DNA of 64,000 bases from Variimorphobacter saccharofermentans (GTDB lineage Bacteria > Bacillota > Clostridia > Lachnospirales > Lachnospiraceae): NCBI RefSeq assembly GCF_014174405.1, contig NZ_JACEGA010000001.1:2013001-2077000 (forward strand), read 5' to 3'. A model generated the notes under the pieces. That model did no database searches and had not been told where the DNA came from. It saw nothing but the letters and a program-made list of their open reading frames with translations. Positions 1 through 64,000 of this stretch are shown piece by piece. The position numbers and the translations under genes were made by a program. Within the stretch, counting starts at the first letter, position 1. Each line of letters begins with the position of its first letter.

Positions 1-2
1 AA

Positions 3-158
3 TCTACTGTAAGAAACCATCGGTTCAAGCTAAGGGAGAAAGAAAAACAGGCAAAATTCTTCCTTGCACTTATGCAATCATTAGAAAATAAAACGAAACG
101 TTCTATCAGACAGGCTGATTCTGGATTTATCGAAGAAATTCATCAATCGGCACAATGA
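3..158 (+). CDS. N-terminal remnant of an HTH-DUF2087 regulator (partial at window edge)
   Basis: The frame is open from the left edge to the TGA at 156-158. The visible 51 residues begin STVRNHRFKLREKEKQAKFF, which resembles the recognition-helix end of the helix-turn-helix part of DUF2087-type transcriptional regulators. In the usual architecture this region continues directly into a linker (x-VDDRY-like) and then the DUF2087 domain. Here the frame stops just before that linker. The linker and the DUF2087 domain follow in two other frames, each joined by an ATGA stop/start overlap. The gene is therefore either decayed by two one-base deletions or translated as coupled pieces. Its true start lies outside the window. 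The family is assigned from memory of the pattern, not from a search. Confidence 0.55.
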   Translation, partial: STVRNHRFKLREKEKQAKFFLALMQSLENKTKRSIRQADSGFIEEIHQSAQ

Positions 159-217
159 TTGATGACAGATATATTATTACAGACGAGGAAAGAGAGAAAA
201 CAATAAAACGTATATGA
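155..217 (+). CDS. 20-residue linker ORF between DUF2087 regulator fragments
   Basis: ATG at 155 overlaps the stop of the previous frame (ATGA, 155-158). The ORF encodes 20 residues (MIDDRYIITDEEREKTIKRI) and ends in TGA at 215-217, which again overlaps the next ATG at 214. The sequence looks like the internal linker that joins HTH and DUF2087 domains in intact regulators, so this is probably part of a broken gene rather than an independent peptide. It has no Shine-Dalgarno sequence of its own, so any translation would need reinitiation after the upstream stop. Confidence 0.4.
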   Translation: MIDDRYIITDEEREKTIKRI

Positions 218-444
218 ATAAAAATGGTTCCTTGAAGCAATTTCCGGCTAAAGAGAAGAAAAAGATTATTCTGCTTAGAGAAATAATGAAGAAATTTCAA
301 CATAACAAAGAGTATAATGAAAATGAGGTTAATCAAATATTAGAAAGCATTTATAGTGATTTTCCTACGTTACGAAGATACTTAATTGAATATGGATTTC
401 TGGAGCGATCAATTGATTGTAGTGTATACAAAGTAAAGAAATAA
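214..444 (+). CDS. DUF2087 domain fragment
   Basis: This 76-residue protein carries the DUF2087 signature: GSLKQFPAKEKKK near the start, a central NEVNQILESIYSDF segment, and TLRRYLIEYGFLERS near the end. DUF2087 is normally the C-terminal domain of HTH regulators and its function is not defined. The start overlaps the preceding 20-codon ORF as ATGA, and no separate ribosome binding site is evident. A second, complete DUF2087 domain follows at 464-754, so the locus holds two related copies. Confidence is high for the domain and low for independent expression. Confidence 0.6.
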   Translation: MNKNGSLKQFPAKEKKKIILLREIMKKFQHNKEYNENEVNQILESIYSDFPTLRRYLIEYGFLERSIDCSVYKVKK

Positions 445-463
445 GTTTAAGAGGGTGAAAAAT

Positions 464-754
464 TTGGAAAAATGGATAAAAAACTATTTAAATGAGGAAG
501 GGAAGTTAAAAGCATTTCCATCAAAAAGAAAGCTTAAGATAGCTGCAATGTTTTATATTGCCTCAAGTATAGATGATAATGTAAAGTATTCTGAAAAGGA
601 AATGAATGAGTTGATTAATAAAAAATGCTGCTTTAACGATGCTGCATTATTACGTAGGGAAATGTATGATTACCGATTTATTAATCGATCCCTGGATGGT
701 AGAACTTATTGGAAAGAAGGCATTCAGCCAGATCCTGAGCAATATGATTTATGA
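464..754 (+). CDS. Small stand-alone DUF2087 protein
   Basis: A protein of about 96 residues consisting almost only of a DUF2087 domain: GKLKAFPSKRKLKI, a middle helix with YSEKEMNELI, and LLRREMYDYRFINRSLDGRTYW. I chose TTG at 464 because AGAGGGTG lies six bases upstream. An in-frame GTG at 455 has that purine run abutting it and is a poorer choice. It lies 19 bp after the DUF2087 fragment at 214-444 and has diverged from it, so this is a tandem paralogue rather than a recent duplication. The DYRFINRS and YGFLERS segments align well. Function is unknown. It may act with the broken upstream regulator. Confidence 0.65.
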   Translation: MEKWIKNYLNEEGKLKAFPSKRKLKIAAMFYIASSIDDNVKYSEKEMNELINKKCCFNDAALLRREMYDYRFINRSLDGRTYWKEGIQPDPEQYDL

Positions 755-808
755 TATGATTATTTTAATTTATGAATGGATATGAATAAGTTTATCTCTA
801 ATTAATAG

Positions 809-838
809 TTGCAATATACAACAGTTGCATGTTATAAT
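809..838 (+). promoter_or_regulatory. Promoter with overlapping inverted repeats ahead of SDR-marR
   Basis: TTGCAA (809-814), an 18-base spacer and TATAAT (833-838) form a good sigma-A-type promoter. The -35 and spacer are covered by symmetric motifs. TGCAA (810-814) is repeated inverted as TTGCA (825-829), and CAAC-A-GTTG (819-827) is a small palindrome. TTG-rich dyads of this kind are typical MarR-family operators. A MarR gene is the second gene downstream, so autoregulation is a reasonable inference. Confidence 0.55.
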
Positions 839-869
839 GGATAAAAATGTTGGTTTATGGAGGAGCATT

Positions 870-1598
870 ATGCAGTTTAAAGATAAGGTTTATGTTATAA
901 CCGGAACCAATTCTGGAATAGGAAAAGCCTGTGCAACACAACTACTTGATAAGGAAGCTACTATAATTGGATTAGATTTCAAGGAAAGTACGATTAAACA
1001 TCCAAGCTATATCCACTTCATAGTTGATATTAGGAATGAAGAGAGGATATCTGAAATATTTAATGATATAGATTATAGATATAGTCGAATAGATGGACTA
1101 TGCAACTGTGCCGGTATATTTGCCAATGCAAAGCCATTCTATGAGTTAGATTCCGATGAATGGGATAATGTAATCAGAACGAATCTAACCGGAGCATTCT
1201 TAGTTTCAAAGCATGTGGCACGTAGGATGATAAAACAAAAAAATGGTAAAATCGTTCTTATAGGCTGCATTCGATCTAAAATATTTAGACCAAATATGGC
1301 GGATTATGCTGCATCCAAAGGGGGAATAGTAGCACTTACTGCGTCTATGGCTTTGGATTTAGCTCCTCATAATATAACAGTGAACAGTGTCGCTCCAGGG
1401 TTCACTTATACCGGTATGACTGCGAAATCTTTTGATAATCATGATATACGAAAATCCTCCGAGAACATCATACCTGTAGGGAGGATTGCCGAACCGGAAG
1501 ATATAGCAAAGGTAGTACTATTCCTTTTATCGGATTTATCAGATTATATCAATGGTGAAACAATTTATACTGATGGTGGTTTTATAATTTCAAAATAA
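870..1598 (+). CDS. Short-chain dehydrogenase/reductase (SDR) with Cys at the catalytic Ser position
   Basis: 242 residues, the usual size for a classical SDR oxidoreductase. The start at 870 is set by GGAGGAGC just upstream. An in-frame ATG-like start at 825 overlaps the promoter and is rejected. The Rossmann motif TGTNSGIG is at residues 11-18, NCAG near 79-82, the YxxxK pair is Tyr146/Lys150 (YAASK), and the C-terminal TDGGF is present. Counting back 13 residues from Tyr146, where FabG-type enzymes have the catalytic Ser, gives Cys133 (IGCIRS). The nearest Ser is residue 136. Activity may be altered or the substrate unusual. The gene sits directly upstream of a marR gene and is probably cotranscribed with it. 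The substrate cannot be predicted. Confidence 0.85.
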   Translation: MQFKDKVYVITGTNSGIGKACATQLLDKEATIIGLDFKESTIKHPSYIHFIVDIRNEERISEIFNDIDYRYSRIDGLCNCAGIFANAKPFYELDSDEWDNVIRTNLTGAFLVSKHVARRMIKQKNGKIVLIGCIRSKIFRPNMADYAASKGGIVALTASMALDLAPHNITVNSVAPGFTYTGMTAKSFDNHDIRKSSENIIPVGRIAEPEDIAKVVLFLLSDLSDYINGETIYTDGGFIISK

Positions 1599-1627
1599 TA
1601 TTTAGCATAATGATGAAAGGAGGATTT

Positions 1628-2062
1628 ATGAATTACTCAGGAAGCGATTATTTGAGGGAATTATTAAGAATTTTGGTAAGAAGTCTAGGTATTCTTGAAA
1701 AAAATGATGTCAGCTGTTACGGAGTAACACTTGCACAATGTCATACTATTGTTGAAATTGGAAGAGCCCAGAAAATATCCCTGATAGATCTCGCTGATTT
1801 ACTGGGGTTGGATAAAAGTACAATGAGCAGAACGATTAATAACCTGGTCAATTTGAATTTAGTAAATAGAGAAACTGACTCAGATAATAGACGTTATATT
1901 TCAATACAATTAACGGATAAGGGAATTGAGGTGTTTCGAAATATTGAAGATAGCATGAATGATTATTATTCTAAAATATTCAATTCAATTGCAAGTGATA
2001 AAAGAGATAAAGTTTTAGAGAGTCTGGAGTTATTAGTAGCGGCTATAAAGGAAAATAAATAA
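1628..2062 (+). CDS. MarR-family transcriptional regulator
   Basis: 144 residues with the MarR winged-helix pattern: SLIDLADLLGLDKSTMSRTI forms the HTH, and DNRRYISIQLTDKG is the DxRxxxxxLTxxG wing. The ATG at 1628 is preceded by GAAAGGAGG. MarR proteins are dimeric repressors that respond to small ligands. The gene follows the SDR by 29 bp, and the promoter at 809-838 carries inverted repeats that could be its operator. The HgcA-like gene 111 bp downstream may be part of the same unit. Confidence 0.88.
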   Translation: MNYSGSDYLRELLRILVRSLGILEKNDVSCYGVTLAQCHTIVEIGRAQKISLIDLADLLGLDKSTMSRTINNLVNLNLVNRETDSDNRRYISIQLTDKGIEVFRNIEDSMNDYYSKIFNSIASDKRDKVLESLELLVAAIKENK

Positions 2063-2173
2063 CGATACCAGGCATATGAATTAATAGTATTCCTTACAGA
2101 CATAACTTGTGAGAAAAATGATTGTATTTGTAAAAAGGGTGGATAAAAAATTGTTGTGAAGGATGTGATGAAA

Positions 2174-2683
2174 ATGAGTAACGAGAAGACCTGTTGCTGC
2201 TCAGGCGATAGTTGCTGCAATACAGAAACTATTACACTATATGACAAAAATGATAAATGGGTAATAGATGAAATACATACTCCGAAAGGAATTGTGCCTG
2301 TGATTTCTACAAATCTTCACTTTAAAGATATACTAGGATCGTGGAAGGTGCGATGGGGTATTGGCAGAATGAATTATAAGATTAATCCGGGGCTTTATGC
2401 AATAGGTAAGCCTAATCATTCTTCTCCAGTATTGGTAAGTGCAAACTACAAGCTGACCTTTGATTCTGTAAGAAAAGAACTATCTGATCTGGATTGTTGG
2501 ATTCTGATACTTGACACAAAAGGAATTAATGTTTGGTGTGCTGCTGGCAAAGGCACATTCGGAACAGAGGAAATAATTAATCGTATATCAAAAATTAAGT
2601 TGTCAGAAATAGTATCTCACAGGAAATTGACTATGCCACAGTTAGGTGCACCTGGTGTTAGTGCTCACGAAGTGACAAATTAA
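2174..2683 (+). CDS. Truncated HgcA-like corrinoid protein (CdhD-type fold, no membrane domain)
   Basis: 169 residues. The core closely resembles HgcA, the corrinoid methyltransferase that makes methylmercury together with the ferredoxin HgcB. It contains WKVRWGIGRMNY, NPGLYAIGKP, SANYKL and the diagnostic cap-helix motif NVWCAAGK at residues 119-126, whose Cys122 would be the lower axial ligand to cobalt. It ends at GAPGVSAHEVTN. Known HgcA continues past AHEV with more of the corrinoid domain and several C-terminal membrane helices (about 330-340 residues in all), so roughly half is missing. The N terminus is cysteine-rich (CCC and CC within 15 residues). No hgcB ferredoxin gene is near. 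Starts at 2168 or 2156 are possible; AAGGA at 2159-2163 serves 2174 at a 10-base spacing. It is either a degenerate hgcA or a soluble paralogue of unknown role. Confidence 0.75.
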   Translation: MSNEKTCCCSGDSCCNTETITLYDKNDKWVIDEIHTPKGIVPVISTNLHFKDILGSWKVRWGIGRMNYKINPGLYAIGKPNHSSPVLVSANYKLTFDSVRKELSDLDCWILILDTKGINVWCAAGKGTFGTEEIINRISKIKLSEIVSHRKLTMPQLGAPGVSAHEVTN

Positions 2684-2726
2684 CATTTCGTTAAACTATT
2701 GTTTTGCGAATAGTACGAAGCATAAG

Positions 2727-2754
2727 AAAAACAGAGATTCTTCTAAAATCTCTG
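2727..2754 (-). terminator. Intrinsic terminator of the blaI-like gene
   Basis: Read on the minus strand, CAGAGATT and AATCTCTG (2754-2747 and 2739-2732) form an 8-bp stem followed by TTTTT (2731-2727). The left arm contains the last codons of the blaI-like gene. The hairpin also separates it from the convergent HgcA-like gene. Confidence 0.7.
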
Positions 2755-3114
2755 CTCTCCAATTATTCTTTGCAGTTCCATAATTTCTGCTTTTGATAAA
2801 TCTTGATTTTTTAAATATTCATTTAAAAATGTACTTAACGAACCATTATATAATTTGTTTAGTAAAACTTTTGTTTCGATGGCTTGAACTGTTCGTTTTG
2901 AAATTGCAGCTTTGCACATAAAACCAGGATCTTCACGTTTTACAGCACCTTTATCTATTAAGCGTTTAATAACTGTGTATGTGGTGTTTTTTTCCCAGCC
3001 GATATATTCCTTAATAATCTTAGAAATATCTTTTGCAGCCAATACCTTGTTTGACCATAACAATTCCATAATATTAAGTTCGCCTTCATGTAGCCGAATA
3101 TCTGGTAAAGCCAT
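2743..3114 (-). CDS. BlaI/MecI-family transcriptional repressor
   Basis: 123 residues with the BlaI/MecI winged helix: LHEGELNIMELLWS, then WEKNTTYTVIKRLIDKGAVKRE, the typical recognition helix and wing. A C-terminal dimerisation part (LYNGSLSTFLNEYL) follows. BlaI proteins bind TACA/TGTA dyads and are cleaved when a BlaR1 membrane sensor detects beta-lactam or another signal. No blaR1 or penicillinase lies beside this gene, so its signal is unclear. Two dyads, TCTACA-N2-TGTAGA, lie in the leader at 3220-3233 and 3456-3469, which suggests autoregulation. Start 3114 (MALPDIR) is preferred; a GTG at 3126 directly abuts the AAAGGG purine run. Confidence 0.85.
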   Translation of the reverse strand: MALPDIRLHEGELNIMELLWSNKVLAAKDISKIIKEYIGWEKNTTYTVIKRLIDKGAVKREDPGFMCKAAISKRTVQAIETKVLLNKLYNGSLSTFLNEYLKNQDLSKAEIMELQRIIGEQRF

Positions 3115-3219
3115 GTGTTCCCGCACCCCTTTGTATATATTCTTAATAACAAAAATAAATACCTACTGCATTGATTATCCTATCTTTCAATTCAGTATAA
3201 ACTCCCCATATATAACAAA

Positions 3220-3233
3220 TCTACATATGTAGA
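3220..3233. promoter_or_regulatory. BlaI-type operator (proximal)
   Basis: TCTACATATGTAGA is a perfect 14-bp palindrome 106 bp upstream of the blaI-like start. It contains the TACA-N2-TGTA core known for BlaI/MecI operators. On the minus strand a TATTAT/TATAAC-like -10 lies immediately upstream of it, so bound repressor would cover the transcription start. Confidence 0.65.
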
Positions 3234-3455
3234 ACGTTATAATACGCTATAAATAAAAGAACTATATGACTCACTATTTCATTATTAATAAACAAAATCA
3301 TTCATTAAATTTAAGTTTAGTTTAATAAAAAAACAATATATGGAAATTGAATTAATTAGCCATAAAAAATGATATAGTCTAAAAATATAATAAAATCAGC
3401 ATCTTACCGCTGTAGAATGAATTGATGCCATCTAAAACATATCACATTAATAATA

Positions 3456-3469
3456 TCTACACATGTAGA
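3456..3469. promoter_or_regulatory. BlaI-type operator (distal)
   Basis: TCTACACATGTAGA has the same TCTACA-N2-TGTAGA arms as the operator at 3220-3233. On the minus strand a TTGACA (around 3509-3514) with a TAGTAT-like -10 lies just upstream, giving a plausible second, distal promoter for the blaI-like gene. The remaining bases of the 462-bp gap (3115-3576) are AT-rich and I see no gene in them. Confidence 0.6.
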
Positions 3470-3576
3470 CAAAGTCCGTATTTCTATACTATTATAATAG
3501 AACAGATTTGTCAACTGTTTATTTACAATTTCGTAAGAAAAAAGTAACATTTTAACTATTTTCTTAATACTTATTA

Positions 3577-4872
3577 CTATATACAATACACTGCATAATA
3601 AGGAACGTACTTAATTTGATTGGAAAAATCAAAGTTTCTGGATGATATTTTAATTGCATATGGGAAGTCATAGCTTTGCTTCAATACGCTGATGCTTTTT
3701 GACCGTGTATTATCACCCTCGAATACTTCGATAGGAAGAAAACCGAATTCTTTCTGAACAACAAAATCCAGCTTAGCCATGGAAGCTGATTCCCAGAAAG
3801 CAAATAACATATTTTTTGCCTGAAGTGCTTGAGCTACATAATTTTCATATAAAGCTTTATTGCTTTTTACTTTGATGCCTGCTCTTTGCTCTTCTATCAT
3901 TTTGGTATGTAATAGACCAGTATCTGAAAAATATAATTTAAAATTTGTATTCTGATCAATATGCTGTAATAACTCAGATAATCCATCATCGCTAAAAGCT
4001 GTGAGTTGCTCTGTGTTAATACGATTACATTTGATGACGTAATTACCTTCCGTCAACCTACGTATTGCATCCTTATACATGGCATGAGTGGTGCCCTTTC
4101 GGATGAGTTTATACTGAAACTTCTTATTTTCTTTCATAAGCTGCAATGCTAAGCTGTCCAATACCTGGTTCATTTTTAAAGCTTCACTGTCCGGATTATC
4201 CTTCTTAATATAGTCGTGATAGGACCCGATGAGAAAATTATGCTGTTCCGATATATTTATATCAGAGAATAAGTTCAGGTATTCATTTACGATTCCAGGC
4301 ATTCCACCAATTTTCATATATAGCTGATGGAGTGATAACAATTCCTTATGTACTATTTCCGGTATTTTTTTATTACTATGAAAATGATTACTGATTGTTT
4401 CAATGTACCACTCATTTCCGATGGCTCTCAGAAATTCATCAAATTCTAAAGGATAAACCGTAAGCTTTCTAATATTAATTGATCTGTTATCAGATAATGG
4501 TTTACTCGAAATTAATATGATATACGGGAAAATGCTTTGAAACATTGGGTGATTTGTTATACTCAATGAAGCAGAACCGACAAAGCTTACTTCATCTAAT
4601 ATTAAGATACGTTCTTGTGAAGAAATCTCCGGGTCTATTTTTACATAGCTTAAACACAGTTCTGATAGATTGTCCGGATTCCATGCTTCAAACATTCGAA
4701 TGGCTTCCTGATTGTGTTCGAAATTAATGTATAGAATATCTTTAAAAAAGGCCTTTGCAAAATCATATGCCAGATATGTCTTGCCCACGCCTTTTACTCC
4801 TGTTAATAGAATTGGTCCGCTATTGTTACTGTTTTTCCATTGTATTAATTCATCAATCAGTTTTCTTTTCAA
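3577..4872 (-). CDS. AAA ATPase with C-terminal DUF4143 nuclease-like domain
   Basis: 431 residues in the AAA_14-DUF4143 layout. Walker A GVKGVGKT is at residues 25-32 and Walker B ILILDE is near 89-94. The C-terminal third (KLDFVVQKEFGFLPIEV followed by a Lys-rich strand) looks like the restriction-endonuclease-like fold seen in DUF4143 proteins. This family is common in anaerobes and archaea, often in accessory DNA, and its role is not established. It starts 6 bp after the rluD stop codon, so it is probably transcribed as the last gene of that string. The gene is unusual in this otherwise conserved region and may be a late addition. Confidence 0.8.
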   Translation of the reverse strand: MKRKLIDELIQWKNSNNSGPILLTGVKGVGKTYLAYDFAKAFFKDILYINFEHNQEAIRMFEAWNPDNLSELCLSYVKIDPEISSQERILILDEVSFVGSASLSITNHPMFQSIFPYIILISSKPLSDNRSINIRKLTVYPLEFDEFLRAIGNEWYIETISNHFHSNKKIPEIVHKELLSLHQLYMKIGGMPGIVNEYLNLFSDINISEQHNFLIGSYHDYIKKDNPDSEALKMNQVLDSLALQLMKENKKFQYKLIRKGTTHAMYKDAIRRLTEGNYVIKCNRINTEQLTAFSDDGLSELLQHIDQNTNFKLYFSDTGLLHTKMIEEQRAGIKVKSNKALYENYVAQALQAKNMLFAFWESASMAKLDFVVQKEFGFLPIEVFEGDNTRSKSISVLKQSYDFPYAIKISSRNFDFSNQIKYVPYYAVYCI

Positions 4873-4878
4873 CGATGG

Positions 4879-5847
4879 TTACCCCTTATGTCTTAATTTC
4901 TCAAGTAAATCAACAAAGTACTCCGGTAAAGGTGCTGAGAATTCAACATACTTTTCTGTGGTCGGATGAATAAAGCCTAAGACGCCTGCATGTAAGGCTT
5001 GACCCTCCAAATGAAAAGGATCCTTTGCGGGACCATATACCGTATCACCCAGAAGAGGATGATGAATGCTAGCCATATGAACCCTAATTTGATGGGTACG
5101 TCCTGTCTCTAGGGAGCATTCAATATAAGCATACTGCTTCAGGTTTTCTAATACCCGATAATTGGTCGCTGATGATTTCCCGTTTTTATAGTTTACAGCC
5201 ATTTTCTTACGATCCTTTGGATCTCTTCCAATGGGAGCTTCTACTCTTCCGCTTTCTTCCTTCATGGCATGGTACACCAATGCTTGATATTTTCGTGTGA
5301 TAGAATGAATCTTAAGCTGATCGGCAATAAACTGATGTGCTTTGTCATTTTTACAGGCTACTATAACACCAGTCGTATCACGGTCAATCCGGTGGACAAT
5401 ACCCGGCCTCAGAATTCCATTAATTCCGGAAAGTTCTCCCTTACAATGATATAACAAAGCATTAACTAATGTTCCTGATGTATGTCCTGCAGCAGGATGA
5501 ACAACAAGTCCTTTTTGCTTATTTATAATTATTATATCTTTATCCTCATAAATAATATCAAGTGGAAGCTCTTCTGGGACGATTTCAGCCTCTTTTGGCT
5601 CGGGAAGGTAAATTGTAATGCTTGAACCGGTTTTTACCTTAGAATTCGATTTTACGGGCTTATCATCCATTAAAATCATATGATCGTCAATCAGCTTTTG
5701 AATATAGCTTCTTGATAAATTATTCTGTATACCGGATAGAAACCGGTCAATACGTATTCCGTTATATTCTTCATCAACAATAAATTCTAAGTTTTGATCA
5801 TCCTTATTATCAAAACTTTCCTCAAGCTCAAACATTTCCTCTTCCAT
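4879..5847 (-). CDS. rluD: RluD-family 23S rRNA pseudouridine synthase
   Basis: 322 residues. An S4 RNA-binding domain (about residues 31-80, IRIDRFLSGIQNNLSRSYI) precedes the RluA/RluD catalytic domain. Motif II is HRIDRDTTG with catalytic Asp155, and RTHQIRVHMASIHHPLLGD lies in the C-terminal half. Enzymes of this family convert uridines of 23S rRNA helix 69 or similar sites to pseudouridine. An acidic N-terminal extension of about 28 residues precedes S4. The gene follows lspA by 20 bp, the common lspA-rluD pairing of Firmicutes. The exact rRNA target is not determined by sequence alone. Confidence 0.93.
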   Translation of the reverse strand: MEEEMFELEESFDNKDDQNLEFIVDEEYNGIRIDRFLSGIQNNLSRSYIQKLIDDHMILMDDKPVKSNSKVKTGSSITIYLPEPKEAEIVPEELPLDIIYEDKDIIIINKQKGLVVHPAAGHTSGTLVNALLYHCKGELSGINGILRPGIVHRIDRDTTGVIVACKNDKAHQFIADQLKIHSITRKYQALVYHAMKEESGRVEAPIGRDPKDRKKMAVNYKNGKSSATNYRVLENLKQYAYIECSLETGRTHQIRVHMASIHHPLLGDTVYGPAKDPFHLEGQALHAGVLGFIHPTTEKYVEFSAPLPEYFVDLLEKLRHKG

Positions 5848-5867
5848 TAAGTTAATTCCTTTCCCCT

Positions 5868-6380
5868 TTATTTTGGGTCATCCTTTTTTCTTCGAGGAAT
5901 CAGTTTCTCTAAGAATGAGAAATCGTCATCCTTATAATAAAATACTACCAGGATAAACAGAAGGATGCAGGATACGGTTAAATAACTATCCGCTATATTA
6001 AATAACGGAAAATTAATCAATTCAAAATAAATAAAATCCACCACATATCCTAAATAAAAACGATCAATCAGATTACCTACCGCACCGGCTATTATAAACA
6101 CTGCGAGTATCTGAACTGGTACGAATTTCTTTGCTTTCGGAATTTTAAAATACAGGTATATAAGAAATATCAATATTATAAGAGTAAGGATTCGAAGGAA
6201 TGCAATCTTTCCACTCATAATTCCCCAGACTGCACCGGTATTCGTATGGTATTGCAGACTTAATACATCCGGAATTAGCCGGATTGGTTCGTTCAATTCA
6301 GTCCGAATCAGGTATTTCGATAATTGATCAATACCTACTAGGATTATAAAATATATAAAATGTCTAATTCTCTGTTTCAT
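5868..6380 (-). CDS. lspA: Lipoprotein signal peptidase (signal peptidase II)
   Basis: 170 residues with four predicted membrane helices. The two catalytic aspartates are visible: Asp115 in GYVVDFIYF and Asp131 in FNIADSYL, with GNLIDR just before. LspA is the membrane aspartyl protease that removes signal peptides from diacylglyceryl-modified prolipoproteins. A Lys/Asp-rich cytoplasmic tail ([14 protein letters not shown]) ends the protein. It lies between aroB and rluD on the same strand with gaps of 20-30 bp. Confidence 0.96.
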
Positions 6381-6410
6381 ACGTACCCTCCATTTTATGT
6401 GTTGACATAA

Positions 6411-7496
6411 CTATTTTAATACGGACTGAATGGCATTCATCATTTCTGATTTTGACACAGTAGGATCAATCACAGCATTTCCGATTCCTTTTATTAAAAT
6501 AAAACGGATTTTATCGGAATCCATTTTTTTATCCAGCTTCGTAACTTCATAAATTTCTTCAGCGGATAAGCCTGATACATTAACGGGTTGATGGTAACGT
6601 CCTAATGCCTCAAGAGTATTCTGATACTCTTCTTCCGTAATATAACCACGCTCCTTCGATAAAAAGGCTGCAGCTGAGATACCGATGGATACACATTCGC
6701 CATGCAGTAATGAAAAATACTTAAGCTTCTCAATTGCATGTCCTATTGTATGACCTAGATTTAACAGAGCCCGTTCTCCTTTTTCTTTCGGATCGTTTTC
6801 CACAACTACTTTTTTTATCAGACAACTACGATAAATCATTTCCTTGATAGTTGAAAAGGATTTGGAACTGATTTCTTCAACATGATCCTGTAACCAAATA
6901 AAATAATTCTTATCCTTAATTAAGCCATGCTTCAGGATTTCTCCCATCCCTGAAAAGTATTCAGCCTTTGGTAAGGTCTGAAGTACGTTTAAGTTCATAT
7001 AAACTAGAGATGGCTGGTGGAAAGCGCCAACCATATTCTTATATGCTTTAAAATCTACACCCGTTTTTCCTCCGATACTGGAGTCCACCATGGATAATAG
7101 AGATGTGGGGACTTGAATAAATCGTATTCCACGGAGATATGTAGCTGCGACAAAACCAGTTAAATCACCTACTACGCCACCGCCAAGTGCAATTAATACG
7201 TCATTTCGATCAAAGCTTTTAGAGATCAGCTCTTCATAACATAGGCTTACGGTATCCAAATTCTTACTTTTCTCACCGGCTGCAAATGTATATACATGAA
7301 CAGATTTTGCAATTGGTGCTAATTCCTTATAGAGTTCATCGGCATAAAAGGATCCTACATTACTATCTGTAATAATCATAATCTTACGGTTTTCCATACC
7401 AAGATTTCGGATGGAATCCGTCAACTTACCAAAATCCGGTTCAAGTTTAATATCATAGGAAGGTTTTCCATCATAAAGTACTGTAAGTGTATTCAT
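6411..7496 (-). CDS. aroB: 3-dehydroquinate synthase
   Basis: 361 residues from the ATG at 7496 (MNTLTVLYDG). An upstream in-frame start at 7517 would add seven unlikely residues. NAD-binding GGGVVGDLTGFVAATYLRG, the metal/substrate motif VPTSLLSMVDSSIGGKTGVD, and NLGHTIGHAIE (Zn-binding His) are all present. The enzyme closes DAHP to 3-dehydroquinate in the shikimate pathway. No other aro gene is adjacent. Here it sits between ylmH and lspA, the place where divIVA is found in many Firmicutes clusters. Confidence 0.95.
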   Translation of the reverse strand: MNTLTVLYDGKPSYDIKLEPDFGKLTDSIRNLGMENRKIMIITDSNVGSFYADELYKELAPIAKSVHVYTFAAGEKSKNLDTVSLCYEELISKSFDRNDVLIALGGGVVGDLTGFVAATYLRGIRFIQVPTSLLSMVDSSIGGKTGVDFKAYKNMVGAFHQPSLVYMNLNVLQTLPKAEYFSGMGEILKHGLIKDKNYFIWLQDHVEEISSKSFSTIKEMIYRSCLIKKVVVENDPKEKGERALLNLGHTIGHAIEKLKYFSLLHGECVSIGISAAAFLSKERGYITEEEYQNTLEALGRYHQPVNVSGLSAEEIYEVTKLDKKMDSDKIRFILIKGIGNAVIDPTVSKSEMMNAIQSVLK

Positions 7497-7634
7497 ATAA
7501 AAAATGCACAACCACATCGAAAAAACGAGGTTATGCCATCCTCCTTATCTATTCATTTCATCTATAGGATCAATGCATTCGGTTAGAATTGCACATAATC
7601 ATATTATGGTAAATATCATGGTTTCATTGATAGA

Positions 7635-8408
7635 CTAAGAATAAATCAGCAATTTTACACTGTATCTACCTTTTTTCGTCTGATATGTGGTTCCAGTGTA
7701 GATAAATTTCCCATAACCGCGAACGGATACAATATCATTTTCTTTTAGAGTATAACTATTCGACGTAATAATCTTACCGCCAACTGATACCTTACCGCCT
7801 TCAATCAGTCCGGATAAACTGCTTCTGGAACCATGAAATGCAACAGAAAGCACACTATCCAGTCGAACAGAGGTAACAGTTCCGATCACCTCTTTGAACT
7901 TGGGCTTATAATCAAACTCCTGTATCGTAATGATCTGAGTTGTCACATTCGTATGCTTGACACGGGACAACTGTTCAGCAATAAAGGAACTGATTCCGGA
8001 ATGGCAAAATAGAAAACCCCCATTCTCATTAACAAGAATATCTCCAAGCTTACTACGATCTATGCCAAGATTAAGGATTGCACCCAGAAAGTCCCGATGA
8101 TTTAATTTATCACTAAATTTGATGTTTACTGGAGTAATCTTGATACAGTTTATAGGATATTCAATTTCACTTTCCTCAGAGATAGCTTCATTTCCGCAAA
8201 AACAAAGTATTTTTCTTTCGGCATCTTGAAATCCCCCAAAAGTAAAATACTTTATCCTTGGTAATTCATATTTGAGGTTTAAAAATATGGTCTGTTCATT
8301 TAAGTTCAAAAAATCCGAGTATAAACAACATCCGCGTAAATCTGCTGTATTTGCTAAATCTGATAAGCGTTTACGAAAAATTAGCTCTTCTTTCTCTTGT
8401 TTCATCAT
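7635..8408 (-). CDS. ylmH: YlmH-type S4-domain RNA-binding protein
   Basis: 258 residues. The C-terminal S4 domain (RLDSVLSVAFHGSRSSLSGL through VSVRGYGKF) and the YlmH N-terminal domain are recognisable. In Bacillus, YlmH is a ribosome-associated quality-control factor. Genes of this family sit in the sepF cluster near ftsZ-linked genes. The ATG at 8408 lies four bases after the sepF stop codon, suggesting translational coupling. An upstream frame extension to 8450 overlaps sepF and is not needed. Confidence 0.9.
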   Translation of the reverse strand: MMKQEKEELIFRKRLSDLANTADLRGCCLYSDFLNLNEQTIFLNLKYELPRIKYFTFGGFQDAERKILCFCGNEAISEESEIEYPINCIKITPVNIKFSDKLNHRDFLGAILNLGIDRSKLGDILVNENGGFLFCHSGISSFIAEQLSRVKHTNVTTQIITIQEFDYKPKFKEVIGTVTSVRLDSVLSVAFHGSRSSLSGLIEGGKVSVGGKIITSNSYTLKENDIVSVRGYGKFIYTGTTYQTKKGRYSVKLLIYS

Positions 8409-8412
8409 ATGC

Positions 8413-8985
8413 TTAGAATTTAGATTGGAATGTCGGCGGCTCAAAACCATTCTGCTGTATCATATCTAAATAATCTCCTGAAATATCAACGGTATCTGGA
8501 GATACGATAAAGATACAATTTGAGATTCGATGTAATTTACCGTTAATGGCATAAACAGAGCCTGAAATAAAATCCATGGTTCGTTGTGCTAATTTGTCAT
8601 CAAAACCTTCCAAATTAATCACGGTTGCCCTTCCGGTTAAGAGCATGTCACATATTTCTTGAGAGTCTTCAAAGGATGTAGGTTTCATGATGCATACTTC
8701 AAGCCCCTTAGGGGTTGTTCGGATAGGTACAACCTTATTTGCTGTACTTCGTTCCATTTTTGGCATCCTTTCCTTTCTTGATTCGCTTGCAGTCTGCACT
8801 GGCGGAGCAGCAAACGCCTGAGTATTCATAGCTTCTTCGTATCTTTCCTGTTTCGCTTCACGTTTTTCTGCGCGTTTTGCCTTCTTTCTCTCTTTCTCAG
8901 TTTCCTCTTGCAAATACTCTTCATATTCTTCATCTTCGTCTTCGGTTAAATGCATAGAGTTTAAAAAGTTTTTTAATATAGACAT
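8413..8985 (-). CDS. sepF: Cell division protein SepF
   Basis: 190 residues. The C-terminal DUF552/SepF core is clear: VCIMKPTSFEDSQEICDML, VINLEGFDDKLAQRTMDFISG, and a final hydrophobic segment with GDYLDMI. The first 85 residues form an amphipathic N terminus (MSILKNFLNSM), which anchors SepF to membrane, and then a highly charged Glu/Lys/Arg linker. SepF polymerises and bundles FtsZ at the division septum. It follows yggS by 19 bp and precedes ylmH, the conserved ylmE-sepF-ylmH order. ylmG and divIVA are not between them here. Confidence 0.95.
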   Translation of the reverse strand: MSILKNFLNSMHLTEDEDEEYEEYLQEETEKERKKAKRAEKREAKQERYEEAMNTQAFAAPPVQTASESRKERMPKMERSTANKVVPIRTTPKGLEVCIMKPTSFEDSQEICDMLLTGRATVINLEGFDDKLAQRTMDFISGSVYAINGKLHRISNCIFIVSPDTVDISGDYLDMIQQNGFEPPTFQSKF

Positions 8986-9004
8986 ATCCTATCTCCTATC
9001 AATA

Positions 9005-9775
9005 TTAATTCACATGATATATTCTCTCACCAAAAATGCCTGTCCCAACACGGACTATAGTGGCACCTTCTTCAATTGCAACTTCAAAATCGCCAGTCAT
9101 ACCCATAGATAATATATTGAAATACTCCAATTTACTATCTATTGATTCATTTGTAAAGAAATCATTATAATTCAAATTGTTTCCATCACCCTTATTATCA
9201 ATGTTTTTTGATTTTATGTCAACATATAATTCTCGTAATTTTCTAAAATACTTCCTGTTTTTTTCAGGATTTTCTACATAAGGTGCAATTGTCATTAATC
9301 CTCTGACGCGAATATGGGAAAGTTTTGATATTTCTATAAAAAGTGGCAATACTTCTTCTAGTTTTACGCCAAATTTAGTATCCTCTTCTGCTACATTTAC
9401 TTCTATGAGGATATCACACAGGATATCTTTTTTGGCGGCTTCCTCCTCAATTTGCTCGGCTAATCTGAGGGAATCAACTGAATGAATGAGAACGGCCTTG
9501 TCCACAATATACTTAACCTTATTACGCTGAAGATGTCCAATAAGGTGCCAATAAACAGGTTCGGAAAATATGTGGTTAAGGTCTTCATATTTTTTAACCA
9601 TTTCCTGAACCTTATTTTCACCAAAATGCCTCATTCCAAGGTTATATGCTTCCATTAGCATCTCATTTGGCTTTGTTTTACTGACAGCAATTAAGGTCAC
9701 CTCACTGCGCTTCCGACCGGCACGGTCGCAAGCCGCTTGAATACGTTTCTCTATATTAATAATATTCTCTTTCAT
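9005..9775 (-). CDS. yggS: YggS/YlmE-family pyridoxal-phosphate homeostasis protein
   Basis: 256 residues, a little longer than the usual 220-235. The PLP-binding lysine is Lys33 in IAVSKTKP, and HLIGHLQRNK, LSMGMTGDFEVAI and VRVGTGIFGER are typical motifs. The single-domain alanine-racemase-like barrel binds PLP and keeps cellular vitamin B6 and amino-acid pools in balance without known catalysis. An Asn/Asp-rich stretch of about 20 residues (around 198-220, with DNKGDGNNLNYNDFF) interrupts the region before LSMGM and explains the extra length. The gene is first of the yggS-sepF-ylmH run. Confidence 0.93.
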   Translation of the reverse strand: MKENIINIEKRIQAACDRAGRKRSEVTLIAVSKTKPNEMLMEAYNLGMRHFGENKVQEMVKKYEDLNHIFSEPVYWHLIGHLQRNKVKYIVDKAVLIHSVDSLRLAEQIEEEAAKKDILCDILIEVNVAEEDTKFGVKLEEVLPLFIEISKLSHIRVRGLMTIAPYVENPEKNRKYFRKLRELYVDIKSKNIDNKGDGNNLNYNDFFTNESIDSKLEYFNILSMGMTGDFEVAIEEGATIVRVGTGIFGERIYHVN

Positions 9776-9803
9776 AATCTCCCTCCAATCAAACTAATAA
9801 ATA

Positions 9804-9989
9804 GGTAATTGCGAAATTATACAACGAAAGTACGATCTACGAACCATCAGTTGTCATGAATAAATGTGGTCATTGTGTATACAGTGGATACCTGTTCCGT
9901 ATCAAACCATAACAGAAGGAGCGGGTTTGCGCAGGATTATGTATCTGCCGTATGCATAATTGAGATATCTTCAGAGTTTTGCAATTGCC
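9804..9989. repeat. Dispersed palindromic element, copy 1
   Basis: A 186-bp imperfect palindrome bounded by GGTAATTGCGAAAT (left) and TTTTGCAATTGCC (right). It shares blocks with 43252-43396, including 19 identical bases (9872-9890, ATTGTGTATACAGTGGATA), the core AAACCATAACAGAAGGAGCGGGTTTGCG with 2-3 differences, and ATATCTTCAGAGTTTTGCAATTG. Copy 1 carries about 45 extra bases in its left arm. It lies between the HlyD-like gene and yggS, ending 13 bp after the HlyD-like stop codon. No ORF is present, so it looks like a MITE/REP-type element or a processed RNA hairpin. Confidence 0.75.
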
Positions 9990-10002
9990 GAAAATCTATA
10001 AA

Positions 10003-11394
10003 TTAATAAATAATTTTTTCTTCAATTGCGGTTGTAGCATCCAAGGCAATTTGATCATATGCAGATACCCCCTTTGGAGTATTGTCATCTATGATACAAT
10101 ATTCTTTGTTCTGGTATAGAATCTCTATTCTGTTAAATACGGCATATCCTTGGTTTACATTATATACGCCAGTTAATTTACTGGTTTGATTCAACTGATA
10201 ACGATCCTCTGAGTCTGGATCCGGCGAAGTAATCCAGGTTCCAGGAGTAAATAAATCAGCATCCACATATCCATAATTCTCATCTTCATAATACTTCTGA
10301 GCTTCGACAAATGGAAATGTCACCTCGCCTGTCTCATCGTATACTTCTTTAATCAAACCTTCTTTCGTACTTTCACCACCGAGAGTAAAATATTCTAATG
10401 GTACCAGATAAAACTCCTTCTCTACAATTGAAGTCAACGGTATTTTTAAGCCCTCCACCGTATCGAAGTCCAAACGTACATCAATAAACCGTTCTTCCAG
10501 ATAATTGGATAAATACTGATTCAAGGTAAGCTTTGCAAAGGAATCGGATCCTTTTTGAAACAATGAAATTTTCGCAGTTAATTCTAAATTATCCTCTATA
10601 ATGGTTGCTTTTACGGTTTCTTTCTCCAAAAGCAATTCGTATTGCTCCGTCGTAAGTGGGAGCACAATGGACCAAGTCTCTGAGGTGATTAATTTATAGA
10701 TAGGACTGGATGCAGTAACCATCTCTGGAGTACGGAGGCTTAACCTCTCATAATTTTCTAATTGAAACATATCCATGGTAACACCTTCAGGGGTTATCGC
10801 TTCAAAGCTGTCCATATAGTATGTAATTATGCCACTTTCCGGTGAAGGAACCATATCAAAGGAATAGTTGATACCTGTTTCCTCCATGAGCTCCTGAGTT
10901 TGGTTTATAATTGAGCTATTTAAAATATCAAGTACAGTCCCTTTTACGTTTTCTTTAAACTCATAAACAGACGAATACTCTGTATTGGAAAAAGAGGATT
11001 GAAATGCTCTGATTTCATGTCGGAGCTCCGCATTATCCTTCTCCGTTAATTTCATCGCAATTTCTCCGTTCGAGATGGCTTCTACCATCATACCATTATC
11101 GTCAACGGAATAAACGGAGGTACCTTTAGCTACTCGGGCGCCTTCTTTTTGAAAATATGTAATATATCCGGCCTTATCCGATTTCATTACCTTCTCTTCA
11201 CGGAGTATAATGCCTGTAATTTGATTATCAATCGCAGTGGTACCTTCATGTACCTCATATATCGATAGCTTTTCCTTTGTAAAATACAGATAAACATTAA
11301 TTGCTATATATACAAAGAGGATTAAAAATACGATAACTCCGATATTAATACTCCTGCGTTTCTTAAATTTTACAACCTTATTATTGTCTCCCAA
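10003..11394 (-). CDS. HlyD-like single-pass membrane protein of the sepF cluster
   Basis: 463 residues. A basic N terminus (KFKKRR) precedes one membrane helix (about residues 18-38), and the rest lies outside the membrane. The HlyD-like beta-barrel/lipoyl start is visible (IDNQITGIILREEKVMKSDKAGYITYFQKEGARVAKGT). I chose TTG at 11394 because GGGAGGAG lies about six bases upstream; a TTG at 11409 lies within that site. Such proteins are recurrent neighbours of yggS-sepF in clostridia, without a transporter partner, so a role in envelope or division is possible. The function is not established. The element at 9804-9989 separates it from yggS. Confidence 0.75.
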   Translation of the reverse strand: MGDNNKVVKFKKRRSINIGVIVFLILFVYIAINVYLYFTKEKLSIYEVHEGTTAIDNQITGIILREEKVMKSDKAGYITYFQKEGARVAKGTSVYSVDDNGMMVEAISNGEIAMKLTEKDNAELRHEIRAFQSSFSNTEYSSVYEFKENVKGTVLDILNSSIINQTQELMEETGINYSFDMVPSPESGIITYYMDSFEAITPEGVTMDMFQLENYERLSLRTPEMVTASSPIYKLITSETWSIVLPLTTEQYELLLEKETVKATIIEDNLELTAKISLFQKGSDSFAKLTLNQYLSNYLEERFIDVRLDFDTVEGLKIPLTSIVEKEFYLVPLEYFTLGGESTKEGLIKEVYDETGEVTFPFVEAQKYYEDENYGYVDADLFTPGTWITSPDPDSEDRYQLNQTSKLTGVYNVNQGYAVFNRIEILYQNKEYCIIDDNTPKGVSAYDQIALDATTAIEEKIIY

Positions 11395-11654
11395 ATTTTC
11401 TCCTCCCAATTTTGCTACTCCTTTATTATAATGAATCTTAATAATTTTTTAAACCCTTTTTTCTATAATATATTTGTGAATTACAGTTCAAAGATTATTA
11501 GTAATTCGACATTACAATATTTGATAAAAACTGTTACTGTGAATAATCGTTAAAAATATGGTTAATATATTAAAAGAGAGTTTTCTTTCTAAATCTTAAA
11601 TTATATAGAATAAAGAAAGTAAGGTAATTGAATATTCCATGAAGGAGGTTTTCT

Positions 11655-11852
11655 ATGAAAACATTGGATTATATTGCATTGATACTAGTTATTATCGGTG
11701 CAATTAATTGGGGATTAATCGGTTTTTTTAGCTTTGACTTGGTAAGGGCAATATTCGGAGATATGACCATCATATCCAGAGTGATCTATGCACTGGTTGG
11801 TGTATCCGGTCTATATGCATTAAGCTACTTCGGAAGATTAAGAAATGAATAA
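11655..11852 (+). CDS. DUF378 (YuzA-like) small membrane protein
   Basis: 65 residues with two membrane helices (about 5-25 and 43-60). It has the DUF378 pattern: DYIALILVIIGAINWGLIG and a C-terminal LYALSYFGR. The ATG is preceded by GAAGGAGG. Function is unknown. It is the only plus-strand gene between 2.7 kb and the right edge, and it stands alone with its own terminator at 11868-11895. Confidence 0.85.
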   Translation: MKTLDYIALILVIIGAINWGLIGFFSFDLVRAIFGDMTIISRVIYALVGVSGLYALSYFGRLRNE

Positions 11853-11867
11853 TAGTTATAAAAAATA

Positions 11868-11895
11868 GGAGCGTTCGTTTACACGACGCTCCTTT
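11868..11895 (+). terminator. Intrinsic terminator after the DUF378 gene
   Basis: GGAGCGT (11868-11874) and ACGCTCC (11886-11892) form a GC-rich 7-bp stem followed by TTTATCTT. The reverse strand has AAAAA/TTTTT flanks too, so it can also serve the convergent gene ending at 11918. Confidence 0.75.
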
Positions 11896-11917
11896 ATCTT
11901 AATATAAGGTATCTTTA

Positions 11918-12337
11918 TTACAAAGATACAATCACATTCTTTTTTACGCTTTCAGGGAGTTGATCTTGATTCATGGAAACACTGATAACGAAATCAACAT
12001 TAAACTGAGCTGATATTTTCTCTAACTTTGAAAACACAAACTCAATATTATCATTATTAACATAGGCTATTTTGAGGAAACTATCAAGATAAATTGCCTG
12101 TAAATCATGATTACAAGAAATGATACCGCAGATAAAACCAATAAATTCACTTTGATTTTCAATAAAATAATCCTGGACATTTTCCAATCGAATCTTATTG
12201 CTCAGTTCGTACATATGCTTGTTGCTTTTGTCAAGATAAACAATGCTTCCTTTTGCAGCTCTTACTTCAGAGTTCGCTTTATCGATAAGGATTTTAGTCT
12301 TACCCTTACCTTTTTCACCTGAAATTATCTGTATCAT
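11918..12337 (-). CDS. Small P-loop protein of unknown function
   Basis: 139 residues from the ATG at 12337, preceded by AAGGAGGAG. The N terminus MIQIISGEKGKGKTK is a Walker A-like loop (GEKGKGKT, residues 7-14). A possible Walker B strand is near LQAIYLDSFL. The fold would be a minimal P-loop NTPase that ends soon after an IxFVISVSMNQDQLP segment. I do not recognise a named family. Similar short ATPases are found in clostridial genomes annotated loosely as PilT-like or hypothetical. It is convergent with the DUF378 gene and stands apart from dacF. Confidence 0.6.
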   Translation of the reverse strand: MIQIISGEKGKGKTKILIDKANSEVRAAKGSIVYLDKSNKHMYELSNKIRLENVQDYFIENQSEFIGFICGIISCNHDLQAIYLDSFLKIAYVNNDNIEFVFSKLEKISAQFNVDFVISVSMNQDQLPESVKKNVIVSL

Positions 12338-12496
12338 TGTAATCTCCTCCTTATGATTGGCGCAACTAAGATGTGCGGTGCCAAATATTAAATTGTACAT
12401 TATGTCTTAAGAACCATAATTTATATAATAATTATAGTACATAGGGAAAGGAAAAACAACCATTAAATCATGAATAAAATATAAACATGTGGATGA

Positions 12497-13462
12497 TTAA
12501 TTCGATGTCAGGGAAAGTAGATGTGTCATATCGGAATATAATTCGTCTCTGTTTGCTGCTTTTAATATGAGCGAGATGTATTCCCTGTTTTCAGCATCCC
12601 TGCTTAATAAGATTAAGCAATTTCCTGCTTTACGGGTAGTACCTGTCTTCCCACCTATTACCTCAATGCCTTCCGTTATCTCTGCTTCTCCTTTAAGATA
12701 TAGATTTGTGCTTCCAAAGGTTTTTTCCTTTGCATTTCCGTCTTTATCCTGATAATTAGCGGTATATGAGGTGGAGTTAATAATGGTTTGAAAGGTATCG
12801 TATTGAAGAAGTTCGTTAAAAATCAAATATAAATCATAAGCCGTCGTGTATTGGTCATCACTATGTAATCCATTCGAATTCACAAAGTTCGAGTGTACGG
12901 CTCCAATCCTCTTTGCTTCTTCATTCATTTTTTTAACAAAGGCTTCTTCACTACCACTGATATGATCTGCTACTGCAACAGCAGCGTCATTACCGGAATA
13001 TATCAGAAGGCAGTTTAAAAGCGCTTCCATTGAGATAACATCTCCTTCTTGAAATCCACAAAGCTTAGCTCCTGATTCCTCAATATGGGATGCATTATAA
13101 CTGACAGTGACCATATCGGATAACTCTCCGTACTTAAGTACTATGAGAGAGGTTAACAGCTTAGTGAGGCTGGCCGGATAGAGCTTATCATATACATGAC
13201 TGGCATAAATCACCTCTTGATTAGTAGTGTCTACGAGTAAAGAAGCACCTGCAGTTAATTCACTATCATCACCCGTGTTATTATTCTCCGGAATTATTAC
13301 TAAATCCTCTGCAAAGAAATCTCCTTGTGTTACAAGATTGTCAATTGCATAATCTGATGAGGAAATCCGGCTTTCAAAGAGCAAAAGATCTTTTGATGAG
13401 TTTTTGCAGCCTGCCAATGTTAACATGGCAAGTATGATACCTATAGAAAGTACTTTTTTCAT
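12497..13462 (-). CDS. D-alanyl-D-alanine carboxypeptidase lipoprotein (S11, DacF-like)
   Basis: 321 residues. The N terminus is a lipoprotein signal with lipobox LAGC (Cys19). The penicillin-binding serine peptidase motifs are SLTK (Ser98/Lys101), SGND (SxN) and KTGTT (KTG), in the right order. The enzyme trims the terminal D-Ala from peptidoglycan pentapeptides outside the membrane. It is short: the S11 C-terminal beta-domain is absent or minimal, since the protein ends about 50 residues after KTG. It is followed by mgsA on the other side of an 82-bp gap. Confidence 0.92.
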   Translation of the reverse strand: MKKVLSIGIILAMLTLAGCKNSSKDLLLFESRISSSDYAIDNLVTQGDFFAEDLVIIPENNNTGDDSELTAGASLLVDTTNQEVIYASHVYDKLYPASLTKLLTSLIVLKYGELSDMVTVSYNASHIEESGAKLCGFQEGDVISMEALLNCLLIYSGNDAAVAVADHISGSEEAFVKKMNEEAKRIGAVHSNFVNSNGLHSDDQYTTAYDLYLIFNELLQYDTFQTIINSTSYTANYQDKDGNAKEKTFGSTNLYLKGEAEITEGIEVIGGKTGTTRKAGNCLILLSRDAENREYISLILKAANRDELYSDMTHLLSLTSN

Positions 13463-13544
13463 TTGTAAACCATCTCCTACCTTTGAACTTGTCAGTTATT
13501 ATTTAATAATCCGAAGAAGCATCCTAAGGAGCGTCATAGCTTTA

Positions 13545-13943
13545 TTAAGCTTTGAAGAGATCACGCCAATCAAGATCACCGCGATCAAGTGCTTTTACTA
13601 GAAGTTCTGCTGTTGCTAGATTTGTAGCAAGTGGTATATTGTGTTTATCACAAAGCTGAAAGATGTTATTTACATCAGGCTCATGAGATTTTGGTGACAA
13701 TGGATCTCTTAAAAAGATTACTAGATCGATTTGATTATGTTCAATTTGCGAACCTAATTGCTGCTCTCCCCCAAGATGGCCCGCCAGATATTTGTGTACG
13801 GTTAAATTGGTAACTTCCTCAATCAAACGACCAGTAGTGCCGGTTGCATATAGAGTATTTTTACTTAATATGCCACGATATGCAATACAGAAATTTTGCA
13901 TTAATTTTTTTTTAGCATCATGTGCTATCATGCCAATATTCAT
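13545..13943 (-). CDS. mgsA: Methylglyoxal synthase
   Basis: 132 residues. The ATG at 13943 is preceded by GGAGG at a five-base spacing; an upstream TTG at 13955 is rejected. Motifs include IAHDAKK at the N terminus, ATGTTGRLIEE, HLGGEQQLG, IFLRDPLSPKSHEPD and NLATAELL. The enzyme converts dihydroxyacetone phosphate to methylglyoxal and phosphate, a bypass that relieves phosphosugar stress. The gene follows rodA, and mgsA near the min/rodA cluster is common in clostridia. Confidence 0.95.
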   Translation of the reverse strand: MNIGMIAHDAKKKLMQNFCIAYRGILSKNTLYATGTTGRLIEEVTNLTVHKYLAGHLGGEQQLGSQIEHNQIDLVIFLRDPLSPKSHEPDVNNIFQLCDKHNIPLATNLATAELLVKALDRGDLDWRDLFKA

Positions 13944-14068
13944 ATTCTCCTCCAATCCGCCGCTTTCGACGACATAACACAGAATATAACCCCTATTTTG
14001 TTAAATTCTTATATATGAATAATAAATTAAACATTACTATTAAGCCATCCGAACAAACAGCTTAAATA

Positions 14069-15190
14069 TCAACCCCTGATTTTCTTCGGTTGCAATCTTA
14101 TATTAATTATGATGCCAATTGCAATCATAGAACTCATCATAGAACTTAATCCAGAGCTCAAAAACGGTAGGGGTATTCCTGTATTTGGCAATATAGAAGT
14201 GGCCACTCCAATATTAACAAATACTTGAAATGCAAACATTGATGCAATACCAACTGCAATCAGCATACCTAAATAGTCAGGTGCTCTCTTTGCAGTTACT
14301 AAGCAGATATAAATTAAAATGGAAAACAGTATAATAATAATACAGCTTCCAATAAATCCAAATTCCTCTCCAGCGACAGAAAAAATAAAGTCGCTTTCAG
14401 AAATAGGAACCATATCATAATTACGAAAATTCTCGGCACCATCATTCAACAGCTTCCCATAAAGCTGGCCAGAACCGATTGCCTGAACGGAATTATCCTG
14501 TTGAAACATAATTTCAGGGTATAGCTCTGGATTTAGAATGGAGAGAACTCTCTCCTGCTGATATGGTTTCAGTAAAACCTGATAGTCCTGTTGTATATAC
14601 CAAAACAATCCGCCAATAGCAGGAAGTCCGATTAACAGAATCGGCATTACAATCTTCCAGCTTAACCCGGCAGTAAATATCATCATGCCAAAAATAAATA
14701 ATACTACAATACTGGTTGATAAATTAGGCTGATCCAAGATAAAATATACTGGAATTGCAACTAATATTAAAGAGGCACCAATTAAAAAGATATTATTTAT
14801 TTTCGCTCGAAATATGGAATAAAGCTTTGCCAAAAAAATGATCATTATTATTTTACTCAGCTCCGAAGGCTGTAACGGAATCGGTCCGAGTCGTATCCAT
14901 CGCTGTGAATCATTAAGATTATATCCCATGAATTTTACCATTAATAATAATGCAATATTAATAATATATAAAATGATATAGAAACTCGATATAAAATGAT
15001 AATCAACGAGAGATACAATAACTACAATAAGGATACCACCTGCTAAACCAATAAGATGCTTAACAAACAGATTCTCTTCCTCTGTCTGCACCTGTTTGAT
15101 TAGGAAGGCTCCAATCATGCCCAATAAAAGGACAACAATGATTAAAGGAATATTATAGCGCTTAAAGTCATACTGTTTAAAATTAAACAT
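14069..15190 (-). CDS. rodA: Rod-shape peptidoglycan polymerase RodA (SEDS family)
   Basis: 373 residues with about ten membrane helices. SEDS-family motifs include RWIRLGPIPLQPSELSK in the first half and NTGIPLPFLSSGLSSMM near the C terminus. RodA is the glycosyltransferase partner of PBP2 in the elongasome. The gene follows minE by 13 bp, so the window holds both PBP2 (17170-20016) and RodA in one string with the Min proteins between. Confidence 0.93.
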   Translation of the reverse strand: MFNFKQYDFKRYNIPLIIVVLLLGMIGAFLIKQVQTEEENLFVKHLIGLAGGILIVVIVSLVDYHFISSFYIILYIINIALLLMVKFMGYNLNDSQRWIRLGPIPLQPSELSKIIMIIFLAKLYSIFRAKINNIFLIGASLILVAIPVYFILDQPNLSTSIVVLFIFGMMIFTAGLSWKIVMPILLIGLPAIGGLFWYIQQDYQVLLKPYQQERVLSILNPELYPEIMFQQDNSVQAIGSGQLYGKLLNDGAENFRNYDMVPISESDFIFSVAGEEFGFIGSCIIIILFSILIYICLVTAKRAPDYLGMLIAVGIASMFAFQVFVNIGVATSILPNTGIPLPFLSSGLSSMMSSMIAIGIIINIRLQPKKIRG

Positions 15191-15203
15191 TCAGTCAACA
15201 CCT

Positions 15204-15479
15204 TTATTTCTTGGAGGACTTCATATCCTTAATTGGAATATTGGCAAATAATGCGGGCACGGAACCGTTATTAGTCTCAGATTCAGTTTGCGTTATTTTA
15301 ATATCCAAGCCCTCAAGATCAATTTCAATATATTTAGATATTACGTTAATAATATCATTCTTAATTTGTTCCATAATTTCAGGAGAACATCCGGCACGGT
15401 CAGATACTAAAACAAGTTTTAGCCTGTCTTTTGCGATGCTTCCTGTACCTTTTTTCTTAAAGAAATCTGTAAAGCCCAT
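15204..15479 (-). CDS. minE: Cell division topological specificity factor MinE
   Basis: 91 residues with KDRLKLVLVSDRAGCSPEIM, the anti-MinCD and dimerisation start, then VISKYIEIDLEGLDIKITQ. MinE drives MinD off the membrane so that MinCD oscillates and FtsZ rings form at mid-cell. It follows minD by 14 bp. Its presence fits with the missing divIVA in the sepF cluster of this window. Confidence 0.95.
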   Translation of the reverse strand: MGFTDFFKKKGTGSIAKDRLKLVLVSDRAGCSPEIMEQIKNDIINVISKYIEIDLEGLDIKITQTESETNNGSVPALFANIPIKDMKSSKK

Positions 15480-15493
15480 TTGTGCTACCTCCC

Positions 15494-16285
15494 CTAATTT
15501 TTCTTACGTTTACCAAAAAGCATCCCGAATATACTGCGTTTTTCCTCCAAATCTAAATATGGAACTTCCTCTCCTATGATTCTTTTACATATATTCATAT
15601 AAGCTCTTCCAGCAAGGGAATCAGAACCAACGAGTGGCTCACCCTGATTCGTAGAAATAACGATGTTCTCGTCATCAGGTACAATACCAATCAAATCAAC
15701 GGCCAATATTTCGCAAACATCCTCGCTTGACATCATATCGCCTCGCTTTACCATATCCATACGAATACGGTTAACAATCAGATGTGTCTGCTTCATTTCA
15801 CTAGCTTCTAGTAAACCGATGATACGATCCGCATCTCTTACTGCGGAAACTTCGGGGGTAGTAACTACTAATGCTCTGTCTGCTCCAGCAATTGCATTCT
15901 TGAAGCCTTGCTCGATACCTGCAGGACAGTCCATTAATATGTAATCAAATTCATCTCTAAGCTCATCAGCGAGCTTTCTCATCTGCTCCGGTGTAACGGC
16001 ATTCTTATCTCTTGTCTGAGCAGAAGGTAATAAATATAGGTTTGGATAACGTTTATCTTTAATTAGTGCATTTCGAATTCTACAGGTCCCTTCAATGACA
16101 TCAACGAGATTATATACAATTCGATTTTCTAATCCCATGACAACATCAAGATTTCTTAGACCTATATCGGTATCAATTAATACAACTTTCTTATCCAACA
16201 TAGCTAAACCTGTACCGACATTGGCGGTTGAAGTAGTTTTACCAACTCCGCCTTTGCCCGATGTAACGACAATTACTTCTCCCAT
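15494..16285 (-). CDS. minD: Septum-site determining ATPase MinD
   Basis: 263 residues. The deviant Walker A motif is KGGVGKTT near residues 11-18 with the signature Lys, and LIDTDIGLRNLD, YILMDCPAGIE and VTTPEVSAVRDADR are all present. The basic C-terminal tail (IFGMLFGKRKKN) is the amphipathic membrane-targeting helix. MinD binds ATP and membrane and recruits MinC and MinE. It is separated from minC by 184 bp that contain inverted repeats. Confidence 0.97.
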   Translation of the reverse strand: MGEVIVVTSGKGGVGKTTSTANVGTGLAMLDKKVVLIDTDIGLRNLDVVMGLENRIVYNLVDVIEGTCRIRNALIKDKRYPNLYLLPSAQTRDKNAVTPEQMRKLADELRDEFDYILMDCPAGIEQGFKNAIAGADRALVVTTPEVSAVRDADRIIGLLEASEMKQTHLIVNRIRMDMVKRGDMMSSEDVCEILAVDLIGIVPDDENIVISTNQGEPLVGSDSLAGRAYMNICKRIIGEEVPYLDLEEKRSIFGMLFGKRKKN

Positions 16286-16348
16286 ATTATGATTCCTCCG
16301 TTGATATTCAAGATTATTCCCAGGATTTTCGAGTCTAATCCTATTCTT

Positions 16349-16371
16349 CCCGGAAGGTGATACCTGCCGGG
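16349..16371 (-). promoter_or_regulatory. Hairpin in the minC-minD gap
   Basis: CCCGG-A-AGGT-GAT-ACCT-G-CCGGG forms two stacked stems with a single mismatch and a 3-base loop. No T-run follows on either strand, so it is not a classical terminator; it may be an mRNA processing or stability element between minC and minD. A weaker 8-bp dyad, ACTATTCA/TGAATAGT, flanks 16392-16441. Confidence 0.45.
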
Positions 16372-16469
16372 TACTTTGATAAAAATAGTGATACTATTCA
16401 GTCGAATAAAGATATTCCATATACTATGAAGATTGAATAGTCACAAAATAATTTATATTACTTGAACGC

Positions 16470-17135
16470 TTATAAATTAATATCATGTAGGATATCTTTA
16501 TTAAGCGGTTCAATATAAATATTACCATCTTCAAGAAAGGCTATTTTTGCTTCCTTCACCTCTGTTTTTACAGGCTTGTCAGGGGACCTGGCTATCGTAT
16601 CTGCAATTCGTATCTGAGTTGGATTCATATCTAGTGCCACTACAAATGAATTCGTATTTCCTGTTGCGCCTGCAAATGCAGTCCCCTTTAAGGAGCCAAG
16701 AACAATGATATTTCCCTTTGAGACAACTCGTGCTCCGTGATTTACATCTCCTATAATTACTACACTGGTTTCAAACTCCAGGGATGCTCCGGAACGAAGA
16801 ATACCTTTATAAAATTGCCCAGTATTATTGGACAATTCCATTAACTTTTGATCCAGAGTTTTTCGGAAGGCTTCTTCTGTATCAGGATCATTTTCCATTA
16901 CGCAGACAATATGCATATCTGCATTCTCTCCTATCACATCAAGAATCTCCTTTTGCTCTTCATTGGTTAGCTTTCGTCCTTCAAAACTGATTGCCATTTT
17001 GGCATTCTCGAAAAACTTGCTGGATTCTTTGAACTTTTCTGCAATCAAAAGCTTTAATTCCTCAAATGGTACATCAGGATTTAAAACGACGATAATACCG
17101 TATTTATTTCCTTTTATGATTACTGAATTATTCAT
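16470..17135 (-). CDS. minC: Septum-site determining protein MinC
   Basis: 221 residues. The N-terminal MinC domain begins NNSVIIKGNKYGIIVVLNPD. The C-terminal beta-helical domain contains GDVNHGARVVSKGNIIVLGSLKGTAFAG, the MinD-binding and dimerisation part. MinC blocks FtsZ assembly at poles when held at the membrane by MinD. It follows PBP2 by 34 bp. Confidence 0.95.
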   Translation of the reverse strand: MNNSVIIKGNKYGIIVVLNPDVPFEELKLLIAEKFKESSKFFENAKMAISFEGRKLTNEEQKEILDVIGENADMHIVCVMENDPDTEEAFRKTLDQKLMELSNNTGQFYKGILRSGASLEFETSVVIIGDVNHGARVVSKGNIIVLGSLKGTAFAGATGNTNSFVVALDMNPTQIRIADTIARSPDKPVKTEVKEAKIAFLEDGNIYIEPLNKDILHDINL

Positions 17136-17169
17136 GGTATAACTCCTTTTTCATTATGTTCCGGTTATC

Positions 17170-20016
17170 TTATTCGGATAACGCACTATCTATTGTCTCC
17201 GGTATATTAGCTTCGTTATCAACGATATTCTCAGTATTATCCAGTTTAAAATATAATTTATATATATTCTTAGTCAGTTCCGCTGCATTATGCGAAGTAT
17301 AACCATTAGGTATTACAGCAGTAACTGATATCTGAGGATTTTCATATGGAGCAAAGGACACAAATAAAGCATTATTAGGATGAGATTTATTGATCTGGGA
17401 AGTTCCTGTTTTTCCGGCAACTGTAACTCCTAAATCTTTAAATACAGAAGTCACAGAACCATGATCCGCATTTGCTACAGAATACATTCCTTCCCATACA
17501 CTATCCCAGGTAGTAGCTTGAAAACTGGTAAGATCATTCTTTACCTTTGCATGGTTGTCCTTAATCATGTTGCCATCCTTATCTACTATACTATCAATCA
17601 GCGTTAAATCATAGCATGTCCCACGATTAGCCAGTGTGGTTATATAGCGGGCCAATTGAATCGTGGTATAGTCATTACTTCCCTGACCAATGGCAGAACG
17701 AACAGAATCCGTATCGGATATCTCAGGCAATGCCTCATCCAATTCAATTCCAGAAGGTTCATTTAAACCAAATAGAGTCGCATATTTTGCCAGACGTTCC
17801 AGACCTAGTTTATTGGAAAATTGTCCGGTTCCATCAATGCTAAGTCGATAACCCATCTCATAAAAGTAATAGTTACAGGATACCTTTAGGGCATCTACGA
17901 TATTAACAGAGCCATGGGTACTAGGATATACGTGACACTTTGCTGGACGGTCGGTTTTATCAAATATACCTAAATCGCGAATTAATTCAGAAGGATTCGT
18001 GATTCCTTCTTCTAATGCTGCCACAGCAGAAACCATCTTAAAGGTGGAGCCGGGTGCTGTTCGTTGCATCACAGCGCGGTTTATTTGTGGAAGTGATTTA
18101 TCGCTTTGAAGCTTTGCATAATATTCCGCATTCACTTTGTTAGCCAGAAGGTTATTATCATAGCTGGGATAAGAAACCAACGCCAGAACATCTCCTGTAT
18201 TAACATCCGTAATGACAACGGATCCACTACAAGGCTCTAGCGCAAGCATAGCTGGCGTAATAGCCAAGGATTTTATCTTTCCCCTTATAAACTCATAGGC
18301 AGAAATACTTCCACTTGATAATTGATGTATCTCCTCTTCATTATATTCTAGCACACCTTGGTCGAATAATAAAAGACAAATTTCTGTTCCCGATAATTTA
18401 TACGAAAATACCAAATCTCGGTATATATTTTTATTGAATTTGTCATCATGAATCAAAATTTCTTTTGTATATGCGACTAATTTTTGATACAACTCTTCAG
18501 AGCTGTAGTATTCATCGCCGATTTCCAACTGGGAAAGATCCACCCAGTTATTCGCTATTGCATATTGCAAAAACTTACTCAGACTGATTTTATTGTTTTT
18601 ATAATCATTATAGGTAACATCATCTTGAGGAATACTGTCCTTTAATAGTATTTTCTCACTCAAGAGTGCGGAATAGAAATCGTTCAGATATTCTTCCATA
18701 TCTCCGGCCTTATCATTTGGAACACTGCTTCCAGTATCCAACAGGCTATCCAGATTATGAAATACCTCATTTAATCTGGCTTCATATTTCCGATAGGTCT
18801 GCTTCTCCAGATCTGTAGCGTCCTCATCCTGAAATGAAGTGGTGTCAATAATGTTATTATTGATCAGTGCATAATAAACTTCATATATCGGAATATTAAT
18901 TTTATCGGCACTGGTTCCCTTACTGCCATAATCCAGATCCGGTCTTAATTTTCCAAGAATAATACCAGCGATCTCATTTTCAAGTATATGATAGACCGCT
19001 TTCTGTAAATCGCTGTCAATTGTCAGATAGATATCATTACCTGCAACGGGATCAACACGGTCCACTACTTCGATGACTTTACCGGAGCTACTCACGCTTA
19101 CCGTTTCGCTTCCCTTTATTCCACCGAGTTCGTCCTCGAATTTCTGTTCCAGACCTAACTTTCCGATAATGTCGGTGGGGTTATATTTTTCGGTACCATT
19201 ATTAAATTTATTCAGTTCTTCCGCATTAATACGTCCTGTATATCCAAGGATATGCGCGAAATATATACTGTCATGATATACTCTTCTAGTCTGCTGTTGA
19301 ATTTCAACACCGGGCATATCAGCGCTATTTTCCATAATGGCAGCAACTGTTTTTGGACTGATATCGGATGCTATCGTAATTGGGTAATATTTCGGATAAT
19401 TACAGAACAACGCATATCGTATTCCCATAATTTTTAGTGTATCTTCCACACTATATTCATCCGAGATATCAAACATATGGGTATAATTATCACCGGTACC
19501 CTTACGAAGAAATTCATATACATCTTCTGCTGTTGCATTCTTGGGAACATCCTTATATTTCTCATCATCCTTTATTAATGCATAAGCGTTTTCTTTAAAC
19601 TTCGTAGGGTCCTTAATTGTAAACTCGAACTCCTTCTTATCATTTTGGATGATATAAAACTTATTATCAAGAGTATCTCCATTCTCCTCGATTATTTTAA
19701 TTAATTGATAGATAATAGCGTTTTTTTGCTCATTCGATTCGATCTGTGTGATATCCTCCATAATAACGGAATAAGATAATTCGTTGGATGCCAGCAACTT
19801 ACCTTTACGGTCATAGATATTACCACGAGTACTTTTAATTTCTCTGTTCTCGGTATATTTTAATTCCGTTTTCGTTACGATTTCCGGACCCTCTACAATT
19901 TGCAGTACGAATAATCTATGGATGACAACAAAAAATAAAGCAAGGTAAATCAGGGTGATTGGAAACAACCTTGACTTAAGCAGTTTTTTGATATTTTCTA
20001 AAACAACATCAAACAA
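17170..20016 (-). CDS. mrdA: Elongasome penicillin-binding protein 2 with large insertion
   Basis: 948 residues, about 250-300 longer than typical PBP2. There is one N-terminal membrane helix (about 18-36), then the dimerisation domain with TRGNIYDRKGKLLASNELSY and the HILGYTGRINAEEL segment. The transpeptidase domain has GSTFKM (catalytic Ser about 657), SCNYYF (SxN) and KTGTSQ. An acidic block of roughly 240 residues (about 345-590) splits the region that in other PBP2s runs straight from LQKAVYHILE to GSVVITDVNTGDVLAL. It is predicted to be an extracytoplasmic insertion of unknown role. mreD is 2 bp upstream and minC follows. Confidence 0.93.
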   Translation of the reverse strand: MFDVVLENIKKLLKSRLFPITLIYLALFFVVIHRLFVLQIVEGPEIVTKTELKYTENREIKSTRGNIYDRKGKLLASNELSYSVIMEDITQIESNEQKNAIIYQLIKIIEENGDTLDNKFYIIQNDKKEFEFTIKDPTKFKENAYALIKDDEKYKDVPKNATAEDVYEFLRKGTGDNYTHMFDISDEYSVEDTLKIMGIRYALFCNYPKYYPITIASDISPKTVAAIMENSADMPGVEIQQQTRRVYHDSIYFAHILGYTGRINAEELNKFNNGTEKYNPTDIIGKLGLEQKFEDELGGIKGSETVSVSSSGKVIEVVDRVDPVAGNDIYLTIDSDLQKAVYHILENEIAGIILGKLRPDLDYGSKGTSADKINIPIYEVYYALINNNIIDTTSFQDEDATDLEKQTYRKYEARLNEVFHNLDSLLDTGSSVPNDKAGDMEEYLNDFYSALLSEKILLKDSIPQDDVTYNDYKNNKISLSKFLQYAIANNWVDLSQLEIGDEYYSSEELYQKLVAYTKEILIHDDKFNKNIYRDLVFSYKLSGTEICLLLFDQGVLEYNEEEIHQLSSGSISAYEFIRGKIKSLAITPAMLALEPCSGSVVITDVNTGDVLALVSYPSYDNNLLANKVNAEYYAKLQSDKSLPQINRAVMQRTAPGSTFKMVSAVAALEEGITNPSELIRDLGIFDKTDRPAKCHVYPSTHGSVNIVDALKVSCNYYFYEMGYRLSIDGTGQFSNKLGLERLAKYATLFGLNEPSGIELDEALPEISDTDSVRSAIGQGSNDYTTIQLARYITTLANRGTCYDLTLIDSIVDKDGNMIKDNHAKVKNDLTSFQATTWDSVWEGMYSVANADHGSVTSVFKDLGVTVAGKTGTSQINKSHPNNALFVSFAPYENPQISVTAVIPNGYTSHNAAELTKNIYKLYFKLDNTENIVDNEANIPETIDSALSE

Positions 20017-20018
20017 TC

Positions 20019-20528
20019 TTATACCTCCTCATCTGGTTTGCGGTATAATCGATGATTAATCATATGTAACAGCTTGTACATAAATACTGAGATTGCTACG
20101 GTATATATGATTTCCGGCAGTATAAATCTTCTCAGATAATAAAGAAAATTTAAGCGACCTCTTAACAAAAACTCAAATACATAGTAAAAGAAACCATAAA
20201 TAAAATCACTGATTGCTATTATAATGATCGGTAGTGTATAGTCATCACGGGAATACACTTTATTCGTAAAACCAATAAAATAACCGATGATCAGATATAG
20301 CAATGCGTATAGGCCTATCACATAGCTTCCATACATGAGATCCACAAGAAGTCCACTGAATAATCCCATCATCATTCCTGTCATTCTGCCACGCATGTAT
20401 GCAGTAGCAGCCACTAATATCAGCAATAAATTAGGCATAATATCGGCAAGCTGAATATAATGAAACATGGAGCTTTGAAGCACAAAACATATTATAATTT
20501 CTAACAAATATACAATCAACTTTTTCAC
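20019..20528 (-). CDS. mreD: Rod-shape membrane protein MreD
   Basis: 169 residues, five or so membrane helices, with the MreD-like pattern ADIMPNLLLILVAATAYMRG followed by GLFSGLLVDLMYG. MreD links MreC and the PBP2/RodA machinery in the membrane. It is located between mreC (17 bp gap) and PBP2 (2 bp gap), confirming identity by context. Confidence 0.9.
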   Translation of the reverse strand: MKKLIVYLLEIIICFVLQSSMFHYIQLADIMPNLLLILVAATAYMRGRMTGMMMGLFSGLLVDLMYGSYVIGLYALLYLIIGYFIGFTNKVYSRDDYTLPIIIIAISDFIYGFFYYVFEFLLRGRLNFLYYLRRFILPEIIYTVAISVFMYKLLHMINHRLYRKPDEEV

Positions 20529-20545
20529 GTCATTACCTACTTTAC

Positions 20546-21412
20546 CTATTCTACCGGTGGTTCATCCATAAGCGGTTCTTTTAATTCTGTAATGATTAAA
20601 ACCTCTTCCAATCGTTCAAAATCTACCACGGGTGTTAAATATGCAGTCTTCGTCATATTATTTGCATCCAGCTTAATATCACTGATGTAACCTATTAAAA
20701 TACCTTGTAAGAAATTGGAGCTGTCATAGGACGTTACAACCTCATATCCATCCTTAATGGCAGCATCTTTATTAATAAAGGTAGCTAGAATCTTACCTTC
20801 ATCAATCAATTGAAGATCTCCCTGAACAATACAAGTGTCATCTGTTTTGATAAACATACCACTGACATGACTGTTATCATCGATAATGGAACGTACTACA
20901 GAATAATTATAATGTACCTCAGTGATAATACCTACCAGCCCGTTCCCTGCCAATACATTCATATTCTTGGCAAGTCCATCTCTAGAGCCTTTATCAATGG
21001 TAAAAACATTATACCAGTTATTCGTATCCTTACTGATAACACGTGCAGCCACTTTGGGATAATCGATATATTTCTGATCCAGTTCGTAGAGCTTACGAAG
21101 ACCATCCAGCTCATACTTGTCCTGAGTTAATAATTTATTTTCATAGGAAAGAATATTTACTTGTTCCTTCAGCTTCGCATTTTCATCTAACAGTTCATTA
21201 ATACTTCTAAAATTATCCAATTTGTCAGAAATATAAGTACCAATGGAATTAATGCCCTTCTGCATTGGTGTGATGACAGATCCAACGGCTTCTTTCACTG
21301 GATCCAATTTTTCTCTATACCGAAATGAAAATAATATTAAACAGATACAAAGCACAATACACGTGATGAATACATGCTTTGGTTTTATATTTATTTTTGT
21401 CCTACGTCTCAT
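20546..21412 (-). CDS. mreC: Rod-shape protein MreC
   Basis: 288 residues. One membrane helix (about 14-28) is followed by a coiled-coil (about 60-105) and the MreC beta-barrel domains: WYNVFTIDKGSRDGL, NGLVGIITEV and FINKDAAIKDGYEVVTS. MreC is a scaffold between MreB filaments and peptidoglycan synthases. The gene lies between mreB and mreD, as in most rod-shaped Firmicutes. Confidence 0.95.
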   Translation of the reverse strand: MRRRTKINIKPKHVFITCIVLCICLILFSFRYREKLDPVKEAVGSVITPMQKGINSIGTYISDKLDNFRSINELLDENAKLKEQVNILSYENKLLTQDKYELDGLRKLYELDQKYIDYPKVAARVISKDTNNWYNVFTIDKGSRDGLAKNMNVLAGNGLVGIITEVHYNYSVVRSIIDDNSHVSGMFIKTDDTCIVQGDLQLIDEGKILATFINKDAAIKDGYEVVTSYDSSNFLQGILIGYISDIKLDANNMTKTAYLTPVVDFERLEEVLIITELKEPLMDEPPVE

Positions 21413-21464
21413 AGACTTTCTCCATGTATTTATTTCAAATGATAATGAATGTATGAATTAACAA

Positions 21465-22484
21465 TTAACTTAAGACCTTGGATTTCAAGGTATCTGCAAG
21501 GGAAGAAAGCTTATTATCCTCCATGATTTTACCAAGTCCATTAACCACAGTATTAGCCGGTTCTGAACAGATGTTGATTTTTAGATCAGTCTCTTTATGC
21601 ATGAATTGATCCAGGTCAAATATCTGAGCTGACCCACCAGTTACGTATATTCCACTGTCAATGATATCTGAAGAAATCTCCGGAGGGGTTCGTTCCAGGA
21701 TGATTTTCACTGCATCAATAATGGAATACATGTATTCTGAGATGGCTTCGTATACATTATCAGAGCTAACATCCATTTCCGAAGGTAATCCAGTAACAAC
21801 ATCACGACCATATACCTTAATAGAAGCCTGTACGGTCGGAATGGAACTGGCAAGCTTTTTTTTGATACTTTCTGCGGTTTTATCTCCAATATACAGATTA
21901 TATTTTCTCTTTACCATATTCTTAATGGATTCATCCAGACGGTTTCCTCCAACCGGAATCAATTTACTTAATACAATGCCACCTAATGAAAGAATGGAAA
22001 CCTCTGTTGTATCAGCACCAATATCTACTATCATAACACCTCGTGCTGTCATTACTTCCAGACCTGCACCTATAGCATCTGCAATGGCTTTTTCGACTAT
22101 TTTAATACGACCGGTCTTTAAATTCGAACTGGCAATCAGATCATAAAAGGATCTGCGCTCCACTTCAGTGATATCAGTCGGAACGGCAACATAATAATCT
22201 GCAGCACCAAAATGCTTAGAATTATGAATACGCTGCATAAAATGGTTTAATAATGCCATCATATTAGCCACATCGGCTATTACACCATTCCTAACAGGGT
22301 AAGTAACTAAAATATTAGAGGGAGCTTTCTCATACATATCATAGGCTTCATTTCCCGATGCAATAACATTTTTCTTATTCGCGATTGCAATGATATTCCT
22401 TTCATCGAGAACAATTCCATGCCCTCTCTTATAAATCTTTATTGTACTGGTACCAAAATCTATACCAAATGCTTTTGATGCCAT
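21465..22484 (-). CDS. mreB: Actin-like rod-shape protein MreB
   Basis: 339 residues of the MreB/Mbl family. The phosphate-1 loop is FGIDFGTSTIKIYK. Phosphate-2 is VDIGADTTEVSIL, and GGIVLSKLIPVGGNRLDE and the adenosine motif GIYVTGGSAQIFDLDQF are also present. The phosphate-1 segment departs from the common IDLGTANTLVY pattern, so it may be a divergent MreB/Mbl-type paralogue. Context (mreBCD) supports the mreB role. It assembles membrane-bound filaments that steer cell-wall insertion. Confidence 0.92.
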   Translation of the reverse strand: MASKAFGIDFGTSTIKIYKRGHGIVLDERNIIAIANKKNVIASGNEAYDMYEKAPSNILVTYPVRNGVIADVANMMALLNHFMQRIHNSKHFGAADYYVAVPTDITEVERRSFYDLIASSNLKTGRIKIVEKAIADAIGAGLEVMTARGVMIVDIGADTTEVSILSLGGIVLSKLIPVGGNRLDESIKNMVKRKYNLYIGDKTAESIKKKLASSIPTVQASIKVYGRDVVTGLPSEMDVSSDNVYEAISEYMYSIIDAVKIILERTPPEISSDIIDSGIYVTGGSAQIFDLDQFMHKETDLKINICSEPANTVVNGLGKIMEDNKLSSLADTLKSKVLS

Positions 22485-22541
22485 AATGCTAGTAACCTCC
22501 TATTAGTTTCACTTAAGTAGTCAATGAGAACAATGAAGCCT

Positions 22542-23234
22542 TTATATATAACCTTGTTGTTTTAGGCTGATATATTTATTATCACCAAGAATAATATGAT
22601 CCATAAGTGTAATGCCAACTAAATTACCAGCTTCTGAAATTCGTTTGGTAACCCGTATATCTTCGGTACTGGGGGTTGGATCACCACTGGGATGATTATG
22701 GATCAAAATGATATTTACCGCCTCATATTTCAAAGCCTGTACAAATATTTCCCTGGTTGGCATTATGGAAGTATTGATGGTTCCCTCAGATATTATCATG
22801 TCTTTAATTATTTTACTCTTGGTGTCCATCATAAGCAGTAATACTTGTTCACGTGTGAGATGCCTCATATCCTGCATATAGTAATCAGCAACACTCTGAG
22901 GCGTTGTAAGTTGTATTGCTTCATGATGGACTGCCTTTGCCATTCGTTTCGTAATTTCATTAAGACATAGAAGCTCGATCGCTTTCACGCGACCGATTCC
23001 ATTAATCTTCTTTAGTTCCTGCAAAGTCAGATAATTCAACCCTTTTAAACCAGGGTAGGCAGTGGAATAATTAAGAATATTCACTGCCAAATCAATTGCT
23101 CTCTGATTTTTTGTACCCGTACGCAAGATAACAGCTAAAAGCTCAGCGTCGGATAATACTCCAGCACCGTAACGTTCACATTTTTCATAGGGACGCTCGG
23201 ATGTCGGTAGTTCCTTTAATGTTAAATACTTCAT
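22542..23234 (-). CDS. radC: RadC-family JAB domain protein
   Basis: 230 residues from the ATG at 23234, preceded by CGGAGG. An in-frame start at 23279 is an artefact. An N-terminal helix-hairpin-helix (LKKINGIGRVKAIELL) precedes the JAB/MPN domain with the metal motif HNHPSGDPTPSTED. Despite its name the family is not shown to be essential in DNA repair, and the JAB fold suggests metal hydrolase or recombination-associated activity. It lies just upstream of mreB, a classical Bacillus arrangement. Confidence 0.93.
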   Translation of the reverse strand: MKYLTLKELPTSERPYEKCERYGAGVLSDAELLAVILRTGTKNQRAIDLAVNILNYSTAYPGLKGLNYLTLQELKKINGIGRVKAIELLCLNEITKRMAKAVHHEAIQLTTPQSVADYYMQDMRHLTREQVLLLMMDTKSKIIKDMIISEGTINTSIMPTREIFVQALKYEAVNIILIHNHPSGDPTPSTEDIRVTKRISEAGNLVGITLMDHIILGDNKYISLKQQGYI

Positions 23235-23285
23235 GAAATCCTCCGAATTCCTCTCTCTCCAAGAAATCATCCGGTTCATGAATTG

Positions 23286-23567
23286 TTACAGCTTTTTATA
23301 TATGAAAACCGAAGCGATTGCCCCGATCACACTGCCAATGGTTATTTTTAGACGTAGTCCAAAATGTAGAACAAACACGCCTAAATCTAAAGTTACAATG
23401 TTGGAACCTTTATTTCCAATTGAAAAATCTATCCCATAATTTAACCATGTTAAGAAGTTAACATCACGTAATAGATGTCCCAGAAAGCTTCCAACCACAA
23501 TACCAAGAAGAATTAGAAGGAACAATGCCCAAGGATTTTTACCATAGGACCTCGATGTTTTTGCCAT
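23286..23567 (-). CDS. DUF4321 small membrane protein
   Basis: 93 residues with two predicted membrane segments (about 14-34 and 66-90). The pattern GKNPWALFLLILLGIVVGSFLG fits DUF4321 proteins found next to radC/mreB in clostridia. Start 23567 follows GGGGAAAGG. Its function is unknown. It is probably the first gene of the radC-mre transcript, as it precedes radC by 51 bp. Confidence 0.75.
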   Translation of the reverse strand: MAKTSRSYGKNPWALFLLILLGIVVGSFLGHLLRDVNFLTWLNYGIDFSIGNKGSNIVTLDLGVFVLHFGLRLKITIGSVIGAIASVFIYKKL

Positions 23568-23686
23568 AAAACCTTTCCCCTTCCGGAATATCACCTAATC
23601 AAAAAAATCACGTGATAATTTTTCCATAATCAAATACCATTTTATCACAAATACCCTAATTTGTATACTTGAAACTAATTTTTTTA

Positions 23687-23820
23687 TTGTACTGTTACGT
23701 AGCAGTGAGAACAGATAGGATAAGAACAGAAAACATATCCGCCGCGGAGCCGCTCTCGCTTAGTTGCACTTAGTAACGGTACATAAGGCTCTAAAATTCA
23801 GAGCCGTATGTAGCGATACT
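23687..23820. repeat. Stem-loop rich intergenic element
   Basis: Part of a 337-bp gap between the DUF4321 gene and ynbB. GTACTGTTAC (left) is mirrored by GTAACGGTAC (about 23774-23783), bracketing a GC-rich core (CCGCCGCGGAGCCG). An adjacent hairpin, AAGGCTCT-AAAATTC-AGAGCC, spans about 23788-23809. The GC-rich core inside an AT-rich gap suggests a mobile or repeated element. The motif TAAGGCTCT recurs in the tandem array at 36722-37018. No ORF is present. Confidence 0.4.
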
Positions 23821-23904
23821 TAAATGACTCCAAATGCGATAACTCCAACTGCGAATTCTATATTCAAAATAATCTTAAATTAATTTCATTTATAGATAAC
23901 TCTG

Positions 23905-25197
23905 TTATGGTAAGGATATAATACCCTGCTCGTATAGCTGTTGTACTGACATGAGGATACCTAATTTTGCATGATACCAGGTTAAGCCGCCCTGGAAGAA
24001 TACGGTATAAGGAGGTTTAATCGGGGCGTCTGCTGAAAGCTCAATTGAGGAGCCTTGTACAAACGCACCGGCAGCCATAATTACATCGCATTGATATCCC
24101 GGCATGGCCCAGGGCTCCGGTGTAACGTAACTGTCCACTGGAGCAGCCGCTTGAATTCCTTTACAAAAAGCGATTACTGCTTCTGCTGAGTTAAGGGTTA
24201 CTGCTTGAATGATATCGAAGCGTTCCTCGCTTCCGTTTGGATGAACAGGGTAACCAAGCCTTTCATAGATATTAGCTGCATAGATTGCACCCTTCAGAGC
24301 TCCTGATACGACCTGAGGAGCAAGAAAGAGTCCTTGGAATAAGGAAGCGTTCAATCCCAGTGTTGCTCCTACTTCTTTACCAAGACCGGGTGCAGTGAGA
24401 CGATTCGACGCATTTTCAACATATTCGGCTTTCCCTACAATATAACCTCCAATCGGTGCCAATCCACCTCCTGGATTCTTTATTAAGGATCCGACACATA
24501 AATCAGCTCCAACCTGTGAAGGCTCAATGATATCTACAAATTCACCATAGCAATTATCAACCATACATATAACATCTGATTTACATTCCTTAATAAATCG
24601 AATTAACTCTTCGATACGCTGTACGGATAAAGTGGGTCTGCTGGCATAGCCCTTCGAACGCTGAATTGTAATTAGCTTTGTCTTCGAATGAATGGAAGCT
24701 TTAATTCCATTCCAATCAAAGCTTCCGTCCGGTAATAAATCAACCTGAGAATACGTAATTCCAAATTCGGCGAGAGAACCTTTGGTAGGTGTAATTCCAA
24801 TAACGCCCTCTAAGGTATCATAGGGCTTTCCAACAGGAGAAAGAATCTCATCCCCAGGTCTGAGATTACCGGACAAAGCGATTGTCAGTGCATGAGTACC
24901 GCTAATTAGCTGAGGACGAACGAGTGCATCTTCTGCCTGGAATATATCCGCATATACTTTTTCTAAGGTATCCCTTCCGATGTCATTGTATCCGTATCCC
25001 GTAGTTGCAGCAAAATGGACATCACTTAAACGATTATCCTGCATTGCTTTCAGAACCTTAAGCTGGTTATATTCCGCGTTGCTATCAATACGGATAAAAC
25101 GATCCTTAAGCTCCTCTTCTATCTTATTGCAGTAATCAAGAACACGAGGATCTATCCCCATTGACTGATAGGCTGCTTCCACTTCCTTTTTCTTCAA
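23905..25197 (-). CDS. ynbB: PLP enzyme, aluminium-resistance/methionine gamma-lyase family (YnbB)
   Basis: 430 residues. The cystathionine-gamma-synthase-like fold is visible: FAATTGYGYNDIGRDTLEKV, DEILSPVGKPYDTLEG, QRSKGYASRP (PLP Schiff-base Lys about 240) and GAFVQGSSIELSADAP. Members are annotated methionine gamma-lyase or aluminium resistance protein, and the natural substrate is uncertain. The gene follows miaA, as ynbB does in Bacillus. A 9-bp stem (25223-25245) stands in the gap upstream. Confidence 0.88.
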   Translation of the reverse strand: MKKKEVEAAYQSMGIDPRVLDYCNKIEEELKDRFIRIDSNAEYNQLKVLKAMQDNRLSDVHFAATTGYGYNDIGRDTLEKVYADIFQAEDALVRPQLISGTHALTIALSGNLRPGDEILSPVGKPYDTLEGVIGITPTKGSLAEFGITYSQVDLLPDGSFDWNGIKASIHSKTKLITIQRSKGYASRPTLSVQRIEELIRFIKECKSDVICMVDNCYGEFVDIIEPSQVGADLCVGSLIKNPGGGLAPIGGYIVGKAEYVENASNRLTAPGLGKEVGATLGLNASLFQGLFLAPQVVSGALKGAIYAANIYERLGYPVHPNGSEERFDIIQAVTLNSAEAVIAFCKGIQAAAPVDSYVTPEPWAMPGYQCDVIMAAGAFVQGSSIELSADAPIKPPYTVFFQGGLTWYHAKLGILMSVQQLYEQGIISLP

Positions 25198-25327
25198 ACT
25201 GATTTCCTCCTTAATGTTAAATCTGAATATAGCAGTTATATTCAGAATCTCGTTTCAATGAAATATTAACAGGATTTTATTAATATCGGCTATAATTCAA
25301 TGAAAGGTTTACATAATATATTTATGT

Positions 25328-26275
25328 CTATAAAATTACCTGCTTCTCTCTAAGTTTTAATAAGAGAAACTCCAACAGGGCATCGTTCGTGGGAAAGTCA
25401 TCCTTATTAACCCAGATAACATCTCTTTCCCTCTTAAACCATGTTATTTGACGTTTTGCAAAATGTCTGGTATCTCTTTTTAAGATATAAATAGCTTCTT
25501 CCAGTGTACATTCTCCCTCCAGATATGCATAGATCTCTTTATAACCAAGTCCTTGCATGGAGACCAAATCTCTATGATATCCCTGTTGTCTGAGTGCAGC
25601 TACCTCTTCCACTAACCCTTCCTTCAACATAATGTCCACTCTCTGGTTAATGGATTCATAGAGTTTAGCACGATCTTTGTTTAATACAAAGTAACAGTAT
25701 TGATATGGGGATTGCCTATCCCGTTGTTCTTCATTATGTTCCGAAATTCTGGTTCCGGTTTGCTTTATAAATTCCAATGCACGTATAACCCGCTTGCTAT
25801 TATTTGGATGAATGGCTTTTGCGCTCTCTGGGTCCACCTCTTTTAATATGTCATGAAGGTATTCACTACCATGCTCCTGCAATAGCAGTTCCAATTCGGT
25901 ACGATAGGAGCAATCAGTGGGTGTTGATGTAAAATCTATATCGTATAATACAGCCTGGATGTAGAAACCGGTACCTCCTACTATAATTGGTATTTTATTT
26001 TTTTCATAAACCATTGACATATACTGTTTCGCGAATTCCTGAAAACGAACGACATTAAATTCGTCATCCGGCTCTAATTCATCAATCAGATAATGAGGTA
26101 TTCCACCCATTTCATGGGGTTTGATTTTAGCAGTTCCTATATCCATATGCTTATATACCTGCATCGAATCAGCAGAAATAATCTCACCGTTAATGGCTTT
26201 TGCCAGTGATATTGATAATTCTGTTTTACCGACGGAGGTCGGTCCCGATAATATAATCAATGGTTGCTTACTCAT
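25328..26275 (-). CDS. miaA: tRNA dimethylallyltransferase
   Basis: 315 residues with P-loop GPTSVGKTELS near the N terminus, DSMQVYKHMDIGTAK (substrate adenine base binding), the insertion domain with CYFVLNKDR, and the C-terminal RQITWFKRE. MiaA adds a dimethylallyl group to A37 of tRNAs that read UNN codons. It follows mutL by 24 bp in the mutS-mutL-miaA order conserved in Firmicutes. Confidence 0.97.
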   Translation of the reverse strand: MSKQPLIILSGPTSVGKTELSISLAKAINGEIISADSMQVYKHMDIGTAKIKPHEMGGIPHYLIDELEPDDEFNVVRFQEFAKQYMSMVYEKNKIPIIVGGTGFYIQAVLYDIDFTSTPTDCSYRTELELLLQEHGSEYLHDILKEVDPESAKAIHPNNSKRVIRALEFIKQTGTRISEHNEEQRDRQSPYQYCYFVLNKDRAKLYESINQRVDIMLKEGLVEEVAALRQQGYHRDLVSMQGLGYKEIYAYLEGECTLEEAIYILKRDTRHFAKRQITWFKRERDVIWVNKDDFPTNDALLEFLLLKLREKQVIL

Positions 26276-26299
26276 AGAATACCTTTCCTTTAATGTATT

Positions 26300-28264
26300 T
26301 TATACAATGCGCTTAAACTTACGTTCCATCTCATATTGGCTCATGGATATGATAACCGGCCTGCCATGAGGACAATGATAGGGATTTTCGAGGGTTAACA
26401 GCTCATTAATTAATGTGGCTGCTTCCTCCGATGTAAATGAATGGTTAGCTTTTACGGCGGCCTTACATGACAATGAAGCCACTCGTTCCAATACAGAATT
26501 CGGATCTGTTACCTTTCCGATAAAATCCTCTGCTAATTCATCAATAAATTCCAATAATAATTCCTTTTCAGATATTCCATATAAATCTGCTGGTACTGCC
26601 CGGACGCTATACTCATTTCCACCAAATTGCTCGATTTCATAACCGAGACTTGCTAAAACTTCTTCATGTTTCTTAATTACTTCCTGTTCCCGTAAAGACA
26701 AGGTAAGAACAATTGGGGGAAGTAATTGCTGTGAGGCGAAGGTTTTATTCCTGGCAGCAGTCATTATTCTTTCGTATAATACCTTTTCATGGGCCGCATG
26801 CTGATCGATGATATATAGCTCCTTTTGATATTCAATCAGCCAATAGGTTTGAAAAACCTGTCCAATAATACGATGCTCCTGTAAAGCCTGTTTCGATAAG
26901 AAGGGAACGGAGGTTTCAGTTTCTGCTTCTTCGAACAAATTCATCTGGGTGGTTGAGAGTACCTCAGGTACTCTATTACTTACGGACTCATCATTCCTAT
27001 GCATATTGAGAGCTTTTTCATCCAATGTATCCGCTTTTGCAGGAATGGAAGTATTCAATACTTTTGAAGTCGGATATGAACATTGCTCAGCCACATAATT
27101 CTGTGTAGAAGTTTTCTCTTTCGGATCAGAAGAATATGAAATAGTATTCACATTATTTTCTCCATGTAAAGAAGAGGTGAATTGTTTTCTTCGGTTCTCC
27201 TCAAACGGTTCAGGTAGCCTAACTAGTTCCTCTTTCTTCTCTTCCTCCGCTGTAAGCTTTACTTTGGGTATCATTTCTTTATTCGATAATGCATCCCGAA
27301 TTACATGGAATGTGGTTTGATACACTTCTTCACTGTTTTTTAGACGAATTTCCAGCTTCTGCGGATGAACATTGACATCAATCAGAGAGGGATTAATTTC
27401 AAAATATATAGAGGTAAATGGATACTTATGCTGCATTAAGAAGGGCTTGTAGGCTTCTTCAATCGCTTTCGTTATAACATTGCTCTTAATATATCTTCCG
27501 TTAATAAAATAATTCTCAAAATTACGATTTCCTCGATTTATTACAGGCTTTCCAATATAACCGGATATGGAGATATTTTCTGATTGATATTCTAAGGATA
27601 TTAATTCTTTGCTGATATCTCTCCCGTATATATGATACAGAATATCCCTACTACTATTATTACCGGATGATTGTAACTTAACTTGATTATTTAAGATAAA
27701 CTTAAAGGAGATATTCGGATGGGATATCATCAGTCGTTCCATTAAGTCGCTAACATAGCCTGCTTCTGTAGTTGCAGATTTTAGGAACTTTCGTCTTGCA
27801 GGGGTATTATAGAACAAATTTCGTACAATTATTGTAGTACCACCTGGACATCCGATTTCTTCAAGGGATTTCTCTTCACCGCCTTCGATAAGATAACGAT
27901 ATCCGTTCAATGAGGACGGAGTTTTTGTAATTAATTCTACCTGTGCAACGGCTGATATACTGGATAAAGCTTCACCACGAAATCCCAGACTGGTTATAGA
28001 CAATAAATCCTCAGCACTTCTTATCTTGCTGGTAGCATGACGAAGGAATGCCAGAGGAATATCTTCCTTAGGAATTCCCGCTCCATTATCCGTAATACGA
28101 ATAAAACTTAGTCCACCATCCTTTAATTCCGCAGTGATGGCAGTTGCTCCAGCGTCCATCGCATTTTCAATTAATTCCTTTACCACTGCACTGGGGCGTT
28201 CTACAACCTCACCGGCAGCAATTTGATTTATGGTTGGTTCATCCAATATATGAATTATTGACAT
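26300..28264 (-). CDS. mutL: DNA mismatch repair protein MutL
   Basis: 654 residues from the ATG at 28264, preceded by GGGAGG. The GHKL ATPase motifs are ELIENAMDAGAT, RITDNGAGI and GFRGEALSSI. A variable, hydrophilic linker (about 340-450) leads to the C-terminal dimerisation/endonuclease domain with DQHAAHEKVLYE, the DQHAX2EX4E metal-binding endonuclease motif. This means it nicks DNA itself, consistent with absence of MutH. It follows mutS by 130 bp. Confidence 0.97.
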   Translation of the reverse strand: MSIIHILDEPTINQIAAGEVVERPSAVVKELIENAMDAGATAITAELKDGGLSFIRITDNGAGIPKEDIPLAFLRHATSKIRSAEDLLSITSLGFRGEALSSISAVAQVELITKTPSSLNGYRYLIEGGEEKSLEEIGCPGGTTIIVRNLFYNTPARRKFLKSATTEAGYVSDLMERLMISHPNISFKFILNNQVKLQSSGNNSSRDILYHIYGRDISKELISLEYQSENISISGYIGKPVINRGNRNFENYFINGRYIKSNVITKAIEEAYKPFLMQHKYPFTSIYFEINPSLIDVNVHPQKLEIRLKNSEEVYQTTFHVIRDALSNKEMIPKVKLTAEEEKKEELVRLPEPFEENRRKQFTSSLHGENNVNTISYSSDPKEKTSTQNYVAEQCSYPTSKVLNTSIPAKADTLDEKALNMHRNDESVSNRVPEVLSTTQMNLFEEAETETSVPFLSKQALQEHRIIGQVFQTYWLIEYQKELYIIDQHAAHEKVLYERIMTAARNKTFASQQLLPPIVLTLSLREQEVIKKHEEVLASLGYEIEQFGGNEYSVRAVPADLYGISEKELLLEFIDELAEDFIGKVTDPNSVLERVASLSCKAAVKANHSFTSEEAATLINELLTLENPYHCPHGRPVIISMSQYEMERKFKRIV

Positions 28265-28394
28265 ATTTCCTCCCATTCTTGTGTGTTCCAGGCTTCTGAA
28301 GATATCGAATAAGCATGATTTGATCTAAGCTTTCAAAGATATCACTAAAGCAGGATCTGTTACCAGCGTCTGTCATTCATCTTTTAAATAATTT

Positions 28395-31109
28395 CTAAAT
28401 TCTATCCTTAATTTTCTTTTGTAGTTGATATAATTTATTTATAGCATCAATTGGGGTAAGTCTAGCTATATCCAAGTCTCTTAATTCGGATATAATATCT
28501 TCATTCCCAGAGAGGGAAAAGAGAGAAAACTGATTAGTGTCAACCTTCTTTTTCCCTTTCCCACTCTTCGATGTAGCATGAACTCCCAATATGGTATTAT
28601 CATCAAGTTGAAGCTCCTCCTGCACGAATTCAACTTCTGACTCGGAAGCGTCAGGTGATGACAGATTCTTTGTTTTCAGTGCTAAATCATTACCCGTCAG
28701 CTCAAGTACGATTTCCGATGCACGTTTTAAGACACTGGAGGGTACTCCGGCCAGCTTAGCCACCTGGATTCCATAGCTTTTATCCGCACCGCCTTTTACT
28801 ATTTTTCGTAAAAAGACAATATCCTCTCCCTGTTCTTTAACAGCTATGCAATAATTATTTACACCTTCCAGACGACCTTCCAGTTCCGTCAATTCATGGT
28901 AGTGAGTTGCAAATAAGGTTTTAGCACCAAGAATGGAGCAATTGCTAATATGTTCCACTACCGCCCATGCGATACTAAGTCCATCAAAGGTTGAGGTACC
29001 TCGACCGATTTCATCTAATATTAATAAGCTGTTCTTTGTTGCATTACGTAAGATATTGGCAACCTCTGTCATCTCAACCATGAAGGTACTTTGCCCGCTG
29101 GCCAGGTCATCAGATGCACCAACACGAGTGAAGATACGGTCTACTATACTAACTTCCGCAGCATCTGCTGGTACAAAGCTACCTATTTGTGCCATTAATA
29201 CAATAAGTGCAGTTTGTCTCATATAGGTTGATTTACCTGCCATATTTGGTCCGGTTATAATGGATACCCGGTTGTTTTTATTATCCAGCAAAGTATCATT
29301 GGCAACAAACATATCATGGGAAATCATTCTCTCTACAACCGGATGTCTGCCATTCTTAATATGGATGGAACCATTGGTATTCATAATCGGTTTAGTATAA
29401 TTATTCTGCTCTGCAACCAGAGCGAGAGATGCAAATACATCAATTTTCGCGATAGCCTTTGCGGTCTGCTGAATTCGCTTTACTTCAGCAGCAATCTGAT
29501 CTCTGATTTCGCAGAAAATATTATATTCCAGGGAAAATAGCTTGTCCTCGGCTCCAAGGATTATATCCTCCAGATTTTTTAATTCCGGAGTAGTATATCG
29601 TTCCGCATTTGCCAGAGTTTGCTTACGAATCCAGCTATCAGGAACGAGGTTCTTATAGGAATTAGTTACCTCTAAATAATAACCAAATACACGGTTAAAA
29701 CGGATACGCAGATTTTTAATACCCGTAGCTTCCCGTTCCTTAGTTTCCAGATCCATAAGCCAATCTTTTCCCTCAGTCTTCGCTTTTCGTAAACGATCCA
29801 CCTCTTCATGGAAGCCCTCTTTAATGATTCCACCCTCCTTTACTGTAAGTGGTGGCTCTTCTGAAATAGAACGATCGATTAAATCAAAGAGATCCTGAAG
29901 AGGATCCAGATCATCATAAATTTCCTTTAGTAAGGGACTCTCAAAATTCTGCATCAGAAATTTGATATGAGGCAGCATGGAAAGCGAGGAGCAAAATGCA
30001 ACTAAATCACGAGGGTTCGCACTTTTATAACTAATCTTACTCATTATACGTTCAAGATCGTAAATGGGATTGAGATATTCACGAATTTCTTCCCTGCTTA
30101 TCATATTCTCTTTTAGCTCACTGACTGCTTCAAGACGCTGTATTATCATATCATAATCAATAAGTGGCTGTTCCATAAAGCTTCGTAAAAGTCTGGCTCC
30201 CATAGCTGTCTTTGTCTTATCCAATACCCATAGGAGTGATCCCCTCTTCTGTTTTTCACGAAGGGTTTCCGTTAATTCCAGATTACGAACCGTAGAACTG
30301 TCAAGCAGCATATACTTCTCGTAGGTGTACGGGGTTAGCTTTGTTATGTGGGATAAAGAACTCTTCTGCGTTTCTTGTAGAAATTGCATAATACAGCCTG
30401 CAGCAATAACACCGATGGTATAATCCTTTAGGCCAAGGCCATCCAGAGTTGCAACATGAAAATGCTCCCTGAGTGCACGCACGCAGAGATCATCGTCAAA
30501 GTACCATGGTTCTAATGGTGATAAAGCTATATTAAAATTGCTTTTCAATGTTTCTATATCGATGCCTGATACGAAAAATGTATCATTGCATATGATTTCA
30601 GAAGGAGACCATTTGAATATCTCATCCATTAACTTACGGTCGGATTCTACTTCGGTTACATAATAATCTCCAGTAGTAACATCAACGATAGAAATACCAT
30701 AAGCATTGGTCGTATGTACCACAGCCATCAGATAGTTGTTCTTGGTTTCATCAAGAACCTGGGTGTTTAAATTGGTTCCGGGTGTTACAATTCGGATTAC
30801 TTCTCTTTTTACAATACCCTTAGCCTGCTTGGGATCCTCAACCTGTTCACAGATAGCCACCCGATATCCTCGGCTTACCAATTTGCTTAAATATCCCTCC
30901 ACAGCATGAAAAGGAACGCCACACATTGGAGCACGTTCCTCTTGTCCTATGTTTTTTCCTGTTAAAGCTATCTCTAGTTCCTTCGAACATATATGGGCAT
31001 CTTCAAAAAACATTTCATAAAAATCACCCAAACGATAAAATAAAATACAATCTTTATACTGCTCCTTAATCTGCACATATTGCTGCATTAATGGAGTTAA
31101 CTGACTCAT
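28395..31109 (-). CDS. mutS: DNA mismatch recognition protein MutS
   Basis: 904 residues. The mismatch-binding N-terminal domain is intact with LGDFYEMFFEDA (Phe-x-Glu). The core clamp/lever is followed by the ATPase domain with GPNMAGKSTYMRQ, RIFTRVGASDDLASGQSTFMVE and LDEIGRGTSTFDG. The C-terminal part after residue 800 is acidic. MutS scans DNA for mismatches and recruits MutL. It is the first gene of mutS-mutL-miaA and has its own promoter (31209-31236). Confidence 0.98.
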   Translation of the reverse strand: MSQLTPLMQQYVQIKEQYKDCILFYRLGDFYEMFFEDAHICSKELEIALTGKNIGQEERAPMCGVPFHAVEGYLSKLVSRGYRVAICEQVEDPKQAKGIVKREVIRIVTPGTNLNTQVLDETKNNYLMAVVHTTNAYGISIVDVTTGDYYVTEVESDRKLMDEIFKWSPSEIICNDTFFVSGIDIETLKSNFNIALSPLEPWYFDDDLCVRALREHFHVATLDGLGLKDYTIGVIAAGCIMQFLQETQKSSLSHITKLTPYTYEKYMLLDSSTVRNLELTETLREKQKRGSLLWVLDKTKTAMGARLLRSFMEQPLIDYDMIIQRLEAVSELKENMISREEIREYLNPIYDLERIMSKISYKSANPRDLVAFCSSLSMLPHIKFLMQNFESPLLKEIYDDLDPLQDLFDLIDRSISEEPPLTVKEGGIIKEGFHEEVDRLRKAKTEGKDWLMDLETKEREATGIKNLRIRFNRVFGYYLEVTNSYKNLVPDSWIRKQTLANAERYTTPELKNLEDIILGAEDKLFSLEYNIFCEIRDQIAAEVKRIQQTAKAIAKIDVFASLALVAEQNNYTKPIMNTNGSIHIKNGRHPVVERMISHDMFVANDTLLDNKNNRVSIITGPNMAGKSTYMRQTALIVLMAQIGSFVPADAAEVSIVDRIFTRVGASDDLASGQSTFMVEMTEVANILRNATKNSLLILDEIGRGTSTFDGLSIAWAVVEHISNCSILGAKTLFATHYHELTELEGRLEGVNNYCIAVKEQGEDIVFLRKIVKGGADKSYGIQVAKLAGVPSSVLKRASEIVLELTGNDLALKTKNLSSPDASESEVEFVQEELQLDDNTILGVHATSKSGKGKKKVDTNQFSLFSLSGNEDIISELRDLDIARLTPIDAINKLYQLQKKIKDRI

Positions 31110-31182
31110 TAGTAACGATCCTTTCCTTTGTAGGTTAAATTTGCAGTGTGCTTACAAGTAAACTTGACGCGCACTCACATGC

Positions 31183-31199
31183 GAACAAAAAACTTGTTC
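31183..31199. promoter_or_regulatory. Palindrome in the mutS leader
   Basis: GAACAA-AAAAC-TTGTTC is a 6-bp inverted repeat just downstream of the mutS -10. Its arms resemble LexA half-sites (GAAC/GTTC), but the spacing is too wide for a Firmicute LexA box (GAAC-N4-GTTC). It is a candidate operator or mRNA hairpin for which I cannot name a regulator. Confidence 0.35.
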
Positions 31200-31208
31200 A
31201 CAGGCCTT

Positions 31209-31236
31209 ATTATACCATAACAGCATACGATTGCAA
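31209..31236 (-). promoter_or_regulatory. Promoter for mutS operon
   Basis: On the minus strand TTGCAA (31236-31231), a 16-base spacer and TATAAT (31214-31209) with an extended TGG before the -10 form a good housekeeping promoter. It drives mutS and probably mutL, miaA and ynbB. Confidence 0.65.
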
Positions 31237-31255
31237 TGAATTTGGTGTAGTACTT

Positions 31256-31735
31256 TTATTGTAAATTAACTACATCATCTAAAAGGTTGTCTCCATCGGC
31301 AGCAGTAGTCGCTAGGACATCACAGCGCTCGTTGAGGGGATGCCCATTGTGGCCCTTTACCCATTCAAAACGAACATTATGAGGTTCCATGGCCTTTAAA
31401 AGCCGTTTCCACAGATCAATATTTTTTACCGGTTCATTCTTACCTCTGGTCCAGCCTTTTTTTATCCAGCCTTCCAGCCAATGTTCATTAAAGGCTTTTA
31501 CAAGATATTGGGAATCAGAATATAATACTACCTGGCAGGGTTTAACCAACGCTTCTAGGCCGGCAATTGCTGCCATTAATTCCATACGATTATTAGTAGT
31601 CTTCTTATATCCAGCACTATATTCCCGTTCATGAACATTTCCCTTTGAATCAACATATACGATAATGGCACCATAACCGCCAGGGCCATCCGGATTACCT
31701 CTAGCCGAACCGTCTGTATAGATCTTAACTTCCAT
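31256..31735 (-). CDS. rnhA: Ribonuclease HI
   Basis: 159 residues with [19 protein letters not shown] (first catalytic Asp), the central [12 protein letters not shown] (Glu), [12 protein letters not shown] (Asp) and [15 protein letters not shown] (His/Asp). It cleaves the RNA strand of RNA:DNA hybrids. The gene stands between mutS and a MutS-like membrane ATPase and has a separate start with AGATGG upstream. RNase HII is also encoded in this window (43411-44196). Confidence 0.96.
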
Positions 31736-31783
31736 CTTAACCCTCCATTCTTACGATACCTGCGTAATTCATGTACAAAATCA

Positions 31784-33460
31784 TTATACCCTTAGTTTAC
31801 TCCATTCACCTATGGTTTGAAACTCTTCCGCTGCGTTTTCGGCAGAAAGTATAATTTCCTTTGGATAACCTAGCATATTTAACAACTTAATTGCATTTTT
31901 CGAAACAGCTTTTCCTTGATAAAGCTTATAGTCAAATAATATTTCATTCTCAACAATCCGCTCCTGGAAATGATAATTGGAAAAATAATTCTCTAAAATA
32001 TGGGTAAGTTCAATATCATGAGTAGCAGCAAAGACAAGAGTATTCTTCTTTGCAAGTGAGCACAGTATGCGGGAAGATGCTGCAATTCTCTCCAGCGTAT
32101 TGGTTCCTCGTAACACTTCATCAATGAAGCAAAGCATCGGGATATCTTTATTAACACGTTCCAGAATACGTTTCAACGATTTTATTTCAACAATATAATA
32201 GCTTTCCTTATTGAACAAACTATCACGTAATGCCATGGAAGAATAGATCAAAAAGTAGCTTGCTTTATAATTTTTGCTTGTTGAGGTATAGATTGTTTGT
32301 GATAAAATGGCATTAATTGCCAATGTTTTAATAAAGGTTGACTTTCCTGAGGCATTGGAACCAGTAATCAGTACGGATCGTTTCTCTGAAATTGAATTGG
32401 TTACCGGAGAATCTATTAATGGATGATATAAATCCGTAACCGTAAGCTTTGGTGAGCCAGATCTAGTGAGCTCAGGTTCACAATAATATTCTAACGATCT
32501 TCGAAAGGAAGCTGCTGCAATTAAACTGTCAAGATAGCCTACATTTTGGTAGATACGATTTAATATAGCCACATTCTTCTTAAAATGCTTTAACATAGAA
32601 TTATATTTAATAATATCTACATGGAATAGCATTCGGATATAATCAAAGAATAAATCAACCAGACTACCTGTAGAATTTGTAGGTGCTAAGAGAAATGAAC
32701 CCCTGCGAATTCTGGCGAATACAGCTAAATCTTTTTTTAGTTGATCCGTATACTTCTGCAGTTCCGGTATGTCCAGCTGATATAGTTTTTTAATTCCATC
32801 TAATAATCGAAATATAAACGAAAATACCATGAGATATTTTTCTATAACAGCGCGTTCTTTATAATACCAAAATACATTTATAGCTACAAAGGCTAATGTG
32901 CTGACTCCACCAATGGATGGATAAATAAATATGAGTAATGCAGAGCATATGAGACATAAATTCAACGCATAATGAACAAGGTTACTTTTCGCTTTCTGGT
33001 TATCAAATCGATTGATATAATCGTAAATTGATAATTTACTAAGCTTTCCTATTTGGTGTAAGATGCTCTGAATGGAAATGCGTTGTTCTTCATTCTCCTC
33101 AAAATAGTTCATAAGACGATTACGCTCTTCAAGCTCCTTATCTGAAAAACAGGGCTTTCGAAGAAGTGCATATAAATATTCCTCTCCAACTCCACATTGT
33201 GTGTTATTCATTAGCATGTAGATTTCATCCATATCAAGATCATGCCAGGTTATTTCATCAACATCGAGGATATCATCCTTCTGAGCTAAATAATATTTTT
33301 TTAATGCTTCAAATTTCTCAGAGGTATAGGTTTCTTTTGGAACCTTTCCCCATTCGTTTTTTAGAGTAATCCTTAATCTTTTCTTAATTGACTGTTCATT
33401 AAGAATACTCATTATAACCAACGCCAATATCACGATCAAAACATAAAATATGATTTCCAT
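31784..33460 (-). CDS. Membrane-anchored MutS-family ATPase
   Basis: 558 residues from the ATG at 33460. Hydrophobic helices lie at residues 2-20 and around 160-205. The C-terminal half is the MutS ABC-type ATPase with TGSNASGKSTFIKT (Walker A), MLCFIDEVLRGTNTLERIAAS (Walker B/D-loop) and FAATHDIELT. The mismatch-recognition domain, FxE loop and most connector parts of MutS are missing. The protein is thus a MutS-like ATPase with membrane helices, a type found in Firmicutes with no settled role. Its position beside mutS and rnhA is suggestive but not proof of DNA repair function. Confidence 0.82.
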   Translation of the reverse strand: MEIIFYVLIVILALVIMSILNEQSIKKRLRITLKNEWGKVPKETYTSEKFEALKKYYLAQKDDILDVDEITWHDLDMDEIYMLMNNTQCGVGEEYLYALLRKPCFSDKELEERNRLMNYFEENEEQRISIQSILHQIGKLSKLSIYDYINRFDNQKAKSNLVHYALNLCLICSALLIFIYPSIGGVSTLAFVAINVFWYYKERAVIEKYLMVFSFIFRLLDGIKKLYQLDIPELQKYTDQLKKDLAVFARIRRGSFLLAPTNSTGSLVDLFFDYIRMLFHVDIIKYNSMLKHFKKNVAILNRIYQNVGYLDSLIAAASFRRSLEYYCEPELTRSGSPKLTVTDLYHPLIDSPVTNSISEKRSVLITGSNASGKSTFIKTLAINAILSQTIYTSTSKNYKASYFLIYSSMALRDSLFNKESYYIVEIKSLKRILERVNKDIPMLCFIDEVLRGTNTLERIAASSRILCSLAKKNTLVFAATHDIELTHILENYFSNYHFQERIVENEILFDYKLYQGKAVSKNAIKLLNMLGYPKEIILSAENAAEEFQTIGEWSKLRV

Positions 33461-33663
33461 ATGCCGAATACTCCTTCTGCCCATTCAAATCATGCTCTTT
33501 CCTGATTGAGCTTTCATAAAATAGTTAATTAAGTATATCGGCTATTATAAATTTTTATGGTGATACTGTCAATCTTTCTACAATGCTTTATTCATCTATT
33601 AATTTTCTCGGATTTCAAATTCATAAAAGGATATTATCCTATCTCAAATAAGGCTGACAAATA

Positions 33664-33698
33664 TAAAAGGAGCTTAATACCATATGGTATTAAACCCC
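33664..33698 (-). terminator. Intrinsic terminator after the NlpC gene
   Basis: Read on the minus strand the stem is GGGG-TTTAATACC/GGTATTAAG-CTCC with an ATAT loop, followed by TTTTATATTT. It lies 52-86 bp after the stop codon of the NlpC/P60 gene (33750-34823). Confidence 0.75.
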
Positions 33699-33749
33699 TT
33701 AGTCTGCTTCATTCATTACTAAACCGTGTTTGATCACATTCCTTAAACA

Positions 33750-34823
33750 TTATTCACCTAAGTATCTGGCATATCTTACTGGCTGTCTGTAATTCATATT
33801 CGAGATCTTAATACCATCTCTTCTGTTACTTGCATGAATCACTCTGCCATTACCAATATACATAGCCACATGGTTGATATAGGAAGAACTACCGTAAAAT
33901 ACCAGATCACCAGGCTTTAGATCCGATGCGGAGATCTTAATTCCACCACTTGCCTGAGCACGTGATGTACGTGGAATGCTGATACCTAACTGACGGTATA
34001 ATGCTTGTGTGAAACCAGAACAATCAACGCCGCGTCCCAGTGAAGTTCCACCCCATACATAAGCTTCACCTAAATGATCCTTTGCTAAATTAATCAGCTT
34101 AACACGTAAGGAGGATACTCCTTCGCCATATTCCAACTCTTCTAAGGTAACAGCCTTTGTTAATTCAAAGGAGATATTAACAAAATCCTTCGCAACATAA
34201 GCTTCAGTACCGTTCTCATTATCATCACTGTCCAAGCTTACTTTAACCCATTGAGTATACTCATCATCGTAATTTAAGATCTTTGAATCAAGAACGATTA
34301 ACTCTTCTCCTTCACCAATTAAATCAATGATTCTAGTATCTGTTGAGGAAGGTTTTTCTCTGACACGTAGACCACCTTCATTAGCAGTAGCAACATAACT
34401 GCCCACTTCTTTTGCTAGACGATTCGCTTCTGTCCCAGTAATAAGAAATTCACTCTTTACATATCCTGTAACCTTACCGGAAGTGATTTTAGACCAACCA
34501 TCCTTTTCTTCCAGTATCTCACAACCACCATTCTTAGGTAGCTTACCGATCATCTTCTGATCTTCGCCAGGACCGGATCGAACAATAAGGTTCGTGTCTA
34601 CATTGGCAATACCGATATTATTATATCCTGGGATCGGAATATCTTCCAATGCAAAACTATTAATAATTGTACCGTTCGCACTTCCTACAATAATAGGTGA
34701 ATCTTTATCATAAGTAAAACCGGCAACCGGTTCTTCATAAGCCATAGCCGTTTTGGGATTTGTCAAAACGATGAATGCTCCCGTAGCACAAACTAAGGAA
34801 AACTTTAGAAGCTTGTTATTCAT
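33750..34823 (-). CDS. Secreted SH3-NlpC/P60 peptidoglycan hydrolase
   Basis: 357 residues. A Sec signal peptide (MNNKLLKFSLVCATGAFIVL, cleavage near residue 28) is followed by two SH3b domains (about 80-130 and 140-215). The C-terminal NlpC/P60 cysteine peptidase has catalytic Cys in GVDCSGFTQALY and the His in NHVAMYIGNGRVIHASN. Enzymes of this type cut peptide stems of peptidoglycan. The start agrees with GGAGGATAATCC upstream. Promoter at 34959-34987. Confidence 0.92.
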   Translation of the reverse strand: MNNKLLKFSLVCATGAFIVLTNPKTAMAYEEPVAGFTYDKDSPIIVGSANGTIINSFALEDIPIPGYNNIGIANVDTNLIVRSGPGEDQKMIGKLPKNGGCEILEEKDGWSKITSGKVTGYVKSEFLITGTEANRLAKEVGSYVATANEGGLRVREKPSSTDTRIIDLIGEGEELIVLDSKILNYDDEYTQWVKVSLDSDDNENGTEAYVAKDFVNISFELTKAVTLEELEYGEGVSSLRVKLINLAKDHLGEAYVWGGTSLGRGVDCSGFTQALYRQLGISIPRTSRAQASGGIKISASDLKPGDLVFYGSSSYINHVAMYIGNGRVIHASNRRDGIKISNMNYRQPVRYARYLGE

Positions 34824-34958
34824 GGATTATCCTCCAAATTTTTTCTTGTTTCATCACACGAAATATTATGTCATCCCATATGTAATTAAACGAGTAAACA
34901 TGATGTAAATCAATTGTTAAACTAATTGTTACACAAATATTAAATATGTTACATGAGT

Positions 34959-34987
34959 ATTATACCAAACACTATAGTTTTTGTCAA
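34959..34987 (-). promoter_or_regulatory. Promoter for the NlpC/P60 gene
   Basis: On the minus strand TTGACA (34987-34982), a 17-base spacer and TATAAT (34964-34959) match the sigma-A consensus at all 12 positions. A second TTGACA lies 11 bases further upstream. The transcript leader would be about 130 bases. The AT-rich leader contains GTTAC repeats but no riboswitch I can recognise. Confidence 0.8.
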
Positions 34988-35045
34988 CTATGTGTCAACT
35001 TTATTTTAAAAGTTAGTCAGAATTGACAAATATGCCAAAAAAAAC

Positions 35046-35091
35046 TGCCTGATTACAAAATCACACGTAATCCAGGCAATTTTTTTGTAAT
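35046..35091 (-). terminator. Bidirectional terminator after spoIVA
   Basis: TGCCTG-GATTAC-like arms (35046-35056 and 35067-35078) form a stem with A-runs on the left and a T-run on the right of the plus strand, so it can terminate in either direction. It lies about 28-60 bp after the spoIVA stop codon. Confidence 0.75.
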
Positions 35092-35105
35092 ATTTGTAAT
35101 AAATC

Positions 35106-36584
35106 CTAAATAATAATGCAAATCAATCCACCATTACTATCGTTAATTATTTTTTGCATAGTTTCCTGCAATTTAACTTGACTTTCATCTGTTAACTTAT
35201 TAATTTTTGAATTAATTCCATCATCTACTAATTGACGAATGGTCTTGCCAAAGATATTGGTTTCCCATATTCCATCGGGATTTTCCTTTGCATTGGCATT
35301 TATGTATTCAATCAAATCCTTAGCCTGTTCCTCACTTCCTACAATAGGTGCTACTTCCGTCATGATATCTGCCTTAATCATATGAATAGAGGGAGCGGTA
35401 GCTTTGATTTTAACCCCGAATTTATTACCGTGTTTCATAACCTCCGGCTCCTCTATCGTAATTTCTTCCTTTACCGGTGAGACTACACCATAACCTTTTG
35501 CACGTACTTGATCCGTCGCGTAGGATACCTTTTCATACTCTGACTTTTTGGCAGCTAGCTCCTTCAATGTGTTAATTAACTGGTATTCACCGGTAATCGG
35601 TACTCCAATTAAGTCACTGAGTATTTTGTAATAGTACATATCATCAAATTCTACATTAACCTGAACAACACCATCCTGCATATTGACCTTATCAATTTTA
35701 AATCGTTTGACATAGTTACTGTCTGTATCAAAATTTGAGGCTTTTGCATCCTTAATCTGAGAAATATTCTGGAACAAATCTCTTACACTGGCAATCAGGT
35801 CAACCTTCAACCAATGATCTTCTGGAAGCATTTCAGCCCACTTTGGAAGATAGAAATCCATCTCCGTAATCGGGAAAACATAAAGAATGTTCTCCATTAT
35901 CCTGGTAATATCTTCCTTCTTAAGTTGCTCTGCATTTACGGGCATTACCGGAACATCATATTCCTGTGAGATTTCTTCTGCAAGCTTAATTGTTTCATTG
36001 GAATAGGGCTTATTAGAATTCAATAATACAATAAACGGTTTTCCCAAAAGCTTTAATTCATTAATCGTCTTCTCTTCCGGAAGCTTATAGTTTGCCCTTG
36101 GAAGCTCACCAAAACTACCATCGGTTGTGACAACAATTCCGATGGTGGAATGATCATTAATTACTTTTTTTGTACCGATTTCAGCTGCTTGGGTAAACGG
36201 TATTTCACTTTCAAACCAAGGAGTTTTAACCATTCTTTCATGCTGGTTTTCAACATGGCCGGCAGCTCCTTCAACCATATAGCCAACGCAATCAATTAAT
36301 CGGATTTTTACTTTTGTTTCATCATCAAAGGTAATCTCTGCTGCTTCTTTTGGTATAAACTTTGGTTCGGTCGTCATAATGGTTCTTCCTGCCGCTGCCT
36401 GCGGTAATTCATCAATCGCCCTCTCCCTGCTATGGACATCTTCAATACCGGGTATTACCAAAAGATCCATGAATCTCTTAATAAAGGTAGATTTTCCTGT
36501 TCTGACCGGCCCTACCACACCTATGTATATTTCACCGCCTGTCCTAGCCTGAATATCATTATAAACATCAAACTGCCCTAACAT
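35106..36584 (-). CDS. spoIVA: Stage IV sporulation protein A, spore coat ATPase
   Basis: 492 residues, exactly the length of Bacillus SpoIVA. The ATG at 36584 is preceded by AAGGAGG; an upstream start at 36632 would add a meaningless tail and overlap the sigma-E-like promoter. Walker A GPVRTGKSTFIKR is near residues 25-33, and TTEPKFIPKEAAEI and the C-terminal GGLICIII segment are typical. SpoIVA hydrolyses ATP to polymerise into the coat basement layer around the forespore. This gene marks the organism as a spore former. It follows gpsA across a repeat-rich 680-bp gap. Confidence 0.97.
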   Translation of the reverse strand: MLGQFDVYNDIQARTGGEIYIGVVGPVRTGKSTFIKRFMDLLVIPGIEDVHSRERAIDELPQAAAGRTIMTTEPKFIPKEAAEITFDDETKVKIRLIDCVGYMVEGAAGHVENQHERMVKTPWFESEIPFTQAAEIGTKKVINDHSTIGIVVTTDGSFGELPRANYKLPEEKTINELKLLGKPFIVLLNSNKPYSNETIKLAEEISQEYDVPVMPVNAEQLKKEDITRIMENILYVFPITEMDFYLPKWAEMLPEDHWLKVDLIASVRDLFQNISQIKDAKASNFDTDSNYVKRFKIDKVNMQDGVVQVNVEFDDMYYYKILSDLIGVPITGEYQLINTLKELAAKKSEYEKVSYATDQVRAKGYGVVSPVKEEITIEEPEVMKHGNKFGVKIKATAPSIHMIKADIMTEVAPIVGSEEQAKDLIEYINANAKENPDGIWETNIFGKTIRQLVDDGINSKINKLTDESQVKLQETMQKIINDSNGGLICIII

Positions 36585-36610
36585 ATCCAACCTCCTTATG
36601 GTTATAGTTA

Positions 36611-36639
36611 AAGATATGCTGGGCAGTTTCATTCTATGA
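36611..36639 (-). promoter_or_regulatory. spoIVA: Sigma-E-like promoter for spoIVA
   Basis: On the minus strand TCATAGA (36639-36633), a 14-base spacer and CATATCTT (36618-36611) fit the sigma-E pattern KMATATT-N14-CATAYAHT with three mismatches. Spacing and the position about 25 bp before the start codon agree with mother-cell expression of spoIVA, which is sigma-E controlled in Bacillus. Confidence 0.55.
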
Positions 36640-36721
36640 TTCGTTCATCACGGAAAATATATTCCTTACACTCCTCATAAAAACTAAAAAAAATATAACA
36701 TTTATCCAAAAAGCAAATCAG

Positions 36722-37018
36722 TCAGTAAATATGGCTCTGTATTATGCTAATTAAACTTCGCACAATATCCAGAAAGAAATATAGCATATATCCCAAATCA
36801 ATTCCATCAGTAAATAAGGCTCTATATTATGTTAATTACACTCCACACAATATCCAGAAAGAAATACTGCATATATCCCAAAACAATTCTGCCAATAAAT
36901 AAGACTCTGTATTATGTTAATTAAACTCACTATACAACCCAGTAATAAACTAACACTTATCCAAAAAAAAATTCAGTCAGCAAATAAGGCTCTGTATTTT
37001 GAGCCTTATTTGCTGACT
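36722..37018. repeat. Tandem array of about 85-bp units
   Basis: Units begin TCAGTAAATA(A/T)GGCTCT at 36722, 36808, 36891 and 36977, with spacings of about 83-86 bp. Each unit continues TATTATG(C/T)TAATTA-AACT and then the block CACAATATCCAGAAAGAAATA in the first two. The last unit ends in a perfect 18-bp stem with an 8-base loop, AGTCAGCAAATAAGGCTC (36975-36992) and its complement (37001-37018). There is no Cas gene and units are not spacer-repeat, so it is not CRISPR. Confidence 0.75.
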
Positions 37019-37234
37019 AAGGGGATGTTGCATAATATATCGCCGGGGGCTATGACTTACCATAATGCACTGTCGGAAGAACTTGTTGCTGTATTTTATA
37101 TGAATCAGGCGAATAATTATGTTCGTGTGCGAATATAAATGTTCGCCTGAGACATATAAAATCAGTAACATGTACTTCCGTCTGTGTGTGAGGTAAGTCA
37201 TAGCCCCCGACGGTTTATTATGCAATATCCCCTT
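37019..37234. repeat. 216-bp near-palindrome (MITE-like)
   Basis: The left half reads inward as AAGGGGATGTTGCATAATAT...CGGGGGCTATGACTTACC and the right half repeats it in reverse complement, AAGGGGATATTGCATAATAA...CGGGGGCTATGACTTACC. The arms match for about 105 bases at roughly 80 per cent. The centre is near 37126. A plus-strand reading frame (36914-37138) and a minus-strand one (36977-37225) overlap it but mirror the palindrome and are not genes. It ends 30 bp before the stop codon side of gpsA. Confidence 0.8.
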
Positions 37235-37263
37235 CCCTGGAATACATATCTTATCTTATATAA

Positions 37264-38274
37264 TTAATCCCACTCAAGTGTTTTGTATTCTTTACTTTTA
37301 TCTCGCATTAAGAGATCGGAAAGCGCTTCTTTTGCTGACTTGCCTTCAAACAGAACATAATTGATCTGTTCAACGATAGGCATTTCGACTTCATTCTTCT
37401 TCGCTAATGCCAGTGCAGCCTTCGCAGAATTTACTCCCTCCACTACCTGATTAACTTGCTTCATAGCTTCATCCATTGATTTTCCCTGACCAATCAGATA
37501 GCCTGCATTCCAGTTACGGCTGTGTTTACTGGTACAGGTAACAAATAAATCACCGATACCGGATAATCCTGCAAAGGTTTCAAGCTTGCCTCCCATTTTT
37601 ACTCCAAGACGGCTGATTTCAGCAATACCTCTTGTCATTAATGCCGCCTTTGTATTATCCCCAAAGCCCAATCCATCAACAACACCGGCTGCAAGGGCAA
37701 TTACATTTTTTAAGGATCCTCCTAATTCAATTCCTATAATATCCGGACTAGTATATACTCGAAATACATCGGACATAAATACATCTTGAATTAAATGAGC
37801 TGTCTCCTTAGTTTGAGCGCCAACAACTATCGTGGTAGGTACTCCACGACTAACCTCCTCAGCATGACTTGGACCCGACATAACAGCAATATCGGCTTGC
37901 GGGATTTCCTCTTTCAATACTTCGGATAAGGTATATAAGGTCTTATCTTCAATTCCCTTTGAAACATTCACAATCACCTGATCGTTCTTTATATAAGGTG
38001 ACGCTTCCTTAGCTGTGGAGCGAATATAGGGAGAAGCAACAGCCATAACTAGGATATCTCGATCCGTACATGCCTCTTTCAAATTCAAAGTTATATTAAT
38101 CTGCTCTGGGAGTTCAGCTCCCGGAAGATTTTTAAGGTCTTTTCTATTTTCATTTAGCATGCGTGCTTCATTCTCGATTTTTGTCCAAATTGTCACATCA
38201 TGACCATTACCAGAAAGTAATATTGCCAAGGCACAACCCCAGGTTCCGGCTCCTAAAATACTGACTTTACTCAT
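37264..38274 (-). CDS. gpsA: Glycerol-3-phosphate dehydrogenase [NAD(P)+]
   Basis: 336 residues. N-terminal GAGTWGCALAILLSGNGH binds NAD(P), and GGSLKNVIALAAGVVDGLGFGDNTKAALMTRG contains the catalytic Lys and the phosphate-binding part. It reduces dihydroxyacetone phosphate to sn-glycerol-3-phosphate for phospholipid synthesis. PlsY, which uses that product, is encoded 15 bp upstream, so the two enzymes work in series. Confidence 0.97.
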   Translation of the reverse strand: MSKVSILGAGTWGCALAILLSGNGHDVTIWTKIENEARMLNENRKDLKNLPGAELPEQINITLNLKEACTDRDILVMAVASPYIRSTAKEASPYIKNDQVIVNVSKGIEDKTLYTLSEVLKEEIPQADIAVMSGPSHAEEVSRGVPTTIVVGAQTKETAHLIQDVFMSDVFRVYTSPDIIGIELGGSLKNVIALAAGVVDGLGFGDNTKAALMTRGIAEISRLGVKMGGKLETFAGLSGIGDLFVTCTSKHSRNWNAGYLIGQGKSMDEAMKQVNQVVEGVNSAKAALALAKKNEVEMPIVEQINYVLFEGKSAKEALSDLLMRDKSKEYKTLEWD

Positions 38275-38289
38275 AAGCTCCTCCTTAAC

Positions 38290-38925
38290 CTATTTTGCTT
38301 CTTTGTTATCAATTGTAACCTTCTGACCAATCTTATTCTCAGTTCCATTCATCAATCGTCTGATATTAGATTGATGCTTAATAAATGCTAAAGTCATAAA
38401 AATTAAGGCGACTATCAGCATATGTAAATCCCCCGGATGTCGTATACATATCCATATAGGAAATAAAACAGCAACAAATAATGATCCAACTGAAACATAA
38501 CGGGTGATAGCAACAACGATAATAAATAGCGGTAAACCAATGGGAATGATGAGAGGATCAAATGTAGCCATTACTCCTCCAGTGGCCGCGATGCCTTTAC
38601 CACCCTTAAATTTAAGCCAAAACGGGTAATTATGCCCAATAACCACGCCAAGCCCGGTGTACATTGTCATAAGCTCCACGAAGTCATAATCAGCAAAAAT
38701 AAGAAAGCGAACCAACATCATTGGAATCACTGCCTTAATAGCATCACCCAGTAAAGTAATTGAACCTGCCTTAGCACCTAAGGTACGTAAGGCATTCGTT
38801 GTACCTATATTACCACTACCGTATTTTCTGATATCTACTTTATTTAATTTGCCAACGAAATATCCGGTTGAAAAGCAGCCAAAAATGTATCCTAAAATTA
38901 AGCAAATGATAATTTTAAGAAGCAT
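38290..38925 (-). CDS. plsY: Glycerol-3-phosphate acyltransferase PlsY
   Basis: 211 residues with five or so membrane helices. The PlsY motifs are GSGNIGTTNALRTLG (motif 1), GHNYPFWLKFKGGKGIAATGG (motif 2) and a C-terminal KHQSNIRRLMNGTE. It acylates glycerol-3-phosphate from acyl phosphate at the membrane. The ATG at 38925 sits 10 bases after AGGAG and only one base past the der stop codon; an ATG at 38934 has too short a spacing. Confidence 0.95.
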   Translation of the reverse strand: MLLKIIICLILGYIFGCFSTGYFVGKLNKVDIRKYGSGNIGTTNALRTLGAKAGSITLLGDAIKAVIPMMLVRFLIFADYDFVELMTMYTGLGVVIGHNYPFWLKFKGGKGIAATGGVMATFDPLIIPIGLPLFIIVVAITRYVSVGSLFVAVLFPIWICIRHPGDLHMLIVALIFMTLAFIKHQSNIRRLMNGTENKIGQKVTIDNKEAK

Positions 38926-38926
38926 A

Positions 38927-40252
38927 TTAAGCATTCTCCTTTCGCTCTCTTATGATGAATTTTAATGATGTCCCAGCGAAACCAAAAGCTTCCCTGATCT
39001 TATTCTCGATATATCGGGTGTAGGAAAAATGCATTAATTCTTTATTATTTACAAAAATAACAAAGGTCGGCGGTTTTACAGAAACCTGTGTAATATAGTA
39101 AAGCTTTAGTCGCTTTCCCTTGTCCGAAGGAGGCTGTTGTAGTGCTACTGCTTCCATCATAATCTCATTTAAGACACCAGTAGAGATACGCAAATTCTGA
39201 TTTTCGATAACTACTTCTATTATTTCGAATAGCTTATGCATTCTCTGACCAGTTTCGGCGGAGATAAACAGTATTTCTGCATAGGGCATAAAGGATAATA
39301 CTTCTCTAATATCAGAGGTAAATTCCTTAACGGTTTTATTATTTTTCTCCACTAAATCCCACTTGTTAACCGCTATTACAATCCCTTTTCCGCGCTCATG
39401 GGCAATTCCTGCAATCTTTGCATCCTGCTCTGTAACACCTTCAGTAGCATCGATTACCAGAACTACAACGTCTGCTCGTTCTACAGCTGTAACCGTTCGA
39501 ATAATACTGAACCGCTCCAGTTCCTCCTTGATCTTACTTTTTCTTCGTAAGCCAGCCGTATCTATTAATACATATTCTTTCTTGTTACGACGTATCGGGG
39601 TATCGATGGCATCTCTGGTGGTTCCAGCAATATTGGATACAATTACTCGATTTTCCCCTACTAATTTATTTACAATTGAAGATTTTCCAACATTAGGTTT
39701 ACCGACTATGGCAATTTTAGGTCGTTCATCCACACTTTCTTCCGTATTGCCACTTTTGAAGTGCTTTACCACTTCATCCAACAAATCGCCAAAACCCAAC
39801 TTTCCGGAAGCGGAAATAGGGAATGGCTCACCGATACCTAAATTATAAAATTCATATACATCCGGCATTAGTTTTTCAAAATTATCAACCTTATTCACAG
39901 CCAGAACGATCGGTTTTCCCGAACGGCGAAGTAAATCCGCAACCTTTGAATCTGCGTCAACTAATCCCTGTCTTACATCAACAAGAAATACTATGACATC
40001 AGCGGTATCAATTGCAATCTGAGCCTGTTCTCTCATATGGGAAAGCATAAGATCCTTACTGTCAGGTTCGATACCACCGGTATCTATCATAGTAAATTGT
40101 GTATTAAGCCAAGTTACATCAGCATAAATGCGATCCCTGGTAACACCGGGATAATCCTTTACAATGGAGATACGTTCTCCGGCTAATGCATTAAATAAAG
40201 TAGATTTACCGACATTGGGTCTTCCTACTATCGCTACTATTGGTCTATTCAT
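38927..40252 (-). CDS. der: Ribosome biogenesis GTPase Der (EngA)
   Basis: 441 residues with two GTPase domains: GRPNVGKSTLFN near residue 9 and GKPNVGKSSIVN near residue 184. Each has NKxD motifs (NKVDNFEK, NKWDLVEK). A C-terminal KH-like domain (VKPPTFVIFVN) follows. Der is needed for 50S subunit maturation. It leads the der-plsY-gpsA set. Confidence 0.97.
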   Translation of the reverse strand: MNRPIVAIVGRPNVGKSTLFNALAGERISIVKDYPGVTRDRIYADVTWLNTQFTMIDTGGIEPDSKDLMLSHMREQAQIAIDTADVIVFLVDVRQGLVDADSKVADLLRRSGKPIVLAVNKVDNFEKLMPDVYEFYNLGIGEPFPISASGKLGFGDLLDEVVKHFKSGNTEESVDERPKIAIVGKPNVGKSSIVNKLVGENRVIVSNIAGTTRDAIDTPIRRNKKEYVLIDTAGLRRKSKIKEELERFSIIRTVTAVERADVVVLVIDATEGVTEQDAKIAGIAHERGKGIVIAVNKWDLVEKNNKTVKEFTSDIREVLSFMPYAEILFISAETGQRMHKLFEIIEVVIENQNLRISTGVLNEIMMEAVALQQPPSDKGKRLKLYYITQVSVKPPTFVIFVNNKELMHFSYTRYIENKIREAFGFAGTSLKFIIRERKENA

Positions 40253-40346
40253 AAATCCTCCAAATACGTGTCCGTACGAAATATAATCTAAGAATTATGA
40301 AACGGAATTCACTTTCATCATTCGAATATTATTAATTAATCTATAG

Positions 40347-41657
40347 TTACATTATTATGGAATTAATAAAGGATGTTCCATCTGATTGTACAATACGTAT
40401 ATTGGTTTGTAAAGCACTTTCCAGATCCTCTACAGTCACATCATCCAGTAATACTGTCTCACCATTGCGTAAAAGAACCTCCGGCAATAGTAAGATTTCT
40501 CCTAAAGGTTTTCCTGATAGCTGGGATATAATATCTTCTCCGGTAAGTAGACCAGCAACAGTAATATTAGTCCCAAAGAAATTATTTATGATTGTATACA
40601 AATGAACCTTAATTCCGGGATACTTTATATTCAGCTTATCTACCATTTGTTGAAGATATGGTGCAGCTAGTACACCGGTTGCAATTGAAAGCTCTCTCTT
40701 CCTGTTATCCCCGTCAAGCTCTTCATAGTACTCTTCAAATTCCACTTGTAAAGAACGAATTAATCCAACGCCATTTTCAATCTGTGGATAGCCCTCATAG
40801 GAATCCGCATCCGGAATTGGCATTTCTGCTTTGATATACCATTCATCACTTGCATAAATAAAACGGGTCCCATAATGCGTCAGAAATATATTCTGCCACC
40901 GGTGGATCGTATCGATTACATGAATGGAATCCTCTTTTGAAAAGGCCTCCAATTGCTCAAGACCTTGACGGAATTTCGTTAATCCTACCGGTACTATGGA
41001 TACGCTTTGCATTTCGGGTAAAAATGCAGCCAGGTCATGAATGGTTCGTTCAAGCTCTTCTCCGTCATTCCAGCCCTTACATAGGACAATCTGGCCATTC
41101 ATCACAATACCACCGTCTTTCAGCCTCTTAATCTTATCCAGGGAGCTGCCAGCGAAGCGATTATGCAGCATTTTGCATCGAAGTTCTTCGTTGGTGGTGT
41201 GTATTGATATATTAATGGGTGATAATTTGTAATACAAGATACGATTGATATCCTCGTCACTCATATTGGTCAGAGTGATATAATTGCCTTGTAAAAAAGA
41301 TAATCTTGCATCATCATCCTTGAAATACAATGTCTCTCTCATACCGGGGGGCATCTGATCAATAAAACAGAATATACATTTATTCCTGCAGGATTGGTAT
41401 TCATCCATCAATCCTTCTTCAAAGACAATCCCCAAATCATCATCATATTCCTTTTCAATATCCAGCTCCCATTCCTCACCGCTTGGCTTCTTAATGATTA
41501 CCGTTAATTCTTCATCCTTGATCAGATAATGATAATCCAAAACATCCTTAATCGCTGTTCCATTGATGGAAATCAACTCATCACCGGGTTCTAACTCTAA
41601 TTCCTCTGCAATGCTTCCATATTCTATTTCTTTAATAATGTGTGCTTTTTTTCTCAT
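40347..41657 (-). CDS. DUF512 radical SAM protein with PDZ domain
   Basis: 436 residues. N-terminal PDZ-like segment (YGSIAEELELEPGDELISINGT) precedes the radical-SAM-like cysteine motif CRNKCIFCFIDQMP (CxxxCxxC). A DUF512 C-terminal domain follows. These proteins are common in clostridia and neighbours of der, but their substrate is unknown. Start 41657 (MRKKAHIIKE) matches homologue style; 41669 (MGL) is possible and no strong Shine-Dalgarno decides. Confidence 0.85.
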   Translation of the reverse strand: MRKKAHIIKEIEYGSIAEELELEPGDELISINGTAIKDVLDYHYLIKDEELTVIIKKPSGEEWELDIEKEYDDDLGIVFEEGLMDEYQSCRNKCIFCFIDQMPPGMRETLYFKDDDARLSFLQGNYITLTNMSDEDINRILYYKLSPINISIHTTNEELRCKMLHNRFAGSSLDKIKRLKDGGIVMNGQIVLCKGWNDGEELERTIHDLAAFLPEMQSVSIVPVGLTKFRQGLEQLEAFSKEDSIHVIDTIHRWQNIFLTHYGTRFIYASDEWYIKAEMPIPDADSYEGYPQIENGVGLIRSLQVEFEEYYEELDGDNRKRELSIATGVLAAPYLQQMVDKLNIKYPGIKVHLYTIINNFFGTNITVAGLLTGEDIISQLSGKPLGEILLLPEVLLRNGETVLLDDVTVEDLESALQTNIRIVQSDGTSFINSIIM

Positions 41658-41683
41658 AATTAAACCCATTTTTCTATTCAATA

Positions 41684-42532
41684 TTATTCTTTTAATGCTA
41701 AAAATGCTGCCAGGCTTCCACGTTTCCCTCCTGTTTTGCGGTGGGAAAATAGCAGATCACTATAACAGGAGGTACATACACCGCTGATATGAATATGTTC
41801 CTCAGTTAGTCCTGCCTCCAGTAATACCAAGCGATTTGCAGCCCATAGATCACATTGATATTTTCCGTTCTCGTTAGTTGAAAGAAGTCTCTCTTCCTCC
41901 CAGTTATTAAATGCTTTACGAAATTCCTCAGCCACCTCTTCACCGATCTCAAAGCAATTCTTACAAATAGATGGGCCTATGACGGATACGATATCCTTTG
42001 GATCGGTTCCGAACTTACTTTGCATCTCTTTCACTGTAACATACCCTATTTTTTGAACAGTGCCTCTCCATCCTGAATGGGACAAACCGATGGCTTTCTT
42101 AACAGGATCTACAAAATATAACGGAACACAGTCCGCATATTTAGTAACCAGGGTTACATTCGGTACATTTGTAATGAAACCGTCAACCTCATCAAAATCC
42201 CTGGGTCTAAATAAGCCTTTTCCACAATCATTTTGGTCCACATAGCGGACATTCGTTTTGTGAACTTGCTTAGATATAACTATTGTTTTGGGGTCAAAGC
42301 CAATACTGGAAGCAATCCGTCTAAAATTTTCCTTGACGTCATTAGGATTATCAGCGATAGGTCCCGAATCATAACCAAGATTCATAGTAGAAAAAAAGCC
42401 ACTGCTTACTCCTCCAAAACGAGTCGAAAAGCCGTGTATTATAAAGGGATATTCGGATAATGCCGGAAAGGATATATGGGGAATTGTAACCGTATAATCA
42501 ATTACTGCTTTCTTTGTGCTCTTAAATTGCAT
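41684..42532 (-). CDS. pgeF: Purine nucleoside phosphorylase, LACC1/PgeF (YfiH) family
   Basis: 282 residues. The YfiH/laccase-domain motifs are visible: HGFSTRFGGVSSG, TKYADCVPLYFVD and SHSGWRGTVQKI, with the Cys and His residues that bind Zn. The family degrades adenosine and inosine or edits peptidoglycan precursors in Gram-negatives. It is often misnamed polyphenol oxidase. It precedes the DUF512 gene on the same strand. Confidence 0.88.
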   Translation of the reverse strand: MQFKSTKKAVIDYTVTIPHISFPALSEYPFIIHGFSTRFGGVSSGFFSTMNLGYDSGPIADNPNDVKENFRRIASSIGFDPKTIVISKQVHKTNVRYVDQNDCGKGLFRPRDFDEVDGFITNVPNVTLVTKYADCVPLYFVDPVKKAIGLSHSGWRGTVQKIGYVTVKEMQSKFGTDPKDIVSVIGPSICKNCFEIGEEVAEEFRKAFNNWEEERLLSTNENGKYQCDLWAANRLVLLEAGLTEEHIHISGVCTSCYSDLLFSHRKTGGKRGSLAAFLALKE

Positions 42533-42579
42533 AGTATCAAACCTTTCAGTTTTACATAATATTATTAGTCTGGTAAGTA

Positions 42580-42930
42580 CTAAATTCCATCAAAGGCATT
42601 TTTGATGACAGTTATCTCGTCATCCAGGATAAATACTGTATCAAACCTGCATGGAGTATCCTGTGGTATATTGTTTACCATCATATAATACTGTGCGGTT
42701 CTTGTGATTTTTCTTATTTTATTGTGATTAATAGCTTCTGACGGATAACCCTTGGAGCTATCGGAACGGAACTTAACCTCTATAAAGCAAAGATAATCTT
42801 CGTTTTTTCCAATAAGATCAAGTTCTCCAATTTTACACCGGAAATTTCTTTCCAGAATATGATAACCAATTTCCTTCAAATACAGTGCGGCTTTTTCTTC
42901 ATATGATGCGCCAACAGCCCTTTTATTCAT
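42580..42930 (-). CDS. YraN/UPF0102 endonuclease-like protein
   Basis: 116 residues of the YraN family. It begins VGASYEEKAALYLKEIGYHILERNF and has the nuclease-like GELDLIGKNEDYLCFIEVKFR (Asp, Glu, Lys). The biochemical role is not settled. The start codon overlaps the last codons of flhX (8 bp) in a translational-coupling arrangement. Confidence 0.93.
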   Translation of the reverse strand: MNKRAVGASYEEKAALYLKEIGYHILERNFRCKIGELDLIGKNEDYLCFIEVKFRSDSSKGYPSEAINHNKIRKITRTAQYYMMVNNIPQDTPCRFDTVFILDDEITVIKNAFDGI

Positions 42931-43216
42931 CCGTATAATCTACCTTACCTTTGATTCTATCCATTTTATCTACAAATACTAATACTTCTGCTACTACTTC
43001 ATATAATTCAGGGGGGATTAAATCACCCAGATCAAGCTTTGACAGAGTATTGGCTAAGCCCTCGTCCTTATGGAGAGGAATATCAGCTTCTTTTGCCCGT
43101 TCTATGATACGATCTGCCAAATAGCCCTTACCGGAAGCAATCACCTTTGGTGCAACATCATCCGGATCATAGGTAATCGCTACCGCAGTTTTATTTCTAT
43201 GTTGCTTTTCATCCAA
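42923..43216 (-). CDS. FlhB C-terminal-like protein (FlhX/YlqH), no autocleavage motif
   Basis: 97 residues from TTG at 43216, chosen because AAAGGGGG lies seven bases upstream. The in-frame extension to 43405 only reads the palindromic repeat and is rejected. The sequence KTAVAITYDPDDVAPKVIAS through LANTLSKLDLGDLIP aligns with the FlhB cytoplasmic domain after its NPTH cleavage site. It has no NPTH and no membrane helices. In Bacillus the similar ylqH is a neighbour of rnhB. No flagellar genes are seen here. It is a partner of unclear function. Confidence 0.85.
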   Translation of the reverse strand: MDEKQHRNKTAVAITYDPDDVAPKVIASGKGYLADRIIERAKEADIPLHKDEGLANTLSKLDLGDLIPPELYEVVAEVLVFVDKMDRIKGKVDYTDE

Positions 43217-43251
43217 ATTAGAATCCCCCTTTCTCAAAACATTAATATATT

Positions 43252-43396
43252 GGCAATTGCGAAACATAATAATTGAGGCTATTGTGTATACAGTGGATAT
43301 ATATTCCGAAGCAAACCATAGCGGAAGGAGCAGGTTTGCGTAGGAATATATATCTACTGTATACACAATTAAGGTATCTTCAGAGTTTCGCAATTG
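43252..43396. repeat. Dispersed palindromic element, copy 2
   Basis: A 145-bp palindrome bounded by GGCAATTGCGAAAC (left) and GTTTCGCAATTG (right). Inner arms ATTGTGTATACAGTGGATAT and its mirror (TATATATCTACTGTATACACAAT) pair over about 36 bp. The loop end is GCAAACCATAGCGGAAGGAGCAGGTTTGC. It has the same blocks as the copy at 9804-9989. It ends 14 bp after the rnhB stop codon (minus strand) and precedes flhX. It carries no ORF of its own. Confidence 0.8.
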
Positions 43397-43410
43397 TATC
43401 AACATTGAAA

Positions 43411-44196
43411 TTAGATAATATTTTTCACAAAGCTTTTTCTATGTATGGGTGTCAATCCGTATTTTTTTATAGCTTCCATATGCCTAGCCGAACCATAGCC
43501 TTTATTACTCGCGAAATCATAGCCAGGAAACACCTTATCATAAGCTACCATTATGCGATCTCTGGTAACCTTTGCCACAATGCTGGCGGCAGCGATGGAG
43601 ATACTTTTTGCATCACCCTTAATAATCGGTACCTGTTTTATATCAACTCCCGGAATCGTTACAGCATCATTTAATAAAATATCGGGCTGTACCTTTAAAT
43701 TACCTATTGCCTTTCGCATTGCCTCATAGGTTGCTTGTAGAATATTTATTTCATCAATTTGGGTTGGTGGTACACTGCCAATTCCAAAACTGATGGCACA
43801 GGAGATAATTTCATCATATAGTTCTTCTCTTTTTTTCTCTGTGAGCTGCTTTGAGTCATTGATATATAGTAGATCACATTCCTTTGGCAGTATCACTGCG
43901 GCAGCAATGACGGGACCGGCTAAAGGACCTCTTCCAACTTCATCGATTCCGCAGATATACGGATACTCCTGATACATAGCTTCGTATTGCTTCATTGCAG
44001 CCATACGATTCTTTTCCATTCGATAGGCTTCAAGCTTTCTCTGATACTGGTTACATATGGTAACCACTCCACTTCGTTCATCATCCTTATACTTTTCTAA
44101 CAGAACGGGTAGAATATCATATTCAGCCTGCATAAATTCCAGCTTAATTAGGGCTATTTTTTTTGCTCCGGTTTCTTCGTTTGAATTATGGCTCAT
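43411..44196 (-). CDS. rnhB: Ribonuclease HII
   Basis: 261 residues. The catalytic carboxylates are in CGIDEVGRGPLAGPVIAAAV and LLNDAVTIPG. A leading helical segment of about 75 residues (from MSHNSNEETG) comes before the core, longer than the 200-residue enzymes but usual for the longer clostridial forms. RNase HII removes single ribonucleotides and RNA primers from DNA. It follows rbgA by 43 bp. Confidence 0.95.
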   Translation of the reverse strand: MSHNSNEETGAKKIALIKLEFMQAEYDILPVLLEKYKDDERSGVVTICNQYQRKLEAYRMEKNRMAAMKQYEAMYQEYPYICGIDEVGRGPLAGPVIAAAVILPKECDLLYINDSKQLTEKKREELYDEIISCAISFGIGSVPPTQIDEINILQATYEAMRKAIGNLKVQPDILLNDAVTIPGVDIKQVPIIKGDAKSISIAAASIVAKVTRDRIMVAYDKVFPGYDFASNKGYGSARHMEAIKKYGLTPIHRKSFVKNII

Positions 44197-44239
44197 CCTA
44201 TTTCTTCCTTACTTATATTTTATCTGTGTGATTCAATGA

Positions 44240-45109
44240 TTATATCTTTTTATCCGGATATTCTAAGGTAATCGTGCCGAGCTTTGTGCTGCGAAAATCA
44301 TCAATTAATAAAATAGCAGCCCGATCTAAATCCGGTTCTCCACCCTTCATCAGGCAGGAACGTTTGATTGCGATTTGCTCCAATACTCCTGCTGCAGTCT
44401 GCTTGCTGTCCACGATTTCTGGCAGAGTCACTTCATATCGATTTGTCAGGACTTCCGGATACCTTTGTTGTAATAACAGAATCAATTCTAAAGATAAATC
44501 GGTAGTATTAATGATCGTATCATTGATTGATCCGATGAATGCTAGCTTTAGTCCCACTGTCTGGTCTTCAAATTTCGGCCATAAAATTCCCGGAGTATCC
44601 AGTAATTCAATAAATTTGTTCAGACGAATCCATTGTTTTCCCTTGGTTACGCCGGGCTTATTCCCAGTTTTTGTAGAAGCTTTTCCAACAAAACTGTTAA
44701 TGAAGGTGGATTTACCGACATTGGGAATACCTACAATCATGGCTCTAACAGGCCGATTCAGAATCCCCCTTTTACGGTCTCGTTCAATCTTAGCCTGACA
44801 GGCTTTTTGAACGATATCCTGTACCTGCTTTACGCCACTACCACTTTTTGAATTCACAAGAGCGACATGGAAGCCTTTCGTTTCGAAGTATTCCTTCCAG
44901 TCATTATTATAACGTTGATCAGCCATATCGCTTTTATTTAAAAGAATGACACGGGATTTGTTTTTCGCCAGCACATCAATATCAGGGTTTTTGCTGGAAT
45001 ATGGAATTCTGGCATCTACCAGTTCAATTACAACATCAATTAATTTCATATCCCCCTGCATCATACGCTTTGCTTTTGCCATATGTCCCGGATACCATTG
45101 AATTTGCAT
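44240..45109 (-). CDS. rbgA: Ribosome biogenesis GTPase YlqF/RbgA
   Basis: 289 residues. The circularly permuted GTPase order is present: NKSDMADQ (G4) before GIPNVGKSTFINSFVG (G1), then DTPG. It begins MQIQWYPGHMAKAKRMM, the signature of the family. RbgA helps late 50S subunit assembly. It is located in lepB-rbgA-rnhB order. Confidence 0.97.
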   Translation of the reverse strand: MQIQWYPGHMAKAKRMMQGDMKLIDVVIELVDARIPYSSKNPDIDVLAKNKSRVILLNKSDMADQRYNNDWKEYFETKGFHVALVNSKSGSGVKQVQDIVQKACQAKIERDRKRGILNRPVRAMIVGIPNVGKSTFINSFVGKASTKTGNKPGVTKGKQWIRLNKFIELLDTPGILWPKFEDQTVGLKLAFIGSINDTIINTTDLSLELILLLQQRYPEVLTNRYEVTLPEIVDSKQTAAGVLEQIAIKRSCLMKGGEPDLDRAAILLIDDFRSTKLGTITLEYPDKKI

Positions 45110-45130
45110 ATAAACCTCCGTATATTACGC

Positions 45131-45733
45131 TTATTCTTGTTCATTATTTTCTTTGCTTTTCAGGTTTAGTTTTTGAATGAAATTAAATGGTTTTAACCGT
45201 ATAAAAGCTTCTCCGACAATTTCATCCCTTCGTATATTACCAATACTGGCAAAGCGACTATCCTCACTGTTATTACGATTATCTCCCAGTACAAAATATT
45301 CATTCTCTTCTAATACAATTTCTTCATCAGCAAGTCCATAGTTTGTCATGGGTTCTGCCTGAATAATATCCTCAACGACTTCTCCATTAATATAAAGCAG
45401 ACCATCCTTTAATTGCAGACGTTCTCCAGGAAGTCCGATAATTCGTTTAATATCGTAATAACTATGTTCCTTACCACTTTTCTTAAAAACAATCACATCG
45501 AACCGTTTCGGATCCGTAAAGCGATAGGAAAATTTATTAATAATGACAGAATCTCCATCCTTAAGGGTGGTTTCCATCGAATTACCAATCATATTCGTTT
45601 TTTCCAGTGCATAATATATGATAAAATATGCCAGAAAAATAACAGCTGCTATCTGCACAATCCAGATTATTATTTCTATTATGATTTTCTTGATAAATGG
45701 TCGTTTACTTTCTTTATCAAAATCAAAATCCAT
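45131..45733 (-). CDS. lepB: Signal peptidase I
   Basis: 200 residues. A basic cytosolic N-terminal segment precedes one membrane helix (about 18-42). Catalytic Ser is in MIGNSMETTLKDGDSV and the Lys in YDIKRIIGLPGERL; VLGDNRNNSEDSRFASIG is the C-terminal box. It removes signal peptides of exported proteins. It lies between rbgA and rplS, typical for clostridia. Confidence 0.96.
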   Translation of the reverse strand: MDFDFDKESKRPFIKKIIIEIIIWIVQIAAVIFLAYFIIYYALEKTNMIGNSMETTLKDGDSVIINKFSYRFTDPKRFDVIVFKKSGKEHSYYDIKRIIGLPGERLQLKDGLLYINGEVVEDIIQAEPMTNYGLADEEIVLEENEYFVLGDNRNNSEDSRFASIGNIRRDEIVGEAFIRLKPFNFIQKLNLKSKENNEQE

Positions 45734-45837
45734 ACCTTGCCTCCATGCATATTGTTGGTTAGAGTATACGACAATTTGCTGCCATTGGCAAATTGATTTT
45801 GCATTAAGGAATTATTAATTATTTATAAATCTAAAAA

Positions 45838-45863
45838 AGGGACAATACTGATTGATTGTCCCT
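45838..45863 (-). terminator. Intrinsic terminator after rplS
   Basis: AGGGACAAT (45838-45846) and ATTGTCCCT (45855-45863) form a 9-bp stem. On the minus strand it is followed by TTTTTT (45837-45832). It closes the ribosomal transcript before lepB. Confidence 0.8.
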
Positions 45864-45871
45864 TCTCTTTA

Positions 45872-46219
45872 TTATTTAATTGCTTCTTTAATCTTAGCTC
45901 TTTTACCTACTCTATCACGCAGATAGAAAAGTTTTGCTTGTCTTACTTTACCGCGTCTAACGATCTCAATACGATCGATGGTAGGACTATGAAGCGGCCA
46001 GGTTTTCTCAACACCGATACCATTGGATGTCTTTCTTACAGTAAAGGTCTCTCTGTTACTACCGTTTTGTCTTTTAATTACGGTTCCTTCAAAAACCTGT
46101 AATCTTTCACGGTTACCTTCTTTTACCTTTGCGTATACCTGAACGGTATCGCCAACCTTGAAATCCGGAACAGATGCTTTCAACTGTTCTGCTTCAATAC
46201 TCTTAATAATTTCATTCAT
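45872..46219 (-). CDS. rplS: 50S ribosomal protein L19
   Basis: 115 residues with [49 protein letters not shown], complete and usual length. L19 lies at the 30S/50S interface. It follows trmD by 113 bp and has a strong GGAGGTCAC ribosome binding site. Confidence 0.98.
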
Positions 46220-46332
46220 ATTTGTGACCTCCTATCAAATTTAGATGTTCTTAATACAATAGTAATCAGTATCAGAGGACCATCCCACTCACAATAAAAT
46301 ACTTTAACATAAACAATGCTTAAATGCAAGCT

Positions 46333-47118
46333 TTATTTTGAATCATAGATATCATAGTTCTTTTGAAAAATAAGACGAGTCAGATATTCGCGTTCTTCTT
46401 CGGTGAGATTTGCTTTTTCGAGAAGATCTGGACGTCTTTCATAGGTTCTCAGAATGGATTGTTTCCTTCTCCAAGCTTCGATTTTGGCATGATGTCCGGT
46501 TAATAGAACTTCGGGTACCTTTTGTCCCATAAATATTTCCGGACGGGTATATTGAGGATATTCTAACAGATTATCCTGCAGCGATTCAAATTCCGAAGAA
46601 ATATCATTATTTAATACACCTGGTATTAATCGGGAGATTGCATCGATCATAACCATAGCAGGTAGCTCACCTCCGGTCAATACATAATCTCCTATGGAGA
46701 TGTAATCAGTAGCAATCATATTAAGAACTCGCTCATCAACTCCCTCATAATGACCGCATAAGAATATTAAATCCTCTTCTTGGGAAAGTTCTTTCGCCAT
46801 TTCCTGATTAAAAATACTTCCCTGCGGTGTTACATAAATTACACGTGGTTTTTTAAAATCTGCCGGATTCTCTTTTGATAACTTAATATGATTCACCAGA
46901 TAGCCGTAGGATTTATATACCGGTTCTGCCTGCATTACCATGCCGGCACCTCCACCGTATGGATAATCGTCAACCTTTTTATGTTTATCATCACTAAAAT
47001 CTCTGATATTAATTGCATTTACGGAAATTAATCCTTTATCGATTGCTCTTCCTGTGATACTGGTTCCTAAACTTTGCATAATCATCTCAGGAAAGAGTGT
47101 AAGTATATGAAAATTCAT
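46333..47118 (-). CDS. trmD: tRNA (guanine-N1)-methyltransferase
   Basis: 261 residues, slightly longer than the usual 240-250 with extra residues in the linker. The SPOUT trefoil-knot motifs include [35 protein letters not shown] and RLIPGVL. TrmD methylates G37 of tRNAs to prevent frameshifting. The rpsP-khpA-rimM-trmD-rplS order is conserved. Confidence 0.97.
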
Positions 47119-47195
47119 AATGAACCCATGCCTTTCATTTTGCCTGTAAACTCAAGTTTACATTCATATTTGCGTAAAACTTGATCATATTTATA

Positions 47196-47702
47196 TTATC
47201 GTAAGCCAGGTAATAAATGAACAATGATCTTCTTTTGCTCCACGTCTACATTCAGAATACATTCTTTGATTGATGGAATTAAGATTTCTTTATGATCCGG
47301 TGTTTTAACAACGTAAACATCATTGGCAGAGGTAGTTAATATCTCAGTCAGAATTCCAAGAGATTCACCCGTATCGGTGATAATCTCAGAATCAATCAGA
47401 TCATAAATAAAATACTCGTTCTCATGCAGCTTCACTGCATTATCTCTACTTACAAGCAAATCTTTTCCTCGATATTTTTCAATCTCATTGATATCATCAA
47501 TCCCCTTAAACTTTAAAATGGCTTGTTGCTTAAAGTACTTGACCCCTTCTACTTCCAGAGGAATTAATTCTTTCCCTGTATCCAGAATTACCTCTGTTAA
47601 ATCATCAAATCTCCTGAGATCATCTGTTGTAGGGAATACCTTCACCTCACCACGTATTCCATGTGTGGAAGAAATGACTCCAACTCTGAGATAATTATCC
47701 AT
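47196..47702 (-). CDS. rimM: 16S rRNA processing protein RimM
   Basis: 168 residues. The N-terminal RimM domain contains [20 protein letters not shown], and the PRC-barrel starts near [14 protein letters not shown]. It binds S19 and helps 30S head maturation. It precedes trmD by 78 bp. Confidence 0.95.
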
Positions 47703-47798
47703 GCTTTCCCATCCTTTATTTCAAAATTATATGCCTGACATCACGCAAACAACAGTATGCACAAATATCAATACACATTCCTTTATAGCTTGTACAAA

Positions 47799-47861
47799 AA
47801 GAAGCTGTTCTACTATGCCGGCAATGAAAATACTTATTATCGACATAACAGACAGCTTCTT
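47799..47861 (-). promoter_or_regulatory. Long hairpin between khpA and rimM
   Basis: On the minus strand AAGAAGCTGT (47861-47852) pairs with ACAGCTTCTT (47808-47799) and TTT follows, with inner partial pairing across the 43-base loop. It looks like an attenuator or terminator that would set lower expression of rimM-trmD-rplS than of rpsP-khpA. The 195-bp gap has no gene. Confidence 0.55.
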
Positions 47862-47897
47862 GATTCTGCTCAGAAAAAACTGCAATTGGATTACCTG

Positions 47898-48128
47898 CTA
47901 TTGCAGAATCTCAACTACTACCTTTTTGTCATCCTTTGTTGCGGCTGCTTTTACTACGGTACGGATGGATTTTGCGATACGACCTTGCTTTCCAATTACC
48001 TTACCCATATCCTCAGAAGCGACTTTTAATTCCACAACAATTGCCTTTTCGGTTTCTTTTTCCGTAACAACAACCTCATCGGGATGATCAACGAGTGATT
48101 TAGCGATAACTTCGACTAATTCCTTCAT
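47898..48128 (-). CDS. khpA: KH-domain RNA-binding protein KhpA
   Basis: 76 residues with the KH motif [21 protein letters not shown] (GxxG loop IGKQGR). KhpA partners KhpB and binds many RNAs in Firmicutes. It lies 21 bp after rpsP in the conserved rpsP-khpA-rimM order. Confidence 0.95.
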
Positions 48129-48149
48129 TTTCTCTACCTCCGAAGCTAA

Positions 48150-48392
48150 TTATAGAATACCTGCATTCTTTAAAATCTTACCTACAGTATCGGTAGGCTG
48201 AGCACCGTTAGCTAACCACTTTTTTGCAGCTTCCTCGTTTACGTTGAACTTACTAGGGTTTTGTGTAGGATCGTAAGTACCGATTTCTTCGATAAATCTA
48301 CCATCTCTTGGTGTTCTGGAATCAGAAACAACGATTCTATAGAAAGGAGCTTTTTTCTGTCCCATTCTCTTTAATCTAATCTTTACTGCCAT
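48150..48392 (-). CDS. rpsP: 30S ribosomal protein S16
   Basis: 80 residues: [34 protein letters not shown] and the short C-terminal tail are typical of S16. It is complete with GGAGGTGAAATAA upstream. It follows ffh by 73 bp. Confidence 0.98.
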
Positions 48393-48465
48393 TTATTTCA
48401 CCTCCTTAAATATTTCACTATATATTGTAACTGTCAATGATAATCAAAGACAACCTACAACGCAT

Positions 48466-49809
48466 TTATAAACCAAAGGGTAATTTGAATTTCCCTCCGT
48501 GTTTCCCGCCTTTTCCCATCATACCAGAAAATTGCTTCATCATTTTTCTGGATTGCTCCAGCTGCTTTACCAAAGCATTTACTTCTGAGATATCAACTCC
48601 GGCTCCAGCTGCAATACGTTTTTTGCGGGACGGATTTAATATATCCGGGTTGGAGCGTTCCGCTTTTGTCATGGAATAAATGATAGCCTCTGTGGTAGCA
48701 AGAGCATTTTCATCGATTTCAATGTCTTTCAGCTTACCAGCACCAGGAAGCATACCCAGTAAACTGGATATTCCACCCATCTTTTTCATTTGTTGCATCT
48801 GCTCCAGAAAATCATTAAAATCAAATTCTGCTTTTTTGATCTTCTTTTCTAATTCCTTGGCTTTTGTTTCATCAAATTCAGCTTGTGCTTTATCAATTAA
48901 TGTAAGAATATCTCCCATTCCAAGAATACGGGAAGCCATACGGTCCGGATAAAACTGTTCTAAATCAGAAAGCTTCTCACCCATACCTACATACAGTATA
49001 GGGCGACCGGTAACTGCCCGAATCGATAAAGCAGCACCACCTCTGGTATCACCATCCAATTTGGTTAATATTACTCCATCAATAGAAAGCTTCTCGTTAA
49101 ACAGCTCAGATACATTCACTGCATCCTGACCAGTCATTGCATCCACAACTAAAATTGTCTGATGCACATTGATATTAGCCTTAATCTCCTGTAATTCTTC
49201 CATCATTGCTTCATCAATGTGAAGGCGACCGGCGGTATCCAGCATTACAACGTTGTATCCATTCTTGACAGCATGCTCCATAGCCGCTTTCGCAATATTA
49301 AGAGGCTTATGCTTATCTCCCATGGAAAATACACTGACACCCTGCTTATCTCCATTGATCTGCAGCTGTTCAATCGCTGCGGGACGGTATATATCACATG
49401 CTACTAATAAAGGCTTTCTTCCTTTTGACTTTAATTTTCCGGCAAGCTTGGCAACGGTTGTTGTCTTACCTGCACCCTGTAAACCACACATCATCAATAC
49501 GGTTATCTCATTAGAGGGTTTCAACTGTAATTCTACGGTCTGTTCCCCTAATAATCGAATCATTTCTTCATTAACAATTTTAATAACCATCTGACCCGGA
49601 GTAAGACTGTTCAGTACATCCTGTCCGACAGCCCGTTCCTGTACGGTGTTCACAAAGTTTTTAACCACTTTAAAGTTAACGTCTGCTTCAAGTAAAGCCA
49701 TTTTAACTTCTTTCAAAGCAGTTTTAACATCAGCTTCAGAAAGTCTGCCCTTTCCTCTTAAGTTCTTGAATATATTCTGAAGTTTATCGGATAAGTTTTC
49801 AAATGCCAT
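48466..49809 (-). CDS. ffh: Signal recognition particle protein Ffh
   Basis: 447 residues. The N domain leads to the G domain with GLQGAGKTTTVAKLAGKL and DTAGRLHID, TKLDGDTRGG. The methionine-rich M domain ends the protein (QMQQMKKMGGISSLLGMLPG, SRKMMKQFSGMMG). Ffh binds 4.5S RNA and signal sequences and docks with FtsY (60136-61068). ylxM is immediately upstream with one base between. Confidence 0.98.
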   Translation of the reverse strand: MAFENLSDKLQNIFKNLRGKGRLSEADVKTALKEVKMALLEADVNFKVVKNFVNTVQERAVGQDVLNSLTPGQMVIKIVNEEMIRLLGEQTVELQLKPSNEITVLMMCGLQGAGKTTTVAKLAGKLKSKGRKPLLVACDIYRPAAIEQLQINGDKQGVSVFSMGDKHKPLNIAKAAMEHAVKNGYNVVMLDTAGRLHIDEAMMEELQEIKANINVHQTILVVDAMTGQDAVNVSELFNEKLSIDGVILTKLDGDTRGGAALSIRAVTGRPILYVGMGEKLSDLEQFYPDRMASRILGMGDILTLIDKAQAEFDETKAKELEKKIKKAEFDFNDFLEQMQQMKKMGGISSLLGMLPGAGKLKDIEIDENALATTEAIIYSMTKAERSNPDILNPSRKKRIAAGAGVDISEVNALVKQLEQSRKMMKQFSGMMGKGGKHGGKFKLPFGL

Positions 49810-49810
49810 A

Positions 49811-50185
49811 TTACAGCTCCTTTAAAATATCGTCTGCCAATGTTGCTATTTCCTTCACCGTTGAAACATCTCCCGACTGTTCTACTACGGAAAGAAGTTC
49901 CTTCATCGTACCAAGTTTTTCTTTAATTGATTGAAATCTTTGTACCAATGACAATTTATCTTCATATTCCTTTAATTGTACTGTACAGCGCTTTACGATA
50001 TCATAGACACCCTGTCTGCTGATTCCCTGTTCAGCTGCAATCTCACCAAGAGATAAGTCATTTAACACATAATCCTCAAATATATGTTTTTTATGATCAC
50101 TAAGTAAATCACCATAAAAGTCGTATAAAATTGAGAGCCATACGATTTCATCCAGCTTTTCAATCTGTGCTTCACTTTGTATCAT
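49811..50185 (-). CDS. ylxM: YlxM-type HTH protein, SRP-associated
   Basis: 124 residues. The sigma-like HTH is seen at ISRQGVYDIVKRC; the family UPF0122 is LDEIVWLSILYDFYGDLLSDH. It precedes ffh with a one-base gap and is thought to modulate SRP. The ribosome binding site (AGGTGGTGAT) lies within the inverted repeat at 50192-50224. Confidence 0.93.
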   Translation of the reverse strand: MIQSEAQIEKLDEIVWLSILYDFYGDLLSDHKKHIFEDYVLNDLSLGEIAAEQGISRQGVYDIVKRCTVQLKEYEDKLSLVQRFQSIKEKLGTMKELLSVVEQSGDVSTVKEIATLADDILKEL

Positions 50186-50191
50186 AAAATC

Positions 50192-50224
50192 ACCACCTGT
50201 AAAGGAATTTTCTTTACAGGTGGT
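50192..50224 (-). promoter_or_regulatory. 13-bp inverted repeat covering the ylxM ribosome binding site
   Basis: ACCACCTGTAAAG (50192-50204) and CTTTACAGGTGGT (50212-50224) are perfect complements with a 7-base loop. In the mRNA the ribosome binding site GGTGGTGAT is at the 3' arm. With the promoter just upstream, the transcript would start inside the 5' arm, so the repeat may act either as an operator at +1 or, from longer transcripts, as a translation-blocking hairpin. Confidence 0.7.
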
Positions 50225-50253
50225 AGTATAACGAATTCACATATAATTGTCAA
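50225..50253 (-). promoter_or_regulatory. Promoter for ylxM-ffh
   Basis: On the minus strand TTGACA (50253-50248), a 17-base spacer and TATACT (50230-50225) form a near-consensus promoter. The -35 overlaps the stop codon of the HPt gene, so ylxM-ffh can be transcribed independently. Confidence 0.75.
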
Positions 50254-50600
50254 GTGGTTTTCTCCTTTAAAACAAGAATTATTTTTTGATATTCATTCGT
50301 AAGAAGCTTGATATGATTTTGATCAACTCGTTGCTTGGATATCTCCTCCTGAAGTCTCAGACAATACTGCGCCAGCTTGTGAAATCCTAAATTTGCGGCA
50401 ATTCCCTTCAAGGTATGAACATAAAAAGCCGCATTTTTATATTCATGCTTCATGATGGAATCCATAAATAATTGATAGGTAGTATCTTTTAAGAATTTTT
50501 GACAAAGTGACTGATAGAGCTGTTCATTATGACCCAGGCGAAGCAAAACACCTTTTACATCAACACCAAGTTCCATAAGCTTTCTATCAATATACTCCAT
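50250..50600 (-). CDS. HPt phosphotransfer protein
   Basis: 116 residues from the ATG at 50600, preceded by GGAGG. The HPt phospho-acceptor motif is YVHTLKGIAANLG (HxLKG) around residue 54. A four-helix bundle receives phosphate from a receiver domain and passes it on. The gene follows a hybrid kinase by 60 bp, making them a likely phosphorelay pair. No output regulator is seen nearby. Confidence 0.88.
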   Translation of the reverse strand: MEYIDRKLMELGVDVKGVLLRLGHNEQLYQSLCQKFLKDTTYQLFMDSIMKHEYKNAAFYVHTLKGIAANLGFHKLAQYCLRLQEEISKQRVDQNHIKLLTNEYQKIILVLKEKTT

Positions 50601-50660
50601 ATATTTTCCTCCGACTGACATAATAATGTTTCTACCATATACGGGTTAGTATTCAGCACC

Positions 50661-52403
50661 TCACAGGTTAAAAATAGAATATAATAAGTGGTAGAATTTA
50701 TTCCGATCGATGGGTTTGGTTATGTAATAATTCATTCCATACTCCTGATATAAACTGTAGTCTACATCAGTAGAATCAGCTGTTAACGCAATAATGCAAA
50801 TAGAATCATAATTACTATGACCGGATGTTCGAATTGTTTTTGCAGTCTGATATCCGTTCAAATCCGGTAATTGAATATCCATTATAATTATGTCATAATA
50901 GTTGGTAGCTGCGCTCTCAAATTTACTAATTGCTTCAAAACCATCCACTGCGGTATCAAACGCAATATTTACATACTTTAAGAAATCACAGATGATTTCC
51001 AGATTGATTGCGTTATCTTCTACTACGAGAATTCTCTTTCCAGAAAAATCATAATTTAATCTATTATCTGAAGGTAGTTCTTCATTTTCAGATATTTCAA
51101 TAGACTGCATTTTTGAAGAAGTCTCATTTAACTCCAGCATGATATCAATCGTTATCGTTGTTCCTATTCCTACTTTGCTTGCCACGTGTATGGATCCGCC
51201 CATCAAATGAACCAGGTTTTTTACAATGAACATTCCAAGTCCAGTCCCGCCATATTTTTTAGCAATACTACTATCTTCCTGATTAAACGGAAGAAAGATA
51301 CGCTTGATATATTCATCGCTCATTCCTTTACCAGTATCCTTTATCACAAAACGATATAATGCTTTTGTTTTATATTTTTCCATTTCAGATACTTCTAAAG
51401 TGATTTTTCCACCAGATGGAGTGAATTTTAAAGCGTTCGAGATACAATTGTTCAGTATTTGGGTCAAACGAAGGCTGTCACCAATAATTGAATCATCTTG
51501 AATATCGTTTAGGATAAGCTCAAAATACTGATGATTTAATTCTGCCTGAGTACTAATAATAGAAGAAATATGCTGTAATAAATTACTTAAGTAAAAGGGT
51601 TCCATCAATAGAACAAGATTATCACTGTCCATTTTAGAAACATCCAGTATATTATTGATTATGTCTAACAGATTATATGAGGATTGATGGATCCGATCAA
51701 AATAATATATCTGCTTTGAAGGATTTCCCAAGGAATTTCGTGCAAGCTGTGTTAATCCTATAACGGAATGTATGGGTGTCTTTAATTCATGACTTATATG
51801 GGATAAGAAGTCTTTTTTAGCCTCATTTGCCTTTTCTATATTTGATAATGCTGACTTTAATGCGATATTTGCCTGTGTCTCTTTGGTAATATCAGAAATA
51901 TAGCATATGATTTTTTTCTTCATGTTGAGTACTTCACTTGGATAAAGGTGAACACTGAGCCATAGCATCTCATTGGTTATCGGATGCTGATATTGAAATG
52001 TGATATCTGCGTTTTCGCTTATATTAGGACATGTAAAAAAACGGATTATATCCTTATGATATTCAGCGGGTATATTGCCTAATAATTGCAAATATACCTT
52101 TTGAAATACTTCATTTCTTATGCCAAAAAAACGTTCAAAATTAGGAGATATATACTCAATGCACCTACTTTGAAGATCATATATGGAAAAAACAACATTA
52201 ACATTCGAATAGATTAAATTTATCAGTGCTTCCCGATAAATCAACGCAGAAATTCGCTTTCTGTATTTCACATCCAGAACAATGATAATAATGATAATAC
52301 ATAATGTTATGGAAATCAAAAATAATGCAATATATCGATTCAAAATAAAAAGGTCTAAGTTTTGCAATTGAAAGTTTAATAAATCCAATTTACGCTTCTC
52401 CAT
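50661..52403 (-). CDS. Hybrid sensor histidine kinase with PAS and receiver domain
   Basis: 580 residues. One membrane helix (about 25-46) leads to a PAS domain (about 65-170), HisKA with FLSHISHELKTPIHSVIG (phospho-His), HATPase_c with ILNNCISNALKFTPSGG, DTGKGMS and GGTGLGMFIVKNL, and a C-terminal receiver with VVEDNAINLE and IIMDIQLPDLNGYQ (phospho-Asp), Thr/Ser and Lys (TKPIDRN). The signal is unknown. The N-terminal periplasmic loop is very short, so sensing is probably intracellular through PAS. Confidence 0.93.
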   Translation of the reverse strand: MEKRKLDLLNFQLQNLDLFILNRYIALFLISITLCIIIIIIVLDVKYRKRISALIYREALINLIYSNVNVVFSIYDLQSRCIEYISPNFERFFGIRNEVFQKVYLQLLGNIPAEYHKDIIRFFTCPNISENADITFQYQHPITNEMLWLSVHLYPSEVLNMKKKIICYISDITKETQANIALKSALSNIEKANEAKKDFLSHISHELKTPIHSVIGLTQLARNSLGNPSKQIYYFDRIHQSSYNLLDIINNILDVSKMDSDNLVLLMEPFYLSNLLQHISSIISTQAELNHQYFELILNDIQDDSIIGDSLRLTQILNNCISNALKFTPSGGKITLEVSEMEKYKTKALYRFVIKDTGKGMSDEYIKRIFLPFNQEDSSIAKKYGGTGLGMFIVKNLVHLMGGSIHVASKVGIGTTITIDIMLELNETSSKMQSIEISENEELPSDNRLNYDFSGKRILVVEDNAINLEIICDFLKYVNIAFDTAVDGFEAISKFESAATNYYDIIIMDIQLPDLNGYQTAKTIRTSGHSNYDSICIIALTADSTDVDYSLYQEYGMNYYITKPIDRNKFYHLLYSIFNL

Positions 52404-52668
52404 TTCCTATAATCATTTGGTTATTATAAGGTTCGATATGACTTCATCCGGACAATTAAGATGAATTAATCTATACATTAACACTCTCGCTTTAATGTGA
52501 TTGAAGCGACGGAAATACTTTCAAATTAAAACAATCTATGCATTCTTAAAATGAATTAACATTAATTAGAAGTAATTTGCATATTATAACAAATATATCA
52601 GACAAAAATTTAATTGTCAATCAGAGCATAAAATCTGTAGACACAAGTGTACCTATTTTTTGAATCAA

Positions 52669-52701
52669 AATGCCGATAAGAAGTATTTTCTTATCGGCAT
52701 T
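52669..52701 (-). terminator. Terminator after the carboxyltransferase cluster
   Basis: AATGCCGATAAGAA (52669-52682) and TTCTTATCGGCATT (52688-52701) form a 14-bp stem with a 5-base loop, with the tail TTTGATT on the minus strand. The remainder of the 330-bp gap (52404-52733) is AT-rich with nothing else recognised. Confidence 0.75.
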
Positions 52702-52733
52702 ATTAATAAAATCTTTAACACATTATATTATTC

Positions 52734-54146
52734 TTATACAGGGTAAGCCTGGTTTGCTTTGTCTGCTGCAGCAACATCAATACCCGTTTTCTGTGCCTGA
52801 CGATATTTAAAGAAATCCATCGCAACCTGAGGGAAAAGAGCATAGGACAATACATCCTCATCCTGTTCTTTCCAGTCAGCAATTTCCGCTTCAATCTTAG
52901 CGAGCTCTGGCTCGATTAAGTCAGCTGGGCGACAGGTAATAGGCTTCTTGTCTCCGATTACTTTCTTTTGAACCTCTGCATTAAACGGTTTTACAGTCTG
53001 ACCATATTCACCGGAAAGCAATGCTTTGGTTTCCTTTGTAACCATCTTGTAGCGTTCGCCAGCCAATACATTAAGCACCGCCTGGGTTCCTACAATCTGA
53101 CTGGAAGGAGTTACGAGAGGTGGTTCACCAAAATCTTTACGAACTCTAGGAACCTCCTGTAATACCTCGTAATACTTATCCTCCTGCTTTTGCTCCTTTA
53201 ACTGGGACACAAGGTTGGATAACATACCGCCTGGAACCTGATATAATAAGGTCTTAATATCAACACCCATTACCTTTGGATTCAGTAAGCCGGTCTCTAA
53301 AGCCTTGTCACGGAGAGGACGGAAATAATCAGCTATTTCAGCTAATATCTGTTGATCAAATCCGGTATCATATGGAGTACCTTTAAAGGTTTCTACCATA
53401 ACTTCGGTAGCAGGCTGACTAGTTCCCATAGCAAATGGTGACATAGCGGTATCAATAATATCACAGCCCGCTTCTACAGCCTTCATATAGGTCATTCCAG
53501 CCACACCACTAGTATAGTGTGTATGAAGATCAATCGGGATTTTAACAGCGGATTTTAATGCACTAACTAATTTTGTAGCCTCATAAGGCACTAATAATCC
53601 AGCCATATCCTTGATACAAATGGAGGATGCACCAAGCTCTTCTATTTTTTTCGCCATGTTAACATAATAATCTGTTGTATATGCATCTCCTAAGGTATAG
53701 GAAATAGCAATCTGAGCATGACCATTTTCCTTGTTTGTTGCTTTTACAGCACATTCCAGATTACGAATATCATTTAAAGCATCGAATATACGAATGATGT
53801 CGATACCATTTGCAATTGATTTTTGAACAAAATAAGCAACTACATCATCAGCATAATGACGATATCCCAGAATGTTCTGTCCACGAAACAGCATTTGTAA
53901 TTTTGTATTTTTAAATCCTTTTCTGATTTTTCTTAAACGTTCCCAAGGATCTTCCTTTAAGAAACGCAGGGAAGCATCAAAGGTAGCTCCACCCCAACAT
54001 TCCACTGCATGGTAGCCAACCTTGTCCATGGTTTCAAGAATCGGAAGCATCTCTTCGGTAGACATTCTTGTAGCAATCAGGGATTGGTGAGCATCACGTA
54101 ATATGGTTTCGGTTATTTTAACCGGTCTTTTTTCTTGTTCTGCCAT
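52734..54146 (-). CDS. oadA: Oxaloacetate decarboxylase alpha / transcarboxylase 5S-type subunit
   Basis: 470 residues. The TIM-barrel carboxyltransferase domain (LRDAHQSL, ECWGGATFDASLRFL, LFRGQNILGY, DLHTHYTSGV) has the metal-binding Asp/His set and Lys in ICIKDMAG. A PYC_OADA conserved domain follows, but the biotin domain is missing; it is encoded separately just upstream (54194-54601). The protein transfers carboxyl between oxaloacetate/pyruvate and biotin. It is last in the cluster MmdA, OadG, biotin protein, OadA. Confidence 0.92.
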   Translation of the reverse strand: MAEQEKRPVKITETILRDAHQSLIATRMSTEEMLPILETMDKVGYHAVECWGGATFDASLRFLKEDPWERLRKIRKGFKNTKLQMLFRGQNILGYRHYADDVVAYFVQKSIANGIDIIRIFDALNDIRNLECAVKATNKENGHAQIAISYTLGDAYTTDYYVNMAKKIEELGASSICIKDMAGLLVPYEATKLVSALKSAVKIPIDLHTHYTSGVAGMTYMKAVEAGCDIIDTAMSPFAMGTSQPATEVMVETFKGTPYDTGFDQQILAEIADYFRPLRDKALETGLLNPKVMGVDIKTLLYQVPGGMLSNLVSQLKEQKQEDKYYEVLQEVPRVRKDFGEPPLVTPSSQIVGTQAVLNVLAGERYKMVTKETKALLSGEYGQTVKPFNAEVQKKVIGDKKPITCRPADLIEPELAKIEAEIADWKEQDEDVLSYALFPQVAMDFFKYRQAQKTGIDVAAADKANQAYPV

Positions 54147-54193
54147 TACTTTACCTCCTGTTAAATGTTAACTCAATCGCTTTTCCTTTCAGA

Positions 54194-54601
54194 TTAGTTT
54201 AACGTAGCTAATAAGTTACCTGCTTCTACAGACTGACCAGCAGCTACATCGATGCTAGCCACAGTTCCATCCTGAGGAGCGACAATTTCATTTTCCATCT
54301 TCATTGCTTCAAGAATTAAGATAACATCACCTTTTTTCACTGCCTGACCAACAGATGCTTTGATATTAAGAATTTTACCAGGCATTGGAGAGTTTACTTT
54401 AACACTTCCTGCACTTCCGGATGCAGCCGGCTTCGCAGGTGCTGCTGCAGGAGCACTAGGGGCTTCCTGTGGTGCTGCAGCTGGCTTCGGAGCTGCTACG
54501 GGAGCAGGACTTACCGGTGCTGCTGCTTGAGGTGATCTTACGCCTTCTTCTACAGAAACATCATATGTGGTTCCATTCACTGTAATTGTATAGTATTTCA
54601 T
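54194..54601 (-). CDS. Biotin carboxyl carrier protein
   Basis: 135 residues from the ATG at 54601, preceded by GGAGG. A small N-terminal domain (YYTITVNGTTYDVSVEEG) and an Ala/Pro-rich hinge (about 30-70) lead to the biotinyl domain with EAMKMEN; the Lys is biotinylated. The carrier would shuttle carboxybiotin between OadA and the MmdA-like carboxyltransferase. It precedes oadA by 47 bp. Confidence 0.93.
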   Translation of the reverse strand: MKYYTITVNGTTYDVSVEEGVRSPQAAAPVSPAPVAAPKPAAAPQEAPSAPAAAPAKPAASGSAGSVKVNSPMPGKILNIKASVGQAVKKGDVILILEAMKMENEIVAPQDGTVASIDVAAGQSVEAGNLLATLN

Positions 54602-54731
54602 AATATACCTCCATCTGGTGCAAAAGAGCTCCAAATCGCTAATTGCACATACTCAATTTTAATAACATATCATTTTCGGTTCTTCTTATGCAAACATATA
54701 ATTATTTACATTACTAAATATGATAAGACAA

Positions 54732-55088
54732 TTATCTGCGGTTGGATTTACGAATTGAACGTACTACAAATCCATCAGCAGGAACAGCATCTCCATATGA
54801 TGCATAGATAGCTGCAGTTATTACGGCTACCAATTCATAATTATCACTCAGTTCCAATTCTTCGTTTTCTGCAATTTGTGAAATTACATGATCAACGGAA
54901 CGTCCTTGTGAAGGATTGCTATCATTAAGGAAAGGCTTGATTTTTGTTAAGTATAGAACTAGCAAAATAAAAACTAATATAGCTAAAACAACAACAGCGC
55001 CAAACAAAGTGTCTATATTGATATATTCACTTAAATTGCTACTGGAGAGTATAACGGTTTGGCTTTTAACATACTGCAATATACCCAT
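54732..55088 (-). CDS. OadG-like gamma subunit, small membrane protein
   Basis: 118 residues. One membrane helix (about residues 26-48, with GAVVVLAILVFILLVLYLTKI) precedes an acidic and hydrophilic tail. OadG-family gamma subunits bind Zn and help assemble the sodium-pumping decarboxylase. Here it is next to MmdA-like and biotin protein genes, fitting that family. The start at 55088 has GAGG seven bases upstream. Confidence 0.8.
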   Translation of the reverse strand: MGILQYVKSQTVILSSSNLSEYINIDTLFGAVVVLAILVFILLVLYLTKIKPFLNDSNPSQGRSVDHVISQIAENEELELSDNYELVAVITAAIYASYGDAVPADGFVVRSIRKSNRR

Positions 55089-55102
55089 CATCTCACCTCA
55101 TT

Positions 55103-56539
55103 CTATATGGTACCATGCTTCTTAGCAGGCCGGTTATCCCTCTTGGTAAAAAGCATCTCAAAGGAATAAATTAAATGTTTACGAACCGTATCTGGTTCAA
55201 TAATACTATCAACATAACCACGTTTTGCTGCTGCTTCCGCACTGGATTGTAATTGTGCATATTCTGCAGCCTTTTCCTTTATTACGTTCGAAGCTTCGCC
55301 ATCATACATAATTTGTGCTGCCAGATCCGCATCCATCATTCCGATGCTTGATGATGGTAAAGCGAATACCATATCTGCACCAATATGTTTGGAGTTCATT
55401 GTGATATATGCACTGCCGTAAGCTTTACCGATAATTACGTTCACCTTTGGAATTGTTGCATTAGCAAAAGCATATGTCAATTTTGAAGAAGCAACTGCGA
55501 TGGTTTTTTCTTCTTCTACAGTTGTCTTATAACCATTTACGTTTGTTAGGGTAAGGACGGGAATATTAAATGCATCACAGAAGTTAACAAAACGGGAAGC
55601 TTTATTACATCCATCCGTTGTTAAGGTACCATCAAACCTTTCTATGACCTTACCACTTTCATCCGTTACTTCTGTTCTATTTGCTATCGCACCAACAGTC
55701 ATACCATCTAAACGGATAAATCCAGTTACCATTTCTTTCGCATATTCTGATTTTACTTCAAAGAAATAATGATTATCAGAAATATCAATTAATGCCTTTT
55801 TCGTATCATTAAGTTCAGATGCAATGTTCGTTAATACACGATTTAAATCATCGGTACATTCATCATAGGAAGCATCATCCTCATTACTGGATGGTAAGAT
55901 ACAAATGAGATCACGAATCTTATTTAAGACATCTTGTTCCGTATCACCAACATAATCTACCATGCCGATTTTCGCTTGGAAATCAGCTTTCGAGGTATCC
56001 AGTTTATCTTTATTATTTCCAAGTAGGGAATTCGGGGAATTCACGAACAGATGTGAACTTTTCTTCTCCATAAAAGAAAAATCACTTAAAGAAGACATCA
56101 CAGCTAAACCACCGCCGGCGTTTCCAAATATAGCGGTAATTTGCGGAATAATACCGGAAGCAAGTGTTTGCTTCAGATATATTTCACCAAAGCTGTTTAG
56201 TGCATCGGTTGCCTCCTGAAGTCTTAATCCGGTTGAATCAATCAGACCAATAACAGGAGCCCCAACTTTAAGTGCTAAATCATAGATTTGAATTATCTTT
56301 TTTGCATGCATTTCGCCGATGGAGCCGCCAAGAGATGAAGAATCCTGACTGTATACATATACAGGATTGCCATCTATCAAACCATAACCGGTTATTACTC
56401 CGTCAGCAGGGGATTCCTTCTGATGTAAATTAAAGTCAGTGTTTCTTTTGGTAACTAAAGCGCCGACTTCAACAAAACTATTGTCGTCAAGCAAAGAAGC
56501 TATTCTTTCTCTTGCTGACAATTGTGCTGCACTGCTCAT
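55103..56539 (-). CDS. MmdA-like carboxyltransferase (methylmalonyl-CoA decarboxylase alpha / 12S type)
   Basis: 478 residues with the two crotonase-like halves of acyl-CoA carboxyltransferases. ADGVITGYGLIDGNPVYVYSQDSSSLGGSIGEMHAKKI is in the first half; GNAGGGLAVM is the oxyanion part. KAYGSAYITMNSKHIGADMVFALPSSSIGMMD is in the second. The gene leads the cluster. The substrate may be methylmalonyl-CoA, propionyl-CoA or another acyl-CoA. No beta subunit (the membrane sodium pump OadB/MmdB) is present in the cluster. Confidence 0.9.
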   Translation of the reverse strand: MSSAAQLSARERIASLLDDNSFVEVGALVTKRNTDFNLHQKESPADGVITGYGLIDGNPVYVYSQDSSSLGGSIGEMHAKKIIQIYDLALKVGAPVIGLIDSTGLRLQEATDALNSFGEIYLKQTLASGIIPQITAIFGNAGGGLAVMSSLSDFSFMEKKSSHLFVNSPNSLLGNNKDKLDTSKADFQAKIGMVDYVGDTEQDVLNKIRDLICILPSSNEDDASYDECTDDLNRVLTNIASELNDTKKALIDISDNHYFFEVKSEYAKEMVTGFIRLDGMTVGAIANRTEVTDESGKVIERFDGTLTTDGCNKASRFVNFCDAFNIPVLTLTNVNGYKTTVEEEKTIAVASSKLTYAFANATIPKVNVIIGKAYGSAYITMNSKHIGADMVFALPSSSIGMMDADLAAQIMYDGEASNVIKEKAAEYAQLQSSAEAAAKRGYVDSIIEPDTVRKHLIYSFEMLFTKRDNRPAKKHGTI

Positions 56540-56723
56540 TTTCAGCCCTCCATTTTTTCTATTGTTTAATTAAAATCAATTATCTGCCGATTTTAATTTT
56601 ATAATATTTAAACAGAAAAGGCAAGGATAAATTATGAATGATTGGTTCTTTATGCTACTTCTTGTAACCGTTTACTCTTAGTTAAGTATTATTACAAGTG
56701 AAAATGGGTAATAATGTATTTAT

Positions 56724-57329
56724 TTAGGTAAGAACCCTTTTAATTTTATCTATGCTGAAGCCTTTTCGGAATAAGGATGCGATAAGTTTTTGCTTTTCTT
56801 CGTAGGAAAGTTCTTCCGGAGCTTTTGTTTTCTTCTTAATTGCTTTGCTTATAGCAATAAGTTCAGCATCCTCATTTGTCTCATTGTCATATTCCCTTGT
56901 TAGCAGCTCTTCTATGATATCATCACGAATGCCTTTCTGTTGCAGCTCCCTCTGAATATAATATTTACTTTTCGTATGCATCCTTGAGCGAATGTATGCA
57001 GATGCCATTCTTTCGTCATCTACATATCCATATTCATATAAATAGGTCATGGTCCGATCAATCATGCTATCATTAAAACCATACTCTCTTAATTTATTAC
57101 GTAGCTCTGTATCGGAACGATCAGAAAAATACAGTAAGGATAATGCTTTTGATTTTGCTTTTGCATACATTAATTCTTCAAGTTCTTTATATAGTTCCTT
57201 TGTCATAATCATATTTTCATTAATATGGTACTTATTAATTTCCTTTTGATCGAGTAGGAAGGTATATTCCTCATCAAGATAGACCTGTATTTTGTTCTTT
57301 TTTAACTCCTTTAGAGAAGTAACTAACAT
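56724..57329 (-). CDS. recX: RecA regulator RecX
   Basis: 201 residues with the three-helix repeats of RecX: ALSLLYFSDRSDTELRNKLREYGF, DDERMASAYIRSRMHTKSKYYIQRELQQKGI, and a last repeat FRKGFSIDKI. It inhibits or tunes RecA filaments. It follows recA by 97 bp, with a hairpin between, consistent with lower expression than recA. Confidence 0.93.
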   Translation of the reverse strand: MLVTSLKELKKNKIQVYLDEEYTFLLDQKEINKYHINENMIMTKELYKELEELMYAKAKSKALSLLYFSDRSDTELRNKLREYGFNDSMIDRTMTYLYEYGYVDDERMASAYIRSRMHTKSKYYIQRELQQKGIRDDIIEELLTREYDNETNEDAELIAISKAIKKKTKAPEELSYEEKQKLIASLFRKGFSIDKIKRVLT

Positions 57330-57358
57330 ATTCTATCTTCTCCCTTCTGAATTTAAAG

Positions 57359-57388
57359 GGCTGTTACAAACGCGCATTTGCAACAGCC
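57359..57388 (-). terminator. Hairpin between recA and recX
   Basis: GGCTGTT (57359-57365) and AACAGCC (57382-57388) form a 7-bp stem with a partly paired interior (AAATGCGCGTTT), then CTTTAAATT on the minus strand. It probably reduces read-through from recA into recX. Confidence 0.55.
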
Positions 57389-57426
57389 ACTAAATAATTA
57401 GCAATAGGTTACCGCTTATCAAAATC

Positions 57427-58452
57427 CTATTCTACTACTTCATTATAGTTTTTATCGGAAGGAATGGAGAATTTCTCTCTTACTTTACTTTCGATTTCCT
57501 CCATAATTTCAGGGTTTTCAGCTAAAAATTGCTTAGCATTCTCACGACCCTGTCCAATCTTTGCGTCATTATATGCATACCAAGCACCACTCTTAACTAC
57601 AATACCGGAATCGGCTGCTAAATCCAGAATATCTCCTTCTTTGGATATTCCCTTACCAAACATGATATCAAATTCTGCTTCCTTGAAGGGAGGTGCAATC
57701 TTATTCTTTACTACCTTGATTCGAGTTCTGCTTCCTACTACTTCACCACCCTGTTTCAGTGATTCAATTCTTCTGACATCCATTCGTATAGAAGAATAGA
57801 ACTTCAAAGCACGACCACCGGTAGTTGTCTCAGGATTACCAAACATAATACCGACTTTTTCACGAAGCTGATTAATAAACACTACAATACAATTGGATTT
57901 GCTGATAACGGCAGTTAATTTTCTTAATGCCTGTGACATTAATCTGGCTTGAAGACCAACATGGGAATCTCCCATCTCACCATCAATTTCAGCCTTAGGT
58001 ACTAATGCAGCAACAGAGTCTACAATAATGATATCTACCGCTCCGGAACGAACCATCGTCTCAGTTATCTCTAACGCTTGTTCTCCATTGTCCGGCTGAG
58101 AGATATATAAATTGTCAATATCTACACCAATATTCTTTGCATATACAGGATCCAAAGCATGCTCCGCATCGATAAAGCCTGCAATACCGCCTCTCTTCTG
58201 AACCTCGGCCACCATATGTAGTGCAACGGTTGTCTTACCACTTGCCTCTGGACCATAAATCTCAAGGATTCTTCCCTTAGGTACTCCACCCAAACCAAGT
58301 GCAATATCCAGGCTGATTGATCCGGTAGGAACAGTTTCTATGTTCATATTTGCATTGGTATCGCCCAACTTCATTATGGAACCTTTTCCATATTGTTTTT
58401 CTATCTGCGCAAGTGCAGACTCTAATGCTCTGATCTTATCATCCTTTGCCAT
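57427..58452 (-). CDS. recA: Recombinase RecA
   Basis: 341 residues, usual length. Walker [50 protein letters not shown] and the L2 loop [22 protein letters not shown] are all complete. It drives strand exchange and activates SOS. Its promoter and LexA box are at 58494-58546. Confidence 0.99.
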
Positions 58453-58493
58453 AAATAATCTCCTTCTGAATGGAGGAAATTCCTCCGGAATAC

Positions 58494-58505
58494 GAACTAA
58501 TGTTC
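58494..58505 (-). promoter_or_regulatory. recA: LexA/SOS box for recA
   Basis: GAAC-TAAT-GTTC is the Firmicute SOS box core. It lies a few bases downstream of the -10, covering the transcription start, and so recA is predicted to be LexA-repressed. Confidence 0.8.
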
Positions 58506-58517
58506 TTATTTTCCTTT

Positions 58518-58546
58518 ATCATAACTTATTTGAGAAGGAATGTCAA
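58518..58546 (-). promoter_or_regulatory. recA: recA promoter
   Basis: On the minus strand TTGACA (58546-58541), a 17-base spacer and TATGAT (58523-58518) form a strong promoter. Between the LexA box and the start codon lies the dyad GGAGGAA-T-TTCCTCC (58473-58487), possibly a hairpin. The rest of the 348-bp gap towards ilvA (58547-58800) shows only AT-rich sequence. Confidence 0.8.
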
Positions 58547-58800
58547 TACATAAAACAATAGCCAAGGCAAACTGATGCCAAGTAACTAATCATTTTACCT
58601 CGAACCATTTCCTTCTGCAGTCACCTTATTATATCCTATACATGGACAGATGACGACTTGATTTCATATATAATGGGTACTCATTTGAACAATAGAAATA
58701 ACAGAATATAAAGATGTTTCTATTATATCAATACCCTGTCCCTTTGTAAATGACTGCCATTCAAAAATAATAAATAAAGATTTTAAAATTATTTATGTAA

Positions 58801-60018
58801 TTAATACAACTGATTCGGTTGGCAGAGCTTTGGATTATAACCATGATCAATGAGAGCCTGGACAATTTCCTGCTTATGTTCATGACCAAAGGTTTCCATC
58901 GTTATGGTTAACTCAACAGCAGCATTACGATTAATGCTTACAAACTGATTATGATCCAGTCGAATGACATTTCCCTTAGCCTGGGCAATGATGGTAGCAA
59001 CATTGACCAACTCTCCCGGTCTGTCAGGAAGTTGAACTGATACCGTAAATACACGTCCTCTTTGGATTAATCCATGCTGTACAATCGATGAAACAGTGAT
59101 AATATCCATATTACCACCACTGAGGATGGATACTACTTTTTTATCTTTGCAATTCAGATGCTTTAATGCAGCAACGCTTAACAATCCGGAATTCTCAACA
59201 ACCATTTTATGATTTTCAAGAATATCAAGGAAGTTTACAATTAATTCTTTATCTTCTACGGTAATAATATCATCAACATTTTCTTGAATATAAGGGAAAA
59301 CCACATCTCCAGGGGTCTTAACGGCGGTACCGTCTGCGATGGTATCCACATTTGGCAGGGTTACTACATGTCCTGCTTTTAAGGATTCCTTCATACAGGC
59401 AGCTCCAGCCGGTTCTACACCAATCACCTTAATATTAGGATTTAGCATCTTTGCCAAGGTGGCAACACCAGCGAGTAAACCGCCTCCACCAACAGGAGCC
59501 AGTATAATGTCAACCGTGGGTAAATCCTTAAAAATCTCCATTGCAATGGTGCCCTGTCCAGTAGCGATTATTTCATCATTAAATGGATGAATAAAGGTAT
59601 ATCCATTCTCCTCTGCCAGTTTATATGCATATTGACATGCTTCATCATACACATTTCCGTAAAGAATTACCTCTGCACCGTAACTTTTCGTCCGATTCAC
59701 CTTGATTAAGGGTGTTGTGGAAGGCATAACAATGATTGCTCTTGCATTATAAAGTTTGGCTGCATAAGCAACACCTTGAGCATGATTCCCGGCAGATGCG
59801 GTAATAAGGCCACGCTTTCTTTCCTCTTTAGTAAGAGTACTGATTTTATAATACGCGCCTCGAACCTTATATGCTCCTGTAAACTGCATATTTTCCGGCT
59901 TCAGATAGACTTTATTACCGGTTATTTCGGAAAAATAATCGCTATATACCAATTCTGTACGTAAAATAACTTTTTTGACCGCTTCCGTTGCTTCTTCAAA
60001 TTTATCCAGTGTCATCAC
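58801..60018 (-). CDS. ilvA: Threonine dehydratase (ammonia-lyase)
   Basis: 405 residues. The PLP domain has FTGAYKVRGAYYK (Schiff-base Lys), SAGNHAQGVAY and PVGGGGLLAG. A C-terminal ACT-like domain (FTVSVQLPDRPGELVNVATII) ends the protein. It deaminates threonine to 2-oxobutyrate, either for isoleucine synthesis or catabolism. The single ACT domain fits the clostridial TdcB/IlvA2 type. No branched-chain gene is near and no T-box leader was seen upstream. Confidence 0.93.
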   Translation of the reverse strand: MMTLDKFEEATEAVKKVILRTELVYSDYFSEITGNKVYLKPENMQFTGAYKVRGAYYKISTLTKEERKRGLITASAGNHAQGVAYAAKLYNARAIIVMPSTTPLIKVNRTKSYGAEVILYGNVYDEACQYAYKLAEENGYTFIHPFNDEIIATGQGTIAMEIFKDLPTVDIILAPVGGGGLLAGVATLAKMLNPNIKVIGVEPAGAACMKESLKAGHVVTLPNVDTIADGTAVKTPGDVVFPYIQENVDDIITVEDKELIVNFLDILENHKMVVENSGLLSVAALKHLNCKDKKVVSILSGGNMDIITVSSIVQHGLIQRGRVFTVSVQLPDRPGELVNVATIIAQAKGNVIRLDHNQFVSINRNAAVELTITMETFGHEHKQEIVQALIDHGYNPKLCQPNQLY

Positions 60019-60135
60019 ACTAATCCTCCATTCTTACAATTCCTGTAGACTTAGGTCTTCACATTTATTCATAATGCGAAAATCATGCGTTTACACTATC
60101 ATCCATGATTATGGACTCTCACATATTTTTATTGT

Positions 60136-61068
60136 TTATTCATTTCTTTGAAATAAAGCATTGATAAAATCATTTGCATTAAACTTCTGAAGATCATCAA
60201 TTTTCTCGCCAATACCTATATATTTCACTGGTATGCCAAGTTCGGACTGGATAGCAATTGCAATTCCACCCTTTGCTGTTCCATCCAGCTTTGTTAATAC
60301 AATACCGGTAATATCGGCAACCTCATTGAATTCCTTGGCCTGTGCCAGTGCGTTTTGTCCAGTGGTTCCGTCAAGTACCACAAGGGTTTCACGATAAGCT
60401 TCCGGATATTCTCTTTCAATCACTCGATTAATCTTTTTTAACTCCTCCATAAGATTTTTCTTATTATGAAGTCTTCCGGCAGTATCACATAATAAAATAT
60501 CAACGTTTCTTGATTTTGCTGCTGTAACGGCATCATAGATTACTGCTGCAGGATCGGAACCTTCCTTCTGTGCAATAATATCAACATTTGCTCGATGTGC
60601 CCATTCTGTCAACTGCTCGATAGCAGCCGCCCGGAAGGTATCTGCCGCCGCTACCATAACCTTTTTCCCCTGCTCCTTCATCTGACCGGCCAATTTCCCT
60701 ACAGAAGTAGTTTTACCTACCCCATTCACTCCAATTAGAAGAACCACTGATTTTCTGGTTTCAAAATCGTAGGCATTTTCAGAAAGCTGCATTTGCTCCA
60801 TCATACTGTTTATTAAAAGCTGCCTGCACTCAGATGGATCCTTTATTTTATTCTCCTTCACCTTCTCTCTGAGATTCTCAATAATTGCAGTCGTTGTATT
60901 AATGCCTAGATCAGCCATAATAAGTGTTTCTTCCAATTCCTCATAGAAATCATCATCTATGCTGGAAAAACCACTGAAGATAGCGTCAATACCATGTGCA
61001 ATACTATTTCTTGTTTTAGATAATCCCTGTACTAACTTACTAAAAAATCCTGTTTTATTCTCTCCCAT
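60136..61068 (-). CDS. ftsY: SRP receptor GTPase FtsY
   Basis: 310 residues. The NG domain starts after a very short N terminus (MGENKTGFFSKLVQGLSKTRNS), with VNGVGKTTSVGKLAGQM, DTAGRLHNK and TKLDGTAKGG. FtsY docks the Ffh-ribosome complex at the membrane. It follows smc by 59 bp. The short form without a long acidic A domain is usual in Firmicutes. Confidence 0.97.
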   Translation of the reverse strand: MGENKTGFFSKLVQGLSKTRNSIAHGIDAIFSGFSSIDDDFYEELEETLIMADLGINTTTAIIENLREKVKENKIKDPSECRQLLINSMMEQMQLSENAYDFETRKSVVLLIGVNGVGKTTSVGKLAGQMKEQGKKVMVAAADTFRAAAIEQLTEWAHRANVDIIAQKEGSDPAAVIYDAVTAAKSRNVDILLCDTAGRLHNKKNLMEELKKINRVIEREYPEAYRETLVVLDGTTGQNALAQAKEFNEVADITGIVLTKLDGTAKGGIAIAIQSELGIPVKYIGIGEKIDDLQKFNANDFINALFQRNE

Positions 61069-61127
61069 ATATAACCATGCCTTTCATTATTACCTGTTTC
61101 ATTATGTTTATGTTATGCATCTAAGTA

Positions 61128-64000
61128 TTATTTATCCAATTCGTTTTCAATCAGATTAACCGATACCAGAGTGGATACCCCTTTTTCCTGCATTGTAATA
61201 CCATATAGAATATCTGCGGCCGCCATGGTACCCCTTCGATGAGTAATTATTAAAAACTGCGTATCCTTAGATAATTTATGAAGATATTTTGCATATCTGT
61301 TAACATTGGAATCATCCAAAGCAGCCTCAATCTCATCCAGGAGACAGAAGGGTGAAGGCTTCAAGTTCTGAATAGCAAACAACAAGGAAATAGCAGTAAG
61401 AGCCTTTTCACCACCGGAAAGCTGCATCATATTCTGAAGCTTTTTCCCCGGGGGTTGAGCATTGATCTTAATTCCTGCCTCCAGAATGTCCTCCTCCTCG
61501 GTTAATTCAAGATCTGCCTTACCTCCGCCAAATAATTCTTTGAACACAAGATCAAATTGCTCATTAATGGCTTTGAATTTCTCTTGGAACTGAAGCCGCA
61601 TCTCCGTATCTAATTCATGAATTATTTGAAGCAGAGTTTCTTCGGCATTCTTTAAATCCTCTTTTTGAGTATTTAAGAAATCATACCGCTCGGAAAGGTT
61701 TTTATAATCCTCAATCGCATTAACATTGACATCACCAAGCTCTTTTATCTTCCCTTTTATTTCAGCGATCTGTTTCTTGACCTGTGCAAGGCTGATCTCT
61801 GGATCAATTGGATATTCTAGTGCCGTGGTATAAGTTAATTCATATTCCTCCCACATATAACTCATCTGTATATCAGATTGTTCGATTAGTTTCTCTCTTT
61901 GACCAGTCAAACGATAACATTCCTTGTCGAGCTCATTCATTCTGGTAGAAAGCTCTTCCCGTTTTGTAAAGAAGTTCTTGTGAATACTAGTAATACGTTC
62001 TCGCTCCAAAGTTTTTTCTTTAATTTGAGCTTCCAGTTCAATAATTGCTTCCTGATATTCATTAATTTTAGAACTTATCTGTGAAATCATCTGGTTCTTT
62101 TCTTCCACAATCTGGTGTGCTTTCTGAATATCTGATTTTAATGTTGCTTCTTCCTCATATAATCTCTCAATTTCGCGTTTTACACGCTTCACATTTTCCA
62201 AAATGAACTGGCTGTTCTGTTCAAAGGAGGATAACTGTAGCTTTAGGTCCGCTGCTTTTTCATTGGCTGCTTGCTCCTTTTTGCGTTCCTCCTCTAGAAG
62301 CTTAGTCAGCATTTCAATTTGAGATTCTTTTTCTTTGTTTAAGAGTGTATTTTGCGAAAGAGATTCGTTCAATTTCGCCAGGTTGTCCTTGAGATCTCTC
62401 GCCTGTAGCTCAATTTCCTGTAATTCTTTCGTATATTCCAGATATATTTCTTCTGCCTCAGCTTTTTTGGTATATTCACGGTCCAAATTCATTTTTGCCG
62501 TGTTTTGCTCCAGATATTTTTCCTGCAGAATTTGCTTAATTTCATCAAGCTTCTGACGTAAGGAGATTCTATTCTCCTTCACTTCCTCTTTGCTTCGTAG
62601 CAGTTCCTTAGTCTGTTTTTCTAAGGAAGCTACAAACGCCTCCATCTCTTCAATTTCACGACGTCTACCCAGTAGATTACTTGAGTTCTTATATGCACCA
62701 CCGGAAATGGATCCTCCAGGAGTTAGTAATTCTCCTTCCAGAGTCACTATACGAAGACTGTAATGATATTTTTTCGCTATGGATGTAGCATGATCCATAT
62801 CATCCACTACAATAATTCTACCAAGAAGATGGTCAATTAATGCATGAAATTTCGGTTCAGTATCTACAAGCTTACTTGCAATACCAAGTATGCCAGCTTC
62901 TTTTAATACCTTATCATTCTGCAAACCAGAACCGGATGAAATATTAGTCAATGGCAGAAAGGTCGCTCTGCCAAATTTGTTTTGCTTTAAATAATTAATC
63001 AGGTTCTTTGCTGTGGTTTCATCTTCCGTAACAATATTCTGAATGGTTCCGCCCAGAGCCGTCTCAATTGCTGTTTCATAGGCCTTATCAACCTTTATGA
63101 TGTCAGCCACAACCCCAATAATACCAGGCATCTGAGTCTTTTTTTCCATAACCTTTTTAATACTGTTTCCATATCCCTCATATCGTTCTGTTAAGTTCAT
63201 TAAGGATTCCAGACGGGATTTTTCTCCCAGATAACGGGATTGTAACTCATTATATTTCGTATTAATCTGATCAAGCTGAGTTTGTGTATCGGCAATTGCC
63301 TGCTCGATTGAACCGCTTTCCTGAGTATAACCCGTAATAAGCTCAGAAATCTGCTGAAGCTTTTCCTTATATACCTCTATGGTCTCAAGATAAAGACTCT
63401 CTTCACTTTTATTCTTTAAGATCCGTTGATTAAGTTCCGCTTTTCTTATGTTATTCTGTTCCAGCATCGTCTCGTAGCGCTGAATATTACTTTTAATCCC
63501 GGAATTAATATTTAAATGGTTAAAGATATTATTATTGCAGTCCTCAATTTCTCTTGTATACTGTCCAATATTTTCTTTGATTTGCTCTAATTCTTCAAGG
63601 GCAGCACTAAGGACATCATCCATTTCAGCTATTTTTGCATCAATGGCTGACTTTTCACTTAAATATTTGGCTTCCTCATCTTTCTTTGCGGAGATTTCAC
63701 TATGATGTGCTTCAATGCGATTTTGTATGTATTCATCATTTTGCTGAACAGATAGAATTTGCTCATTAAGAACCTTAATTTCTCCTTCTGCCTTTTCCTT
63801 GGACAGCTTTAATTCATTATAACTATTCCTATCTGCTTCAATTGCTGTATCACAATCTTCTAATTGATGTTCCAGACGAAGATATTCTTCCTTTGTATTC
63901 TCATACTCTAGCTTTGTCTGTTCAAAATCCGAAGAAGCAATCTTCAGCTTTTCTTCCACCTGTTCCTTGGAAAGCCGTATTTTATCATATTCCTTTAGAA
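61128..64000 (-). CDS. smc: Chromosome segregation protein SMC (partial; N terminus beyond window)
   Basis: About 957 codons are visible and the frame is open to the right edge, so the N-terminal Walker A is outside. Two long coiled coils flank the hinge (GIIGVVADIIKVDKAYETAIETALGG). The C-terminal head contains LSGGEKALTAISLLFAIQ (signature) and PFCLLDEIEAALDDSNV (Walker B). SMC with ScpAB compacts and segregates the chromosome. A GTG at 63959 is internal and not the start. Confidence 0.97.
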   Translation of the reverse strand, partial: LKEYDKIRLSKEQVEEKLKIASSDFEQTKLEYENTKEEYLRLEHQLEDCDTAIEADRNSYNELKLSKEKAEGEIKVLNEQILSVQQNDEYIQNRIEAHHSEISAKKDEEAKYLSEKSAIDAKIAEMDDVLSAALEELEQIKENIGQYTREIEDCNNNIFNHLNINSGIKSNIQRYETMLEQNNIRKAELNQRILKNKSEESLYLETIEVYKEKLQQISELITGYTQESGSIEQAIADTQTQLDQINTKYNELQSRYLGEKSRLESLMNLTERYEGYGNSIKKVMEKKTQMPGIIGVVADIIKVDKAYETAIETALGGTIQNIVTEDETTAKNLINYLKQNKFGRATFLPLTNISSGSGLQNDKVLKEAGILGIASKLVDTEPKFHALIDHLLGRIIVVDDMDHATSIAKKYHYSLRIVTLEGELLTPGGSISGGAYKNSSNLLGRRREIEEMEAFVASLEKQTKELLRSKEEVKENRISLRQKLDEIKQILQEKYLEQNTAKMNLDREYTKKAEAEEIYLEYTKELQEIELQARDLKDNLAKLNESLSQNTLLNKEKESQIEMLTKLLEEERKKEQAANEKAADLKLQLSSFEQNSQFILENVKRVKREIERLYEEEATLKSDIQKAHQIVEEKNQMISQISSKINEYQEAIIELEAQIKEKTLERERITSIHKNFFTKREELSTRMNELDKECYRLTGQREKLIEQSDIQMSYMWEEYELTYTTALEYPIDPEISLAQVKKQIAEIKGKIKELGDVNVNAIEDYKNLSERYDFLNTQKEDLKNAEETLLQIIHELDTEMRLQFQEKFKAINEQFDLVFKELFGGGKADLELTEEEDILEAGIKINAQPPGKKLQNMMQLSGGEKALTAISLLFAIQNLKPSPFCLLDEIEAALDDSNVNRYAKYLHKLSKDTQFLIITHRRGTMAAADILYGITMQEKGVSTLVSVNLIENELDK

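Follow-up and report, generated by a model that had tools for sequence, protein, structure and literature searches.

Excerpts from the literature attribute the patchy distribution of hgcAB to gene transfer and loss (PMC7862947), link ars genes including arsR to hgcAB (PMC7438021, PMC10349881), and describe a MarR-family gene upstream of hgcA in two species (PMC10349881). According to an excerpt of PMC7305189, ND132 HgcA no longer supports methylation when a stop codon is placed after residue 166 or 187, and the CFeSP is described there as having no cap cysteine. The titles and abstract openings of the literature on hgcA loss, transfer, pseudogenes and regulators mention no truncated hgcA remnant. 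Here we describe a stretch of bacterial DNA of 64 kb (the window; positions refer to it unless noted otherwise) with an hgcA-like fragment which is very probably the remnant of a mercury-methylation island, with hgcA cut down and its back half as well as hgcB gone.

Results

The hgcA fragment and its missing parts

The fragment is located at 2174..2683 on the + strand and consists of the N-terminal tail and most of the corrinoid-binding domain, encoded by 169 codons followed by a TAA. The program-listed open reading frame extends from a GTG (2156..2683, 175 aa), but we took the ATG at 2174 as the start because it is aligned with the starts of the full-length relatives. The original prediction of an HgcA-like protein with the cap helix NVWCAAGK was borne out by a profile search, which matched the fragment to positions 1-128 of the 325 of the NCBI HgcA model NF040863 (E 3.7e-70; 236.7 bits, which is below the curated cut-off of 275 bits), and by a match to Pfam CdhD (E 5.8e-15). 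The motif is intact, with the cap cysteine at residue 122, and this cobalt-liganding residue is invariant in both alignments of relatives. The scores were 135.5 bits with the HgcAB-like fusion model and 71.4 bits with the CFeSP gamma model. Identity with the large subunit of CFeSP was rejected, because that match covers only residues 68-159 of the fragment, not the full protein, and falls 165 bits short of the one with the HgcA model.

The N terminus contains the two CC clusters that had been pointed out beforehand, but their description as an oddity did not hold: they are common among the closest relatives, including the full-length proteins of L008, L009, L010, L012, L013, L014 and L016, and are therefore a trait of this HgcA group and not of the short form. 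Of the 80 related loci compared (the top 80 out of 564 confirmed places), L030 (860-994) has the most cysteines in the hgcA N terminus, with 10 among the first 45 residues, including four CC pairs.

The frame ends with ...AHEVTN, and the predicted truncation just after AHEV was confirmed in the genome (96.43% complete, 4 contigs), where an HgcA-type match occurs at the site of the fragment only. Queried with a full-length HgcA, this genome gave a match to the first 170 residues only and none to the portion encoded by the 3' half of hgcA. Besides the fragment, the Pfam CdhD model picked up a portion of an 831-codon frame (27.1 bits vs. a cut-off of 24.8), which we take to be probably MetH. A simple frameshift after AHEV, as considered in the original prediction, was rejected, since no further hgcA followed in the three frames read and none was detected at other places of the genome; hgcA is instead broken off at a sharp junction. 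The HgcB model yielded no match over its cut-off in the genome at its 96.43% completeness (best match 49.1 vs. 99 bits), so the search for an hgcB elsewhere in the genome came out negative, and none of its 35 matches at E ≤ 0.1 lies within the window, in agreement with the earlier statement that no ferredoxin gene is near. Below-cut-off matches to this model were also obtained in 14 of 14 control genomes and therefore represent ordinary ferredoxin motifs.

According to a structural model of the full-length protein of L015, a strand (residues 174-177) and a helix (182-190) follow past the break, while the fragment stops at residue 169; its corrinoid-binding Rossmann domain is thus predicted to be incomplete, with the last strand and helix gone, and the long C-terminal helices of the full HgcA model are absent as well. 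The five-helix C-terminal transmembrane domain is missing, with the frame stopping at 2683 and no further part found in the genome with the full-length query. Judging from the spacing to the cap cysteine, the fragment would end around residue 140 of ND132 HgcA, earlier than both tested stops. The remnant can code for no more than a partial, soluble portion of the corrinoid domain and, because it comes with neither a membrane domain nor HgcB, is expected to be devoid of mercury methylation activity.

Full-length relatives

Among 33 other genomes of the same genus, three contain hgcA in open frames of 386-389 codons (G028, G026 and G005), to which the fragment is 81%, 81% and 75% identical, respectively, and three further ones gave weak matches (in the E 1e-4 range) in frames of 450-458 codons that are CFeSP-like by length. 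The arsR gene overlaps the hgcA start in G028 and G026 and ends just before hgcA in G005; its products in G026 and G028 are recognised by ArsR/SmtB models. An entire hgcB follows hgcA in G026 (132.4 bits vs. the cut-off of 99) and G005, and the contig of G028 breaks off just past the hgcB start. The relative L003 reaches 496.2 bits with NF040863 over profile positions 1-324. Across 397 evenly sampled genomes of the family, matches were limited to the genome with the fragment, G005 and a weak one in a 454-codon frame; in this search and in another one of 99 genomes, which both included the fragment's own genome, all other strong matches are full length. A tree groups the fragment with the protein record P0001 (see below), adjoining G026 and G005, at a support of 90/85, which is below the starred level of that tree.

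The best 80 of the 564 loci include those of G028 (L013), G026 (L015) and G005 (L030), each locus being identical over hgcA to the genome it stands for. In this set, 73 reach a stop codon at 317 or more amino acids from the match start, six leave the contig, and one (L018) has an in-frame TAG after SHRK, the remaining hgcA being open; none ends at AHEV. The TAG of L018, a Peptococcaceae MAG, is located at about 2728, where it replaces a TTG of the near relative L016, and an hgcB-like frame lies downstream. A CxxCxxCxxxCP ferredoxin motif occurs within 1.5 kb downstream of hgcA in 73 of the 80 loci. Acetivibrio mesophilus has two hgcA loci (L008 and L010) about 107 kb apart on one contig, each of them followed by such a motif.

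Short protein records and constraint on the remaining codons

Homologues with the same end are absent from these 80 genome loci; ends at or near this point do occur among protein records, which fit cut pieces as well as real short genes. The representative of the protein cluster which holds the window's protein, P0001, has the same last residue and differs in one residue; because its longest contig has 133,653 bases, its assembly must be a different one, which may belong to a close strain. This distinct sequence with an identical end, together with the position of the fragment inside a contig of 4.15 Mb, both flanks of which match neighbours known from other genomes, makes an assembly or sequencing artefact extremely improbable, even if chimaera-like records occur: the last 82 residues of P0002 match the antisense of the hgcA 3' region (70% in L003), pointing to an inversion or a chimaera.

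Of the best 120 protein hits (out of 1451), 45 end within 45 residues past the AHEV column, some of them within three, and the ends of the short records near AHEV differ (P0069, P0077, P0086, P0063, P0113, P0028, P0116 and others). P0069, for example, is 52% identical and ends with ...AHEVRS, two residues past AHEV, and P0003 and P0012 both end with ...SHRKIKLMFP, before LPQLGAPG, P0012 appearing to be internally frameshifted. The protein search admitted only lengths of 0.55-1.75 times that of the query, which kept full-length HgcA out and favoured pieces. Because of these length limits, and since many short hits are located on contigs of 1-4 kb or are labelled 'partial', the short HgcA-like records, including the metagenome-derived ones, are probably mostly cut pieces.

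The fragment has one unusual residue in 56 conserved columns, compared to 0-7 in the 80 others. The ratios of nonsynonymous to synonymous changes for the window vs. L015 were 8:20 vs. 10.5:18.5 with L030 as the outgroup, 9:18 vs. 3:11 with L013, 9:19 vs. 7:12 with L008, and 8:18 vs. 7.5:14.5 with L010. Where all four outgroups agreed, 5:7 changes in the window stand against 1:5 in L015, which are too few to judge. Relaxed constraint, seen as a consistent nonsynonymous excess over L015, was therefore not clearly apparent with the four outgroups, in a test that is weak because of the high dS values (0.66-1.96 for pairs with the window). The normal-looking codons fit a recent loss and equally a kept function.

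These data bear on the proposal that the protein is a soluble corrinoid relative with another role, i.e., a functional short form of HgcA encoded behind the MarR gene, which might bind corrinoid or metal or transfer methyl groups to another acceptor. It could draw on the retained cap cysteine and most of the conserved residues, the lack of a clear nonsynonymous excess, the open MarR frame, the identical end of P0001 and the few metagenome records of other lineages with an end at AHEV or close to it (P0069, for instance). A recent truncation, however, gives the same picture at the residue level, the end is shared by none of the 80 related genome loci (best 80 of 564), the corrinoid domain is modelled without its last strand and helix, and the fragment meets the flank of a BlaI-like gene at a sharp junction next to a broken arsR (see below). 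From its sequence, we regard a functional short form as very unlikely.

The upstream flank

Between the MarR gene and the hgcA fragment of the window, the DNA from about 2078 onwards can be aligned to the last part of arsR in G026 and G005. The arsR 3'-end remnant (2078..2181, + strand) was recognised from its translations and from the alignment with arsR-hgcA of L015 and others. It reads FLTDITCEKNDCICKKGG before a stop codon, and CEGCDENE before a stop codon in another frame, which shows that the front of arsR is lost and that its tail has a broken frame. At 2174-2181, one can still recognise where the end of arsR overlapped the start of hgcA.

The preceding gene for a MarR-family regulator (1628..2062, + strand; Pfam MarR) has an open frame with its stop codon at 2060-2062. 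Because the start region of the fragment is intact behind this open gene, the fragment may be expressed. By tblastn, at least 16 of the 80 related loci have a MarR relative ending no more than 0.5 kb upstream of hgcA, a lower bound because some loci have short flanks. Further upstream follows a gene for an SDR oxidoreductase (870..1598, + strand; Pfam adh_short_C2), and two neighbouring small DUF2087 genes lie upstream of it at 214-754. Analysis by tblastn, blastn and open reading frames revealed the order SDR (64% identical), MarR (53%), arsR, hgcA and hgcB in locus L008 of A. mesophilus, with a gene after hgcB that we named ArsC-like by eye. The shared SDR-MarR order indicates that the window retains the 5' flank of an hgc island.

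The junction and the adjoining palindrome

The junction between hgcA and the BlaI flank was placed at 2677..2680 by the ends of blastn alignments. The alignments with hgcA of L015 and L003 stop at 2679, and those with the BlaI-like gene and its 3' flank begin at 2677 (L099), 2680 (L100) or 2687 (L103), and at 2722 or later in the other loci. The gene for this BlaI/MecI-type repressor (2743..3126, - strand; Pfam Penicillinase_R) represents the conserved side of the junction and was matched at ≥80% identity in 29 of 34 genus genomes (including the fragment's own; one match was partial). To the left, about 15 kb (2000575-2015683 of the genome) have no counterpart in the compared stretches of G006 and G022, which match the genome on both sides of this segment; the fragment therefore lies in a variable region.

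The first part of the BlaI-side flank is a palindrome (2683..2714; 14-bp arms, 4-bp spacer), so the junction adjoins it. It is present as a single copy in the genome and was found with up to three mismatches in 21 of the 34 genus genomes, in one place each except for two in G029; at this threshold, there was no match in the other 13, including four of the 14 of best quality. A genome-wide repeat was rejected on the basis of the single place in 20 of the 21 carriers. In 15 carriers, the palindrome lies downstream of the BlaI-like gene on the same contig, and in the other six, it is on a separate contig. The distance to the BlaI-like gene is 31-33 bp in the window, G015, G027 and G029 (on two contigs) and ranges from 389 bp to 12.8 kb in eleven other genus genomes. 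In L135 (G004, another species), the interval contains an arsenic-resistance-like cluster (2401-8809), the genes of which were named by eye as ArsC-like, ArsR, transporter, and ArsD- and ArsA-like.

The palindrome coincides with a switch in GC skew and gene strand. To its left, the GC skew is +0.151 over 19.7 kb and all frames of at least 120 codons are on the + strand; to its right, the skew is -0.117 to -0.170 in four stretches and nearly all frames are on the - strand. Samples over the chromosome were positive in nine of ten cases to the left and negative in ten of ten to the right, and those of the one-contig genome G006 were positive in seven of seven and negative in seven of seven, respectively. 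The coincidence is not exact throughout the genus: the strand switch is located some 6 kb beyond the palindrome in G015, and genes are on both strands after the palindrome in G022 and G006. An excerpt of PMC3025954 names single occurrence, a position near the skew shift and a palindromic structure as marks for finding dif sites. The palindrome agrees with these marks in the genome with the fragment and in G006, and we regard it as a dif-like candidate and possibly a non-canonical dif site of the genus. A canonical 28-bp XerC/XerD dif sequence, that of B. subtilis, gave no match with fewer than nine mismatches in 81 kb around the palindrome and none with up to three mismatches anywhere in the genome or in G006. 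The predicted DNA folding of the palindrome stretch is not exceptional (z -1.79).

This setting raises an alternative origin of the junction, in which an already truncated piece, together with the SDR and MarR genes, was inserted beside the palindrome, e.g., by an element using Xer-type recombination. It overlaps with our preferred explanation, as the fragment is a remnant in both. The ~15-kb segment without counterpart would agree with an insertion, as would the sequences of 389 bp to 12.8 kb that other genus members hold on the other side of the palindrome, and the left arm of the palindrome, which departs from the common form, as it also does in G022. An insertion is nevertheless unlikely, because a search of the genome detected the palindrome only once, the 19.7 kb on its left side contain no half-site with fewer than two mismatches (and one with two, at 2009368 of the genome), and hgcA breaks off at the palindrome's outer edge rather than at its centre.

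Discussion

The homology to hgcA, the missing parts, the arsR tail, the neighbouring genes, the sharp junction and the strand switch can all be read directly from the DNA. The earlier suggestion of a decaying hgcA has thus gained substance from the full-length genes of genus mates, the frame-broken arsR tail, the sharp junction and the failure to find hgcB or the hgcA 3' half. The fragment is most likely a gene fossil and not a new enzyme, namely the hgcA fossil of an arsR-hgcA-hgcB island, in a position that is most likely the replication terminus.

We propose that an ancestor would have carried the genes in the order SDR-MarR-arsR-hgcA-hgcB close to the replication terminus. The front of arsR would have been lost on one side and, on the other, the whole stretch that began with codon 170 of hgcA, included hgcB and reached the palindrome's outer edge by the BlaI-like gene. 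We infer that the junction was made by a deletion and not by insertion of a fragment, and the order and mechanism of the losses are deduced in the same way. It is tempting to view the palindrome by the BlaI-like gene as a recurrent landing and breakage site for metal-related islands (hgc, ars) in this genus, where Xer-type or terminus-linked recombination truncated hgcA, but we consider this quite doubtful; if true, it would tie the loss of mercury methylation in this genome to the replication terminus.

The loss of hgcA is directly readable in the DNA at this locus, where the break can be seen along with the remnant and the tail of arsR. A survey relying on the N-terminal region of hgcA would miscount the genome as that of a methylator, in spite of the missing membrane domain and HgcB, and should require the 3' half of hgcA and hgcB.

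Compared to known systems, the fragment resembles HgcA (NF040863; model entry 9a0b) in the sequence and fold of its corrinoid domain as far as AHEV, including the cap cysteine, and it shares the cysteine-rich N-terminal tail with close HgcA proteins of Bacillota. It differs from HgcA in scoring below the cut-off, in breaking off before the corrinoid domain is complete, and in having neither membrane helices nor HgcB. The large subunit of CFeSP (PRK04165; 4djd_C, 2h9a_A) is more distant, with 71.4 bits against 236.7 for HgcA, and contains further domains. The L008 locus of A. mesophilus has a gene order like that of the window on the 5' side, but unlike in the window, arsR (111 aa), hgcA (365 aa) and hgcB (104 aa) are all open to their ends, as are all five genes of that locus.
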